Origin: Henricia sp. BOLD:AAB3569
Lineage: Eukaryota; Echinodermata; Asteroidea; Spinulosida; Echinasteridae
Length of the DNA stretch: 64,000 nucleotides
Assembly (NCBI GenBank): GCA_037783545.1
Contig: JBBELK010000298.1
Span: 1,116,001-1,180,000 of the forward strand
Reading direction: 5' to 3'
Position 1 is the first letter of the stretch. Each line of letters starts with the position of its first letter. The notes beneath the pieces were generated by a model that searched no databases, was not told the origin of the DNA, and saw only the letters and a list, made by a program, of their open reading frames with translations. Positions 1 through 64,000 of the stretch are shown in pieces. Made by a program: the position numbers and the translations under genes.

Positions 1-99
1 AAACAAAAACTTAGTCTGGTCAAGTGGATACTAAGTGTGCATGTGAAAGGAAGTACGTCAGTACACCAGACGCTATCATGTGAACCACGCCGAGGGTTA

Positions 100-182
100 A
101 TTGGTCAATCAGTGCCTTGTTATACCAAATGTTTACTGTAGTCAACAAACTTTTGTTCTGATCAAGAATCGATATTTTATTT
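100..182 (+). repeat. dispersed repeat fragment, copy 1
   Basis: An ~80 bp segment beginning near TCAATCAGTGCCTTGTTAT and ending near TGATCAAGAAT is repeated with about 80% similarity at 32,448-32,525 in the same orientation. I see no terminal inverted repeats, so the element type is unknown; it may be the end of a longer element. Confidence 0.55.
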
Positions 183-236
183 TTATGAATCGTATAAAAT
201 ATTCTGATATTGGTGATGATTGTAATTTACACGCAC

Positions 237-290
237 CCCGCCCCGCCCCCCCCCCCCCCCCCCCCCACCCCCCCCCCCCCCCCCCCCTTC
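237..290. repeat. poly-C low-complexity tract
   Basis: Almost pure run of C interrupted by single A or G bases. It has no coding meaning; the proline-rich reading frame across it is an artefact of the repeat. Confidence 0.9.
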
Positions 291-1287
291 CAGGATGGTA
301 CCCTCAGATCATGACAAGCCCCACCCCTTTAAATCTCCTCCTTCCAGGACAAGCTTCTCTGAGCATCTCCATCATCGGCTCCATCCGTGACCATCACACT
401 CTCTCCAAGTCGCTTCCTGGAGCACAATCCAAACCCATAATCTGATTAGCGTCTTCCTTCATCCTACCCATTTTTGTCTTCGGGGGCTCCCTTTTCCTCT
501 GTCTGTCTCCCCTGAGAGATCAATAGTCGCGAGGGGGTCAACTGCACTCTTAGTCTAAGACCGTCTCCGTTCTCTCTCGTCTCTCTTTGCTTGGACTAAA
601 ACTGTCGGAGATATGAAGTGGAATTGCAGGAGATGAAAAGAAGAAGAGGTTGGTTCAGTCATTGGGCCCAGACGTCTATAGGCCTGAGTCTTCTGTTGAA
701 GAAATCAGAACCAAACCGCTCCCTGATTTAGTCAGGCATGAGATTAAGAACTTGTGAGAAAGGAAGGAAGCTTGGGTTATAGGTCTTTGTAGGACAACTC
801 TCATCAATTTGTCTGGGGGAGCTGGGGAAAGATTGGAAGAAACGAACTTACCTAGAGTTAGCGTTCTTTACATGTAGGCCTATACTCTCCCCCCCCCCAA
901 AAAAAAAAGAACCGCAATTTTCTTATTGAACTTGTGTAAAAGCCACTGATCAAGCAATCACTTTTGAATCGCTATCAAGACAGTTCCCACTTAATTTATT
1001 CTGTCCTGCATGGTCCAAGAGGACCTGTTTGAACAAAGTGATTCTCACAGCAATGTTTCTTGGAGAATCCTGTAGTTAAGGGCTATCGCAAAACCCATCC
1101 ATTTTGTTGGGTTTTCAACATGTTAGTGATGAGTGGTGCACCCTGCCTTAGCGGCTCTTACAACCTTGCACCGTATAGAAGGGCAGGTATTAGTATCTGG
1201 GTTGGGTTAAGTATTGAGGCACGGTGATGGTCATAACCAAATCACCAAACATAGGTCGCTAGAAAAAAGATCACATGGGCCTCATCG
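291..1287. other. intergenic, no feature recognised
   Basis: Unique-looking DNA with a second short C-run/A-run at about 890-910. Short open frames here have no recognisable domain, no splice-consistent partner and biased composition, so I call no gene. Confidence 0.5.
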
Positions 1288-1707
1288 GGAGACCTTTGAC
1301 ACACCGGGCAGTGGTACACTCCCTCGAGTTTCCCCCAGAACCTCCGACACACCAGGTTGATGCTCTACCAGCTGAGCTATGAGGCACCGTGGTATACTCC
1401 CTTAGGTTCCCCACGACCTATGACGCACTGGACAGATGCTCTATAAAGCTAAGGTACGGAATTAGGCACAGTGGTATACTCCCTCAGGTTTCCCCCCAAG
1501 ACCTCCGACACACCAGGCAGATGCTCTACCAGCTGAGCTATAAGGCACAGTGGTATACTTCTTTGGGTTTTTCCCAAGACCCACCAGCTGAGCTATGAGG
1601 CACAATGGTATACTTCCTCAGGTTTCCCCACGACCTCTGACGCACTGGACAGATGCTCTACCAGTTGTAGGGTACGAAATGAGGTACAGTGGTATAATCC
1701 CTCAGAA
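1288..1707 (-). repeat. tandem array of tRNA-like (SINE head) units
   Basis: About five tandem units of ~77-85 bp read on the minus strand. Each carries a pol III A-box-like core ATAGCTCAGCTGGTAGAGCA, then a G-rich stretch and GAGGGAGTATACCACTGTGCC leading into the next unit. Units vary: one is truncated (about 1544-1597) and one has a damaged A box (about 1435-1456). The B box is decayed in most units. This is the same family as the array at 27,113-27,500 on the other strand. I interpret it as a tRNA-derived SINE head amplified in tandem, not a set of functional tRNA genes. Confidence 0.8.
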
Positions 1708-2260
1708 AGCCGTTGGGAAGATGGAAACGAATGCTTCCAACGCAGATGTTATCATGGTAATTCTAAACTTCGAATCACGTGTTTGAGGACTAAAAGTTCA
1801 TGCGATGGCTACGCGGGGCAGTTCAGAACTACAACTGGTCAAAAACCTCGGTTCTGAGAAACGTCCATCTCGAACGAAGTTTTGATAACGTGGAGACGAA
1901 CTTTATGCCCCGGGTTCTCTCTCTAATAGTACGCACTTTTAAGTCTATAGACGAATTCGGGAAATGACAAGTTGTCAGGTTGATATCGAGGAAATCGAGA
2001 AATTAGTCAACGATATCACAAAGACGTGACGTTTGGGGAATATAATTTGTTGACGATAAGCTTTTGACACTTTCAGATTATGACGGCAGAGTCGTCAAAG
2101 GGCGGGTTCTGAAAGTCAAATTTAGAGATGGATAATTTAAAAATATATTTGCTGGTGACATAAATGGTGGAGTACATCTTCACGTGATTTGCATTTTATG
2201 GGTGGGCACAGTGTGAATGATATTGTCCCAAGTGTTGATGGATTGTCTTTCATTGGTGAT
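1708..2260. other. intergenic, no feature recognised
   Basis: Moderate-GC unique sequence with no convincing open frame, RNA fold or repeat that I could identify. Confidence 0.4.
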
Positions 2261-2620
2261 GGATTTAAAGCTCCAGTACTTCATTTGCAGTGATCCAAAA
2301 TGTTACTTCATGACAAGAAAAACGTTTTGATAGCAACAGGCAACATATACAGCACATTATTTTTTCCCATGTAAAATGGTAACTTTTTGGGAGAAATTGC
2401 CAACTGAAGTGTTTTTAAAAGTCATCTGCAGAACATTTTTTACCATTCATTCAACACAAAAACCATGCATGGATTTTCAGGTTTTCTGAAGTATTACTGC
2501 ATCTAGGGCTATGTTTCAAAATATTACAAGGCAGTTTATCAGATTATTCTTTAGTTGTGTGATACTGTTGTTTTTTCCCAATCATGTTTGTCTGTCTTTA
2601 ATGTTGGCAACTGATATCTC
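2261..2620 (+). repeat. old copy of the ATCATTTGCA-type repeat (family A)
   Basis: Shares an ordered set of words with copies at 18,025, 20,880, 33,975 and 49,612: TCATTTGCAGT, GACAAGAAAAAC, GTTGATAGCAA, TAAAATGGTA, CCATGCATGGATTTTCAGG, GAAGTATTACTGCATCTA, CAAGGCAGTTTATC and a late CAATCATGT word. The copy is diverged. The left end resembles the TTAA-flanked MITEs described below, so a related non-autonomous DNA transposon is the best guess. Confidence 0.65.
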
Positions 2621-3497
2621 TCATTCTCAACCTCATATTTCGGTCAACAAAAGAAACTACCTGTATTTTATTCAAATATATTTTAATGGCACTTACTACA
2701 TGTATCTTTAACATAAATTAATTGAAAGGTCGGAGTTTCAAACCACAAGAAGTCTCAATATTACTGCCGTAAAATATCCTTAAAAGACAAGTGCACTTAA
2801 TAGCCCAGATGTCCTCCATTACCGCAGATATATCTACAAGATTTCCCTTGGACCCTGCAAGACTCCCAAGTTGAAGATCCCATTACTAGCACAGATGCCG
2901 GTAGTTATATATTGTTGTTCACTCTCCGGGAAATCCGTGTCCCAAGCGACGGCCGTGTTGCCTTGACTAAACCCGGGCTAAACGTGTCCCAACTGCGGCT
3001 CTTTTTGTCTACCCTTTACGAGGTACTCCGTTCCGGACGATTGCAAAATTGAATTCTTGAGCGGTGAGTGCGGCTTATTTTCGACCGGGCGCAATGCTAA
3101 ATCAGCCCCGTGTGTTTCCCCGCGAGTGCACGCCGCGGCTGACCGTGCCGGCGTGTGTTCCTTAAATCACCTGAGCGCTAACGAACACCTACCATGGACG
3201 CATGTCTGGATAATAAATTAAGCGAATTTCGGCCTCTGCAGCATCAGAGAAACAAATTAGGGGTTTATGAACTTGAAAGTACATGGCTTAGTTGTCGGTC
3301 ATAGACCCCGGCGGTTGACTGCGCATGTCTGTTTGCTGACATACGTAGTTCACTGAACAACAATGAATTATTTCGCCTGTCCGTCAAACAAATCAGTCTG
3401 CTTTGAATTTGAAAAAGAAGAACAACGCTAAATCGAAAGAAAACACTAACATGACTCCGATGAAATGTTTATCTGAAACATTGTGTTAAGTATATAT
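2621..3497. other. intergenic; GC-rich island at about 2,920-3,200
   Basis: The stretch 2,920-3,200 is clearly richer in G+C and CpG than its surroundings and has no repeat partner in the window. It could be a regulatory island, but no gene start or splice junction supports an exon. Confidence 0.35.
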
Positions 3498-3548
3498 GAC
3501 AAAGAAACTGCCCCACACAAGATGGCGGCTATTCGATACGGTCTAGTA
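3498..3548 (+). repeat. one-sided remnant of the YY1-motif palindromic MITE
   Basis: Contains ACAAGATGGCGGCTATTCG followed by ATACGGTCTA, which is the right terminus of the palindromic family seen complete at 5,266, 10,992 and 41,183. The left half is missing. Confidence 0.75.
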
Positions 3549-4540
3549 TACAGTACTGCCAGCCTGTAACCATCATGTGATGGAAATTGTGTGGCTGGTA
3601 TAAGGCTTTTCATTTTTGAGCAATTTGGTTTTCTTAAACAGCTCTATGAAATTGGCCAAGACCGTAATGTAAGAAAAATGAAACTGATCAAATATAGGCC
3701 TAGGTGAAAACGAGTTTTCAAAGATATGCCTAAATTGAAACTTAATATTATCGGCCATTTATGTGTTGGGATTTTGGTGCTTGAAAGGGGCACTTTCGTC
3801 AGAAACCCAAAAGATCCGTATATGCATATGTGAATTATGAAATTATACATTAAGTAACATCAGCCGATGGCTTTCGCGGGTTTTGAACATTTCACCGTGA
3901 TTTGAACTGCAGAAAACATGAGTACCATTTCGTAACCGTGCCTATCAACAGGTTGAAATAGCTTTGCAGGACCACGCATGGGCGGTGCCCCCAGACAACA
4001 CCGATTTTTAGCCGACACCTCCTTCATCGCACGGCGGGCGCGGTCCGCTCAAACCTTAGCCGAGTCTCTCGTCTCTTCCCCGCCTGATCCCGTGGGTACG
4101 GTCCGACGGTGTCGGTCTTTAGAATTACATGTCCTCAGTATAGCCTTTTTAAAAAATGAAATTCAAGTATGACATATTTTTCGAAAGAGATGTGCAGTTT
4201 AGATATTCACAAAACTCGTGACCTATTCACAAAAATGTTAAATTAAAATGTCACAAAATATGTTGTAATAAGCCCATCGATCCTTGCTCAATGTTGGCGA
4301 TCTTTCTTCGTTTATTAACTGCCTATAATTTTAATCTTTGAGGCATTTTTGAAACCCGTTTTTACTTATTGTGTCTTCAATCTGCCATAAGAACCACCAG
4401 TGTCCAAATAACAATTCTTTATAAAACCAGACCGCCAACCCATTATGAGAATTTTGGACCCCTTTCTAGAAATAAGAAATGCAATCGTTGTCTTCTCCGT
4501 GCAAATCCCGGATAGGCCTACACCCCAAAAATACAGCACA
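3549..4540. other. intergenic, no feature recognised
   Basis: Unique-looking sequence with a short CpG-rich patch around 3,990-4,110 and AT-rich DNA after it. Open frames are short and show no domain. Confidence 0.4.
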
Positions 4541-4542
4541 TA

Positions 4543-4751
4543 CAGTTGAAGTCAGAAGTTCACATACATGTACACCACTACCATCATCACCCAAAATGGT
4601 AAACAGGACTACCTGAACCTGTGTTTTAAGTACTGCAAGCACGTGAGGAATTCCACAAAATCACGACTTTAGTAAAGACTGTTACAAAAATGGTGACAAC
4701 GCAAGTTTAAGCACACCAGTTTTAACACGGTTGTATGTAAACTTCTGACTG
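4543..4751 (-). mobile_element. Tc1/mariner-type MITE, copy 1
   Basis: About 209 bp bounded by inverted ends CAGTTGAAGTCAGAAGTT (left) and, read inward from the right, CAGTCAGAAGTTTACATAC. A TA dinucleotide precedes the left end. The interior matches the copy at 26,004-26,231 in reverse orientation at roughly 85%. The terminal sequence resembles the inverted repeats of vertebrate Tc1-like elements such as Sleeping Beauty. No transposase frame is present, so it is non-autonomous. Confidence 0.85.
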
Positions 4752-5265
4752 TGATGTCTAATCTAGGGCAGTTGTTCAGGAACAAAAAGACAACAGTTCG
4801 CTTTAATCGCTTAGTCAAGACTGTCTTCAGATGTTTCTAAAGTTGTCATCAAACGTTCTTACAAGAGGCGACAACGACACTCGCCCATTGCCTTGTTCTT
4901 TGTCTCCTCATAACGGGCATCGACAGGGCAGACGACCCACACCCGCTCCCGTTGTCTTTACCACTTCTTGTGGTTTTTATCCCGAAAAGGGCACCGCCTT
5001 GTTTCCGGCTATTAACCTCATTTTTTGAGGTTTTCAGCTGGAGAAAAAAATTACTGTTATTTAAGTGGACTAAATAGAGAAAATAAGAATCCACAATGCG
5101 ACGTGCTTGGATTACTGTACAGCCGTGAGAGGGCGCTGTTTCAAATTGTCATCCATCGGTCGTGTCATTTTCCTTTCAAATGTTTTTGTGATTCTTGGCT
5201 CATTTTTCGAAAATTTCTTTCTGATACAATTTGTGTAGTTTAGCTACGATTTGTGTTGTGTGGGC
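4752..5265. other. intergenic, no feature recognised
   Basis: No gene, RNA or repeat partner seen. Overlapping short frames on both strands (about 4,830-5,100) look like chance. Confidence 0.4.
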
Positions 5266-5411
5266 TGTGGACCGTATCAAATAGCCGCCATCTTGTAGGC
5301 CAACTTTTTGTTGTTTAAATTGGTCAACAATGTAAATTGCTGCAACCATGCATGCCATCGTGGAACAAAGAAACTGCCCTACAAGATGGCAGCTATTCGA
5401 TACGGTCTATA
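5266..5411. mobile_element. palindromic MITE with YY1-like termini (complete copy)
   Basis: Left end GGACCGTATCAAATAGCCGC then CATCTTGTAGG; right end CTACAAGATGGCAGCTATTC then GATACGGTCTATA. The arms are about 30-40 bp inverted repeats around a ~70 bp AT-rich centre. No coding capacity. Other copies: 3,498 (half), 10,992, 22,817 (interrupted), 31,355 (decayed) and 41,183. Confidence 0.85.
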
Positions 5412-5879
5412 CATGTGTAGCGGCAGTGTATTTAGAACTTTAATTTGTCAATAGAATTGCAACTTCGCTTTTTGTGTGGTGTCAAAAATCATGCTTATAA
5501 CACCGATATTTCATCCCAAACTCTGGCAAACCTTTCCCCCACTTTCCTTGCCTTTTTGCCCTCTCCGCAATGCCACATGACCTCAAGGGGTGCATTTTTG
5601 TCGGAGACGATCATCGCGTATCGGTTTTCACCGGGGTCAAAATGTGGAGCGTGGTGTGGGCCAAGGGTGTCATGAAACGGGCGGCGAGTGCGCGCCTACA
5701 CAGCACCCCGAAGTGTCAGCATTTTGCCGGGCCGAGCTCGAAGGCATGTGATTTATTCAGAGTCGGAAACTTGAAATTTATTTTTGTGAACTACTTCAAA
5801 CCAAAGTCCATTTTGGAACTTTCGGTTTTCCTCTAGATTTTTAAGGAAAGACAATCGAGGACGCCTCGATATAAGTTTA

Positions 5880-6110
5880 AAGAAATAACCCTCTTTGAAT
5901 AGGCCGTTTTCGTAATGTATCCAAATTCATGGATGTTTCTTGTGACATTGCCTAGTGATGAGCTGTTTCATTCACCTGTTACTTTAAATTCGATGTCTAT
6001 GGTTGGAATTCATTTTGCATACATTAGTTGTTGCTAGGTGGGACAAGCCCCGGACAAGCTTTGTGGTCGTCAAGAGCAACCTTTTGTTAAAGTATGCGTG
6101 GGATTTGCAT
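5880..6110 (+). repeat. dispersed repeat carrying an empty TTAA insertion site
   Basis: Matches 18,600-18,664 plus 19,002-19,085 in reverse orientation (words CACTAGGCAATGTCACAAGA, GACCACAAAGCTTGT and TTGTTGCAA seen on the other strand). Here the sequence is continuous through TTTAAATTCGA at 5,983-5,993, whereas the other copy is split there by a ~330 bp MITE. It therefore serves as the pre-insertion allele. Element class unknown. Confidence 0.75.
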
Positions 6111-7189
6111 AAATTACCGAAATTCCCTTTTGTTTTTACATGGCCACACTTTTGTATTGATTCAGGCAATTTTCGTTGAGTTACGGTTCAAAATGGTGGC
6201 GACAAACTTTGCTTCAGAATGGTATACTTAGAATGCAATTTGTGGCGATATGGCAGTTTCAACTGGATTTAAGCCGTCTTTTTCCAATAAAATGGGAAAT
6301 ACGTTGTTTTTCGTCATGTTTAGGGTTTCCCAAGCGAGCGCGACGCGTCCCATGCCGACCGGCCGCACGCTCACCCAATCCCGCCCGGGCCAGCCAGCTC
6401 GCGCTACGCTTGTCAACAAGTACCGTATTTACAAATAAATCGTTTTGCCTCTCGTCGTGAACGAAGCCAATGACACACGGAATTCTTTAGGGGTGTTTCC
6501 TTGGCGGAATCGAGCCGTAATTCACGGTCTCAGGTTGGGAATATTTATTTTTACTCCAACGGTGCGTTTTCAGTAATTTTGTCCAAAATGGCGACAGGTG
6601 ACGTTGTACGACTTAGCTCCGAACACACTTTTTCTTTCTTAAATTATAATTGTTAACAAATTGTCGTTTGTTTAATTCAAAAGACCTGAAATACATGTGC
6701 TGTGCAGACAGTAAAGTGTTCACTAACAGATGAATACACAGCATATTTTATAACATTTCTTCCAGGAAATCCAAAAGAAAAACAAAATGGCGTTTAACGA
6801 CCGTATCCCATAACAGGTGTCATAAATAACACTTTCGCCGGACTCCAGTAGCGCAGATTATTACGGGAACCTTTTTACATACCGTCGGTTAACCGTCTCA
6901 ACAGGTTGGGATACTGGCATGGAACTTACTGAAATGAGCCACATAGGGCATATTCCGTAAATTTAGTATTTGGAAACTATTTTTATGGTATCTGCTTAGT
7001 ATAACATGTTTGGGGATCTAGAAAGGAAGGATAAAATGTTAAACGAGGTTTGACGTCGTACACATTACAAGAAGCATGAGGAATGTAGAGATTGCGTTGC
7101 GGACAAAAATGGTACTCGGAGAAATCCACAGCCTTTGATTTGTCTGTAATCCTATAAGCAAGGAGAAATGTTAAGAACTAGATTAGTTT
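6111..7189. other. intergenic, CpG-rich patch near 6,330-6,420
   Basis: A short GC-rich patch is flanked by AT-rich DNA. Three overlapping short frames cross it but share no recognisable domain. Nothing else seen. Confidence 0.35.
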
Positions 7190-7193
7190 TTAA

Positions 7194-7518
7194 AGGTCCA
7201 TTGTATCATTTGCAATGACCCAATTTTGTTTTTCATGAGTTGACAAGAAAAACCTTACTCAAAGTGTTGATAGCAAATTGTAACAAACACCACATTAATT
7301 TATCTCCGTCCAAAATGGTATTTCTTGCTGGAAATTGACAACCGAAGGTGGTTTTCTAAAAAAGTTACCATTCACTTGTATACACAAAATCCATATAGGC
7401 CTACAATGTATAGATTTTCAAGGTTTTCTGAAGCATTGATGCATCTTCAATAGATATGTTACACTCTTATTCCACGAATCTGTAAAAAGTTTTTTCTTGC
7501 AAATGATACATGGGACTT
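7194..7518 (+). mobile_element. TTAA-flanked MITE (family B), plus-strand copy
   Basis: TTAA at 7,190-7,193 and 7,519-7,522 flank an element with inverted ends AGGTCCATTGTATCATTTGC and, read inward from the right, AAAGTCCCATGTATCATTTG. The interior matches 18,669-18,997 and 61,991-62,347 on the opposite strand. The TTAA target and lack of coding capacity suggest a piggyBac-like non-autonomous element; the superfamily call is inference from the target site. Confidence 0.8.
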
Positions 7519-7549
7519 TTAAACCTTCACATCGTAAGAGGTGAGATAT

Positions 7550-7740
7550 TCCTTAAAGATAGAAACGACGTACTATCTCCATGCATGCATGATTGAGGAT
7601 ATGATAAAAACCAATAACCTGTGTAAAAGCTTCAGTCAGCTCAGTATTTCATACGTTTCGAGAAAACAATGAAAAACACTGTCAATAATGCTTTCAGGAA
7701 ATTGTGCGAAACCAACGTCCTATTTAGGCCGATTCCCCGA
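7550..7740 (+). repeat. dispersed repeat fragment (AAAGATAG...GAGAAAACA family)
   Basis: Shares ordered words with 17,595, 29,330 and 51,207: TTAAAGATAG, a CATGATTG-type word, AACCTG-GT-AAA, and GAGAAAACA followed by a TTTCAGGAAATT-type tail. The relation to 29,330-29,470 is strongest. No ends defined. Confidence 0.5.
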
Positions 7741-7772
7741 GCCATAATACAACGGTATAGTCAAGTGCATGC

Positions 7773-7898
7773 TTAGAGCAAGTTCAATCAAGCGACTATA
7801 GTTCTCTATAGTCGACTAGACTCCCTCGAACAACGGAAATAACCCATCGTTCGAGGGACTCTATAGTTAACTATAGTCGCTTGTTTGAACTTGCTCCT
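7773..7898. mobile_element. 126 bp palindromic MITE
   Basis: Left arm AGCAAGTTCAATCAAGCGAC then TATAGTT; right arm AACTATAGTCGCTTGTTTGA then ACTTGCT. Inner arms CCCTCGAAC/GTTCGAGGG close around a short centre. Nearly the whole element folds as one hairpin. No other copy in the window. Confidence 0.85.
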
Positions 7899-8448
7899 AG
7901 TTTCGTTCACATGGGGGCGCCCTTGTAAAAACATGCGTGTGTATACGCGCATTTATATATAAATTCATCTTGAACTATCGTTTTCTCAAGAAAAAAAAAG
8001 AAAGATGTCTCGAGCGAAATCACTACACTGGATAATTAGAACCACTGATCGGTCAAATTTTAGGACTTGGGAAAAAATTCCTCTGGCTTTATAATGCCCC
8101 AAGTTAACATTTTCGAGAAAACTAGACAATACTGTAACGACTCGCGTCTTTCTTCGCATATCGTTAGAGGGTGTGTATGCTTAATGGTCTACCGATGTCC
8201 ACATCCTTAGCCTCTGGCCATCACTAACTTCCTTCGGACGTGTTCAATATTCTTTGGTTACCTTGCGCTTCGGAACGGTAAACAGGCGAGTGATCGATTA
8301 GGTTAATGCTTTTTCAGTTGACTTGATACGTATTGTCAATGACTTCGTTTTAGCCGAATCGATAAAAAAAAAACACACACAATTTGGAATGATGCATAAT
8401 TCACATTTTAATTGATGAAACAATCCAACATGGGAAAATAGAAAAATC
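7899..8448. other. intergenic, no feature recognised
   Basis: Unique-looking AT-rich DNA with no supported element. Confidence 0.35.
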
Positions 8449-8566
8449 GTATACCATTGCGCCTTATATCTCAGCTGGTAGAGCATTCTGCCCGGAGAGT
8501 TGAATGTCTCGGGTTCAAATTCCAGTATAGGCCCATACGACATCTTTCCCTCATGCCAAGTTTGGA
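8449..8566 (+). repeat. tRNA-derived SINE copy
   Basis: Head has A box TATCTCAGCTGGTAGAGCAT and B box GGGTTCAAATTCC spaced as in tRNA, followed by a short tail ending TCATGCCAAGTTTGG. The same head-plus-tail structure occurs at 9,645 (minus), 10,461, 12,268 and 27,426. The ends do not form a proper acceptor stem, so this is a retroposon and not a tRNA gene. Confidence 0.8.
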
Positions 8567-9644
8567 CGAGAAAAAAGTCATTTCACGAGCGCCACAATGT
8601 ATTCCGAGAAATAAATAGCAAAATCTGAGTTTCTTCTCTTTTACCATGTATCAGTTAACAAAGTTAACTTTATTTGTCTTGTTTTAATACCCTACAGTGT
8701 AAAAAGCCTTTTATTTTCTAATTGAAGTGCCCTTTGTTAAGACAGCTTCTCAAAATACACATCCTTAAAGTGGCAAAATTGGAGGCATGTTATAACACGG
8801 TTCTATAAATTATGAACTCCGAGAAATCGTATTGGAAGCAGGCGATACCTCGAAGCCATACCGTGGTTTTTAGCTCATCGTCCAGTCGGTGCAGTTGGCG
8901 TGCCACGCTAAATTGACCGGGACCGACTCGCCGGATATAGAGCCGTGAGCCACGGTGAAATCCAGGAAAATTGCTAAATTGAACAACGCGGAAGTTTGCT
9001 TCCGCGGACAAGAAAATTACAAACACATGTGTATACGGGGCGTCTGAACAATGTTATTATAAAGAGAATAGAGATACCCCGCTAAAGACGGGACTCCGAG
9101 ATGACAGGGAAGCTTTGAACAACGTCTTAAATTTAAACGACTTCTTCGGTTTTGCTATCCTGTATATTTGTTATAGTATAGAGGTCATTCCATGAAAGTT
9201 GGGAAACGGTTTCAAAGATACTCTCAAAACATTTGCAAAGACATTTACGACATTGCAAGAACTTGTAAAGATATTGGCGAAAAAATTTTGCAACGCCCGA
9301 TATTTGCGGGTAAAAAATGCGACATCGCAAATAGTTCCAACGATATAATGTGCATTATGCGATCTCCCTTGTAAGCCATCGTAAGAACGCGTGTATAGCG
9401 CATTTCTACTTGTCGTCTAAATACTTTTTATATTTGGAATTTTCGATTTTGTGAAATGAAATTGTAAACGGCGTGATCATAGGAAGTTTTGTAATAAAAC
9501 CTTTGTATCCATGACACTCATTCTAAGTATTTTCACCATGCACCCTTTTCACTCGTGATAGGCCTATGTAGAAATCTGCACCATTACCATTACGCACTAC
9601 AATCATCACTTTTTGCAACATAAGAGCGTTAGGAATTTTGTTTA
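8567..9644. other. intergenic, no feature recognised
   Basis: No recognisable gene or repeat. Frames on both strands around 9,130-9,370 overlap each other and lack any domain. Confidence 0.35.
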
Positions 9645-9790
9645 TGACTAAACGTGAGATGAGAGAAACAAATCCTATGGGTCTCATCGGGATTTGAACC
9701 TGATACCTCTGACTTTCCGGACAGATGCTCTACCACTTGATTACCAGCTGAGCTATGAGGCACAGTGGTATACTCCCTCAGGTTTTCCCT
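9645..9790 (-). repeat. tRNA-derived SINE copy with duplicated A-box part
   Basis: Read on the minus strand: TATACCACTGTGCCTCATAG, CTCAGCTGGTAATCAAGTGG, TAGAGCATCTGTCC, then B box GGTTCAAATCC and a tail with TTTCTCTCATC. The GGTA word of the A box occurs twice with an extra ~12 bp between, an internal duplication not seen in the other copies. Confidence 0.75.
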
Positions 9791-10460
9791 ATACGAACTC
9801 ATGTTGCATGGGTGCAAAACTCGGCAGTGTTTGGTAATGTTTGTATTCATGAGACCACCAAACGGGCACATTTCTACCCCATGACTTGACAACTTGCCTG
9901 ACACTTTTGACCGGAAGCAACCCAACACCATTGTCCCCCATTCACCCCCTCATCTCCCTCCCCCTTCCCCCACTAAATCAAACGTTTCGCCCCGTCGGCT
10001 TGGCACCAAAGGCGATTCCAATATAAATCGCCACCGGTTGTCGACTGAATTTAGTGTTGTTTGTTACAAATCTAAACATTTACGGAACCTTTTTTGTATA
10101 AATGAAGTCATTTCGTGCCGTGGAACCCTGGCCGGGCCGGGCTTGGTTGTAAATCTAACCGCGATCATTTTTAAACGAAAATGTTTTTCCCCATGATGAA
10201 ATTTGAAGTAAAGTTTTAGCAATTTTATTTGTTTATATTATACAGGAAATTCTCCCTTGAGCCAGATATTTTTCCTACACTCCACGATGAAACGATTCGC
10301 CCGATGTTTATTGAAACCTGCTTCAGATTATCATTATTATTAAGCTAGTGTGGTTTTGTATTTTATAGCCTACATATTTTTTACAGAATTAATAAATAAG
10401 CCTTAAGAACAAACACATGTCTTGTACAAAATCCATACCCTTAAAAGAGCTCATGGGGAA
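9791..10460. other. intergenic, no feature recognised
   Basis: Includes a C-rich patch near 9,935-9,975 and a moderately CpG-rich stretch to 10,150. No supported gene. Confidence 0.35.
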
Positions 10461-10584
10461 ATCCCGAGGGTGTATACCACTGTGCCTTATAGCTCAGCTA
10501 CTAGAGAGTCATGCCCGGTGAGTCGGAGGTCTTGGGTTCGAATCCCGATAAGGCCCTTACAATTTTTCTATCATCCCAAGTTTG
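10461..10584 (+). repeat. tRNA-derived SINE copy
   Basis: GTATACCACTGTGCCTTATA then A box TAGCTCAGCTACTAGAGAGT (damaged), B box GGGTTCGAATCCCG (intact) and tail ATTTTTCTATCATCCCAAGT. The intact B box and damaged A box mark it as a retroposon relic. Confidence 0.8.
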
Positions 10585-10991
10585 CTTGCCTCAGTTTGCT
10601 TGCCTCAAAAGAGTGTCATGGAAGAATTTCTCGGGGTTACCAAAATAATTATACACACGTCCAAGGTTTTAAACATGGATAGAATCGGGCAAATACGTGC
10701 ATGGCATTTTTGACAAATTATGTCACTAAACTAACACGAAGACGGGTCGGGAAGGGTCGCGATTGTTCGGGGTCATATTCTCCTTATGTCAGCCATTTTC
10801 AACTGCCCTTGAATCTAAACGACAAAGATGATTAACACAAGGACACAGTCGTAGATTCAGGCTGCTTTCTCGATCAAATTTCGAAAAAAAAAGAGAGCCT
10901 TGATAACTCCCACATTTTCCCAAACATTGCCTAAATCGGGATAAAAACAAATCAAATGTCAAAAGTAAACATCTATTTCAGAAATCTTGGG
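10585..10991. other. intergenic, no feature recognised
   Basis: Nothing beyond unique-looking AT-rich DNA. Confidence 0.35.
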
Positions 10992-11134
10992 TATAGACCG
11001 CATCAAATAGCTGCCATCTTGTAGGGCAAGTTTTGATATTTAAATTGGTCACAGCATAAAATGTGCAACCATGTATGTCCTCAAGGAACAAAGAAACTGC
11101 CCTACAAGATGGCAGCTATTCGATACGGTCTATA
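10992..11134. mobile_element. palindromic MITE with YY1-like termini (complete copy)
   Basis: TATAGACCGCATCAAATAGC then TGCCATCTTGTAGGG at the left; CCCTACAAGATGGCAGCTAT then TCGATACGGTCTATA at the right. About 143 bp with inverted arms and an AT-rich centre containing GGAACAAAGAAACTG. Ends begin and finish with TATA. Confidence 0.9.
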
Positions 11135-12267
11135 TTAGTGTCCGCGCATCAGCACAGTTGCCATTTTCTTTGGGGAATATGGGACGCGCTCCGCGAAAAT
11201 TAGTCGGTTCTCGGTTTTTGTGCCCATATTTCAGTGGCGGATCAAAATACAATGGAAATTCCGCGCGGTACCTGGAAATTCCTGGCGGTAAATCAGATTA
11301 CTGCTAGGAATTTCAATTGTGTGTGTATGTATTTTATAATGAGCTTGGAGGATCCGCTCTGATTTATAGCAAACACTCGACCCGTTAATTTTCACAGAGC
11401 GCGCCGTTTTATGAAAAACTGTTTTCAACCCTGCGCGTATGAAATGTTCTTTTGTATTTAAGTTGACATCAAAATATTCATATAAAAGTTTCATTATGCA
11501 GGACTGCATAAAGCTTTGTGTGCTGAAAGTTCCTACTCTCGTATTGACTGCAATTTCAATCAAAAATTGTTGATTATTTTTGCGTTTCTTTAATATATTA
11601 TCAAAAGGACCGGGTTCTGTTCCCATACCGATTCCCAAGAATTTGCCCTAACTACTTAGGACTGACTTACGCCTTGGTATGAAATTTTAGATCTACTTCT
11701 TTTGCTCTTTAGGTGTTCCTATAGCCTCAAAGCAAATTCCGCAACAAGAATGCCTCAGATATCGTCTGGTAAACTAAATTTTTCGTTGCTGTTCGGAATC
11801 TTCCCGCATCCCACGGATTATCCCGGCCCCGTGCATGTGATTGATTCGACCGCTAAACAGCTCCAGCAAACGCTGATATATCGAATGTCGTTTTGATGCG
11901 CTATAGTACGAACCTTAATTGATTAATATGATACGAATGCCGTATGGATTAAGCCGGTGATCAAAAACGACAGCGGTTTGTATTAGAACATTCTTGGATT
12001 TTGTTTGTTTGCGCGGTCATTGTCGTGACACCGCCGTGCTTATTTAAAAGTACCCGAGTAGGCGTGATTTTTACATGTTATCCTGCCGTATAATAAGAAC
12101 ATTTTCTATTATTATACAAATCATCCTCTATTAAATGAAGATCATTATATAAAAGTTACCTTTTAGGGAAGAAATTACACATGAAAAATTGACGACCAAC
12201 CCATAAATAACGTCCAAAGGGAAGATACCATCGTCACAACTCGATTACAGGCTCACCACATGCATTC
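11135..12267. other. intergenic, no gene supported
   Basis: A 135-residue minus-strand open frame (11,231-11,638) exists but has no domain, no repeated support and an unremarkable composition. I treat it as chance. Confidence 0.35.
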
Positions 12268-12325
12268 GCTGTCTCTGGTTCGAATCCCGACAAGAACCAT
12301 ATTTTTCTCTGTCTCATCCCATGTT
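12268..12325 (+). repeat. 3' half of a tRNA-derived SINE
   Basis: B box GGTTCGAATCCCGACAAG followed by the family tail TTTTTCTCTGTCTCATCCCA TGTTT. The A-box half is missing. Confidence 0.65.
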
Positions 12326-12642
12326 TATTTCACGATTACTCTGTAAAATCAAATCTGTGTCTAATAACAACGGTTCCTTTATCGACATGATTGCGGGAAA
12401 GAACGGCAAATGTATCGAAAATTTCAAACTGTTTCATTTGGTAATGCCCAGTAAGGCATACATCATTTGCAAGATAAAACATTTTTGTCGATTCATAAAG
12501 TAAAATTTTGTGTCATTACAAATGATAAAATGGGTTTTGAAAGATGTCGAGTCACTCCATATACCATGGAAAGACGAGTACCGGCTGTATATGAGACAGC
12601 TTAGCAAATCGTACATATACTATACCTCTAAACAGCAATATA

Positions 12643-12753
12643 CAGAGGCGGATCCAGCCTCATTAAAATACAGAAATACAATGGAATTCAGAGGATCGGA
12701 CCCCCTGAAATTAGTTGTATTCCTGTATTTTAATGAGGCTGGATCCGCCTCTG
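12643..12753. mobile_element. 111 bp palindromic MITE (AGAGGCGGATCCAGCC family)
   Basis: Arms of ~38 bp, CAGAGGCGGATCCAGCCTCA then TTAAAATACAG on the left and its near-perfect complement on the right. It lies inside a 187-residue open frame (12,510-13,073); because the palindrome supplies part of that frame, the frame is not taken as a gene. The word GGCGGATCCAG recurs at about 40,845. Confidence 0.85.
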
Positions 12754-15700
12754 ATATAGCACAAGTATTGGTGACGTATATTTGTGACATTTATCTAAAA
12801 AATCTCGTTTGTTTGTTTATATACATTACTGCATGGCTAGATTCTTCTTCGTCATGCACTAACGCACGAGTGACTATAAGGACACTCACCCTTAGTATCT
12901 ATACCGGAGTAACGGGCTCGAATTTCCCCATCTCATTAATTGGTCCATGTATCACAATTACACCAAATTATTATATGACAGCTGCTGATGCTAGATTGAT
13001 GTCCAAGGATCTTTCTTCATGGTGTTTGGGAGGGAGAAAACACGATGTAGAATCGCATTGTTGTCATTCTTAGATTATGGGAGCGGAATTTTGCTTGATG
13101 CCTGTATTGCGTGCAAAGCGGCTTGGGTCACTCCCAAACTTCGGTAGAAACACCCCCAAAGATTGTGCGTTCAAAACTATACCTCGTGCGCACTTGTGAC
13201 ATTTGAAGAATGTTTTAACTATTTTTTATTGATTAAAATAATTTTTATGACAAAAGTTTATTGTAGTTCTAACAGCATTTGTATTTGTATATGGAGACTG
13301 CATATGGAGAATCCACCAAGTGTTATAATACTCCAAACGCGCATGCATAACCGGGACACCAAAAACCATGACAAGATCAGTTTTCAGCACTTTTGAAGCA
13401 CAAAGTGTCGCATGTTATTTAGACTTGATATCAAGTCTGTAACTAGTTTATTGGGACACCAAACGTTTTAAACAAAATTTAACAAAGGTTAAATTCAAAC
13501 AAATTTAAGAAAAGTTACATTCAACAAAATTTAATAAAAGTTAACAAAATGACATTCGTTTCCACTGTTCAAACAAAAAGTTGGCGATTGAGCAATTATA
13601 TTTCTCTAAATCTAAATCTAATTATCTTTCATAATTATAAGTGCTGGGCGCTTTCTTACATTTTTTCCCTCTCAATTAGGCCTATATGAATAAACTGAAT
13701 ATGTTTTTTCAGACAGTCGTAGTTTGAGTAACTTGAGACAATGCAAAAATACCTGGTCAGTTTTGCGAACAACTCTTGACTCATAACTTTTTGTCCTATG
13801 TTTTTTCTACAAATTTGTCGAAATAACCCGTATAGGCCTACAAAATATACTGTCTGATTAATTCTGTAGAAACGCGTTTTCTGTCGCGTTTAGGTTCTTG
13901 CAAGCCCTTTTTATGGCTGTTCCGTTGTTTCTCCGGGAAACAGTGGCACACTCGCCCTCTCTGACCTTTGCCCCGACCCGGGGGCGCTCGGGGGTTGTTG
14001 TGGACTCCTCACGGCCGTTCTCGCAAGCTCGTTCCTCGCATTCCAAATGTAATTTGACTTCGCTCTGTTTCAGCCGCCGCAATGTGCTTTGGAAATTGCG
14101 ATGGTAAATCTGTCAGAGGCTCGGTATTTTTGTCTTGGTATACTTGGTTTCAAATTGTGGTTCGTTTTTGCTTCTCGGCTTGCGCTTCTACCAAATTTTT
14201 TTTTTTTTGTCATTTGTGAAAACGTTTGTTCTGATTCTTAAAACTAGATGAAGCTAAAAGAGAATGTGTATATCTTGATGGAAAATAAGTGCGAAAGTGC
14301 GATTTCGCACAATTCTGTAATAAGTAATTTTTTCACAAACGAGAAAAATCAGCTATACACAAATCCTCTTTGCATATTAAACCACCTAAATCATTTTGTT
14401 TATAAGTTACATTTCGCGGAGTTGTTAGTTTTTGATAGGGCACATTGGATTGTATAAGATAATTTAAATTAACAAAAGTTAATTTGTTAATTTCGCGGAG
14501 TATTTTTTCTGCATTTTATTTTCTTATTTCCGTCTGGGTCAAAACATTTAATATTTATCGGATTAACCTCGGTCGTTTGTCACCAAATTCAGCCCATTTA
14601 ATCAAAAAGTCATATAAATCGGGTGACTGCTCCCCAAAATAACACAAATAAATCACCAAAACATATCTATTCTGGACCAAATTTCCCCAATTCGTTGACC
14701 GCACCCATTACAAGTCCGCCATTCGTCTCCTTTGCAATAACAAAACTTGGAGGAAAAACGTCCCGCTCGGCGCTAACAACCAGGCCACAGCTGCCGAAAA
14801 ACTCCTACCGTGATTTACGCGTTCCCCCCGGCGGATTGACCGGTTCAAACACGGTGCCCCATCGAAACCCCCGGACCTCGTTTATAGGACACAAACACTT
14901 GGAAAATAGCCATACCAGCTGACAAAAGCGGTTGTGGCTGAACAAAAGTAACAAAAGGAGAGAAAATGGGGTGATTAATCCTACAACCTTAGGGGTGAAA
15001 ATGGAAGGTCAAATGTCACGTTATATGCCTGGACTTAGGAAGATTGATCGAAATTGACCAGGAACCCAATTCTGTTAAAAAAATGACTGGAATTGTCAAG
15101 AGACTCCCACGCCAAGAATGGCATGTCAACTTCAGAAGAAAAGACAAATTACTCTTTTGTAGGCCTACTCTTTCAATGCTCGAAATTACTGTGCATTATC
15201 GCTGTTGTTTATTTTTGTTGTGGGTTGAATTTCTACTTTTCTGCATAACATTAAAGATGTCTTTAAAACTAGGGTATTTCCTTACATTTTGAAAAATAAA
15301 ACCTTATTAAACTTTCGTTGAAAAGATTGAAATCGATGACCAAAACACGACATGTACTGGAGCAAAGTTAGAAAATTCTAGATCATAAATAATTTATGAG
15401 CAGGAGTGATTTTTTCCCGTGGCTCATTATTCAAACAATTATGAACCATCTGCCAGCCTAAGCGATCTTCATGGTTTATTTATAATATCTGGGCTCGGAA
15501 TTTGAACCCTGTGTAGTATAACAAAGTGCTAGGCGAACGTCTGTTCAATGTCATAAACCGACTGTGTACATAGAGTTGTCGCCAGCATATCCTGCGAGTG
15601 AGAAAGACAAATACAATGCCGTGTACCAAACTCTGAACATCGTCCACAAATAAAGAAATCTCTGCAAAAGATGCATCGAAATGTCTAATTGTGTAAATAA

Positions 15701-17594
15701 CCATCAAGCCATACGGAGCTTTTTGACGACCGGCGATGGTTCTATATAGCAGCGCGTCAGCCGAACTCGTTTCGTGGGTCAAAAGACGCGCTTCCTCGGG
15801 TCACTGGCTTTGGACGACCCGGCAAAACCAATTAGAAGCCCCGGTCTATTCGCCGCCAACGAAATGTACATAAACAAAGTCATAATTGTTAGTTTTTGAT
15901 GTATTTATATTACATGTTTATGTTGAGAAAATCCTGCGATTGGTTGAAAGGTACACTGCGGTTGAACTTCGGTCAAACTTGCCTCATTAAGTTGTTTTTA
16001 TATTTGATTCACCAAATCATGACATGACGCGATAGAAGTCATGATTATACAATTTCATTATATTTGAATAATTGTTCTAATTAATACACACTGTGCTTTA
16101 AAATAAGCTAAAACAGTGGCACCTAACGGTGACTTTGTTCGTAAACCATGAATGTTGGTTTGCACAAACTTGTTGAAATAAAGTAACGTGAAAAGGCACT
16201 ATGGTCCTACAAGTTCTGAATATTTCAGATGCCATTCGTATAGTACATTTTATTTGGATGGGGAAACTTTTTTTATGAATGTAATAAACAAAACAGGCAT
16301 ACTTGGCCTCTGTTATGCATTGTAACCTTCCATTCTAAACAAATGCCTCATTAAAACCCAACTACAAGTGGCCAAGGGCAGAATAAAATCATAATTCTTA
16401 AAAATAATCAAAACAGTTTGGCTTCCTCGACAACGTTTTGCCGGCGTGTTCTCATCTTCGCCAGGGCTTAACCGTAATTTAAGCGCATTACTGCACATTC
16501 CCAAACATCGCATATCGTCCCGGTCGTAAACGATCTCCGCGCGCAGGTTTTCGTCCCTTCCTAATTTCCGTAGTTTCCAAGCTTTCGTCCACCAAAAAGA
16601 AAAATGATAAACAAACAGAGGTTAAAAGTTAAAATAACGATCGGAGCATCGCTGGGGTGATTTACCTAGGGTTGTCCTTACTGTTGTTTTGCTGCGGTCG
16701 ACTATACTTCATTTTGGCTTCGGAATGCCGGGTCGTTGGGGTCGCGAAAGACGATAAATTTCGCGCTTCGAACTTGCAAATTGCCTCGGAGCAGAATTTG
16801 GGAGATTGCATCGCTTATTTTATGTCGAGCTCGAAGAAAAACTCTGAAATTGTGAAGTTTAAAGTCGGGTAGCTACGGGTTATGGCACCCGGGTTTGCGG
16901 GGCACTATCTGGTCAAAGCACCAGGGAATGAGTTCACATACCTGTTACAGGTAGTTCAAAGGTTTACGAAAAGTACTATTAATTTACTTTATACGACCTG
17001 ATTGTTGTTTTTGCTTGGAAATGCATTCTTAGAATTTTAAATGTCTGCCCGTTGTTCGTATGATTCTTTTCTTTCAATAAAGACGGACAATGATACAAAA
17101 AATAGCCAACTATAGCGTAATTATAATTCCAATTCAGAAATAAAGGAATTTCAAATTGTCTTTGAAACATGGCTTTCTTTTTGTTATAAAATTTGCAAAG
17201 AAAATAGCGCTTGAAATTTAGAAATTTGTCTAAAGATACCGATGGCAGTTGAGTGTAAGATGGCGTCTCCGCTTTCAATTAAAAAGTCAGTCACCGTGAC
17301 TGTTCTTTATGCATGCAAAGATTCAGCAAATACCGTGATTTACTTTCTCCATTTTCAACTACTATGCGTTTTTTCGGAAGCACATTATTTAGTGGGGATC
17401 AAATGACTACACCATTCCAAAAAGTATATACAGAGCTCTTGTGTTGACGACCGAACGACTTTCCCCCTAATCTCCTGGCTTCACGTTGGCCCATAACATG
17501 TCCCATAAACCCTGTTCCGTCTTGCAGAAAGCCGGTAAGCATAAATCGGCAACATCTTCCCGTCATCTGGTATAAAATGGACATCGAGTTATGT
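12754..17594. other. gene-free stretch with several CpG-richer islands
   Basis: I see no gene. Islands of higher CpG at about 13,900-14,110, 14,640-14,910 and 16,430-16,880 alternate with AT-rich DNA. A loose tandem of ACAAAATTTAA-like words occupies about 13,468-13,550, and a T-run sits near 14,197. The islands lack repeat partners in the window and could be unique regulatory DNA, but nothing here proves function. Confidence 0.35.
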
Positions 17595-17865
17595 CTTAAA
17601 GATAGTATACATGATTGGTAAACTGTTACAGATAGTTTTATCCCCCTGTGTGATTGAAGATATTAATGATAACCAACCTGAGCAAAAACCAGCTCCGTAC
17701 TTCGTCTAACTTTTGAGAAAACAGTCAAAAAAAGGTTTACAGTCATTTCGCCCCAAATGTGCACGGCTGAAGTAGTGTTTGGACGAAGTGGTTTGGGGCG
17801 AAATGGCACTTGGGCGAAGTAGTTCAGGACGAAGTGGTCCAGTGCGAAATGGTTTTGGGGCGATT
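17595..17865 (+). repeat. dispersed repeat with GGGGCGAA(A/G)TGG mini-repeats, copy 1
   Basis: Matches 51,207-51,455 in the same orientation at high similarity from CTTAAAGATAGTATACATGA through CAGTCATTTCGCCCCAAA. The 3' part is a tandem of ~20 bp units built on CGAAGTGG and GGGGCGAAATGG. The copy number of the units differs between the two loci. Confidence 0.75.
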
Positions 17866-18024
17866 TGAATTGACATCTCGCGAGACAAAAAAATAATTGT
17901 TTTGCTCATTTCTCAAAGACTATAGCACTTCAGACAACCATTTGTCATCGTGCTTATATTGTGCAAGTTATGTGTAAATCTGTGAACATTTCTGATTCTT
18001 CGAGATACCAATCATGCATGTGTA

Positions 18025-18290
18025 CTGCCTATAAAGCCCCAATACATCATTTGCAGTTACCCCAAAAAGCCAAAATTTTACTGCACGAGTCGACAAGAAA
18101 AACCGGACTCTTTTTAAAAAAATGTATGTATAGATTTTTCGAGTTTTCTGAAGTATTACTGCATCTATGTTGCTGAAATGTCGACAAGGCAGTTTATCAA
18201 CATGACTCTTTATAGTTATTTAATTATGATGTTCCTGTTTTAGTTTTCCAATCATGTAATATGTCTTTTGTTCAGAATTTCAGGCACGCA
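18025..18290 (+). repeat. ATCATTTGCA-type repeat (family A) copy
   Basis: Begins AAAGCCCCAATACATCATTT, then CACGAGTCGACAAGAAAAAC, TTTCTGAAGTATTACTGCAT, GACAAGGCAGTTTATC and CCAATCATGTAAT. Same word order as 2,261 and 49,612. Internally shorter than those copies. Confidence 0.7.
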
Positions 18291-18599
18291 ATGTATCTTC
18301 AGATGATATATCTATTCTGATATACAATTACCTCAGCTCTGTCCCTATATCCGTGGTTTTGAATAGGCCTATTTATTACTCATGTCAATAAAATGTGTAT
18401 CGGTCTTTTCATAGTTTTATGTTAAACGGTAATGGGATTTAATTTTATTTATTCTAAACAAGAATTTTAAGAAGGCGTTTATTTGAAATCCCCTTTTAAA
18501 ATCTTGATATATCCGAAACTGAAACTGAAATTAAATTTCGCAAATATGATGCGTTAAAACGGGTATAAACGGGTTTTCTTCATAATATAGGAAAAAAAG

Positions 18600-19085
18600 G
18601 TTGCTTTTAACGACCACAAAGCTTGTCTGGGGCTTGCAACAACTAATGTAAGTCTAAATCGAATTTAAGGCCCTATCATTTGCAAGATAAAACTTTTAAC
18701 AGATTCATGGAATAAGAGTGTAACATATCTAAAGAAGAATGTTGGTAAACTAGCCTGAATTTTTTTTAGCTACATATAGATGCATCAATGCTTCAGAAAA
18801 CCTTGAAAATCTATATGATTTTGTGAACAAGTGTAAAACCACCTTCGGTTGTCAATTTCCAACATGAAATACCATTTTGGACGGAAATAAATTCATGTGG
18901 TGTTTGTTACCATTGCTATATCAACACTTTGAGTAAGGTTTTTCTTGTCAACTCATGAAAAACAAAATTGGGTCATTGCAAATGATGTCAATGGCCTTTA
19001 AAGTATAACATGTGAATGAAATAGCTCATCACTAGGCAATGTCACAAGAAACACCATGAATTTGGATACATTACGAAAACGGTCT
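18600..19085 (-). repeat. dispersed repeat split by a MITE insertion
   Basis: 18,600-18,664 and 19,002-19,085 are the two halves of the repeat that is intact at 5,880-6,110. The gap is filled exactly by the TTAA-flanked MITE at 18,669-18,997. Confidence 0.75.
18669..18997 (-). mobile_element. TTAA-flanked MITE (family B), inserted into an older repeat
   Basis: TTAA at 18,665-18,668 and again at 18,998-19,001; the unoccupied copy at 5,984-5,987 has a single TTAA. Inverted ends are GGCCCTATCATTTGCAAGAT and, inward from the right, AGGCCATTGACATCATTTGC. It has no coding capacity. The target duplication fits a piggyBac-type mechanism. Confidence 0.88.
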
Positions 19086-19547
19086 CTCAAACAAAACAAA
19101 GACTGTTACTGTTGGAGGTCCTGAAGAATCTCCATTCATCTCACACGGCATTCAGCCTTGAGACGTCAAGGTTCCAACCACGGCCTTTGTTTTAATTATT
19201 GCTAACACCACACAAGTCTAAAAGCAACCTCACAGGACGTTTCAATCGTCACTCGTCACTTGACCAGACTGAGCATTTTAAAAGACACGCTACCACAAAG
19301 TAATGGCGCAGACGACCTTCTAGATGAAGGTAACTCCATTCAAGAGGGAGATTTGTGTGTATCAAGGCCGCCTCGATCACTCATTGGTCTGAATTTAGGC
19401 TAAATTTAGGGGAGAAGTGGCAACATTTTTTTGTTGTTTCGGGTTACGCACAGGCTCCGCTCGTATCTGTCGAAAGGTGCCGCTTTTAGTATTTTCGTCA
19501 TTTATCATGCACCAACATGTCTGTCCGCGAAAAAGTTTGGTTTAAAG

Positions 19548-19755
19548 GCTATATTGTATCATTTGCAATGACCCAAAATGTTGCTTCATGGGTTGACAAG
19601 AAAAACCTGAAATCAGAGTGTTGATAGCAATGGTAACAAACACAACATGAATTTATTTCTGTTCAAGATGCATGGTACTTTCTGTTATGAGAAATTAACA
19701 ATTGAAAGCGGTTTAAAAACACAAAAACTACCATGCATGGATTTTAAAGGTTTTC
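19548..19755 (+). repeat. truncated family B MITE
   Basis: Starts with TTTAAAGGCTATATTGTATC then ATTTGCAATGACCCAAAATG and continues with family words to about TTTTAAAGGTTTTC, where it stops and retrotransposon-like sequence begins. The right terminus is missing. Confidence 0.7.
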
Positions 19756-20125
19756 TATTTGATAGAGTGCAAAAGCGTATTGTTAATCTTGTTGGTGAAG
19801 AGTTGGCATCTTTGTTGCATGCACCCTCTTCTTATCGTAGGTTTGTAGCCAGTCGATCTGTCTTTTCTCCAGATATTTTCATGGTAAATTTTCCACCAGT
19901 CTGCCCGATCTGGTTCCTCATATCAGGGTGTTTGAGCGTGGGGCAGGCTTTCTGCTTGTTCCCGCCCATACACTATAGAGCTTTGCCGAGAATGTATAGA
20001 ACAAAGAGTCATTCCAACAGCTTTTCCCCACGTACTCATCTCTTTGGAACTCCTTGCCTGGTGCATGTTTCCCTCCATCCTACAATCTAGATTGTTTGAA
20101 GAGGAATATTAATTTTTACCTTCAG
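19756..20125 (+). pseudogene. degenerate 3' end of a non-LTR retrotransposon ORF2 (CR1/L2-like)
   Basis: In one frame the DNA reads DRVQKRIVNLVGEEL...YRRFVASRSVF. After a frame change it reads GKFSTSLPDLVP, VFERGAGFLLVPAHT, stop codons, then FPTYSSLWNSLPGACFPPSY and LKRNIN. The pattern DRVQ-RA...HRR-VA-LS-F ... LWNSLP--VFP--Y-L--FKR is typical of the C-terminal end of CR1/L2-clade reverse-transcriptase proteins. At least one frameshift and two in-frame stops make it dead. Clade assignment is from motif memory only. Confidence 0.7.
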
Positions 20126-20879
20126 CCTTCTTGTGTTATTTTCATCTTTAGATATCTTCTTGTATACCCCTTACCCAGAGTGGCTTTAGCCTTGTTTGTA
20201 TATATCATATAAAAAGACAATTGCTGTATCTATGTAGCTGAAATTTCCCCCAAAATATTTTCACGTTTTACATCTCAATCTGGACATAATGTTTTCGGCT
20301 TTTCTTCTATCAACAGCTGCGGGCTATTCCCATCTTTTGGCACGCCATCCTGGCCACATAAACGCCGCTCAGCATGCAAAAATGTCTCCTAAATTTCACC
20401 ACATGCATACAACGTGTATTGCCATAAAACTCGCTCTCGCAAAGAAAGCGTGTCTTTTGCTTGAAATCTCATGTCCCGAGTTCAGTAACTTGCTGAAGGG
20501 CGAATATAAAATACGTTTTAGTAGTCTAGAAATATTTATTCGTCATTTCAAGGCAAAAGATTAGTAGGGACATGAAACAGGTGTAGAACATGTTTTAGTT
20601 TCGGGCTTAACTCGATCAAGCTTTATGAAAACGATGACATAATGATGACTTTTCGTCAAGGAGTTTTGGTTGATTGAGATGTCTTATTGATGATGGCAAC
20701 ATCTTACACAAAGAGAGCTTGTGTTGATGTGTAATTTGTTATCAAGGACCACAAATTCGTTTGAGCGATAGCTATATACGTGGCATTTGACGCAACAGAC
20801 ATAATTAGGATTTCCTTTGTGCGCTTTGGGGAACGATAATAATTGTCATAATGACAAGTACTGTACGAGCGGTTTTTTT
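20126..20879. other. intergenic, no feature recognised
   Basis: The 91-residue frame at 20,289-20,564 has no domain that I recognise. Part of the left edge may still belong to the retrotransposon 3' untranslated tail. Confidence 0.35.
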
Positions 20880-21080
20880 CTTTTTATACTATTCAACTCA
20901 ACACAAAAACCATGCATGGATTTTTCACGTTTTCAGAAGTATTACTGTACCTATGTGGCTGAAATTTCTACAGGGAAGTTTTATCAACATGGGCTTTTAA
21001 TCACGAGTGGAAATAACGCCCATTTCAACAGTTTACCATTCATGTTTCTTTATACCTTTAATGTCAAATGTTGTCTTTTG
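20880..21080 (+). repeat. ATCATTTGCA-type repeat (family A), right half
   Basis: ACACAAAAACCATGCATGGA, then CAGAAGTATTACTGTACCTA and a TTTTATCAACATG word in the family order. The left half is absent. Confidence 0.6.
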
Positions 21081-22816
21081 TTTGTCTTGTTATGATTTGG
21101 ATTTTGCATTGAATTTATAACAGTTTTTACAGTGACTTTACTTTTGGTGGGACAAAAATTACTGTTTCGGTAATTTTGTCCGGGAGATTTCTTTTTAGTT
21201 GAAACAATTTAACGATTATGCAAACTGTATGTATGGTTTAATTTGCGCACTGAGTTGCAATTGCAACAGCACTACTCAACATATAATTCTTGCAGACAAT
21301 TTTTATGTCTCACATTTTCCCCGTCGTTTTCTTTTAAAATAACATTTCAGTGTCTGAGTGGCCCCTCGGGTTTTGATATAAACAAACATGATTCAGAATT
21401 TTCTTAGCTCAAACCAAATAAACACACAAAGAGATGCGCTGGTCGGATTGGCGATATGGTGGGTTTATACTGCGAGGCTTTTATTGGATCGATTTCGCTT
21501 TAATGTTTTGTTGATATGAAATGTAAATAGTGTAGCGAACATCGCTGAAAGCTGACCGAGGATATCTGGCTTTTCGCCCCGGCAGCGACTTGGGCGAGCG
21601 CGCTGCGCGTCGTTGTTTGGGCCTGGGTGGGTGGACCACCCATCGGTTCTGCTCCGGACTGTGAAAAAAAATATGGAAAATTATACTTCTTTGCGAGATG
21701 ATTTTAATGGCACTTCTTTTCACGGATGATAATCTAAACAATGTCTTGATTTCCAACACATGTACGGATTTTTTTTAATCCGTATTTTCTATAAACACGC
21801 AAAAAAATGAATAATTAGCCTACGAATTGCAGATCATGACGAACCAAACAGGAACACTGCTCACAAAAACAAGACTGAAACGAAATTTTCTCGGCTTTCG
21901 GCTTTTTCTTTTTCGTATTTTGTACAGTATTTGATATACATGTAATAGAGCGTATTTAACAAGTTTATAATGCAGAGCAATAATCAAAACCAAAAAATAA
22001 ACATCTTTGAAAGTTTTGCCATAAGAAAACAAGTATGGAAGAAAATAGCCCCTTTGGACTCCATAAAAATCTGGCATAATTATCAAGTATTTCCTCGAGT
22101 AAGCTACTGGAACTACAGCTCGCAAAATAAACTTCAAAATGTCCAGGAGTCGTTTGCAACAGAACACCTACTCGCAGTATTTCAACATCTCTTTTCATAC
22201 CAGTTTTGGGCGGGATGTCAGGGGTCAAGTGCAACTTCGGCGGTGGTCGTCTGCTCTTCATCAAATTTTTCTAAAATGGGCGGGAAGTCTTGGGTGTCTT
22301 TGTCAATCTCCATAATTTACTGAAGGCTGGAGGTTTAGTTTCCAATCGGTTTTTGTTTAAATTTTGTGAGCCGCCGCGTTGCTTTTACATGAGAATCGTA
22401 AAAATGCCCAGATTAATCAGACCTGTATACGGCTCGCCTTTATAAATTTTGCGAATCTAATACTACTGTTGATAACATATGACCCCGGTGAACATGAATT
22501 CAATTTTGTTATCTGCAAGAACATGATCGAAATGGCGCAATTCTTGTGGTCTGATTCGTTTTGGGGTTTAAACAGATTTCGTGAATGAATGTTAAGTGTC
22601 CATTCACATTCTTTGAAAACATTTTATTTGTCAACAATGTAAGCACAAACTGTGTGAACTAAATTATATTTTTAAAAGAGCGTTCACTTAAAACAAACCT
22701 TGCGTGAATTTTCAAACAGTTCTGCTGAAATTTTTGCAGGCTATAATTCACCAACGCCTCCCTCCCCCTAAAATAAAGTTTCCTGCAAAATGATATAACA
22801 TGATACAAAATAACGA
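21081..22816. other. intergenic, no gene supported
   Basis: Overlapping frames on both strands at 21,820-22,320 (up to 117 residues) show no domain and mirror each other. A short CpG-rich patch lies near 21,570-21,650. Confidence 0.35.
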
Positions 22817-23490
22817 TATAGACCGTATCGAATAGCCGCCATCTTGTGGGCAGTTTCTTTGTTCCTCTATTGTGCTTACACACTGTACAAATTTCACTAG
22901 CACATTTTTGTCCCACAATCATAAACACATGAGGCAGGTAACTGCTTATGGATGAGGTACCTGATGTGTTAGTGACTAGCACCCCAAGTAGCTGAAGTAG
23001 ATTAAACCACTGTTCCTCATGTGCATCAAGTGATGGTTTAATTTGTTATCTCGCGTCTCATGCACGTGTGGGGCCGGAAAATTCAAAAAGTAAAATTGAA
23101 TGGTCACGTCAGGTGTGTGAAGTGGTGGTCAGAGCGTGCTGAGCAGCATGTGTTGCACCTGACGTGTAAGATGATTGACAATGAAAAGGTTTTTACTGAA
23201 AATCATTTCATCTCTCGCCCATGAAGTGTTTCCATTTAAGCTTTGACTATCGCACCAGGCACATTAAACACTTGAGGTGACACTCGCCTCAACATGAAGT
23301 GACAGTCACCTCAACATGAGGTGACACTCGCCTCACCATGAGGCGTATGCGTTGAACAACACCAAAATATCAGGTGCATGAGCTTGGTAGAATCACGTGC
23401 ATGACGTAGTCACTTTTTACAGTGCATTGTTGAACAGTTTAAGTAACAAAAGGTGCCCTACAAGATGGCAGCTATTCGATACGGTCTATA
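22817..23490. mobile_element. YY1-motif palindromic MITE interrupted by a second element
   Basis: Left end TATAGACCGTATCGAATAGC then CGCCATCTTGTGGGCAG; right end TGCCCTACAAGATGGCAGCT then ATTCGATACGGTCTATA. Complete relatives are ~145 bp, this one is 674 bp. Comparison with 41,183-41,332 places the break inside ATTGTGCTT(A/C)CATTGTTGAAC, where the nested element at 22,881-23,424 sits. Confidence 0.8.
22881..23424. mobile_element. nested ~544 bp element with CACTGTA ends
   Basis: Bounded by CACTGTACAAATTTC and, at the right, CACTTTTTACAGTG, so the termini form a short inverted repeat CACTGTA/TACAGTG. It interrupts the older MITE. Its interior includes a short tandem of GAGGTGACACTCGCCTCA-like units at about 23,270-23,345. 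No coding frame. Superfamily not determined. Confidence 0.65.
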
Positions 23491-24130
23491 GTTATTATTC
23501 GTACAGAGGACCACACGCACAAGATAAAAATGCAGACATGTTTCGGGTGCAGCGATGTGCCTGCGCGTTGCGCGTTCTTCTGCACCAATGAGTTGACTTC
23601 AAATTTGATTATCAAAATACATTGTACACCTGTGCATAATGTGTGGTAATTTTACCAGAAACCTACACACGTAGGCCTATGTGCAAGTTTCCGCTCATGC
23701 CATGGCATCGTTTTCTTGAATTTATTTTTCAAAAGCAACCCGTCACATGATCGCGCCACCTTTCAACCAATCATTCCCCTTTTCTTCCCTCCAAAGTGCA
23801 ACTCTTTGAAGTTCTAACCGTATAGTGTCAAAGCAAAGTGCAGGTAGACCCCGAAGCTTACTGACTGATGTGGGGTCTGTATCAGTCTTACCCACGGGCG
23901 ACTCGCTAAAGTGTGTGTTCCTCTCAGTCACCTGGGGAATAGAAACTGTGAAAGGACGAGTCGGGAACCCACAGGTCTACCTCTCACGATTACATCAAGC
24001 CCACAGACTTGAGACGCACTCGATCGAGTGATATTTCCGACTGCTCGCGGTAAAGTTTATCCATTCCAGGGTATAGGTTGTGTTTTTGGCGGCTTTAGCC
24101 GATTGCGTGGCCACTCTAACTAAATTTGTT
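23491..24130. other. intergenic, no feature recognised
   Basis: Unique-looking sequence without a supported gene. Mirrored short frames near 23,740-24,030 are on opposite strands of the same DNA. Confidence 0.35.
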
Positions 24131-24805
24131 TTTTTCTATGAAACACTATTTGTGATACAAAACCTTTTAAAATACACAAATACATAAAAGGTTTAAAGGC
24201 AGAGGCTCGTCAATGCGCGCGCGAGACCAGATTCGTGCCACGAAGTGCGCAGCTCCATGCCTTTGCTATGGGGCTGTGTGTTTCGTGACACGAGTTTAGC
24301 CTCAAACAGATTTCATATTTTCGTTCTTTTTCGTTAGGGTAGACAAACACTTATAACCGTTTGAAAGGAGCATCTGACGTCCATTCTGGTAGTTTTTATG
24401 CGTGCAAAATATCGGGAAAACATAGGGGGGAAAACGCCAATTTTGTGAATTTTTATGCCAAACGAAATAATAAACAATTTAAAACAAAAGAAAGCTGAAA
24501 GTGCGTCCACTATGTAATTCCATTTAACGCTTTTTGTGATGCAAAACTTCTAAAACCTATACAAAAATGCTTATAAATGGTTTAGGTTCAGCATAAATTT
24601 CTAATATTTTCGTTCTTTTTCACCAGAGTAGAAAACCATAGTAATGTTTTCATTGTAGCTGACATCAATTTTCGTGCTTTTATATGTATAAAATATCGGA
24701 ACAACATCAGGAAAAATACGCCGAAATTACGATTATTTGTGGCATCGGGAAAAGACGTCAATTTTGTAAATGTTCATGCATGCCGAGTGAAATAAAAACC
24801 ATCTG
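24131..24805 (+). repeat. direct duplication of a ~300 bp unit, first copy carrying a MITE
   Basis: 24,131-24,480 and 24,515-24,805 share ordered words: TTTGTGAT(A/G)CAAAAC, ATTTTCGTTCTTTTTC, GGTAGTTTTTATGCG versus CGTGCTTTTATATG, AAAATATCGG and GTCAATTTTGTAA. In the first copy the shared order is broken at 24,197-24,303 by an inserted palindromic element; the second copy is continuous there. Confidence 0.7.
24197..24303. mobile_element. palindromic TTAA MITE (AGGCTCGTCA family), copy 1
   Basis: Begins after TTAA (24,193-24,196) with AGGCAGAGGCTCGTCAATGC, then CGTGCCACGAAGTGCGCAGC, and returns as its complement through GCTGTGTGTTTCGTGACACG. The right flank has decayed from TTAA to CAAA. Related copies: 48,307-48,444 (best preserved), 51,108 and 56,727 (partial). 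Confidence 0.75.
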
Positions 24806-24989
24806 AAACAAAGCTATAAAATATTCACCAAATTATATTTCGATCACTGTATAAAAACAAGGCGATCCAGGTGTTCGACCTTAGACCGATGCACGAGTTA
24901 TAAGCACCTGAAAATTGGCGGAAAGAGAGACGTGTTCTGACAAATTAAATTTCTGCGGGGAGAAATTGGTGAAATCCGGAACAGGCTTG

Positions 24990-25460
24990 CACATCCGCGA
25001 AGATGACATTGCCCAGGTGTCGGTTACTTCAGACCGCGGTTAAAACCAACACCACGCACCCCAAGACAGGTGGGCAAAATATCCAATGTTTCCCGCTGCT
25101 AATTAGGTCATCCCACCCCTATACTAGCCACGTTATTCACGCAACGGCAAATACAATCGGCCACTTGTTGTTAATCACGAGGTCATTAACTGTCATTTTT
25201 AATCAATTTGGCCGGAGTGAGAATGTTGTGGGATTAACTGGGCTTAATTCTCGTCAATTTGATTAATAAGGACTTAATTCTGGCGGATCCTGTGTCAATT
25301 GCAATCATTATTAGCAAATTAGGCATCTGTCAGTACAGTGATGATTTTAGCGGGGCGTTCATGTTGTTCATTTCAAAAGTGTCAAGTACTAGATTAATTC
25401 TGGCGTTTCAAAGCTTATGTCGGAATTCTAACCATAAAATAAGGACGAAGTGATATCCAA
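24990..25460. promoter_or_regulatory. candidate cis-regulatory island rich in TAAT cores
   Basis: Between about 25,090 and 25,420 I count roughly ten TAAT/ATTA homeodomain-type cores (for example GCTAATTAGG, GTTAATCACG, TTTAATCAATTT, TGATTAATAAGG) in mixed-composition DNA with no repeat partner in the window. Clusters of this kind are common in developmental enhancers, but motif density alone is weak evidence and the AT content raises the chance level. Confidence 0.3.
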
Positions 25461-25573
25461 TGACATTTAAGATCAGAATCACGTGACTACAATTACATCA
25501 CGTGTTTATTTTAAAATATCCAACATGATTTGTGACGCCCCGCCCCCTACATGTGACACCCCTCCCCCTACCT

Positions 25574-25723
25574 GTAGACCCTTTGCACGGGCGGCCATGA
25601 CGGGGACAGTCATATTGTCACCGTGCGCCATATGCAGGCACGATGCACTTTATGGATCTATTGTCCCATTATTTAAATAAAAAACAACACTCCCTGTCAT
25701 GGCCGCCGGTGCAATGGATCTAT
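25574..25723. mobile_element. palindromic element with GGCCATGAC arms
   Basis: Left arm CCTTTGCACGGGCGGCCATG then ACGGGGACAG; right arm TCCCTGTCATGGCCGCCGGT then GCAATGG. About 150 bp. A single arm of the same family is at 32,612-32,650 (CCCCTGTCATGGCCGCCCGT). Probable MITE. Confidence 0.65.
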
Positions 25724-26003
25724 ACTTTAATGGATCTGAAACATAATGACGTCTCGGTCAGTTTACATAGTGCTTTCCTATCACCCTATGTCGCCTGGTA
25801 CCCTGAAACTCTCCCATAGATCTGCGCGCAGGTAAACAAACCGTGACGTCATTGTGTTTCATGTCTATACGCTCTTCTCTTTTGTTAATGAAACCCCTCA
25901 CCCCACCCCTCTCAAAAACCTGGGGTAAATTTGTTTTTTTAAGGCGTGTGAATCTGTTTGTTTCGTTCTTTTCAGAATCTGTAATCGGCACATGAACGAT
26001 ATA

Positions 26004-26231
26004 CAGTTGTAGTCAGAAGTTTACATACAACTGTGTTAAAACTGGTGTGCTTAAACTTGCGTTGTCACCATGTTTGTAACAGTCTTTACTAAAGTCGTGA
26101 TTTTGTGGAATTCCTCAAAACAGTACTTAAAACATAGCTTGTACACCTTGCAATGGTTCAGGTAGTCCTGTTTACCATTTCGGGTGATGATGGTAGTGGT
26201 GTACATGTATGTAAACTTCTGACTTCAACTG
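26004..26231 (+). mobile_element. Tc1/mariner-type MITE, copy 2
   Basis: TA at 26,002-26,003 and 26,232-26,233 flank a 228 bp element with ends CAGTTGTAGTCAGAAGTTTA and, inward from the right, CAGTTGAAGTCAGAAGTTTA. The interior matches copy 1 at 4,543 in reverse. The TA target-site duplication is intact. Non-autonomous. Confidence 0.9.
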
Positions 26232-26233
26232 TA

Positions 26234-27112
26234 GTACAATGTAAGTTCAAGACGGGTTCAAGTAACCTATATTTGTGGATTTCGGTCAATGATCATTCGG
26301 TCTCAAGTCACCATTTTTCGGAATAAGTGGGTTTTATTACTCGTGACAGGCCTGGGAGTAGTAATCACGAGTTTCCCTTCCTCTTTAACACCATTAGGAG
26401 AAAACCAAGAGAATCGGATAATCTTCCTCGAACATCTCCCAGCCTGGTAATAAACCCTGATGGATCCTGTCAACTCGGCACAACATTTCTCTGACTCACT
26501 CGCCAAAATCACAACCTCCAATGATGAGGCAATCTAGCTATTTTTAACAAGCTCGTGTCAGATAACCAAAAAAATCCCTAAAACTTGTCCCCTTGGCGTG
26601 TGATAATCCTCGTCAGAGGAAAAGGAAATGTTATGACTACGAGTACAAACCGAGTGGTTATCCCGCCAAAATATTGTCACTCGGGCTTTGGGAAAATAAA
26701 GCTCGTTTGATTAGTAAAGTCGTTGCTTCCTTCTTTGTATCGCGGGTATTTCTTTTGAGTGATTTTTTTTTTATTCTTTTCTGCACGTGCGAGTGCCACA
26801 ACAATTTGACGACTAATTAGCTTTGTTTCTCCAACAGTTTGATAACAGTTGGTTATTCAGGGACGCGCTGGTGAGCTAGTTTTAAGACGTTTGACGATAG
26901 AGGGCGGTATAGGGCATCAAGCGGGTGACGCGCAAGAACCGCAAATGACTAAATTGTCTCCACATACAACAGTTGCACATTCACTGTTATTGCTCATTGA
27001 AATCAGTGTTTTATGTCTGTAAAAATAGAAGACATTTAAACCGACATTCGGGAAAAGAGCAACATGGACTGGATAGCGATAGGTTTTTTTTAGCGCTGTT
27101 ATGGTTCGAACT
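26234..27112. other. intergenic, no feature recognised
   Basis: No gene or repeat supported. Confidence 0.35.
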
Positions 27113-27530
27113 GTGCCTCATAGCTCAGCTGGTAGAGCATCTGCCTGGTGTGTCGAAATTCTTGGGGAAAACTGATGGAGTATACCACTGTGCCTCATAG
27201 CTCAGCTGGTAGAGCATCTGCCTGGTGTCTCGAAAGTCTTGGAGAAAACCTGAGGGGGCATGCCACTGTGCCTCATAGCTCAGCTGGTAGAGCATCTGCC
27301 CGGTGTGTCAGAGGTCTTTGGTGGAAACCTGAGGGAGTATACCACTGTGCCTCATAGCTCAGCTGGTAGAGCACCTGCCCGGTGTGTCAGAGGTCTTTGG
27401 TGGAAACCTGAGGGAGTATACCACTGTGCCTCATAGCTCAGCTGATAGAGCATCTGCCCAAAGAGTCGGAGGTCTTGGGTTTAAATCCCGATGAAAACAA
27501 TGCGATTTTTCTCTCATATCATGTTTGGTC
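27113..27530 (+). repeat. tandem array of five tRNA-like units ending in a SINE tail
   Basis: Units start at about 27,113, 27,190, 27,268, 27,347 and 27,426, a period of 77-79 bp. Each has GTGCCTCATAGCTCAGCTGG and TAGAGCATCTGCC. The first four run through a G-rich spacer GGAAACCTGAGGGAGTATAC into the next unit and lack a proper B box. Only the last keeps a B-box-like TTGGGTTTAAATCCCG and continues into the family tail TTTTTCTCTCATATCATGTT. This is consistent with a tRNA-derived SINE whose head expanded 5' of a single body. Confidence 0.85.
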
Positions 27531-29016
27531 GCTATATACATTTTGAAATTCAAATATAGTCTCTGAAAGGCGTTAGATATGGACGTAACCAATGTGGTAT
27601 GGAAATGATTGCTTTCGAAACAATTGGCATTTTGCTTAATGTCTCAATTTGCTTAATGTTGTGGTATATATGTTTTATTTGAACTTTATATTAAAGTTGC
27701 GTTGTGTTTTTCTTGAAGTGAAAGACATGAAAAGTAGCCCAAATTCCTGAACAAAAAACTGAATCGTGATACAGTGCTCCCAAGGGGCACCTGTACGTCT
27801 GCATACCTGGCTAATAGGGGCGGTTTATATCAAAGAGCTGCCCGGGTACCTTGGGGTGTCGTTTTCTTTGATAGAAATGTCATTAGCAACCATTCCCAAG
27901 GGTCACCGATTTGGAGTTTTATAAGTTTCCCCACTCCAGGAACAAAGCATCGTTATGTCCGTCAGTAGCGGCACTCCACCGGCAATCGCCCCACAAAGCA
28001 CCCGCTGGTCTCCGTCTGCTCCCGGGCCCGAATCCCCAATGCCGTATCCATCAAAATCAATACCGATCTTTATGGGGTGGGAATTTCGAGGTCTATATGG
28101 TACCGAAATGGATCTGGTTTTTAAACCGTTTTGAAATTACGTTGCTGATTGAAGGGTGTTGGGGAGTAAGGGGCAAGTGGTCGATTTGGGGTGTAATATT
28201 AAAGAAACCGAGAATTGAACCTTGCGGTTTTGTGATTGCAAGTGCCAAGTTTTCACCACCGTGAAATCAGATTCATTGATTTTCCGGAGTGGTTATCAAT
28301 TCAATCACTTTGCTGTCAATGTAATCTTTATGATTGGTAACTAGGGCGAGCGGGACAGGACCACACAGGGAAAATGGTTTCGATGTGAAACAATCTTCCT
28401 CGTTCGATTGTAATTAGCCTTAGGCCTGTGCGTGTTTCGCACAAAACAGCGTCTGGTGTATGACGTATACTTATCCATTCACAATGCACATCCACTTGAC
28501 CAGACTAAATTGTTGTTGCTATGTGATGCACGCTGAAGGTGTGAAGTACAGATTCAATACCGTGTTCACCGTAGGAGAGAATGGCACAAAGCAACTAGAC
28601 TGTTGGTTGTTATGCAATGGCGTTTACCACAGAAACAAGAGCGTAGTACATGTATGCGACTTTTTAAACTGCACTTCCAATGAAAGTAAAATTCGGGGCA
28701 CCGGCCATTTTTGCAAAATGTTACACACAAGGCTAATTTTGACCGTATGTAATTCTTGCTTTATACTGGAATAAAACCTGTCACAAATCACAACTATATC
28801 AACTTCAGGCTTCTTTCGACATCTCAAAAACCCTACAAAAAGTTAACCACTTAAAAAGTGAACCTGTGAGAAATAATTGTCAGCAAGTTCTTCCAAGTGT
28901 CAACGCCGTAATGGTTTGGCGCTAGCGCGTCTGTCACACACCTTGACGCGCGGAAAGATGGGGTTGGCCCGGTAGATGAACGACGCTCAAAGATAGGGTG
29001 GCAAGCCTCGGAGACG
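27531..29016. other. intergenic, no gene supported
   Basis: Open frames of up to 117 residues (27,911-28,264; 28,460-28,774) show no domain, and I see no matching splice structure. Part of 27,770-28,260 is CpG-richer than its surroundings. Confidence 0.35.
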
Positions 29017-29204
29017 TGGGGTGGATTGCAATAAAGAAAGTTAAGACGTCCTAACTCTTATACTACGTCTTACCTAAGACATCATTTTTGTCTTGCAATA
29101 AAACCTTGTGCATGTCATAACTTGTATCTTCAGACGTATGAAATTTAGGACACCTAAATAATAGTTAGGACATGTCTTGGACTTAGACGGTTAGCAATCC
29201 ACCC
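29017..29204. mobile_element. MITE with GGGGTGGATTGC ends
   Basis: Ends GGGGTGGATTGCAATAAAG and GCAATCCACCCC form a terminal inverted repeat; subterminal TTAAGACGTCCTAACTC and TTAGGACATGTCTTGGAC are also complementary in part. The centre TTTTGTCTTGCAATA...GTCATAACTTGTAT recurs at about 48,080-48,120, so at least two family members are present. Confidence 0.7.
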
Positions 29205-29329
29205 CTGCTCCGAGCTGATATGCACGTTGTTTTGAGGACACACGAATGCAGATTTATACACTGTTAACATTTCATTTTTAAAGATGGATTGCATGATTAT
29301 AGAAAATTGTTACAAACGGCGTTATCTCA

Positions 29330-29480
29330 ATGTGTGATATAGGATGTGTATGATACAAACTAACCTGTGTATAAGCCAGCCAAGTTCTTCTCTGCGTTCC
29401 GGGAAAACAATGAAAAACTGTGTCCAAGCTTTCAAGAAATTTTGCGAAGCCATCGTCCTATGATACCACGATACTTGGGG
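29330..29480 (+). repeat. dispersed repeat fragment (GGAAAACAATGAAAAAC family)
   Basis: Shares GAAAACAATGAAAAAC, GTCCAAGCTTTCAAGAAATT and GCGA(A)GCCATCGTCCTAT order with 7,660-7,725. No ends seen. Confidence 0.5.
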
Positions 29481-31354
29481 GGTCTGGTTTCACTTACATG
29501 AAGGTTTCCTTGTAAAGAAGTGTTTGCACACGCATTTATATGTATTTATCTTTAATTATCGTTTTCTTGTAAAAAGATATCTCTGGCGGAAATGCAGCAA
29601 AAAACAATGACTTTCATCTGTAATGATGTTTTATTTAACATAACTTTTCGTTGTATTCGTTGCAGGACCACCTAGCACTTCAAACTTCAAACCTCTGGTA
29701 GAGACGGGCCAGTGACCAAACGCTTGCAAGCAACGGCGATGTCTCGCCGAACGACACGCCGTGTTTAGGACAGGAAAACGGTGGACCACTGAAGACTGAT
29801 TTCTGGAGATGACGGTGGAGAACCGTGGAGAAAAGGACAAGAGGACAAGAGGACTGCTGGGAACATAGCTTTGACGAATCGTCCCTGGAATCGATTCTAA
29901 TCGATTCCAATTTGGGAAAAGGCATCATGATTCCATCTTTTAGAGGAATTGATTCTCATTATTCTGGCGATTCTAGGCGATTTGAAACAAAACCAATCCC
30001 TTTTAATTCTGCGTCTAAATGCACTTCATGTAAGTCGCCATGTTGTGCAGTTCGGGGTTCGGACTCGAGAGGGCGTGAGTCAGGTCACGGAGTCGGGAAA
30101 CAAGAGTTCAGTTTTGACGTCATCGATGCAACTGTTGCATGATCGGTTTGAATATGGCCCAGCACATAGCTGAATTTGTTGCAAAATTTATCATCAAAAT
30201 TGTGTTGCCGACGTTGAAAACAAAGGTCCCAGATTCTCAACATAGGCCTAACAAGGATTATGCATCGAGCAAAACGTACGTGGCATTTTAAATTAAATTT
30301 GTCGGTAATTGTAAAAAGTGTTTTTTTCACCCTTTTAATCCAAAGACACGCAATCCGTAATCTGGGTTATATAATCACCGTATCACCTGGTATATGATTT
30401 AGGCTATCTGTATATGTAGGCTTATGAACTAGGACCCAAGCATCATGTTTGTTTTTACGTGGCACGGGAACAGTCCTGCTTCACTTCAAGACGCACATTC
30501 CAACCGCTTGTTACTATATTGGCCAACCTTTCTTGTTTAGATACCTGCTAAAATAGCCATCGGCCCCTAATGTAGCAGAACACATATGGTAGAACGAAAA
30601 TAGATGCTGCACATGCGCACAACATGTCTATGCAAACTTGGTGTGAGAACTCGGTTTTGAACTGTTCTTCCTATATAAACAAACCGATCGTGTTGATATG
30701 CCTTCCTAAAAAAAGCCATGTCTGTGCCACAGACAACTAAAATGTATCATCAAAAGGTCAGGTGTCTTCGCCTTCTGCGCATGACTGACACTGACGGGCG
30801 CCGCCATCTTTGATTTGCGACAAAAGGTCAAAGGTCAACCATTGACAAAACTCGTGCCGCGTTGTTCCCGTCTTGGCGCGCGTATAATTATACAAATAGG
30901 TACATCAACTTTATTTAGAGACGTGTATTTCTGGTAACAAATTGGCCAGCGTGGTCTGAGTTGTTTTTGCAGTCAGTCGGCTGCCATATTGTTGACAGAC
31001 AGCGCCTATATTGATCTTAACTTGGGACTGTAGACCGAGTGCATTTGCAAGATTCCCGCGTTGAAAGCCATGTCGGAACGAGAGAAAAAAAATCCCATGC
31101 ACTTAAAAGTAACTTCGTGTTGTTTATGAGCTCAACGACGCACCACTGGTGTTAAAAATAGCGCAGATGTAAAGTATTTGATGAATAATTGATGATCATC
31201 GCATTGCATTTATTTAACTGTTATTGTTTAAGTTTCAGGATAAAATGAACAATGCAAATGCCACGGTTACAAAGATGTTTGAAAACGTTTCCAACTTACG
31301 ATTCACTGATTTCTATGTCTGTTCTTTAACTTCTTGTCCCATTGATAATTGTAA
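29481..31354. other. intergenic; CpG-rich patch and a YY1/DR1 motif cluster
   Basis: Several mirrored short frames lie at 29,630-30,330. An ATCGATT-rich palindromic word cluster occurs at about 29,877-29,910. The YY1-like and DR1 motifs at 30,800-30,837 are listed separately. No gene is supported. Confidence 0.35.
30800..30837 (+). promoter_or_regulatory. YY1-like site next to a perfect DR1 nuclear-receptor site
   Basis: GCCGCCATCTT (30,800-30,810) is the complement of the YY1 consensus AAGATGGCGGC. Fifteen bases later AGGTCA-A-AGGTCA (30,825-30,837) is a perfect direct repeat with one-base spacing, the classical HNF4/RXR/COUP-TF element. It does not lie in a recognisable MITE. Function is inferred from motif identity only. 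Confidence 0.4.
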
Positions 31355-31626
31355 TGAGTATAGCCGCCATCTTGTGGGGGGCGGGCAACTTTCGAGACTT
31401 GGTCACCAATGAACTTACTATCTGATATATGGTGCCTATAATCACCATTTAAATGAAACAACCAAATTTTGGAGGAGAGAGAAATCGTAAGAACCTTATC
31501 GGATTTCTAACCCGAGACCTCAGTCTCAATGGGCAGCAATGTAAGTACAATCATATGTGCAACAATGCATGCCCTCAAGGAAAAAAACTGCCCCACAAGA
31601 TGGCAACTATTCGATATGGTCTATAT
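31355..31626. mobile_element. decayed YY1-motif MITE with internal SINE piece
   Basis: Left TATAGCCGCCATCTTGTGGG (the outer GACCGTATCGAA part is lost); right GCCCCACAAGATGGCAACTA then TTCGATATGGTCTATA. The larger size than relatives is partly due to a minus-strand SINE fragment at 31,460-31,535. Confidence 0.65.
31460..31535 (-). repeat. SINE 3' fragment
   Basis: On the minus strand: GGTCTCGGGTTAGAAATCCG (decayed B box) followed by ATAAGGTTCTTACGATTTCT CTCTCC, the tail of the tRNA-derived SINE family. Confidence 0.55.
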
Positions 31627-33974
31627 TAATCAAAGCATAAAACGGCAACAGAGACTAAATTAAATTGTACAATTAACTGTGTCTTCTTTTTTCACTTTAT
31701 TTAGCATCCAAGTCATCGATAGGTTATCAAAGCATTGATCGCTTCCACATCTTCACACTTCATTGCATATTGGCAGCGTATTCCCAAGGAAATAATTTCA
31801 AACTTCCTCCAATCTGAAGATTTATCGCTTTTTCGCCAGCGGCCTGTCTTATTTCGCAGGATGGGATTGATATTTTAAGCAAAAATAATCCAACGACAAT
31901 GGCCCCGAGGCGAGTATATCGGAGAGGCGTTCTGGCAGTCGAAGACAAAAAAAAACTTCCTAATTTACACCCTGTCTGTCCAGTCAGGGGGGAAATCCTG
32001 TGCGAAATGACATGTTGTGACAAGGACTGCGTTAAGAGTGGATCACAAAGGTGTTGATGATGGGTGAATCCCTCGGTTCGGGCCCGGGATGAGGGTGTAT
32101 CGGAACTCGGATAGCCGGAGATTTTAATGGAGGTAGAAAAGCTTTGACGGAGGTGATCTGGTGATTTGGTGCTGAGTCAGGACGCCGTGTGAATGACCAA
32201 CATAGAGCTTGTAGAGATGTCGTCACATGGAAACTGACCAATTACACGCTTCGAGAACGAAACGCAAGTTATACTTTGACCGGAAGATCGAGGAGGCTGC
32301 ATGAGAGATGCAACATGTTTCATGGTCAGTAACGTGTATGGATGTTGCAACGCAAGGCCGACAGCACCAGCCTCTGTAAGATCCGCTGAGGCAGGGTGCG
32401 CCACTCGACCTGAAATGCCTCTCTGATCAATCGATTTCAAAGTGATTTGTTGATCAGTGCCTTGTTATCCACAAGTTCACTGTTTTCAACAAACGTCTGT
32501 TTTGATCAAGAATATATATTTTAAGAAAATTGCGTTTTAAGAAAATAGGGGATTTTTTCACATTTAAATTCTTTGATTATAGATCCACAAAATGCCTACT
32601 CGTGTATGACTGCCCCCTGTCATGGCCGCCCGTGCAAAGGGTTTATAACTGTATTATACATGTACATGATCTCTATAATAATTGCTAAATTCCCACTTAT
32701 TACACACAAAAAAGTCATCGACTTTTAGCGATTTCGGTCCCGGCATCCACTACAGGTTGCACACCAGTAAATAGGGCTCCCATATGAACCAATGCTAAAT
32801 GCCCAATTTTCAAAAATCATTTAAAAAATACTCACAACTCTCTCAGCTTCTCAGGACAACAACCAGAATACTCACAGATTTCACATCTTTTCAATTCTGT
32901 TAAATTTTATGGGGGTAAAAAAAAACTAATCCGTCACTTTCATTCCCTAATTTCCACTTGAAACAAAACTATCCCTACAACAGTGAAACTTGCTAATCAG
33001 ACCTGCATCCATTTTGGAACAAAGGCACATACGCTACTGGGCAAAATAGGGCCACTTTTAGGAGCTACAGTGTCTAAAATGTTTATAGTTGGAAGAAAAA
33101 ATACCCCACATCGCGACGATAGTCGTATTCCACACAAGACCACACTCGTTCAGCTCGCAACTCTCCCTATTAAATAAAGAAGAATTTGAGGGCATGCAAA
33201 ATATCTGATATCAGATCTCTGCCTATTTACTTGGGTGCACCCATCAAGCCTTTTCGTTGTCGAGTTCCATAAGTGTATGCATCATTTTTCCATCGCAGTT
33301 AAAACTTGTAAACATTTAAATGGTCTGTATTTCTGTCAGCAAATGTCGTTCGTTGTAACCGTGTCAAACTCGACATTATCGTGCCCGTACCGTGTGAGCC
33401 GGGTTCAAACCATTATCACGTGTTTGTGTACGTCTTTATTGTCATCCTGTTGACGGATTTTCCAGGCGTGATTATCGAGGAACGGAACTGCAGGACTTCG
33501 GCTAATATTTCGCATTTTGGGTTTTTGTTTGGGCTCTTTTGCTAAGTTTTTGTCCAACTTTGCACTTTGTGTCCTATGGAATAGACGAAAGACATAGTGA
33601 CGTCACGCTTTATTTACATGTTTGAATTTCTCTGGGAGTCTAGGAACATTAAAAAGCGCCCACTAACTAATTTTAAATTGTTTAAGAATTTATAACTTTG
33701 ACCTTGTAGTCTGGTTACGGGTATAGTTTGCAAATTTCAAGTTGTATAACGTCTGAGGCAGAAACAGTAGTGGTTTACGATTATGCTTGTTGCTCAAAAG
33801 TTTACCATGTTTGCCGTTGACAAAATTCATGGATTTACTGAATTGTGCGAAAAGCGATTGTTTTTTGTTTTTGTTTTTTTTTAGCGGCTTTGCCTCGGGA
33901 AAGTGTACACGTGCAGGCCCTAGCCAGTTTAGATGTAAAGTTTATAAAACCGGCAAATCACTCTTCGGTGTTTT
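31627..33974. other. intergenic; dispersed repeat copies at 32,448-32,525 and 32,612-32,650
   Basis: 32,448-32,525 is the partner of 100-182. 32,612-32,650 is a single arm of the palindromic element at 25,574. The remainder is unique-looking, with a CpG-richer stretch at about 32,050-32,400. No gene supported. Confidence 0.45.
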
Positions 33975-34990
33975 TGTTGAAGCCCCATCATCTGCAGTTG
34001 CCCAGAATTTTACTTTACGAGTTGACAAGAAAAAAACAGACTAAAATTGTTAATAACATGGTAATAAACACCACACACATTTTTTTTTCGTGTAAAATGG
34101 TTCCTTTGTAGAGAAAATGCCAACTGAAGGTTGCTTTTTTAAAATGTCTGCCCGGGATTTTCAGGTTTTTTAAAGTATTACTGCATCTATAGGGGCCGTC
34201 CATAAAGTACCGGTACGTACGCATGAAATGCCGACTTTTAAGACACCCCCCCCCCCCCCCACCCCACCCCCGCCCCCCACCCCCACCCCACCCCCGCCCC
34301 CCCACCCCTCTCCTCTCGTACTCATGGCGTCCGCAGTGGCTCCAACACCCCCCTCTCCCCCTCCCCTCCCCTGTACGCATACGCATTACATATATACATG
34401 TACATATATATACCTCGGCATTGGTAAATGGTTCAGTACTACATGTATAGTGCTATATACAATGTACTACCGGTATACTAGTACGGTTCGCATGTCGCCT
34501 CCAAAGTCTGAAATAAATAACAAAATGTATAGATTTCTTTTGCATTTTTAAAAACTTACAATGAGACATCATGCATCAGTTACTGCAGATTTAATGGAAA
34601 AACCTAAATTGAGGAGTGAGAAAAATGTGTGGCCTGTCTAATATGTTTTGTACATAAGGTCCGAAGCCATAGTCAACTTGTCCATCCTTTCCCGGTTTAC
34701 TAAAAAGGAAATGTTTGGTTTGCGTACATACGCATTGGCTTGGACCCCACTAAACCACCCCCCCAACCCCCCCCCTCCCCACCCCCTCCCCCCTCCCCAC
34801 CGCCCCTCCCCCTCCCCACCGCCCCTCCCCCTCCCCCTGTACGCATGGTGTACCCAATGTCAACAACACCCCCTCCGTGCGTAGGATGAAATGTCTACAA
34901 GGCAGTTTATGGACATTATTCTTTAGTTATGTAATGCTGTTGTTCCGGTTCTTAATTAAAGTTTTCCAATCATGTAATCTGTCTTTAACA
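33975..34990 (+). repeat. family A repeat split by a C-rich insertion
   Basis: 33,975-34,191 and 34,886-34,990 are consecutive parts of family A: the first ends at TATTACTGCATCTATAG and the second resumes at GAAATGTCTACAAGGCAGTT. The 695 bp between begins GGGGCCGTCCATAAAGTACC and includes two C-rich low-complexity tracts (34,245-34,312 and 34,757-34,840) each near a TACGCAT word. I read the middle as a nested insertion. Confidence 0.65.
34192..34885. mobile_element. nested insertion starting GGGGCCGTCCATAAAGTAC
   Basis: Starts exactly where the host repeat is interrupted and holds GGTACGTACGCATGAAATG, C-rich tracts and, at the far side, CTGTACGCATGGTGTACCC. No clear right terminus complementary to the left, so either the right end has decayed or more than one insertion is present. 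Confidence 0.5.
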
Positions 34991-35703
34991 TATGTCGTTT
35001 ACTTCGTAGCTAAAGCAAATAACCCCAATGATCCCAGACAGTCGTAATAATTTACTCGAAAGAATTCATTCATCGCTGAAACAGCATTACGGAGACACAG
35101 TGCCCGCCCACATGTAATTAGGGGCAACGCCGTGGGTTTGATGCGGGTTGCCGCCAGGCGGTCTAGGGCTCGCGCGCCCGCTGGATTCACGGGCTCGGAG
35201 TCCTAATGAAACGTGCGTCCGGCTGGCGTACACGGTAGACTGAACGCGCTAACGTGCCGTGAATACTGGGTTTTAACGTTGGCCTTTAACATTGGTCGTC
35301 ATTAGCGTAACGCAAGCGCGTCTATCAGACTGGATAATGAACTTTAAAGATTCAAAATAGTCGGAGAGAAAAGTGGTGTTATGGTTCCCAAATGGGGTTT
35401 GAAACCGAGACCTAATATACACGTCTCTCTCTCTCTCTCTCTCTCTCTCAAAAAAAATTCCGAAGATCGAGTGTTTTATATGTAGAGAAAAACCTTTTGC
35501 AATTTAGCTTGAGTAATATTTGCAAAAGTGTAAAACAAAACGGATGAAAACAGACGGGCAGACGGCATGGTACGTGTGCCCCTGAGCAAGGCAGTTTGCC
35601 ACAAGTTGCCTCTACACCCAGGAGAAAATGGGTATGCGAGGGTGCGGTTGATTTCAGTGTGCGCGTAAGCTGCAGGGAACTGCATGCATGCTCTCCACCG
35701 AGG
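34991..35703. other. intergenic; CpG-rich stretch and (CT)n
   Basis: 35,090-35,320 is CpG-rich and unique in the window. A (CT)n microsatellite runs at 35,423-35,449. Mirrored short frames here are not supported as genes. Confidence 0.45.
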
Positions 35704-35875
35704 TTGTAGTCGAGTCCATCACAAGTCCACCACAAGTCCCCGTCCTAATTATGGGTCTTAATTCATGTCACAAGCTATTCAAATGAACTCCAACAAAGGC
35801 ATTATTTTGTTTGTGCGTGTTCATCCTTTGCTTCTTGTTACTGGACTTGTGATAGACTTGTGATAGACTCGACTA
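35704..35875. mobile_element. MITE with GTAGTCGAGTCCATCACAAG ends, copy 1
   Basis: Left GTAGTCGAGTCCATCACAAG then TCCACCACAAGTCC; right GGACTTGTGATAGACTTGTG then ATAGACTCGACTA, its complement. Centre TTTGTGCGTGTTCATCCTTT GCTTC is shared with 46,561-46,804. No coding capacity. Confidence 0.8.
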
Positions 35876-38854
35876 ACGCTGCTCTCCAGGCCCAGGAAGT
35901 TGAGCCCAATGACCAGGGGTAATGTAATTTATGTAAAATGCGTAGCTGTGTGTGTAAAATGCGCTATATTAATAACGGCAATTTTTTAAAATAAAAAAAG
36001 CTTATTTTATGTAATGTGTATTTGTGTTTTGATTTATTTAAACCTGGCTGCGTTTCACTAGCGCGATACCGACGTTTGCGTATAGGGAACGTACATGTAT
36101 ATAGCTCACGGTGTTAAAAGTTCAATTTGATTATATTGTAGCTTATTTGTTTTCGCTTACTATTCGGAGATTTGCATTCCACGGACAGGAGTTAGAAGAA
36201 CAATGTCTTGGATTTTTAAATGTACGTATAATTGTCACACGGTGTCGCAATGTATTTTGTAACATTCTTCATCATACCATGGAGGTGATCAGTCGATGTA
36301 GGCGCCTGTCTGCACCATCGCCTTAGGAAGACTTGAAGATGTGGAAAAGTGGTGTCCTCATCGTTGACAGCATCGTGAGACAACAGAGATTTGCATTGCT
36401 GCTCAATTACCACAACAAAAATAAGCTATTTCGTTCGATTTATTGTCGGGGGTGAAGTGGGGGTTACGAAATTCAAAGAACAATCCTCAAGATGTTTTCT
36501 AAACCAGATGTTGGATCGAAGTTCCAGGATGACTGTTTTGTCTTGTGACATTTCTAAAGTCAGAGACACCAAATCACTTTAGACGTTGTTCACACCATGT
36601 ATAGATTGCGAGCATGCACGTGTTGGGAAATCTCAATTCTCGTCGCGACATATTTCAGGCACGCGATCCGTTCTTCGTCAAGTCTTCTCCGGGGTGACCT
36701 TCAATCACGGCTTGCGCGGCGATTGACTCCCGTTCAATGTTTCGGTCTCCTGAATATGACCGATTTAACTTCTACTCGAGACAATTTCTGGCTGAGATAA
36801 ACGCGAATAGTTTCCTGCTGAGCAAATTGGATAATGAGAGTAAAATAATCTGTTTTTGTGACATTTGCTTGGTGCGTCTTAAAGGGGCACACAAACCTAT
36901 TTTTTAAGGCACTAAAATTGGCTTTATGGCGTACACAAGATTACCTTTCAGACGAATCGTTTCACAAACGAAACGTTTGCTAAATAAATCCATACATATG
37001 CAAAACATTTAGAGTCAAATTGACAGTGAATCTTGTCAGACGAATCCCGTTTGGATTTTCAGTATACTTTTCTTTAAAGATGTATATAGACCTTATACAT
37101 GTACGTATGACGTCACGACAGACAAGTCTTTGCTCCCTAAGGATGCACATGCACGTTTTGAGCTTTTTATTGTAGAGAATTTTAAATGATAAAAACCTAC
37201 CCTTCAAGATGCATGGTTGTATAATATACGCACAAAGTGTGTTGCTTGCGTCCAGGGCGTATATTTCACCTTTAAAAATACATTTAAAACGGTTTTAAAA
37301 GAAAAATAATAAGAGCAAATTAAAAGAAAATAATATATTTTAAAAGGAGATTAAATGTATCGGTTTACAACTGTCTCGCTTTTTGAACGAGGCATCGGTC
37401 AAACAAAAAACCTATCGAAAATAAAGCAAAAAGGTCGAATTCATGAAAGTTTCATGATAAACCATAGTTTTGTGCGTGACTTTCGCACTGATGTATTTTT
37501 TTACCCATATCGAAAGCTAACAACTTTAGAGCAAATTTTGACTCGAAAACTGACCTCTCTGACTCAAAACTGACTGTTTTGTTGTTCGCCCACATCACGA
37601 TCTTTGTTTCCCCTGTTCATTTTTGCTTGCCACATGTTCACAAAACCCCCTCATTTTTTTGTGACCAGGCTAATTTTGGAAATAAACCTCCTGGGTAAAC
37701 ATTAATATATCGACTACCGTGACTCGAACCTTGTCACTTCGTTTTTGTCGTCTACCTCAAAACGGACGTGATTCAGGTACGAACTGTCGAAATCTCCCAC
37801 GTTTAGAAATCATCGCTTCTTATAAGGAGAACATTTTGGGTTTTCAATGCCCCCTTCCTTCGACTCCATGGGGTACTAGGACTGCCCCCAGAGGGAGAAA
37901 TCGAGGAGAACGGGGGGATTATCCCTGAAATTTGCGGGTCCGTTTTGGCGCTGGTTTTTTATCGGTTGCGACACGGGGTTCAGTTAGACAACTAAATTTC
38001 GCTAACGGATGGGCAAGCAATTTTTCAATGATCGCTGGACGCGATATATGTAAGATTTCTCTGCCTAAATCCCGTTGAAATGGACACGTTTCCGACAGGG
38101 TGGTAGCCAATACTTGGCCCCTCAGAAGCCTCTTGTCAAATGGTACAAAATATCTGGAGACCCAGCGTTCTATTTTTTGAAGTTATTTTTTGACTCGAGG
38201 TCTATACTCGCGGTTTTCTGAATAGGCCTATTTGGCAGTGTTCTGCTCCATCCAGGGATTTTTTTTCGCGACCATAACCACACAAATGTTGTTGACGTAA
38301 TTATTGGTTCAACCAATGAATGACTTCGGTTGCCGACGACCAAAACTGTCCATTGGTTGAATCCGCAGTTGCGTCAGAAACATGTTTCTGGTTGTGCTTG
38401 CGAAAACATGCCCCGTAATCTTCCAGAAACACTCTTCCAAAAACATCAACACCCACACCGTGTTCTCAATATTTGTATAAATCCCAACAATAGCACAGTA
38501 TCGGTACATGACGTGTGTACTGAATTTGTACTCAATTTAATATCCGAGACATCTTTTACAATAAAAAGTGGTTGCAATTGTAAGTTGTAAAACTTGGAGC
38601 ATATTGTGAATTTTACGATACAGCAAACTTACCTTATTCAAAAAAAAATGTTTTTAACCGATAAAAGCAATTCAAGATATTGCATATATCTAAAGCTTTT
38701 TGTTTTGCCTTTCACAAAATATAGGCCTAATTGCGACACTATAGGGCATTTATACAAAAGGGACTCATTTTTACTGATTTAATAACAAAGGTATATATAC
38801 GATAGGATTGAAAATTGGAGATGAATTTAGAAACCACGAGAAATTTGCAGTGCC
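35876..38854. other. intergenic, no gene supported
   Basis: No gene or repeat that I can defend. CpG-richer patches near 36,600-36,790 and 37,850-38,110 alternate with AT-rich DNA. Confidence 0.35.
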
Positions 38855-38936
38855 CCGACTGCATGGGATTTGAACCCAGGTCCTTTGCATACATGGCCAA
38901 CTGCTCTACCAACTGAGCTATATGGGCATCCCGTCG
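38855..38936 (-). repeat. tRNA-like sequence (SINE head or tRNA pseudogene)
   Basis: On the minus strand: TGCCCATATAGCTCAGTTGG TAGAGCA (A box), then CCTGGGTTCAAATCCC (B box) and GGGGCA. D arm and T arm form and the terminal TGCCC/GGGCA can pair, but the anticodon arm does not close (GTTGG has no CCAAC partner), so I do not call a functional tRNA. Confidence 0.6.
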
Positions 38937-40613
38937 GAGCACCACAACGATATCGTGCTTGCCTCTCTTTTTCCAACAATGCCAACCAATTTCGCTACAC
39001 AGTAGCGAAACTTTTTTTTGCAAATGAACTCTTCATTTGTCACAATATTTGCAATCATTAACACTGTCCTTCGAAAATATATAATTTATAACTCTATTTA
39101 CTCAGATTAATGAAGAAAATGACGATTACAATTGCTCGCTTGTCGGAACTGCGGCTAACCATGGCCACATTCCGCGTTCTAATCGCTGATTTATTTGAGG
39201 TTAATACTGATTAAGGGACTTTGCTATATCGCTATTCGCTTTGCAGAACCGGACGGGGCTCGGCAGTTACTCGGTAAGTTAAAACACGGTAACATCTGTT
39301 GGGTAAATTTGACCCGTTGAAAGGTGCGTTCCTCGAGGCGTGCACCGCGCCCTCTCACGGCCGAGGTCCCCGGCGCGGCACGGATTGCCGTGACGGCTCG
39401 CTCATTGTATGGGGCTCGCTTGCGCTTTGCGGGAGGAAAGTTTGGTTCATGGGCGAAAATGTTCTTTGGGCGTTGTGTAAAATTTGCAGACTGAATGCGC
39501 TTTGTGAAGACACTAGTTCGGACATTTGGAGAGAAAAAAAACACAACAGAAATTGACAATGACTTAATATTAATGACCGAATTAACAGTAAAAACCTTAC
39601 TCAAGTGAAAAATAAAGTTGGCGGCAACTGTCCAATTAAAATGATTCCGCCCGAAATAATTGACTTGGACGCCTTGGAGAGACGAATAAGAATCAAAGTC
39701 GCCATTTCAGGCAGAACAGAGCATGGATCAGGTGCGCCTTTGGTGTTACGCTGTGTTTCTTCCTCCATGCTATAAGCGTGCAAATCTGTGTGGAGAACAC
39801 GACGGTCACGTGGAGGACTGAGGCGCTAGCTAAACTTTAAAAAAAAAATGATAGCAAAGAAAGGACATGTCAAATTTACTGTTTTGCATCTTCCATTTTT
39901 CCGCGCAAATTAATTTCATCTTTGTTTACAAAACTACTCCTTGTTCATCGGGCGTGAAATGCCCAACATGTTCACGACGTTAATGAAAACATGAAACCTA
40001 TGTCTACCAATATGTATGAACCAAATTTGTTTATCTACAATTTTATGAGTTCAAAGTTTACGCGCAAATAGCTTATTCGGGTAAGGGGGGCGACACGAAC
40101 AGACATGAAAACGCCGTACCGTGAAAGACCAAATAACGGCAGGGTCCCTCGGCCGTCGAGGAACAACACGAAACATTCGCATCTCGTCTTTCGTCGCCCC
40201 GTGTTAACCGAACATCGGACCCCATTTGCTAAATGAAGTCGCGTTTGTCATCACTTTGAGCAAATCGCACCGTCGCCAGACCCTGCAATTTTCTCTCCTC
40301 CGGCGTGTAACTTAAAACTCAGGAGTACGGCAAATGGTAACAATTTGGTCCTTTCTCTTTCTGCCGCACCCCTTAGGGTCAGTACAAAACGTAAGCCCGT
40401 GTTTGAATTTATGAGTAAAATTCGTTTATCCGAGTAGACTTGAACTACAAGCCTATACTCAAAAACTATACTTTTCTTTTTTGGATATCAATTTCTGATC
40501 AAGTCTGTTGAACCATGGTTGAACATAGTAAACTTGTGTATAAAAACAAGGCACTGATATACCACTCTCTTTGGAATCGCTCATCGGTGATTTCATCCAA
40601 GTTCTGGACGACC
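38937..40613. other. intergenic; CpG-richer islands at about 39,150-39,440 and 40,080-40,300
   Basis: Unique-looking DNA. The 126-residue minus frame (39,224-39,604) and its plus-strand mirror overlap fully and show no domain. Confidence 0.35.
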
Positions 40614-40834
40614 TGGGCCCAATTTCATAAAACATGTTAGCACCCGATTTTTGATTAAGCGGCGCATTAAGCGGTTGATGGCATTTCATAAAAGAATTAA
40701 GCAGTCGTTTTTTTGCTTAAAGCCCTTATTTAGCAAGCCAAATCGCATGCTAACGCCGTCGCTTAAGCAAATTTTCGTGCTACGCTTAATCACAAATTTT
40801 GATTAAGCATAACATGTTTTATGAAATTGGCCCC
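40614..40834. mobile_element. MITE with GGGCCCAATTTCATAAA ends
   Basis: Left GGGCCCAATTTCATAAAACA TG; right CATGTTTTATGAAATTGGCC CC. Inner words GATTAAGC/GCTTAAT repeat within. 221 bp, no frame. The related but distinct element at 61,345-61,625 uses the same GGGGCCAATTTCAT terminus. Confidence 0.85.
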
Positions 40835-41182
40835 TGTTTGCAGGGGCGGATCCAGGATTTTGAAAAGAGGGGGGGAGGGCGTGAAATTTTTAAGCATGAA
40901 ATGCTAATGACAATGAAATAGCGAGCGCGAAGCCCTGACGGCTTCGAGATGGATTCTAGATGCTGTGGTGCAATCTGAGGCAATATTTAACCACTTTAAG
41001 CAGGAAAAGTGTGCCAAAAAAAGTTTGGTTTTTTTATTTATTTAAAGTGATACCAATACTGTTTAGGTACTGTCAAGCATCTCACGAACGTGTTCTGCAT
41101 TTCTTCATCTTTCTCAAACTATTGCAAGTGATGGAAATTGTGGTAATCTGTTTATCCATAATAGAATCGCAATGCCTTCTTG
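40835..41182. other. intergenic; possible MITE end GGGGCGGATCCAGGATTTTG
   Basis: GGGGCGGATCCAGGATTTTG at about 40,845 resembles the ends of the palindrome at 12,643, but no partner terminus is seen here. Confidence 0.35.
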
Positions 41183-41332
41183 TATAGACCGTATCGAATA
41201 GCCGCCATTTTGTGGGGCAGTTTTTTTGTTCTTTGAGGACATGCGTGGTTGCACATATTGTGCTTCCATTGTTGAACGGTTTGAGTAACAGAAGGTGCCC
41301 CACGAAATGGCGGCTATTCGATACGGTCTATA
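41183..41332. mobile_element. palindromic MITE with YY1-like termini (best preserved copy)
   Basis: TATAGACCGTATCGAATAGC then CGCCATTTTGTGGGGCAG; right CTGCC-like core GTGCCCCACGAAATGGCGGC then TATTCGATACGGTCTATA. 150 bp. It gives the uninterrupted centre (ATATTGTGCTTCCATTGTTG) used to define the nested insertion at 22,881. Confidence 0.9.
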
Positions 41333-42854
41333 CCGAACGATAAGGTTGAAGATTTCGTAACCGGAACCTTACACAACCGATAGTCACCATGCATTACCTG
41401 AGGCACCACGGGTGAGGCAGCGAGGGAAACAATTGACAGGTGCATATCACTTTGAATCAACTACACCTGACCGCCGGGACGTGGCCTTCCAGTAACAAAC
41501 GTTTTGTGTAACAAAAGGAAAACCCCTTGGGCAACTCATAATAGGCAGGAATAAATTCATAACTTTTGTGTAATTCTTCACCGGGGATGGGCTTCACGAG
41601 GTACCAGTGACACACCGCATCTCACGGCCAGATGAGATGAGACTTCCCCGCCCGAGGGTTGAGGTATTAACCCCCGTCCCCTCCCCGCTCAACGCGTCAA
41701 CCGAGAAGGGTCACGGGAGTCTGTCGTCGTGGGAAATGGTATTAATTTTACCATTAGGGGACAAATCAAGCAGAAGGGGGAGGCGGACTTCTTAAGACGT
41801 TGATAAGGATGTACCCTAATTTGTTCACGCGACAAATACGCGGCTCGTGTCCGCGCTAAATCGAGATTTCAAAGTGTGGTCGAATCAACAAGTCGGTCGG
41901 TGGTTTATCGGAATAGACAAACGTTGACATTGGCGGGTCTTGCTGAAAGTTGGGCGTTTCAAAACACGAGAGGGCGCCCTTGAATCTGACCGTCCTCAAG
42001 AAATTTCGCTAAGAGCTCCCTGATCAATCGATTCAGGCGCATTCCTTTCAATACATGCATATGCACAATTATTGCACTAAGACATGTTAATTTTGTTGTT
42101 TTTTTAACAAAAGGAAGAAGCTTTTTTTTACTTTTTAAACTGTCCTTGCCACGAGAGGGCGCTGTTTGTGACATGTCATTTCAGGAACACGCCTAAGGAA
42201 AACAGCATTAAAACTGGAATTGTGGCAAACTGCTGCAGTTTCATGAAGATGGAAAGGTCGTATTGGCATAAAAATTGTATACTTTAAAACGGGTTTCAAT
42301 GTGAGTTTTAGTAACTGGGGGCGGGGTCGGTTATCTACCATGGGTTTTAGTGGAAAGTCGCAATTCTGACCCTTTAACCAAAAGGTCGATCAACTGCAAC
42401 GGGTCTGTCTTGTGCCAACAGAGGGCGCCATACACATTTTTATGGCCAGGTAATTTTTGAAGCAAGAATATTTTACACATTGCGTCACAATAGACCGTGT
42501 TAGTTGACCTGGAGAACGTGCGAGACTTGTTGACTTCCGGAGACCTCGTATAGGGGCTTAACCACGTGCAGCGACCGTTTTTTCCGGCACCATTTTGACA
42601 CCACGTTAAAATTAGCAGTTTTACCTATCGATTCAGGGTCCACTGTCAAAAAACAAATCTTCCCATTTATTACTTGTGAGGAAAGGTAATTGAGCAAAAA
42701 ATTCATAACATTTTAAATCTGACCTTTTATTTCCGTCTCTGAGATGAACTGTTGTTGTTGTATATATTTTATGGCATCTTCGGCAACTAAGGCCCTTTAT
42801 GCCATCAACTATACGGTTTTTTTAGCTTTAACTATACTATATTATCAACTTGAG
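41333..42854. other. intergenic, no gene supported
   Basis: CpG-richer sequence at 41,580-41,790; otherwise unremarkable. Confidence 0.35.
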
Positions 42855-43045
42855 ATGACGAAGAAGGAGTTGCAGTTTTAGAAGTGGGAGGAAAACCCCC
42901 AGAGAAATGCCCCAGGGGAAAACCCACGCGGTCAAGTAGGGACTGCAAACCCAATCCACATACACGCCCCGGATTCGAACCCGGGACCCCAGAGGTGAAA
43001 GGCGAGGAAAGAACCCGTACGCCAACGAGATAAACTGGTAACCCT
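42855..43045 (-). repeat. tRNA-derived SINE with conserved central domain
   Basis: On the minus strand: GGGTTACCAGTTTATCTCGT TGGCGTA (A-box-like), then GGTCCCGGGTTCGAATCCGG (B box), then GTGGGTTTTCCCCTGGGG and GGGGGTTTTCCTCCCACTTC followed by TAAAACTGCAACTCC. The two GGGTTTTCC...CC words after the tRNA-like head are reminiscent of a central domain shared by SINEs of many invertebrates. No functional tRNA is implied. Confidence 0.65.
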
Positions 43046-43214
43046 ATACACGTATTATAAAAGCTCACAGCCATGACGGCGCGTCGCTGTTAGTCCGCAA
43101 GTGGCACGAATATTTTGGCGCAGTGTAGGTGGCGCGAATACGGTGCATTATGGCCGTTTTCAAAAGTTCTTGATTCGGCTTCAGACAGTCTTTGCGATTT
43201 CCGTCCTGACTATG

Positions 43215-43258
43215 TTTGTTTGGGGCTTGGGGCTTGGGGCTTGGGGCTTGGGCTTGAA
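43215..43258. repeat. tandem GGGGCTT heptamer
   Basis: Four to five consecutive copies of a 7 bp unit (GGGGCTT). Low complexity; the open frames across it are shadows. Confidence 0.85.
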
Positions 43259-44526
43259 TCATTCCTTATTGTACATTTTGCCGAAATCGTAGATAAATTT
43301 GATATTTTATAAATTTCCACACTGAAACTATTTTTGTTTTTGAAGTGTATTGAAAGTTCAAATTATTTTTCGCTTGTGTTTTTGCACGATATGTGCGGTC
43401 AATCTAGCAGTGACAGAAATTCTAAACGCGAGTCATCCGGCCCGAGGAAACAAGTCCCCAATCCTGCCCCGAGGGCGTGGGGCTATTTTCAGGTTCGTGC
43501 ACGACGTTGCACGCTGGTGCTACTCGATCGGGAAGTGCTCGGGCGGTCTGAAGTTTTACTTAAAATACCGAATAAAAAAGTGCTTAAAAGGGTCACACTC
43601 GGTCGAGTGTTGGTCAATCTCACAAAGGTATGAAAATATTGACGTGGTTTTGCGTGTTGGCCCACCTTCCGTTTACCGACACGAAAATTACAATCCCCTT
43701 CTCCAGCGTGAGCAAAAAACTATTCATGGATCGACACCGGCAGTATAGAGAAAAATTTCGAATCGTCGTCGAAAACGAAGTCTCGGTGCTTTGTTTTGTG
43801 ATAAAATTTGCAAATAAAAAGACGCATGACGTAATACATGTACAATGGTTCAGCATCTAAAACGAGGCTGCCAGTGTTAATTTTGAAATGTGTCGATGCA
43901 ATGCACAGTATGCCAGTTTCAAACAGTCTATCAACATTTAAAAGTCATGCCAACCTTTTTTTCTTGCGCAACATTTGCGAAAATATGCGTCAACATTAAA
44001 TTATCAGTGTTGAATTATTTTTCGCTTAGGCGATCCATAGTATATGGACACAGTTATGGCGGATAGCAACCGTTGTCAAGTGAAGTGAAACCCAAGAATA
44101 GACTATGACATAGCTGACTAGTGATGAAAAGATGACGTGTTTGCGGTCATCCTTCATTCAATTGAAAATTTCCTCTATACGATTCCTCCCTCCAAAACGT
44201 TTCTGACCAAGACGGCTGGCCAGTCGGAAACTAATTGAAAGGACATTGACACGTGTCTGTAACCGACCAAAATTAAACACGGGATGTCGAGTCTACAGTT
44301 GATAATATTTTCGAAGACTAAAATTTAATTTCTTTACTTCCTCTGAACGAATGACGGAGATTATGGTGCATATTAAAACGTCATCGTATAAGCGATGACA
44401 AAAAGACTTCGTCGAGGGAAATGATTTCGTGCAACGGAGGGGTGATCAAACTATCTGCCAACATTTCTTCAACTTTTAAACCTTGCAAAACTTACTGTAG
44501 TTCATCATTTTCCATCCTTTTCAAAG
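43259..44526. other. intergenic, upstream part of the ASB 3' flank
   Basis: No gene supported. Overlapping frames at 43,334-43,860 on both strands show no domain and cannot all be real. Confidence 0.35.
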
Positions 44527-44532
44527 TTTATT
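44527..44532 (-). terminator. candidate polyadenylation signal for the ASB gene
   Basis: AATAAA on the minus strand (TTTATT on plus), ~390 bp past the ASB stop codon. It is the nearest canonical hexamer that I found on that strand. Use is inferred. Confidence 0.35.
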
Positions 44533-44923
44533 GATAACACCTGTATTTAGAGAAATCGGATGTCATTCCTTGAATACGTGCGCTTGGAGCTTGCTAAATA
44601 AATTGAACAGTTACGTAGTTGATTTTGGCCGGAAAGTTCTTGTCAAATAATATCCACAGAGGGCGCTATTTATACTTAACGGTGGGGTTTCTTTCTAAAC
44701 TGAATGCAGTTTGTGTATTAAATTAAAGGGCATCATCAATTTTAAATTCTGCAGATTTCCTAGTTTTAAAAACTACAGGTTCGCTTATTTTAAGATTATT
44801 GAATGTGTTCACCTACGTTGTACCTTTAGCTTTTGAGCGATAGAGGTAACAAAACGGCTTGGACGTTATTTCTGGAATAATTGGTTTTACGAGTCTAATA
44901 CTCTTTAGGAAGTTTGGAATTTT

Positions 44924-46324
44924 TCACCCAAAAATATTAAGACTTAAAACAATTTGCCTGACTGGATTCGTCTTGTCCAATTCCAAGAACTTTTGCAGAG
45001 GTTTTGGTAGAGGCAGCATGCTGATTTTGTCCTCGATGACGTTATAGATTGAGGAGGTCATGATGAGTTGGCTGCGGAGAACCTTTCTGCATAGTCTCTG
45101 CAAAGTTGGAGGTGTTTCGTGTTTTCTTAGAGCCTCGTAAAGTGCCTCTATTCCGGATAGGTGCGCGGAGAAAGGGATTCTTGCCGTAGGAGGTAGGGTA
45201 TAGCTAAATGTAGCGTCTACGAGTCTCAATATTGTCTTGGAGTCGATCGAGATTACGTCTAGGTTCTCTAGAAGAATGTGAAGAGGAGTCTTGCCGTTGG
45301 CGTCTCGAACATCAGCATCGGCTCCAGCTTGGAGAAGTAAGGTGATGATGGAACTATCTGCTACTCTGCAAGCCGAGTGGAGCGGAGTTTGTCCAGTTTT
45401 ATCCTGGATGTTCAACATCGCTCCTTGACGGAGAAGCATCTTAACACAAGCAAGTCTCTTATGCTGCGGGCATCTGGATTTCACGGCGTGGTGTAAAGCC
45501 GTCTTGCCCAGTGAGCAGACATGGTTGAGCTCTGTTTTGGTGTCCAGGAATATTTTAAGGCACTCGTGTCCCATGGCAGCGGCTAGCATCACCGGAGTCA
45601 TGAGGTCCACGTCTTGGACGTCGAGGCGAGCTCCGTAGCCCAAGAGAACCTTGGCGGCTCCGGGGGTATTGAACCTAGCAGCGTAGTGAAGCGGCGTCTG
45701 CTGGCGGCTGTCTCGGGCACTCACGTTGCCGCCGAATGCGCACAGTCTCTTTAAAGTCTCCCTGCAGATAACTTCTACCGCTCTCAGATACTCGTGGTAG
45801 AGTGCGATCTCTGTAGAGTGCGATCTCCTAGACGGCACCGGGGTGGTTTTAGGAAGGTGCCTGGGCCAGTAGAGGATGCAAGTATGGATGGCCGTTTTTC
45901 CATCGGTGTCTGGCCGATTTGGACCGGCGCCATTTCGCAAAATGAGTTTGACAATCTCTGGTTGTCGGTGCATAACTGCAAAATTAAGAGGTGGAGTGCT
46001 CCTTGGGGCGTCATAAGAGACACCACAACCACCTCTTCCTTCTCGAAGATTGACCACGCCCATGGAGAGGAGATCCTTGCATGCGTTCACATCTCCGGTG
46101 TGTATGGCGCTGTAAACATCTGAAACATCGTCATTTCTCAACGGAACCCGACTTGTGCCTTCTCGATCTCTCGTTCTGTGTCTATTTGACAGGCCTACTC
46201 CGGGCTTGTGGTTTGAAGATAAGAACTTGATTCGAAATTGACGGAAAATATTTCTTCGCTTCAGGAATTCGGGCATTTTCTTTAAGTTGACGAAACGGCC
46301 TTGAACTTGAAGAGAGTGTCTCAC
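44924..46324 (-). CDS. ankyrin-repeat and SOCS-box protein (ASB family), single exon
   Basis: A 466-residue uninterrupted frame. Residues ~1-65 are basic and unstructured. Ankyrin repeats follow at about 67-96 (weak), 109-140, 141-204 (with a long insert), 208-238, 242-270, 272-307, 311-340 and 343-370. Clear ankyrin signatures include TPLHYAARFN, KTALHHAVKS, QTPLHSACR and KTPLHILLE. Residues ~406-448 form a SOCS box: the BC-box pattern TLQRLCRKVLRSQL (Elongin B/C binding) and the Cul5-box pattern LPLPKPLQKFL. ASB proteins are known substrate receptors of Cullin-5 RING ubiquitin ligases; the ankyrin part would bind the substrate. Which vertebrate ASB is the orthologue cannot be told here. I start at the first Met; M17 is an alternative. 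It lies ~3 kb downstream of DRC10 on the same strand. Confidence 0.9.
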   Translation of the reverse strand: MRHSLQVQGRFVNLKKMPEFLKRRNIFRQFRIKFLSSNHKPGVGLSNRHRTRDREGTSRVPLRNDDVSDVYSAIHTGDVNACKDLLSMGVVNLREGRGGCGVSYDAPRSTPPLNFAVMHRQPEIVKLILRNGAGPNRPDTDGKTAIHTCILYWPRHLPKTTPVPSRRSHSTEIALYHEYLRAVEVICRETLKRLCAFGGNVSARDSRQQTPLHYAARFNTPGAAKVLLGYGARLDVQDVDLMTPVMLAAAMGHECLKIFLDTKTELNHVCSLGKTALHHAVKSRCPQHKRLACVKMLLRQGAMLNIQDKTGQTPLHSACRVADSSIITLLLQAGADADVRDANGKTPLHILLENLDVISIDSKTILRLVDATFSYTLPPTARIPFSAHLSGIEALYEALRKHETPPTLQRLCRKVLRSQLIMTSSIYNVIEDKISMLPLPKPLQKFLELDKTNPVRQIVLSLNIFG

Positions 46325-46560
46325 TCAAATCGTGAAATGTCTTTGCAAATAGTTGCGCGCGTTATCGAACTTTAAACCGCGCAACTGGGATGCTATTTTT
46401 AAGCGCGGTGTACATGGTACGGGCAGCCGGCCGGGTGAGTCAGTTGGAGGCGGCTAGGGTTACGGCTTGCTCACTTTACATAGACTGTCATGCTGTGTAA
46501 TGTAGATGTAGCCAAAGAATTCACTTTTATTAAACAAGAGTGAACATAGCTTTTTTCAGG

Positions 46561-46804
46561 GTTGTAGTCGAGTCCATCACAAGTCCTCGCAAGCCTTCAC
46601 AAGTCCACCACAAGTTACTAGGCCTTAATTCAAGTCACAAGCCATTCAAGTGAACTACAACAAATTCATTTTTTTGTGCGTGTTCATCCTTTGCTTCTTG
46701 TTACCGGACTTGTGCAGGACTTGTCACGGACGGACATGTGCTTTTATCTGCATGCTCTGGACTTTTCTAGGGACTTCTGATAGACGTGTGATGGAATCGG
46801 CTAT
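46561..46804. mobile_element. MITE with GTAGTCGAGTCCATCACAAG ends, copy 2
   Basis: GTTGTAGTCGAGTCCATCAC at left; ACGTGTGATGGAATCGGCTA at right, a mutated complement. Shares the centre TTTGTGCGTGTTCATCCTTT with 35,704-35,875. The insert of CACGGACGGACATGTGCTTT makes it longer. Located ~240 bp upstream of the ASB start. Confidence 0.75.
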
Positions 46805-47286
46805 CAATATTTTTTTCATTGCTGCTTAATTTTGAAAAAAATCTGTGAAATGATTAAAGAATTTGCTTACTTAGAAATTCGTTCATTTGGTCTTGAAAAT
46901 GGTTTGCTGCAGAAACAAAATTGTGCAGAAGGGGACATGTAAAGAAAAGTCAAAACCTTCTGTAGGCCTCGACTATGTCATAAGTACGGGGCTCCAAAAT
47001 AAAGGCGAAAGAACATTATTTTGATACAACTGACGATAAAATTTCAAATTGTTTCCACGAAAGGCTTTTTTAATGTGAAGTAAAAGCCGTTTTGAAAAAA
47101 TACTGAAGCATGAGAATGTCACTTTTCGTGTGACAAAATTCCCACCCCTGGGGAAAAATTCATGTGACAAAAATCCCCACCCTCGGGTGCATTTTTTATA
47201 CAGATGCACAGAAATGTGTATTCCAATGGGTCAAAATCCCCACCTTGGGGCACGAAAAACGTGACCAAACCCCCACCTATAGGGGT
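46805..47286. other. intergenic with short mini-repeats
   Basis: 47,130-47,270 repeats phrases like AAAATCCCCACC and GTGACAAAA several times, a loose minisatellite leading into the poly-G tract. Confidence 0.45.
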
Positions 47287-47387
47287 GGGCGGCGCGGGGG
47301 GGGGGGGGGGGGGGCGGCGCGGGGGGGGGGGGTGGTGGGGTGGGGGGGGGGGGGGGGGGGGGGGGGTGGGGGGGGGCAATTGATAGG
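47287..47387. repeat. poly-G tract
   Basis: About 100 bp almost entirely G, with scattered C, A and T. Read on the minus strand it is poly-C. Likely to form G-quadruplexes and to be unreliable in assembly. Open frames through it are artefacts. Confidence 0.9.
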
Positions 47388-47895
47388 TGCATAAGTATCT
47401 GTTCGAATCATTCAACTATTATTTATTTATCAGACAATGAATACCGAGTTAAATTAATCAAGATAGGTAAACAAGTTTTCAATTTTGATATTTGAATTTT
47501 CAACAGGAAAGCCACTTTATTCACAATCGTGGGCCCTACTTCTCCAGGAAAGGTCGGACTTCATGAATATGTAATCAGGTGAGTGACGAAATCGTCTAAT
47601 GCGTTATGATTGGTCAAAAGTGCGGACACTAATCTTTCTAGTTTCGTGGCTGCTGGTGCAGCTAGTAAAATGCTTTCATTGATACAAATTTAACAACGTT
47701 TTGCCCGTTTGATCGAAATTTACGGAGGCTGTTGTTGGGATACAAGATCCATCTTCTTTCGCTTGTCAACCTTTCCCAAAACTAGAAAGGCCCTTTTTAA
47801 AAAGGTATTGCCGTTCGATTTGTATCACCACCCGAATTGAGATAAACTCGACTACCGCATCGGGGTAGACTAAAATAACGGAAGTTAACATTTCT

Positions 47896-48033
47896 GGGGT
47901 CGATTTCACAAAGCGTCGCAAGTACCATACCCATCGCAAGTCGCCGAACCCTTTGTAATTTTGCCATGGGTTTGGCGAGTTGCGATGGATTTGGTATTTG
48001 CGACGCGTCGTAAATCTTTGTGAAATCCACCCC
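47896..48033. mobile_element. 138 bp palindromic MITE (GGGGTCGATTTCACAAAG ends)
   Basis: GGGGTCGATTTCACAAAGCG TCGCAAGTACCATACCCATC on the left; GATTTGGTATTTGCGACGCG TCGTAAATCTTTGTGAAATC CACCCC on the right, near complements. No coding capacity. Confidence 0.85.
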
Positions 48034-48038
48034 AGCTG

Positions 48039-48180
48039 CACTCTTATAAGACGTCTAAAATAAGACATAATGGGTTATTTCGTCTTGCAATACAAATTCG
48101 TGTCATACCTTGTATATTATTAGAGACACGTGAAATTTAAGATACCTAGTAAATTCAGTTACGATATAACTGCAGTTATG
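48039..48180 (+). repeat. fragment related to the MITE at 29,017
   Basis: TCGTCTTGCAATACAAATTC GTGTCATACCTTGTATATTA, then GTGAAATTTAAGATACCTA, in the order seen at 29,085-29,155. Terminal GGATTGC words are absent. Confidence 0.55.
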
Positions 48181-48306
48181 TATTTCAATATAACTCCGAT
48201 TCCTGCCACAACAAACCTCTGATATTTAATTACAGAAGGCACTTATCTGGCCCTCAAAATTAAAATATGGAGTAAAATTATATACTTAAACATATTTATT
48301 ATTTAA

Positions 48307-48444
48307 AGGTCTAGGCTCGTTAGCAATTTGCGCGAGCCAATTTCGTGCCACGAAATACGCAGCTCCATGCCTTTGCTATGGAGCTGCGTATTTCGTGGCA
48401 CGAAATTGGCGCGCGCGCATTGCTGACGAGCCTGTTATGTGCCT
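48307..48444. mobile_element. palindromic TTAA MITE (AGGCTCGTCA family), best copy
   Basis: TTAA at 48,303-48,306. Left AGGTCTAGGCTCGTTAGCAA then TTTCGTGCCACGAAATACGC AGCTCCATG; right complement CATTGCTGACGAGCCTGTTA TGTGCCT followed by TTAC. Almost the entire 138 bp folds on itself. Confidence 0.85.
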
Positions 48445-49314
48445 TTACGTACACAAATAAACTTGGCCTACAAACTTAGTTTAAACTAACAAGTTTTAAA
48501 ATGATTGTAAAACTTAAATTTGATGAACTAACACATCTGCCCAAAAAAAGAACTTTTTCGGTGATAACTGATAACCAGAAATATTTTAATTTTTTTGTAT
48601 AAATGCTGGAGGGAAAGATGTTTTTTAATACATTCAATTTCTACCCTTATATCTGACGTCTACGTAAGAACAAAATAAGACTCTGTACCTATTAATAATA
48701 TGTATGGCTATTTTAATAAACTGGGGTGGGTGGGATTTATAGGGAGGCTGCAACATGTTACTCGGAATACAAAGAAAATGACTGTGTACAATTAAAATAT
48801 TTCAGGTAAAATCAAGTTCGAATTTAAATTCAGACATTAGAGGAGCTTGTCTAGATTTTTCCAGAAAATGAATTTCATTCTAACTTACCAATCATATAAA
48901 ATACCTCCCCAAAATACTATCCATCGGAAGAAAATGTGAAATTTGCAATTTGAAATCTATTTTGGATGTGGAAGCAAAAAGGTTGGTGTAATCACTGCAC
49001 TGCTTTATGTAACCGGATAAATTAGTTTACAAAACATCGCTGGTTTTTTTAAGACATCCTTGGCTTGAAAATATACGGATTGAGAATGCCAAATTTCAGA
49101 ATGGTGATGAGAAAAATATGACGATTGATATGGTATCAAAATCTCAACACCCATGGGGAAAAATGGGTGGGTCAAAAATGTGATCTGGACACGCTCCTTT
49201 ATGTAAAATCAAATTCAAAGCCAGACAAAAACTGCTAAACTGAAACTTATTTCTCTCGCGTTATCAGTCTGACTGAATCATAGCAAAAACAAGTCTTTTA
49301 CTCTAGTTTTTTTC
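48445..49314. other. 3' flank of DRC10, no further feature
   Basis: AT-rich DNA that probably includes the DRC10 3' untranslated region. No canonical AATAAA on the minus strand close to the stop was found; the nearest clear one (TTTATT on plus) is around 48,293-48,298. Confidence 0.4.
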
Positions 49315-49599
49315 CTACTTCTTTTTCCCTTTCTTTCCCTTTTTGCCTTTCTTGCCCTTCTTCTTCTTAGCCTTGAGAGCCTTACGGCATTTGTAGGACC
49401 TCCAGAATGACTGGATGACGGTCGCCCCTTTAATCATCATGGCTAACTCTCTCTCCTCGCGATCTTTCTTCTCTTTGGCGATTCGTTTCTCTTCAACTAT
49501 TGTGTTGTACTCGACTTCCAGAGTAGTGTAACGCTCTTCGAGCTCGTTCAACTGCGCTTTTTCTTCGGTGTAGACGGCATCCAAGTCTTCATACTCATC
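49315..49599 (-). CDS. DRC10: DRC10 exon 4 with IQ motif and Lys-rich tail
   Basis: Acceptor catgtcag|GATGAG. 94 residues and a TAG stop. Starts DEYEDLDAVYTEEKAQLNEL, holds the IQ motif and ends in a KKG-repeat tail. Its acceptor lies only ~13 bp from the edge of a repeat. Confidence 0.85.
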   Translation of the reverse strand, partial: DEYEDLDAVYTEEKAQLNELEERYTTLEVEYNTIVEEKRIAKEKKDREERELAMMIKGATVIQSFWRSYKCRKALKAKKKKGKKGKKGKKGKKK

Positions 49600-52566
49600 C
49601 TGACATGATGAGAAGCCCCAATACATCATTTGCAGTTACCCAAAATTTTATTTCACGAGTTGACAATAAAAAAAAACAGACTAAAAGTGTTGATTGCAAT
49701 GGTAACAAACACCACCATTTTTTCCCAATGTAAAATGGTACCTTTGTGGCCGAAATTGCCAACTGAATTTAAAAAAAATTGTCTGCAGACAATTGTTTAC
49801 CATTCATTTAACACACAAACCAAGCATGGATTTTAAGGTTTTCTAAAGTATTACTGCATTTATGTGGCTAAAATTTGTACAAGGCAGTTTATCCACATTA
49901 CTATTTAGTTGTTTTCCAATCATGTAATCTGTCTTAACAAATTATGACCTGCCACATTAGTTTTTGCCATGACTGGTTGATAATTTGTCCCAGCAAATTG
50001 TTTGTTTTCAAAGAAACCCACCTGTCGTTCACCCACATCCATGTCATACTTCTGAATCCAGTTCTCCACTTCTGTCTCAATCTTGTATTTTCTCTGAAGG
50101 GGAAAGAAATGGATAGAGGTGTATTTTAGACAACACAGAAAGAAAAATGAACAATTGACTACTCTCACAAGATGAAAAAGTGTCTTGAAAGTTTTACATA
50201 AAAGAAACTGACTTTGAAATAAGAAAGGTAAATTATTAAATTTTCATTGTTTTAGATTTGTTTTAAAGAATCAATCCTCCTTTGTTACACTGACGCTCTA
50301 AAACTGATGCTCTAAAATTCTCCCTTCCCTCTGACTGCCCCCTCTCCCCTGACTGCCCTTTCTCCCGACCCCATCCCTCCCAACCCTGACTCATTCCCAA
50401 CCGCCCCCCTCCCCCACCCCAAACCCTCTCCTCCTAACCCTGACCCAATCTCCCTCCCCCAACCCCCTGCCCAAAACCCCCTGCCCAAAAACCCTCCTGC
50501 GCCCCAACCCTCTCCCACCCTCTCCAACCACTTGCCCCCACTCCAAACCCCAGCGGACTACTGTGCCTCCTGACAAAAAAAATATGCTGGCTGTTTGCAA
50601 ATATGTGCGTACTTGGCAGGTTCTCTGCCCCTCTCCCCCCCTCTCCCCCTCTCCCCCCCCCCCCCCCCCCTTCCCCCAAACTGAACTTATTCTGCCACCA
50701 TCTATGACAAGCAAAGGTCTTCTGTTGCCATGGATACAACTTTTTATTTCCCTCACTTTTCTGAGAGCGAGTTCACTCTCCCGGTGCTCTGCCGTATTAG
50801 CAGCAAGTTGGGTCTTCAAAGCCTGTAGTTCTGCTTGTAGTTTGGCAGATTTACCCTCGGAGTTCTTGATGTCGGCCTGCTGTTGTTTCTCAGCTTCGGA
50901 CTTGGTGCGACGGATGTGTTCCTCGGAGAACTTCTCAATCTGATTCAAGTCGGCTTTCAGGCGACGGATCTCTTCGTTTCGTTTGGAAATCTGCGAGGGC
51001 CAAATATTACACAAAACGTAGTTGAAACTGTTAAACTAACGGATATTTCACAAAATCTGGAAAGTGATGAAGTACAGTTGGCTTAGCGGATACTTCGTGC
51101 TATTTAAAGGCACAGGCTCGTCAGCAATGCGCGCGCGCCAAATTCGTGCCACGAAACTAAACTAAACTTGATATCAACAAAAGCACAAAATGTGTACTCA
51201 TGCCCATCTTAAAGATAGTATACATGATTGGTAAACTGTTACAAATAGTTTTATCCCCGTGTGTGATTGAAGATATGCATGATTAAAAAACAACCTGAGC
51301 AAAAACCAGCTCCGTATTTCGTCTAACTTTTGAGAAAACAGTCAAAAAAGGTTTGCAGTCATTTCGCCCCAAAACCACTTCGCCCTGAACCATTTCGCCC
51401 TGAACCACGGCCTATGCACGAAGTGGTTTTGGGGCGAAGTGGCATTTGGGCGACGTGTTTTGCACACGCATTGTGGATTCGAACCCACAACCTGTAGAAT
51501 CAAACGGGTCTTGAATATGATGCACAAGACTCATCAGCCACAGTACTCTAAGGGTCAGAAAATTCAAACGTTGGATTATAACCACCGATTTGGGTTGGAT
51601 TATAACCACCGATTTGGGTGGGATTATAACCACTGACTTGGGTGGGATTGTAACCGTGACCACGGACGGCTCGAATACCTCTTCATCTTTTTTCTCCTCC
51701 CTAGCCTGCAGTTCAGTAGACAGCTTCTTAATCACTTTAGAGTTGTTCCTCTCCCGGATGGTGATGTGAGTCAAGTAGTCCATCTTTTCCTTCTCCTCAA
51801 GAGGTGTCGTTAGAAGACGTTCCAAGGTGAAGCCCCTCATCTCATTCATGTACGTGATCAGCGTGTTTGATTCTTGATCCCTGTTCTTTCGTTCCGCTCG
51901 CACGGCGTTAACAGCAGTGGGATTTAAGGACAGGAGACGGAGAATGTTACGAGTGGAGAAGTTCATCCGTTTCTTTAAGGAAGACAGCATCTTTATGAGA
52001 TTTTCTTCTTCTTTCGACATAACTGGTTGATCCATATCTTCATTCTCGTTACTTCTATCTCCATTGAGGGTGCTGCGTGTGGATGAAATTCGACTTTGCG
52101 TTCGACTGCTCCTATCCGACAGCGCTGACAACATCCTGCTCTCGTGTGATGCAGACAAGGGCTCGGGATTTCTGACGTCCCAAAGTTGATCGCAGGCATC
52201 GAAATACGAGTTTTTGAGGTTTTCATGTTCGTTTATCGCAACGACCAATTCTACTCCGAGAACCACACTGAATCTGTCGATGTTAGCAGTGATATACGGT
52301 AGCAAAGTGACCACTTCAACTCTTTTGATACAATCGTCCAAGACGGCAAGCACGCGCTGAGATTCAACGGTGGTCAGTTTCTTGCGCCCGGGGTCTAAAA
52401 CACGAAGCGGGTCCGTTTTGTGGGGCTTTCCCTCCTTGTATTTTATTTTATGTTTGAACTGTGGTGGCGACTGTGAAATCCTCTCCGTACGTTCGTTTGA
52501 CCCTTCTATTCTTGCTTTGTCGACCAACCTAACAGTTTCCATCACAGCAATGTCTGCAAGGGCCAT
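49315..52566 (-). CDS. DRC10: dynein regulatory complex subunit 10 (IQ-motif protein, IQCD-like), four exons
   Basis: Exons (minus strand): 52,566-51,679; 50,990-50,757; 50,093-50,022; 49,599-49,315. All junctions are phase 0 with GT donors (gtattc, gtgagg, gtgggt) and AG acceptors, giving 492 residues; human IQCD is ~450 from memory. The product is mostly alpha-helical and charged, with coiled-coil-like exons 2-3 (SKRNEEIRRLKADLNQ onward). One IQ calmodulin-binding motif lies near the C-terminus (AATVIQ-type ATVIQSFWRSYKCRK, residues ~457-471) and is followed by a lysine/glycine-rich tail. DRC10 is a component of the nexin-dynein regulatory complex of motile axonemes; that role is taken from the family. 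The start is the first Met of an open exon 601 bp from TPC1. Identity rests on IQ position, overall layout and synteny with TPC1, not on a database search. Confidence 0.82.
49612..49935 (+). repeat. family A repeat in DRC10 intron 3
   Basis: AAGCCCCAATACATCATTTG CAGTTACCC at the left, GTTGATTGCAATGGTAACAA ACACCACC, ATTACTGCATTTATGTGGCT, CAAGGCAGTTTATCCACATT and CCAATCATGTAATCTGTC. It fills most of the 422 bp intron and abuts the acceptor region of exon 4. Confidence 0.8.
50022..50093 (-). CDS. DRC10: DRC10 exon 3
   Basis: Acceptor ccccttcag|AGAAAA, donor CGACAG|gtgggt. 24 residues: RKYKIETEVENWIQKYDMDV GERQ. Too short for an ORF search but joins both neighbours in phase 0. Confidence 0.82.
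50318..50680. repeat. C-rich low complexity in DRC10 intron 2
   Basis: Pyrimidine-rich CCCTCTCC/CCCCAACC words and a pure C run near 50,655-50,672. In the DRC10 transcript this is a G-rich segment. The open frames across it are artefacts. Confidence 0.85.
50757..50990 (-). CDS. DRC10: DRC10 exon 2
   Basis: Acceptor ccctcgcag|ATTTCC, donor AGAAAA|gtgagg. 78 residues, strongly helical and charged (NEEIRRLKADLNQIEKFSEE), a likely coiled coil. Confidence 0.85.
51108..51165 (+). mobile_element. partial AGGCTCGTCA-family TTAA MITE in DRC10 intron 1
   Basis: TTAA at 51,104-51,107 then AGGCACAGGCTCGTCAGCAA TGCGCGCGCGCC and CGTGCCACGAAAC. Only the left arm remains. Confidence 0.75.
51207..51455 (+). 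repeat. dispersed repeat with GGGGCGAA mini-repeats, copy 2
   Basis: CTTAAAGATAGTATACATGA TTGGTAAACTGTTACA through ATTTCGCCCCAAAACC, matching 17,595-17,865. Followed directly by a tRNA-like minus-strand segment. Confidence 0.75.
51455..51525 (-). repeat. tRNA-like B-box segment (SINE fragment)
   Basis: On the minus strand GTTTGATTCTACAGGTTGTG GGTTCGAATCCACAATGCGT. The T arm with B box is perfect; the A-box half is not convincing. Confidence 0.5.
51571..51657. repeat. 24 bp tandem repeat (3-4 copies) beside the DRC10 exon 1 donor
   Basis: Unit GGATTATAACCACCGATTTG GGTT/G. Because 24 is a multiple of three, reading on from exon 1 gives a repeated octapeptide PPKSVVII. It lies 22 bp past the donor, inside intron 1. 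Confidence 0.85.
51679..52566 (-). CDS. DRC10: DRC10 exon 1
   Basis: Encodes residues 1-296, from MALADIAVMETVRLVDKARI to ELQAREEKKDEE. Donor GAG|gtattc. The frame stays open past the donor to 51,412, so intron retention would extend rather than stop the protein. Confidence 0.8.
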
Positions 52567-52853
52567 CTTTTTATTTTTTAGTTTAGCTTAGCTTTGCAGT
52601 TACAATCGTGGACGGGCCAACAACGTCACCACACAACTTGAGGTAGGCCTAGTTCAAAACGTCGTAAATCCTCACTTTCGAGACAGTAAATTCAATCAAA
52701 CATGCCACGGAATGAAGCACAGGATAAATATGTCTTTCGTGCCAAATTGATGATACTGACTATCTTGATATTCCAAGTTTTTACGGACTTTCTTCTTCAC
52801 AGAAAATACGTGAACAGCAATGTAACTCTGAAGTGCCGAACAACACATCATGT

Positions 52854-52860
52854 GTAAACA
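52854..52860 (+). promoter_or_regulatory. forkhead (FOXJ1-type) site
   Basis: GTAAACA, the core forkhead motif (TGTTTAC on the other strand), 288 bp upstream of the DRC10 start. FOXJ1 is the master factor of motile-cilium genes; use here is inferred. The 7-mer can occur by chance. Confidence 0.35.
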
Positions 52861-53047
52861 TTGTTTTCATTCGCCAACAAAAATTAGTGACCAAAATAAT
52901 GTTTTTCCTGATCATAATTTTCAACCAAAACGGTTTTTTGTCAACAGAAATGTAGATAAAATAGCATGCGAGTTATTGTGCGCCACGAACAAATAAAATT
53001 AACAATCTTATGGATTTTGAGCGGATGAATTTTGACACTGTTTTAGC

Positions 53048-53072
53048 GTTGCTAAGGACGTTACTAGGGACA
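53048..53072 (+). promoter_or_regulatory. two tandem RFX X-box-like sites
   Basis: GTTGCTAAGGACG and GTTACTAGGGACA overlap by one base. Each matches the left half GTTRCY and the centre of the RFX consensus GTTGCTAGGCAAC, with a weaker right half. RFX factors drive ciliary genes, which suits DRC10. Confidence 0.45.
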
Positions 53073-53167
53073 TTGAGGTCAAAGGTTATCGCGCTGTCTC
53101 TCGAGAAATCTCGTTTTTACGTTCGATGACATGACCCGATATGCATATATATATGCAGGTCGTAAAC

Positions 53168-53291
53168 ATGGCGCAAGGACGTCGAAGTGTGGTACATTTC
53201 AGCAGAAATAATCATGTTGCACCAAGAATGACTGAGTTAAGAAGCCCTCTTATTTATAGTGCACACAATACAGATCTCGAAGGTGTCGATG
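53168..53291 (+). CDS. TPCN1: TPC1 exon 1
   Basis: MAQGRRSVVHFSRNNHVAPR to NTDLEGVD; donor GATG|gtatga, phase 1. Unstructured cytosolic N-terminus. Two more in-frame Met codons lie 5 and 9 codons upstream. Confidence 0.75.
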
Positions 53292-56200
53292 GTATGAATT
53301 TTACTGTTTATATTTTACATGTTTGTTACTGTTTTGCTGCTTCATAAATGGTTACACTTCCGGCCGATTCGCTGCAGTACCGTGCCGCGCGCGCCTCGCC
53401 GTGCATGTCATGAGTGGACAACGGCTCCTCGCGCCGCGCCACGGTACTGCCTTTGTGCCGCTGCCCGCTGTGTGTCGTGTTTTTCCCCGTGTCGGTAATT
53501 CGGTTTGATCTCGTCTGTCACTGCAGCGAGTAGCAATGTCTAGGGGAAAAATCATTAAACTAGTTTGCATTCTGTTCACTGTTTTCCCACTGCGCTGTGT
53601 GTTAAGAAAATTGTTATGTTAAATGTTTTTCACTTCTAAAATTACTTCCCATTAGTTAAAAAAAAATATTGAACATGTTTTGGTATTTATCAAGTTATTA
53701 TGTAGGGACTTGGAAACCCGTAACGTCATCACGCGCGCACAGGGTACACTAATATTAATACTGGTATTAGTTTCACAGTAGATTTCTGCCGTATGCGAAG
53801 TGGCGCATCATGAGAAAAGCGCTGTAAAACATCACAACATTGTTCAATTCAAACTTTTTTTAATAGATACTGAAAATAAAACACGCTTTCTGACGATATG
53901 TATTTTTAAAACAATTTGTTTTAATATTTATATTGCAACACAGCAAGATGTTTGTTTGACAGTGAGATTTCTGGTCCAAAACGGGTAGTTTGTGTTGCGA
54001 GACAGACTTGTGAAACCGGTGACAATTTGGGGAGATTGTTGTTTGTGTTTGTGCAAAATTTCAGTGAAGAAAACATGTAATTTGCTTGATTGTTTTAGCC
54101 CACAAAAATGATTATCAGCTTCTCTATGTGAACGTCGTCGAGTGCATGGTCTTCATTCCAGTTGTAAATGCATACCATACATTAATTTAGACCACGACGT
54201 TGTGCGCCCTCACATCATCATGTACTATGTCTATTCCTGAACACTTCTGGATTACAATGTGCTGAGGAACAAGATAATTAGCGCTTGAATTAAAGACTAA
54301 CCAATCAAAAGTAATGAGAGCGACGCCAATGAGGGCACTTTGCATCACGTCGCATTTTTTGTAGTACTGGTGCATTCTCTTTCACTGACGATTCCACTGG
54401 GAAACGGACATATTTTAACAAGTAATAAGTATAACACAGCAACCGCTTGATCAATTTTTGCGCCCGAACTATTTTTGAAATCTGTTGGTTGTCTGTGGTT
54501 TGAAGTCAAAATTGGATTTTAAAATTTATTTCTCAATAATGTGCCAACCAGTAAACAAAACTCTTTATGTGGACAAAATTAAAGAATTCCTTCAATTAAA
54601 TTGGCTCAGAAGCCATGGTGTGCTTAAATTCTTTCCGTTTCTGCAATGTGCATACCGGTAGCACACATACATTGTTGTGAATAAACTTGTAATCTGTGGC
54701 ACCATTAATTGTACTGTTTTGTTTTCAGAAATGCAAGATGACACATCAGTAAACACTGATGATTTGTCTCGGGAGGGCACCCGTAAGCGATGGCAGTTTA
54801 ATTACCAAGAAGCGGCCATATATCTCAAGGTACAGTACAAGCCTGAAACTTTACTTTGATAACTTGACCCTTTGTTGGCAACACTGTAGTCAAAATTTGT
54901 ATTCTGTTAATACTGTGTGCATTCAAGGTGCAATTTTCAAACGCAAAAACCAGAATCTCATGTGTTTATTCTAACATTCCAATATTCCATATGCATTATA
55001 GGGGTAGCCCACAGGACGAGTCAGATCAGTGTTTCACTAGTCCTCAATTTTTACTAGTCCGCACCACCACACTTGATTATGTATTTCCATCTTCATTCAA
55101 ACAGTTAGTAACCAAAAAGGGTTACAAATAGTGTGACAACATGCCTTTATAAAAACCCTGTGTACAAATTTCCAATATACGCTCGTAACCAGGACGGACA
55201 CTTGTTACATTTTAGGCCGTCCCGGTTACGAGCGTATACTGGAAATGTGTACACAAGGTTTTTAGAAAGGCATGTTGTTACACTATTTGTAACCCTTTTT
55301 GGGCCTAAGTTAGGGACTTGGAAAAAAAAGTCAAAGTGCGATTTTGATTGAAAATATCATCTCACATTACAGATTATTTTATGTTATTTCTAAAACAGCA
55401 TTTATCGCATAAATTGAGCAAGCGGTAGCCGAGATATGCGTCTTAGGAATCGGCCTTTTTCCCGCGAAATCGTGCGTGTAAACTGATTAGGAGAGAGCTC
55501 GAAGAATGCGATGCAGTATGAAGCGCCCCCACAGTGACATATTGCGCCAAGCCAACGAAGATATCTTCAACTTCAAGTCTGATTAGTCTTAATTCAACAC
55601 GGTTTCTCGTTTTGCGTTAAACTGAGTAATAAGCAATAAAGTGCCAATGCGCCCTCACGTGGCAATTGCGCGCCAAAATAACACTCATCCACAATGTACG
55701 TTTTTTGCGTGTTAATTGGCAGTACACGCGTACCGAAGCGTAGAAGGGACAGGAATAAAAAAAAGTCACACATGTAATAGGGTAAAAGTGGGGGTATTCG
55801 ACCGGATAAGGTTCATTTTAGCATAACAGGAGAAGCAAGGCAAACGTTTTCGACAATCGCAAGTCTAGGTAACTGTCTTTCATTTGCATCAAGCCCGAAA
55901 CTGGAGGACCGATGAATGATGTGCAGTTTGACCACCAAAATGAGGTGTAGATGATGTGGAATTCGACTACTGTGTTAGGTTATTCGTCCAGTGCCATTTG
56001 TACTGAATACATAGTATTGATGGGACTTTGTTTGTTCGAAAATAAACGTACTTGAGTGGTAATTTTATTCTAATCGGCGCAATTTCATAGCGTGCTACTT
56101 GTGTGTGCATGCATTAGAAACACTTTTGGCCATCTATTGAAACATACAAATGATATTCAGAGGATAATTTTCCTGCATGCCAAGAAAATAATAAATGAAA

Positions 56201-59200
56201 AATATTGGACCTTTCGGATCCGTTTGCGCGAGGCGCATGAAATAAAATTGTCAGTGCTTTGAAATTTTGAATTCTTTTCCGAGACGTGTGGGGACGTCCG
56301 CGATTGTCAGTGAGTTCACACCTGTCTGTGTGGTTTAGTGTGTGTGTTTGTTTGTAGTAGGCCTAACAAGTGTTATTTCCTCGATCCCCGCACTTAAACG
56401 CCAGAAAAGGGACACAGTCACAGGATTTCCGACTCCACAAGAAAGACAAAGCCGAGTTATCATTCAATATACTCTCCAGCTAACATACCGCAACACAACA
56501 ACGAAGTCCGGGGCCGTGTGCATCATAAGCACACCGCACAGGAAGCAAGACTAATACAAATAATTGGTAATACATGTACAATGTTATACAATGTAATACA
56601 TAACCCCAGGCGGCACGGGGCCAGACTCTTCTGGCACGCGCCAAAAGGATTGGCGCGTGCTAGCTCTATACGCAAACTAGGTCAATGCTTGGCAGAAGTT
56701 CCGTTCTGCCTCCAGAGTCTGATTAAAGGCACAGTCTCGTCAGCAATGCGCGCGCGGCATATTCGTGCCGTAGCTCGACGAAATACGCCGCGCAATATAT
56801 GACTGCTTCAGCTGATGTCTAGTCAAAAGCGGTCCCGGTTTTCTGGCAGGCCTAGCTTGTTCGCACAATGGTGTCTGTTGCGAAACTTTATTGCAATGCG
56901 GCGGTGCTCGGCCCGGTCACAAGTGCAGATACGTATTTTAACCATTATATTTTGACAAAAATATCCAGCAATGACTGGTCACAATTATTTTAACCAAAAT
57001 GAGTCTCATTTTAAGGCAAACCCTATGCAAAAGAATGGAAAACGCATGACGAATGAAAAACGAACCAAAGGAAAGGCGCCTTATCTTTTTTTCATCCGTC
57101 TTGCGTGCGCGTTTTGCTCCACCCGTTTGTCTGTATCGGGCCATAGAGCGATTGAGATGCAAATAGATAAAACAAAAACGCAGGATGGATAAAATAAACT
57201 TATCGACCTGTAAAGGAAAGGCGCCTTTATTTGGTGTAAACCGACACGCACAAAATTGAACAATCGCAAACACCTAAATTCACCAACCAAATTGATTTTG
57301 CCAATTTTCAGTATTGTTTCACTCTAGACAAAAACATATATTCGTGCCGCGTTCCCGTAAAGTGCACGGACAACAATCGCTTAAAAACGATACAGGTCGA
57401 TTATTTTATCTAACAATTTCGAAATGGTGTTACCAGCGTCAACTATTATGTGGACGTTTCAGAAGTGTAGAATAACAAAAGATATACTCAACGTACGTAA
57501 TGCAACTATAAATTGTTCCCTATAGCCTATAGAAAAATTAACGTATCCGAAGGTTTCGTACGTCAAATGACAGATTACGGAAGAGTTGATTCGAGGTCTA
57601 CTTGTCCGTCGATTTTTCATCCGTCATGTCCGTTGTACGTACAACAGCGCAATCAAAATACATCCACCATATAGTACCACAATTAAGATGGTTCGTTTGA
57701 AAAAAAATCCTGTGGTGAATGTATTCTTTGTTTTGGAACATGTGTCTAAACTCAGGCGGCTGGATCGCTGCTATGAGCTAGCTTTGCTCGCGGAATTGGA
57801 AGGAACGGATGAAAATGGCGCGCGCGATGCGTGCTTCTCGTGTGTGTTGTGCTCAGCTCCGCATATGCGGTTGTTTAGATGCGTCGATAGTGTGAACCAC
57901 TAGTGAAGACGTTAGTGTGTTTCGTGATGATTCATGATACACCACAAAGAAAAAAAATGCATACAAATTATTCATCCATCACGAAAAAAGCGACAAATCC
58001 CCATAACCGGTATCCGTTTTTATGCTACGCGTATGGAGGCCGACATCCGTTATTTACGCATATGAAAACGTGTGTACTTCGGTTACGCATCACGAGAAGC
58101 GCATAGAGTCTGGACGTATCCGTATCGGTATCCGTGACGGTGCGAAACCTCCCTAATATGCACACGTGAGGGCGCGCGACGTCATTGTCTATGTGTAAGC
58201 TCACATTTATGCCTGGAATGAAGACTACGCACTCGACAAAGTGTGCAAGACGGAGCCGTTAATCATTTTTGTGTTCTAAAAATAACAAGCAAGGGGAATG
58301 TTTTCTTCAATGAAATTTGGCATAAACATAAACAACTATCTCCCCAAACTGTGTGTTGGTTTCACAAGTCTGTTTAGCAACATGAACTCCCTTTTTTTGG
58401 GTCATAAATCTCACTATCAAACAAACATATTGCTGCGCCCCACTATAAATCTTTTACAAATCGTTTTAACAAATGCATATCGTCAGAAAAGTATGCCTTT
58501 TTCCACGCATCTATTTAAAAAATGAATGGAACAATGTTGTGAGATTTTAGAGCGCATTTTTCATGATGCGCCACTTCAGAGACAGCAAAAATCCGCTGTG
58601 AAACTAACCATGACTAGTGTACCCAGTGCGCGCGCGATGACGTCACTGATTTCCAAGTCCCTACCTAAGTTATCTCTTCAGAACAACTGAAACTTATTTC
58701 TTTTATTTTGAGACCAGACAAAGGTATTTTCTGGAAAATATTGTCTGTGTTGCCAAAATGCCCCCTTTACCGTGGAAAGACTCATTTGCATTTCGAGTGA
58801 GTAATGCCTCCATTAACGTCTCTCTTGCAGGAAGGTGAAAACAACCATCACTTCAACACCCACCCCAAGAGCCAAGATGCCCTCCCAGCCTACATTCTCA
58901 TCCATAACATATGGTTCTATATGATGGATTTTGCATCCGCTGTCCTCCTGCTTGCCTTGGCACTGTGTGAAAAACCAGCTGTGTACTTATTCCATCTTCA
59001 AGAAACGGTAAGAATCTTTAAGAATCTTTTAACCTAAGTCTTGAACCCCCACTAACTTTATGCTATTTGTGACCATTTTTATGGAAACCAAAGCTAAATC
59101 GCCGGCCGTTGTTTTGAGTAATAGACCGATCCAGTAAGCTCCGCCCATTTTGGAATGACCAATCACAGCCTCAGGTTCAGGTAACCAAAAAGCGGATCTA

Positions 59201-62200
59201 TATTTTGGTTACCTGAGTCCCCAAAATTTTGTGCACAGAGCTACGGCAAATGCAGCACGAGTGACGCAAAAGCACAATAAAGGAGGCCTAGCGCAGAGGA
59301 GGCCTAGCGGGTTTAAAACGGATTGTATAAGACTATCCTAACCTACTATTAATCCCTTCATAAATGTGTTTTTGTGTAAACGTGAAAAACTTACCAAAAT
59401 TAGCTTGTCGTTTTGCTAAGTTGTGCATTCACTTCGTTCTAGATGTGTGTCGATGTTTTTTTTTCGATGGCGCGCGTTACGCGTATTGCAGGCGTGTTGT
59501 ACGTACACGCACACGACCGGATACTTCAGTGCACATTTTGCTTTCGAGCGTGCAGTTTCTGTGTGCGTTTGCGTGTTTCAATACGCGCAGACCAGGGCGC
59601 GGGCGCTGACGCACGGCACGGCCACGCGACTCTACTGCACACGTGCATCGCACGTGTGGCATGTTGCTAGGCAATTTCTAAATGGGCGGAGCTTACTGGA
59701 TCGGTCTATTCCCGCTAAAAGCCACTAAAGAATGTTTGTCCGAAATATGGGAAGTCAGACTTTTGATTTATTCTGTGGTTTTGTTTTTCTCCCTAAATTT
59801 TTACAAAATTTAGGTGATTGTAAATGTCTTAAATTTGATTTAACAAGGCTTTTTGTTTTTAAAAATCTAAACAGAAAAATAGCATTTCTTAGCACAGATA
59901 CTCCAAAATCCACATTCAAAAAAATTGGAAGGTCATATCTCAGTCAACTGTTTGAGATATCTTTATGAATTGTTGTGCTTTGTTTAGCATTGTTCATAAA
60001 ATTTACTCGGCTGCATTTTGAAGATTTGACTTCGTCCAGGTTTTTGCACAGTCACATTAGCTGTTGAAAGTTTGAAGCATGCTCAGGGAAATCTGTTTGT
60101 GTACGGATGGTGCACTCAGTTTCAACTTGAACACTGTTTGAGACTTGAAACGCCCGAACTAATTGTGTGAGCTTTTCAGCCTTACATTGGCAGCCAAATA
60201 TTTTGAAAAGCATGAATGTTAGTCATCTTGTGTGATTTTGTTTCTCTTATGCTCTGTTTTTATCAGATTCACGGTTCTGTGGAACTGTTTCTCCTGACCA
60301 TCATTGCCATTGGTCTGGGGCTTAAGATCAGATGGCTTGGGGTCAAGAAATTCTTCCTACACAAGAGAACTGCAATTAAGGTTAGTTTCATTGATGAGTC
60401 GTTTTACCCAGGTGTATTCAAAACTTTGAATGGAACCCAACTAACTGTTTGGAGTAATCCTGTGGTTAACTGGCATTCCGTTTATAGTGTTAGGAGCCAA
60501 TTTATAGTGTTTCATCTATTCTATTTTTCTTTGCAGACTGTTGTGCTTATAGTGATGTACTGTGAGGCCATAATAGTACTGGTCAGACAACAGAGTCACT
60601 TCCGCATTACGCGATCACTCCGGCCGTTTTTCCTGATTGATTGCCATTATTGCGGAGGAGTCAGAAGGTACATTAAACACTTTGCCTGTTACAGAGTTTA
60701 AAGGCCCAGTGGATCATTTGCAATGACCCCAAAAAGTAATCGACGAGTTTACAGGGGAAAAGTTCTGAAAGTAAAGATTTAATTAATAGCAACTATCCAA
60801 TGAAAGGTTTTCGCTCAAAATGATATAATTTTACCAGAAAATAATCCGTAAAGATGAAATTATTTAGATCGTTTGCAAACGATTTACTTATTTTTGGTTC
60901 GCATCTACGCGGTCCAAAATGCATGGGCGCTGTGTACTCCGTGTGCATGTTCCAACGCGATGCATTTTTATGGATCGCGCGCGCACGCAGTATGTGCGCC
61001 ACAGAGTGCATGACGCAAGCCACACAGTACCCGATTAACTGAGAACGAATATTTGAAACACCCCGCCAAGACCAGGAAAATGCATATGGATTTTCATGGT
61101 TTTTTTAAACGTGGTACATTTGACAAAGCTGAAACTTCTTCGGATGAGTTTGTTGATGTCTTTCTTTTGATTTATAATGGTTTTATTCGCAGAATCGCTC
61201 AAAAACAGATCATCTACAGGGCCTTTAAACCTGGCCCACCACACAATTTTTTGCCATTCATAAATACCTTTTTGTGTAAATCGCCAAAAATCTCAGATTT
61301 CTCGACAGTGAACTTCATTAACAGTTTATGTGATCATGTGTCCAGGGGCCAATTTCATAGAGCTGTTTAGCAGCCGATTTTGTGCTAACGGAGGCTCTGG
61401 CTATTTCATGGAGACCGTAACCTTAAGCATTGCAAAACGTTTGCTAGCTTCAGAGCCAAAATTTGCTAAACATTAGTAACGCAACAATGCCCGTTTCCTA
61501 GCATGCGCATACTTAAGCTTAAGCACGCCGCGACCGTGAAATAACCTTAACGTTAGCGCAACCTTTCTGCTACAGTAAGCACACATATTCTGCTAGCGCT
61601 TGAGCAGCGCCATGAAATTGGCCCCAGATCTTGTATCTGCTTCACTTTGTGTTTGAAGATTAAGGAATATACACAGGCCTGACTTTGGCGAATCCCTATT
61701 TTCACAAATTTTGTTGTTCTTCCTCAGAGTACTTCGTCAAATCTTTCAGTCACTACTTCCCATTCTAGACGTGATGGTACTACTTTTTTACTTCATGGTC
61801 ATCTTTGCAATTTTAGGTGAGAACACATGGCTTCCTGCATTATCATTTAATGAAATGATCTTATAGTATTGGGTCAGGCTTGAGTATAAAGATATCTACA
61901 TGGTGGTCTCCTAGGTTTAAACCCACTACTACTAAGAAGGCTAAAAGTTAGTCTTTGATGTTAACTTTTGGACGACAGATGTCACTTTAAAGGCCCTATG
62001 TACAATGTATCATTCGCAAGATACAACTTTTTGCGGATTCGTGGAATAAGAGTGTAAAATATCTAAGGAAGAATGTTGGTAAACTAGTCTGAAGAAATTT
62101 TAGCTACATAGATGCATAAGTGCTTCAGAAAACCTTGAAAATCTATATATGGATTTTGCGTACAAGTAAATGGTATTTTTTAGAAACCCTTCTTCTGTTG

Positions 62201-63927
62201 TCAATTTCCAACATGAAATACCATTTTTGACGGAAATCAATTCATGTGGTGTTTGTTACCATTGCTATCAACACTTTGAGTATTAAAGGTTTTTCTTGTC
62301 AACTCATGAAAAACAAAAATGGGTCATTGCAAATGATACAATGTACTTTAAGAGCTTCGCTAAATAAACCCGCTGCCATCTTAGTCTGTGTTTGATTTTC
62401 TACTTTTTAGAAAAGTATTTAATTATTTTTTAGTTTTTCTCTCTAATCTTGTATTCACATAATGTGTTGTCCTGTTTTCCAGGTTTCTTCCTTTTTGCTA
62501 ATTCCGACACAAACTTTGACAGTCTGCTGGACAGTTTTGTCAGTCTCTTCATCCTAATGACGTCTGCCAAGTTAGTAACATTTTTTTCGGTTACAAAAGA
62601 GAATGTGTAGCAGTACTTTAATCAATTTTTAAAAGGTTTTTCTTTTTTTCCAGTTAATTGTCCCATTCTTAATCTGCAAGTCCTGTATGCGTCGCTAAAC
62701 ACCAAATTGATTTTAAAAACCAATTATCTGAATGATTGTCATCTGAAAATTTGTCTTTAGTTTGCTTTCATTGTCTTGGTGTTGTCTTTCTATTTTCAGT
62801 TCTCCTGATGTCATGATGCCTGCCTACAACAAGAGTCGCTGGTCCGTCATATTTTTCATCGTCTACATCGTACTAGAATTGTTTTTTTTTATGAATTTGG
62901 TAAGTAAAATAATTTTTTAAAAGAAAGTAAATTCAAGTGATGTTCAGATTAAAGGCCCTGTAGATAATCTGTTTTTGAGCGATTCTGCGAATAAAACCAT
63001 TATAAATCAAAAGAAAGACATCATCCGAAGAAATTTCAGCTTTGTCAAATGTACCACGTTTAAACAAATATGAAAATCCATATGCATTTTCCTGGTCTTG
63101 GCGGGGTGTTTGAAATATTCGTTCTCAGTTGATCGGGTACTATGTGGGTTGCGTCATGCACTCTGTGGCGCACATCATATACTGCGTGTGCGCGCGATCC
63201 ATAAAAATGCATCGCGTTGGAACACGCACACGCAGTACACAGCGCCCATGCATTTTGGACCGCGTAGATGCGAACCAAAAATAAGTAAATCGTTTGCAAA
63301 CGATCTCAATAATTTCATCTGTACAGATTATTTTCTGGTAAAATTATATCATTTTGAGCGGAAACTTTTCATTGGGTAGTTGCTATTAATTCAATCTTTA
63401 CTTTCAGAACTTTTCCACTGTAAACTCGTCATTGCAAATGATACACTGGGCCTCTAAACCCAAGAGCTGTATTAGAAAAACCTCAATGTAAGGGAAGACA
63501 CACATCTAACCGCCGGTACCGACAGCGGTACCGCCTTTTTTTTTAGCGGTACCACCTGCACAAATGAAGAAAGATTGTGGTTTTTCCCTTCGTGCAGGTG
63601 TTACTGCTAAAAAAAAATGCCAGTACCGCTGTCGGTGACGGCCGGTTAGATTTGTGCGTCTTCCCTAAAACAACCTTTATATAGCGGGTTTTTTTGGTGT
63701 CGTTATAGCTTAGAACTTCATAATTATCAGTATTACAAATCATGCTTATTTCCTTTGTTTTGTGAATACGTTTTGTGTAATAATTTGTGGCTTTGTTATG
63801 TTTGTTTCAGCTATTGGCCGTTGTGTATGACACATTCACTAAAGTTGAGAAAGCTAAATTTAAGGAGTTGCATCTTCACAAGAGAACAGGGGCCAGCAAA
63901 GCCTTCAAGCTCCTATGTAGTAGACAG
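53168..63927 (+). CDS. TPCN1: two-pore channel 1 (TPC1), N-terminal part, nine exons, runs off the window
   Basis: Exons: 53,168-53,291; 54,729-54,829; 58,831-59,007; 60,267-60,380; 60,537-60,667; 61,728-61,816; 62,483-62,570; 62,800-62,899; 63,811-63,927. All junctions are GT/AG and join in frame to 347 residues. TPCs are endolysosomal voltage/NAADP/PI(3,5)P2-linked cation channels built from two six-segment domains; this part holds the cytosolic N-terminus and all of domain I. Segments: S1 ~97-120, S2 ~139-157, S3 ~173-188, S4 ~189-207 (RITRSLRPFFLID, few arginines), S5 ~228-250, pore with TSANSPDVMMPAY (272-284), S6 ~291-313 ending LLAVVYDTF, then the start of the linker (KRTGASKAFKLL). 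CGGVRR and QIFQSLLP after S4 match TPC1 closely. The second domain must lie beyond 64,000. Upstream in-frame Met codons at 53,141 and 53,153 are alternatives; 53,168 has the best context (aaacATGG). Confidence 0.92.
53374..53450. repeat. 77 bp GC-rich hairpin in TPC1 intron 1
   Basis: Arms GCAGTACCGTGCCGCGCGCG and CGCGCCGCGCCACGGTACTG C fold with ~20 bp of stem around a CATG-containing loop. It may be a tiny MITE or another hairpin; no other copy in the window. Confidence 0.6.
53703..54240 (+). mobile_element. ~535 bp MITE in TPC1 intron 1 (TAGGGACTTGG family)
   Basis: Starts TAGGGACTTGGAAACCCGTA then ACGTCATCACGCGCGCACAG GGTACACTA, and ends near GTGCGCCCTCACATCATCAT. Matches 58,151-58,666 in reverse over its whole length (for example GTGGCGCATCATGA, TTCTGACGATATG, AAACATTGT-like and CATTCCAG words). 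No coding frame. Confidence 0.8.
54729..54829 (+). CDS. TPCN1: TPC1 exon 2
   Basis: Acceptor ttttcag|AAATGC, donor CTCAAG|gtacag. Encodes EMQDDTSVNTDDLSREGTRK then RWQFNYQEAAIYLK; the YQEAAIYL motif is conserved in TPC1. Confidence 0.88.
55114..55303. mobile_element. ~190 bp palindromic MITE in TPC1 intron 2
   Basis: AAAAAGGGTTACAAATAGTG TGACAACATGCC on the left; GGCATGTTGTTACACTATTT GTAACCCTTTTT on the right. Inner arms TATACGCTCGTAACCAGGAC and GTCCCGGTTACGAGCGTATA. Almost entirely self-complementary. Confidence 0.9.
55309..55670 (+). repeat. possible diverged TAGGGACTTGG-family element
   Basis: Starts TTAGGGACTTGGAAAAAA and ends near ATGCGCCCTCACGTGGC, the same two terminal words as 53,703-54,240, but the interior does not match clearly. 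Weak call. Confidence 0.3.
55671..56726. other. TPC1 intron 2, no feature recognised
   Basis: Unique-looking intron DNA with no open frame or repeat that I can support. Confidence 0.35.
56727..56805 (+). mobile_element. partial AGGCTCGTCA-family TTAA MITE in TPC1 intron 2
   Basis: TTAA at 56,723-56,726 then AGGCACAGTCTCGTCAGCAA TGCGCGCGCGG and a diverged CGTGCCGTAGCTCGACGAAA TACGC. Right end decayed. Confidence 0.7.
56806..58150. other. TPC1 intron 2, no gene supported
   Basis: Short frames at 57,586-57,903 and mirrored ones at 56,940-57,290 show no domain. AGGAAAGGCGCCT appears twice (57,068 and 57,212) but no element is defined. Confidence 0.35.
58151..58666 (-). mobile_element. ~515 bp MITE in TPC1 intron 2 (TAGGGACTTGG family), inverted to the intron 1 copy
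   Basis: CCCTAATATGCACACGTGAG GGCGCGCGACGTCA at left; GCGCGATGACGTCACTGATT TCCAAGTCCCTA at right. Reverse complement of the 53,703 element. Exon 2 lies between the two copies. Confidence 0.8.
58831..59007 (+). CDS. TPCN1: TPC1 exon 3 (S1)
   Basis: Acceptor tcttgcag|GAAGGT, donor AAACG|gtaaga. EGENNHHFNTHPKSQDALPA then the first transmembrane segment (YILIHNIWFYMMDFASAVLL). Preceded by a good pyrimidine tract. Confidence 0.93.
59119..59710. mobile_element. 592 bp element with perfect 31 bp inverted ends in TPC1 intron 3
   Basis: Left AATAGACCGATCCAGTAAGC then TCCGCCCATTT; right AAATGGGCGGAGCTTACTGG then ATCGGTCTATT. A smaller internal palindrome built on GGTAACCAAAAAGCGGATC and TATATTTTGGTTACCTGA lies at about 59,178-59,215. 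No transposase. TA-rich flanks. Confidence 0.88.
60267..60380 (+). CDS. TPCN1: TPC1 exon 4 (S2)
   Basis: Acceptor tttatcag|ATTCAC, donor ATTAAG|gttagt. IHGSVELFLLTIIAIGLGLK then IRWLGVKKFFLHKRTAIK; KxRWLG and HKRT are TPC1 hallmarks. Confidence 0.93.
60537..60667 (+). CDS. TPCN1: TPC1 exon 5 (S3-S4)
   Basis: Acceptor tttgcag|ACTGTT, donor AGAAG|gtacat, phase 2. TVVLIVMYCEAIIVLVRQQS, HFRITRSLRPFFLIDCHYCG, GVRR. The domain I S4 has few basic residues, as known for TPCs. Confidence 0.93.
60702..61224 (+). mobile_element. 523 bp TTAA MITE (family C) in TPC1 intron 5
   Basis: TTAA at 60,698-60,701 and 61,225-61,228. Left AGGCCCAGTGGATCATTTGC, right GATCATCTACAGGGCCT. Matches 62,953-63,453 in reverse over its full length, including TCGTTTGCAAACGATTTACT and ACCCCGCCAAGACCAGGAAA. 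The open frame from 61,053 runs through it and is not a gene. Confidence 0.9.
61345..61625. mobile_element. MITE with GGGGCCAATTTCAT ends in TPC1 intron 5
   Basis: GGGGCCAATTTCATAGAGCT at left; GCGCCATGAAATTGGCCCC at right. The interior has GCTAAC/TTAGC-like words but is only partly palindromic. Same terminus as 40,614-40,834. Confidence 0.8.
61728..61816 (+). CDS. TPCN1: TPC1 exon 6 (S5)
   Basis: Acceptor tcctcag|AGTACT, donor TTTTAG|gtgaga. VLRQIFQSLLPILDVMVLLF then YFMVIFAIL. Confidence 0.9.
61991..62347 (-). mobile_element. 357 bp TTAA MITE (family B) in TPC1 intron 6
   Basis: TTAA at 61,987-61,990 and 62,348-62,351. Left AGGCCCTATGTACAATGTAT CATTCGCAAG, right CATTGCAAATGATACAATGT ACT. 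Interior matches 18,669-18,997 in the same orientation. Fills more than half of the intron. Confidence 0.9.
62483..62570 (+). CDS. TPCN1: TPC1 exon 7 (pore approach)
   Basis: Acceptor tttccag|GTTTCT, donor GCCAA|gttagt. GFFLFANSDTNFDSLLDSFV then SLFILMTSA, the first half of the pore region. Confidence 0.9.
62800..62899 (+). CDS. TPCN1: TPC1 exon 8 (selectivity filter, S6)
   Basis: Acceptor attttcag|TTCTCC, donor AATTTG|gtaagt. NSPDVMMPAYNKSRWSVIFF then IVYIVLELFFFMNL. The filter motif is split between exons 7 and 8. Confidence 0.92.
62953..63453 (-). mobile_element. 501 bp TTAA MITE (family C) in TPC1 intron 8
   Basis: TTAA at 62,949-62,952; right flank decayed to CTAA at 63,454-63,457. Reverse complement of the intron 5 copy. 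Exons 6, 7 and 8 lie between the two. Confidence 0.88.
63491..63666. mobile_element. 176 bp palindromic MITE in TPC1 intron 8
   Basis: AGGGAAGACACACATCTAAC CGCCGGTACCGACAGCGGTA on the left; TACCGCTGTCGGTGACGGCC GGTTAGATTTGTGCGTCTTC CCT on the right. Inner arms ACCACCTGCAC and GTGCAGGTGTT. Nearly complete hairpin. Confidence 0.9.
63811..63927 (+). CDS. TPCN1: TPC1 exon 9 (end of S6, start of interdomain linker)
   Basis: Acceptor gtttcag|CTATTG, donor AGACAG|gtaaat. LLAVVYDTFTKVEKAKFKEL then HLHKRTGASKAFKLLCSRQ. The gene continues beyond the window. Confidence 0.9.
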
Positions 63928-63929
63928 GT

Positions 63930-63999
63930 AAATAGAAACAAACTATATCGCACATGTGCAGCAGTGAGGTCAATAGAAACAAACTATCGCACATGTGCA
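63930..63999 (+). repeat. recent ~36 bp tandem duplication after exon 9
   Basis: AATAGAAACAAACTATATCG CACATGTGCA is repeated as AATAGAAACAAACTATCGCA CATGTGCA immediately afterwards, differing by two bases. Lies in intron 9 at the window edge. Confidence 0.8.
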
Positions 64000-64000
64000 T

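Follow-up and report, generated by a model that had tools for sequence, protein, structure and literature searches.

A close head-to-head pair of DRC10 (IQCD) and TPC1 genes in an echinoderm genome, probably of great age

In the 64-kb stretch of echinoderm DNA analyzed here (hereinafter, the window), the genes for DRC10, on the minus strand, and TPC1, on the plus strand, are arranged divergently, head to head and in close proximity to each other, as judged from the gene models. This arrangement is firm, whereas the spacing of 601 bp is conditional on the first exon of TPC1. The explanation that we prefer is that the locus consists of orthologs of IQCD and TPCN1 which already formed a divergent pair in an ancestor shared with vertebrates and have been kept together by overlapping regulatory DNA; as a whole, this explanation is evenly poised between right and wrong. 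Its components differ in strength: common descent of the DRC10-TPC1 pair appears very likely, and for overlapping regulatory DNA as the cause of its retention, we give equal weight to the cases for and against.

DRC10, a coiled-coil protein with an IQ motif, belongs to the dynein regulatory complex in motile cilia and sperm tails. The gene model (positions 49315..52566, minus strand) is complete, with a start codon, a stop codon and four exons (52566-51679, 50990-50757, 50093-50022 and 49599-49315) that encode a protein of 492 aa; in this model and in that of TPC1, every intron is of the GT-AG type and the frame is open across the joins. In phmmer searches against the sequences of solved structures, the DRC10 product was matched to the DRC10 chains 8j07 (278 bits, E 1.3e-81), 9fqr (likewise 278 bits) and the more distant 8glv (66.5 bits), and the DRC9 chains scored 58.3, 54.6 and 36.1 bits. 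The match to 8j07 encompasses residues 49-118 and 193-492, that is, most of the length of the protein, and the last exon encodes a C-terminal IQ motif (PF00612; 26.4 bits at a Pfam cut-off of 20.3). The score of 278 bits for DRC10 compared with 58 for DRC9 makes the assignment clear, in agreement with the first-pass annotation of this DNA, which had identified the IQ gene as DRC10. By name, IQCD is equated with DRC10 and CFAP84 in the accessible excerpt of one paper (PMC7606486). Among viral contigs, nine pattern matches for DRC10 were obtained, none of which was confirmed as a relative, and for TPC1 there were neither relatives nor pattern matches.

The gene model for TPC1, an endolysosomal cation channel, starts at 53168 on the plus strand and extends past the end of the window, so that its 5′ part, with nine exons and 344 aa, is included. 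Exons 2-5 (54729-54829, 58831-59007, 60267-60380 and 60537-60667) and 6-9 (61728-61816, 62483-62570, 62800-62899 and 63811-63927), spanning 54729..63927, correspond to domain I of the channel and the start of the linker; domain I is recognized by PF00520 (80.7 bits, obtained with a preliminary stitched sequence), and domain II would fall past the window end. In phmmer searches, the product scored 373 bits (E 1.4e-110; 168 of 295 residues identical) with 6c96, which we take to be mouse TPC1, compared with 103.4 bits for TPC3 (6v1q), 84.5 bits for TPC2 and at most 75.6 bits for the 6e1k group, presumably plant TPC1. At the five positions of mouse TPC1 that are taken to contact PI(3,5)P2 (K87, R220, R221, R224 and K331), the mouse residue is retained in four cases and K87 is replaced by H. 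Misassignment, with the channel being TPC2 or TPC3 or the IQ gene being DRC9, might be entertained on the ground that the window holds just the first part of the channel, and yet the scores against solved-structure sequences (373 bits versus 103 and 84.5 for the channel, 278 versus 58 for DRC10) make it hardly conceivable, and it was rejected. With such a gap between TPC1 and its paralogs, the channel assignment is clear as well, and that part of the first-pass annotation, which had called TPC1 rather than TPC2 or TPC3, is borne out; both assignments are based on pairwise scores from one-way searches rather than on a tree.

The first-pass annotation had also put the two genes head to head and 601 bp apart. 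Divergence and closeness are upheld by the gene models, and the exact figure (from the ATG at 52566 to the ATG at 53168) holds only if the predicted exon 1 of TPC1 (53168..53282, plus strand) does. The case for this exon consists solely of its open frame, a start codon in good context (AAACATGGC) and a donor at 53282 that is weak, with a log-odds score of 0.04 compared with 1.06 to 5.36 for the other eight TPC1 donors; the exon may instead end at an alternative in-frame donor at 53291, which scores 2.2, or be non-coding. Use of the in-frame ATGs at 53141, 53153 or 53228 instead of 53168 would change the spacing to 574, 586 or 661 bp, respectively, and a start at the in-frame ATG at 54731, in exon 2, would leave 2164 bp between the start codons, the genes being divergent and near each other all the same. 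Because exon 1 is placed so tentatively, the true distance between DRC10 and TPC1 may be about 2.2 kb. Between the two genes, no further gene was recognized in the annotation of the window. A copy of an interspersed repeat (53698..54213), 77% identical to an inverted copy at 58166-58668, lengthens the stretch between exons 1 and 2 of TPC1.

The first-pass annotation further proposed that the linkage is old; published data bear out the proximity of IQCD and TPCN1 in cattle and herring, and the human genes, on 12q24, are apparently oriented head to head. In the accessible parts of the respective papers, TPCN1 is assigned to human chromosome 12 (PMC6162333), cattle IQCD and TPCN1 are listed together among the genes located no more than 0.5 Mb from two SNPs (PMC6125589), and coding SNPs on herring chromosome 8 are listed for tpcn1 at 21,072,591 and 21,077,772 and for iqcd at 21,086,634 and 21,088,137 (PMC7115899), the innermost of those listed being 8.9 kb apart. 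When aligned to the mammalian TPC1 6c96, the herring tpcn1 S>P change fits aa 245, near S256 of 6c96, and the Q>H change fits, by hand count, aa 537, the glutamine of S4 in domain II (Q543 of 6c96), a placement that suggests that the 5′ end of herring tpcn1 probably faces iqcd. The excerpts on cattle and herring thus amount to proximity of the two genes, short of proof of their adjacency. An explicit statement of the head-to-head layout of IQCD and TPCN1 was not found in the portions of the literature searched, and a query for “bidirectional promoter” together with TPCN1 gave nothing.

The echinoderm locus resembles the vertebrate neighborhood in that the same two orthologs are close together, but differs from the cattle locus in the other neighbor of DRC10, which here is an ASB-like (ankyrin/SOCS-box) gene, the only flank within the window, and none of DDX54, RITA1 and CFAP73 listed in cattle. 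Since the arrangement seemingly occurs also in vertebrates, the pair is probably very old. Independent origin of the same neighbors by chance, here and in vertebrates, is highly improbable: with two visible neighbor pairs (ASB-like/DRC10 and DRC10/TPC1) and approximately 20,000 genes, the probability is on the order of 1e-4 and, by our own arithmetic, lower still when the matching orientation is taken into account. Shared ancestry is therefore the likely reading.

The DRC10-TPC1 pair probably represents a further case of an already known class, the old divergent gene pair; ancient metazoan microsynteny has reportedly been described by Irimia et al. in 2012. A bidirectional promoter pair is defined by divergent orientation and by transcription starts no more than 1 kb apart; here, the genes are divergent and their start codons, as distinct from transcription starts, are 574-661 or 2164 bp apart. 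With conserved pairs of this type, DRC10 and TPC1 share divergent orientation, probably a spacing of less than 1 kb between start codons and probably the status of an old orthologous pair; unlike in typical bidirectional-promoter pairs, the gap is devoid of a GC-rich island (GC 0.37), and it is the start codons rather than the transcription starts that are mapped. Another old divergent pair, in this case with cilium proteins, is Evc/Evc2, according to the available excerpt (PMC3052239), but Evc and Evc2 are duplicates that interact, whereas DRC10 and TPC1 are unrelated proteins.

Under the preferred explanation, the 5′ regulatory DNA of DRC10 and TPC1 would overlap, such that a break between the genes would harm at least one of them and the pair would stay joined. 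The stretch between the start codons (52567..53167, 601 bp) is the candidate for a shared divergent promoter. Its observed to expected CpG ratio is 1.28, compared with 0.96 across the window, and in 200-bp bins over 52000-53999, which include the DRC10 exon, the ratio ranges from 0.85 to 1.65; on this measure, the gap does not stand out from the adjoining DRC10 exon. Two candidate tandem RFX (X-box) half-sites (53048..53068, plus strand), GTTGCTA at 53048 and GTTACTAGG at 53060, are located 12 bp apart in one orientation, at a distance of 482 bp from the start codon of DRC10; the two make no full X-box. Of 2000 Markov-shuffled versions of the 601 bp, 3 contained a tandem RFX pair, a frequency to be read with the motif having been tested only after it was noticed in the gap. 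A scan for 15 patterns in the 2.16 kb from the DRC10 start to TPC1 exon 2, with expectations scaled from the whole window, gave excesses that are weak given the number of patterns tried: 4 FOXJ1-like sites (1.52 expected), 6 CRE-like matches with one mismatch, at 3 sites (2.23), 6 TATA-like matches (1.49), one GTTGCYA (0.61), one GTTRCYAGG (0.14) and one ETS site (0.07), which falls within the putative intron 1 of TPC1, at 53356. CCAAT occurred 4 times (4.09 expected), and an unspaced X-box with two mismatches was matched twice (1.56 expected), at one site on both strands. Matches to CLEAR, NRF1, YY1, the E-box and X-boxes with 1-3 spacer bases were absent from the 2.16 kb (0.41-1.76 expected), as was the CLEAR site with up to two mismatches.

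To our knowledge, the DRC10 and TPC1 proteins have no biochemical role in common, which counts in favor of simple inertia, whereby the linkage would be inherited without selection as one of many unbroken neighbor pairs, each gene having its own promoter. This account, which we consider possible if somewhat doubtful, is also compatible with the second promoter of mouse Tpcn1 near exon 3 (PMC4386455) and with the available parts of another paper, in which the zebrafish tpcn1 record points to the ovary, with the highest level in the mature ovarian follicle, and not to the testis, where IQCD is expressed according to a table (PMC7115899). Inertia is less easily reconciled with the description of close divergent pairs as a highly conserved arrangement (PMC3815023, in excerpt) and with the gap harboring the only tandem pair within 20 bp among the 37 RFX half-sites of the window. 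Overlapping regulatory DNA, in turn, is disfavored by the finding, in the accessible text of PMC2423431, that many vertebrate bidirectional promoters arose after the chicken-fish split.

A bolder proposition is that an RFX-driven divergent promoter has tied DRC10 to TPC1 since before the echinoderm-chordate split, put TPC1 in the motile-cilium or sperm program and so accounts for a role of the channel in releasing acrosomal calcium; we consider this unlikely.

To return to the preferred explanation, in the excerpts available, NAADP and two-pore channels, the particular channel not being specified, act in the acrosome reaction (PMC4497595), and IQCD is called an acrosomal protein in a title cited in PMC7115899. 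Because both IQCD and two-pore channels are thus connected with sperm and the acrosome reaction in the literature, the male germ line would be our first guess for co-expression, if co-expression matters.

Taken alone, the observation is one more old divergent pair. If conserved from this lineage to mammals, the arrangement would provide a simple test case for neighbor genes that never part, with a contrast within the pair between one gene for motile cilia and sperm and another for lysosome-related calcium stores. The sea urchin is a classic system of NAADP signaling. Under the same condition, attention would be drawn to the intergenic stretch as a promoter small enough to test, and a knock-out that alters the 5′ end of Tpcn1 may also affect Iqcd, and vice versa.

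As for the rest of the window, no tRNAs were found in it, and Pfam searches with eight further frames (7 of the 61 listed frames and a weak 57-aa stretch) gave no matches at E 0.01. A codon-usage scan, trained on the ASB-like gene, DRC10 and TPC1 themselves, missed short TPC1 exons, so that genes with short exons are possible in the left part; of the five segments that the scan delineated there, three belong to DRC10 and one to the ASB-like gene, the fifth being the weak 57-aa stretch.

Both genes were modelled from the sequence of the window on the basis of splice sites and reading frame. DRC10 (IQCD), the gene for the IQ-motif dynein regulatory complex protein 10, lies on the minus strand (exons 52566-51679, 50990-50757, 50093-50022 and 49599-49315) and encodes 492 amino acids, with start and stop codons present. 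TPC1 (TPCN1), the gene for an endolysosomal two-pore channel, occupies nine exons on the plus strand, from 53168 to 63927, and is truncated at the window end after 344 amino acids. The introns of both models are GT-AG and both frames are free of stops. The rebuilt start codons, ATG 52566 and ATG 53168, are separated by 601 bp (52567-53167), the same figure that the first-pass annotation had given for this divergent pair. In DRC10 intron 1, a 24-bp tandem repeat (51573-51655; 3.5 copies, 93% matches) lies about 25 bp past the exon 1 donor, and the open frame continues through it. The next recognised gene past DRC10 on that flank, on the same minus strand, is an ASB-like gene (44924-46276), whose single exon encodes ankyrin repeats followed by a SOCS box at the C terminus.

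The identity of the two genes was assessed by one-way comparison of the predicted proteins with protein chains of known structure. The channel scores 373 bits (E 1.4e-110) against the TPC1 chain 6c96, with 168 of 295 aligned residues identical, versus 103.4 bits against TPC3 (6v1q), 84.5 against TPC2, and 75.6 or less against a second TPC1-named group headed by 6e1k; on these scores, TPC2 and TPC3 were rejected as identities. We take 6c96 to be mouse, 6v1q zebrafish, 6nq0 human and the 6e1k group plant. Among five PI(3,5)P2 contacts of mouse TPC1 (K87, R220, R221, R224 and K331), four carry the mouse residue and K87 is replaced by histidine. The IQ gene scores 278 bits against each of the DRC10 chains 8j07 (presumably human) and 9fqr and 66.5 against the distant DRC10 chain 8glv, versus 58.3 or less for three DRC9 chains, which led to the rejection of DRC9; an IQ motif in its last exon exceeds the Pfam cut-off. 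IQCD is DRC10/CFAP84 (PMC7606486), and three TPC genes are described in sea urchin (PMC7312350). For the predicted proteins, both names proposed in the first-pass annotation, TPC1 and DRC10, stand.

The weak point of the 601-bp figure is TPC1 exon 1. On a log-odds donor matrix, its predicted donor at 53282 scores 0.04, compared with 1.06 to 5.36 for the other eight donors, and an alternative in-frame donor at 53291 scores 2.2. The context of ATG 53168 is good (A at -3, G at +4), and a further ATG lies within exon 2, at 54731. A repeat copy (53698-54213), with 77% identity to an inverted copy at 58166-58668, adds to the distance from exon 1 to exon 2. Since the start-codon spacing is 574, 586, 601, 661 or 2164 bp depending on the TPC1 ATG chosen, and the longest open frame fully contained between the DRC10 start and TPC1 exon 2 is 88 amino acids, the two genes are divergent and near each other under any candidate TPC1 start.

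In Atlantic herring, coding SNPs on chromosome 8 are listed at 21,072,591 and 21,077,772 for tpcn1, with changes at residues 245 and 537, and at 21,086,634 and 21,088,137 for iqcd (PMC7115899). In cattle, IQCD and TPCN1 belong to the same list of genes at most 0.5 Mb from two SNPs (PMC6125589); elsewhere, both are named among expression genes, without positional information (PMC11675479), and TPCN1 is located on human chromosome 12 (PMC6162333). On the alignment, a glutamine fits herring residue 537 (Q543 of 6c96, in S4 of domain II; counted by hand) and a serine fits residue 245 (near S256 of 6c96). Given the listed SNP positions, herring tpcn1 would therefore point away from iqcd and have its 5′ end on the iqcd side, the arrangement expected of a head-to-head pair; iqcd itself could run in either direction, and a gene could lie between the two. 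Of the ancient linkage claimed in the first-pass annotation, proximity is borne out by the herring and cattle papers, while the head-to-head layout is assumed here for human (12q24) and deduced in herring for the direction of tpcn1. The window shows two pairs of adjacent genes; by our own arithmetic, the probability that one of them coincides by chance with a pair of adjacent vertebrate genes is of the order of 1e-4, so that common descent with the vertebrate pair is likely, provided that the vertebrate linkage is as described. The pair is a further example of the recognised class of divergent pairs. Such pairs have been described as conserved (PMC3815023, citing Irimia 2012), although one study reports many vertebrate bidirectional promoters to be younger than the chicken-fish split (PMC2423431). 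In the portions consulted of the literature naming IQCD, DRC10 or TPCN1, no statement on the orientation of the IQCD-TPCN1 pair was found; the human gene map would show it in any case.

Under the best reading, the pair is inherited and the 5′ regulatory DNA of DRC10 and TPC1 would overlap; that it was inherited and then kept by inertia, without selection, is a less probable alternative. The gap, the candidate divergent promoter, has a GC content of 0.37 and a CpG o/e of 1.28 versus 0.96 window-wide; adjoining 200-bp bins, the DRC10 exon among them, span 0.85 to 1.65, so that CpG o/e does not set the gap apart from its surroundings. Two RFX half-sites at 53048 and 53060, in the same orientation and 12 bp apart, form the sole such tandem pair in the 64-kb window (37 half-sites in all), and when the gap was Markov-shuffled 2000 times, a tandem pair arose in 3 cases. 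Because the site was noticed before testing, forms no full X-box and is 482 bp away from the DRC10 start codon, we treat it as a lead, a candidate element. In the 2.16 kb from the DRC10 start to TPC1 exon 2, FOXJ1-like, CRE-like and TATA-like matches exceed the expected numbers (15 patterns tried), and a pattern search of this stretch found no CLEAR sites.

Mouse Tpcn1 has two promoters, one adjoining exon 3 (PMC4386455), and hence overlapping regulatory DNA would tie at most part of TPC1 expression to the DRC10 side. Published work connects both protein families with sperm. NAADP and TPCs have been linked to the acrosome reaction, and sea urchin sperm is reported to synthesise NAADP (PMC4497595). 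IQCD is called an acrosomal protein in a title in the reference list of the herring paper and is testis-expressed in its table, where zebrafish tpcn1 is highest in the mature ovarian follicle (PMC7115899), a record that counts against a sperm link of the pair.

The TPC1 introns contain an inverted repeat of about 530 bp (60696-61228 and 62949-63459; 90% identical) that brackets exons 6, 7 and 8 and might promote RNA circularisation or editing there. Two imperfect palindromes in these introns, 55112-55302 (88%) and 63491-63666 (79%), are perhaps small inverted-repeat transposons. The 8-mer TAGGCCTA, common in echinoderms and some of their relatives, is present in 15 copies in the window versus 0.9 expected from base composition (about 16-fold over-represented), an excess that hints weakly at a lineage mark.
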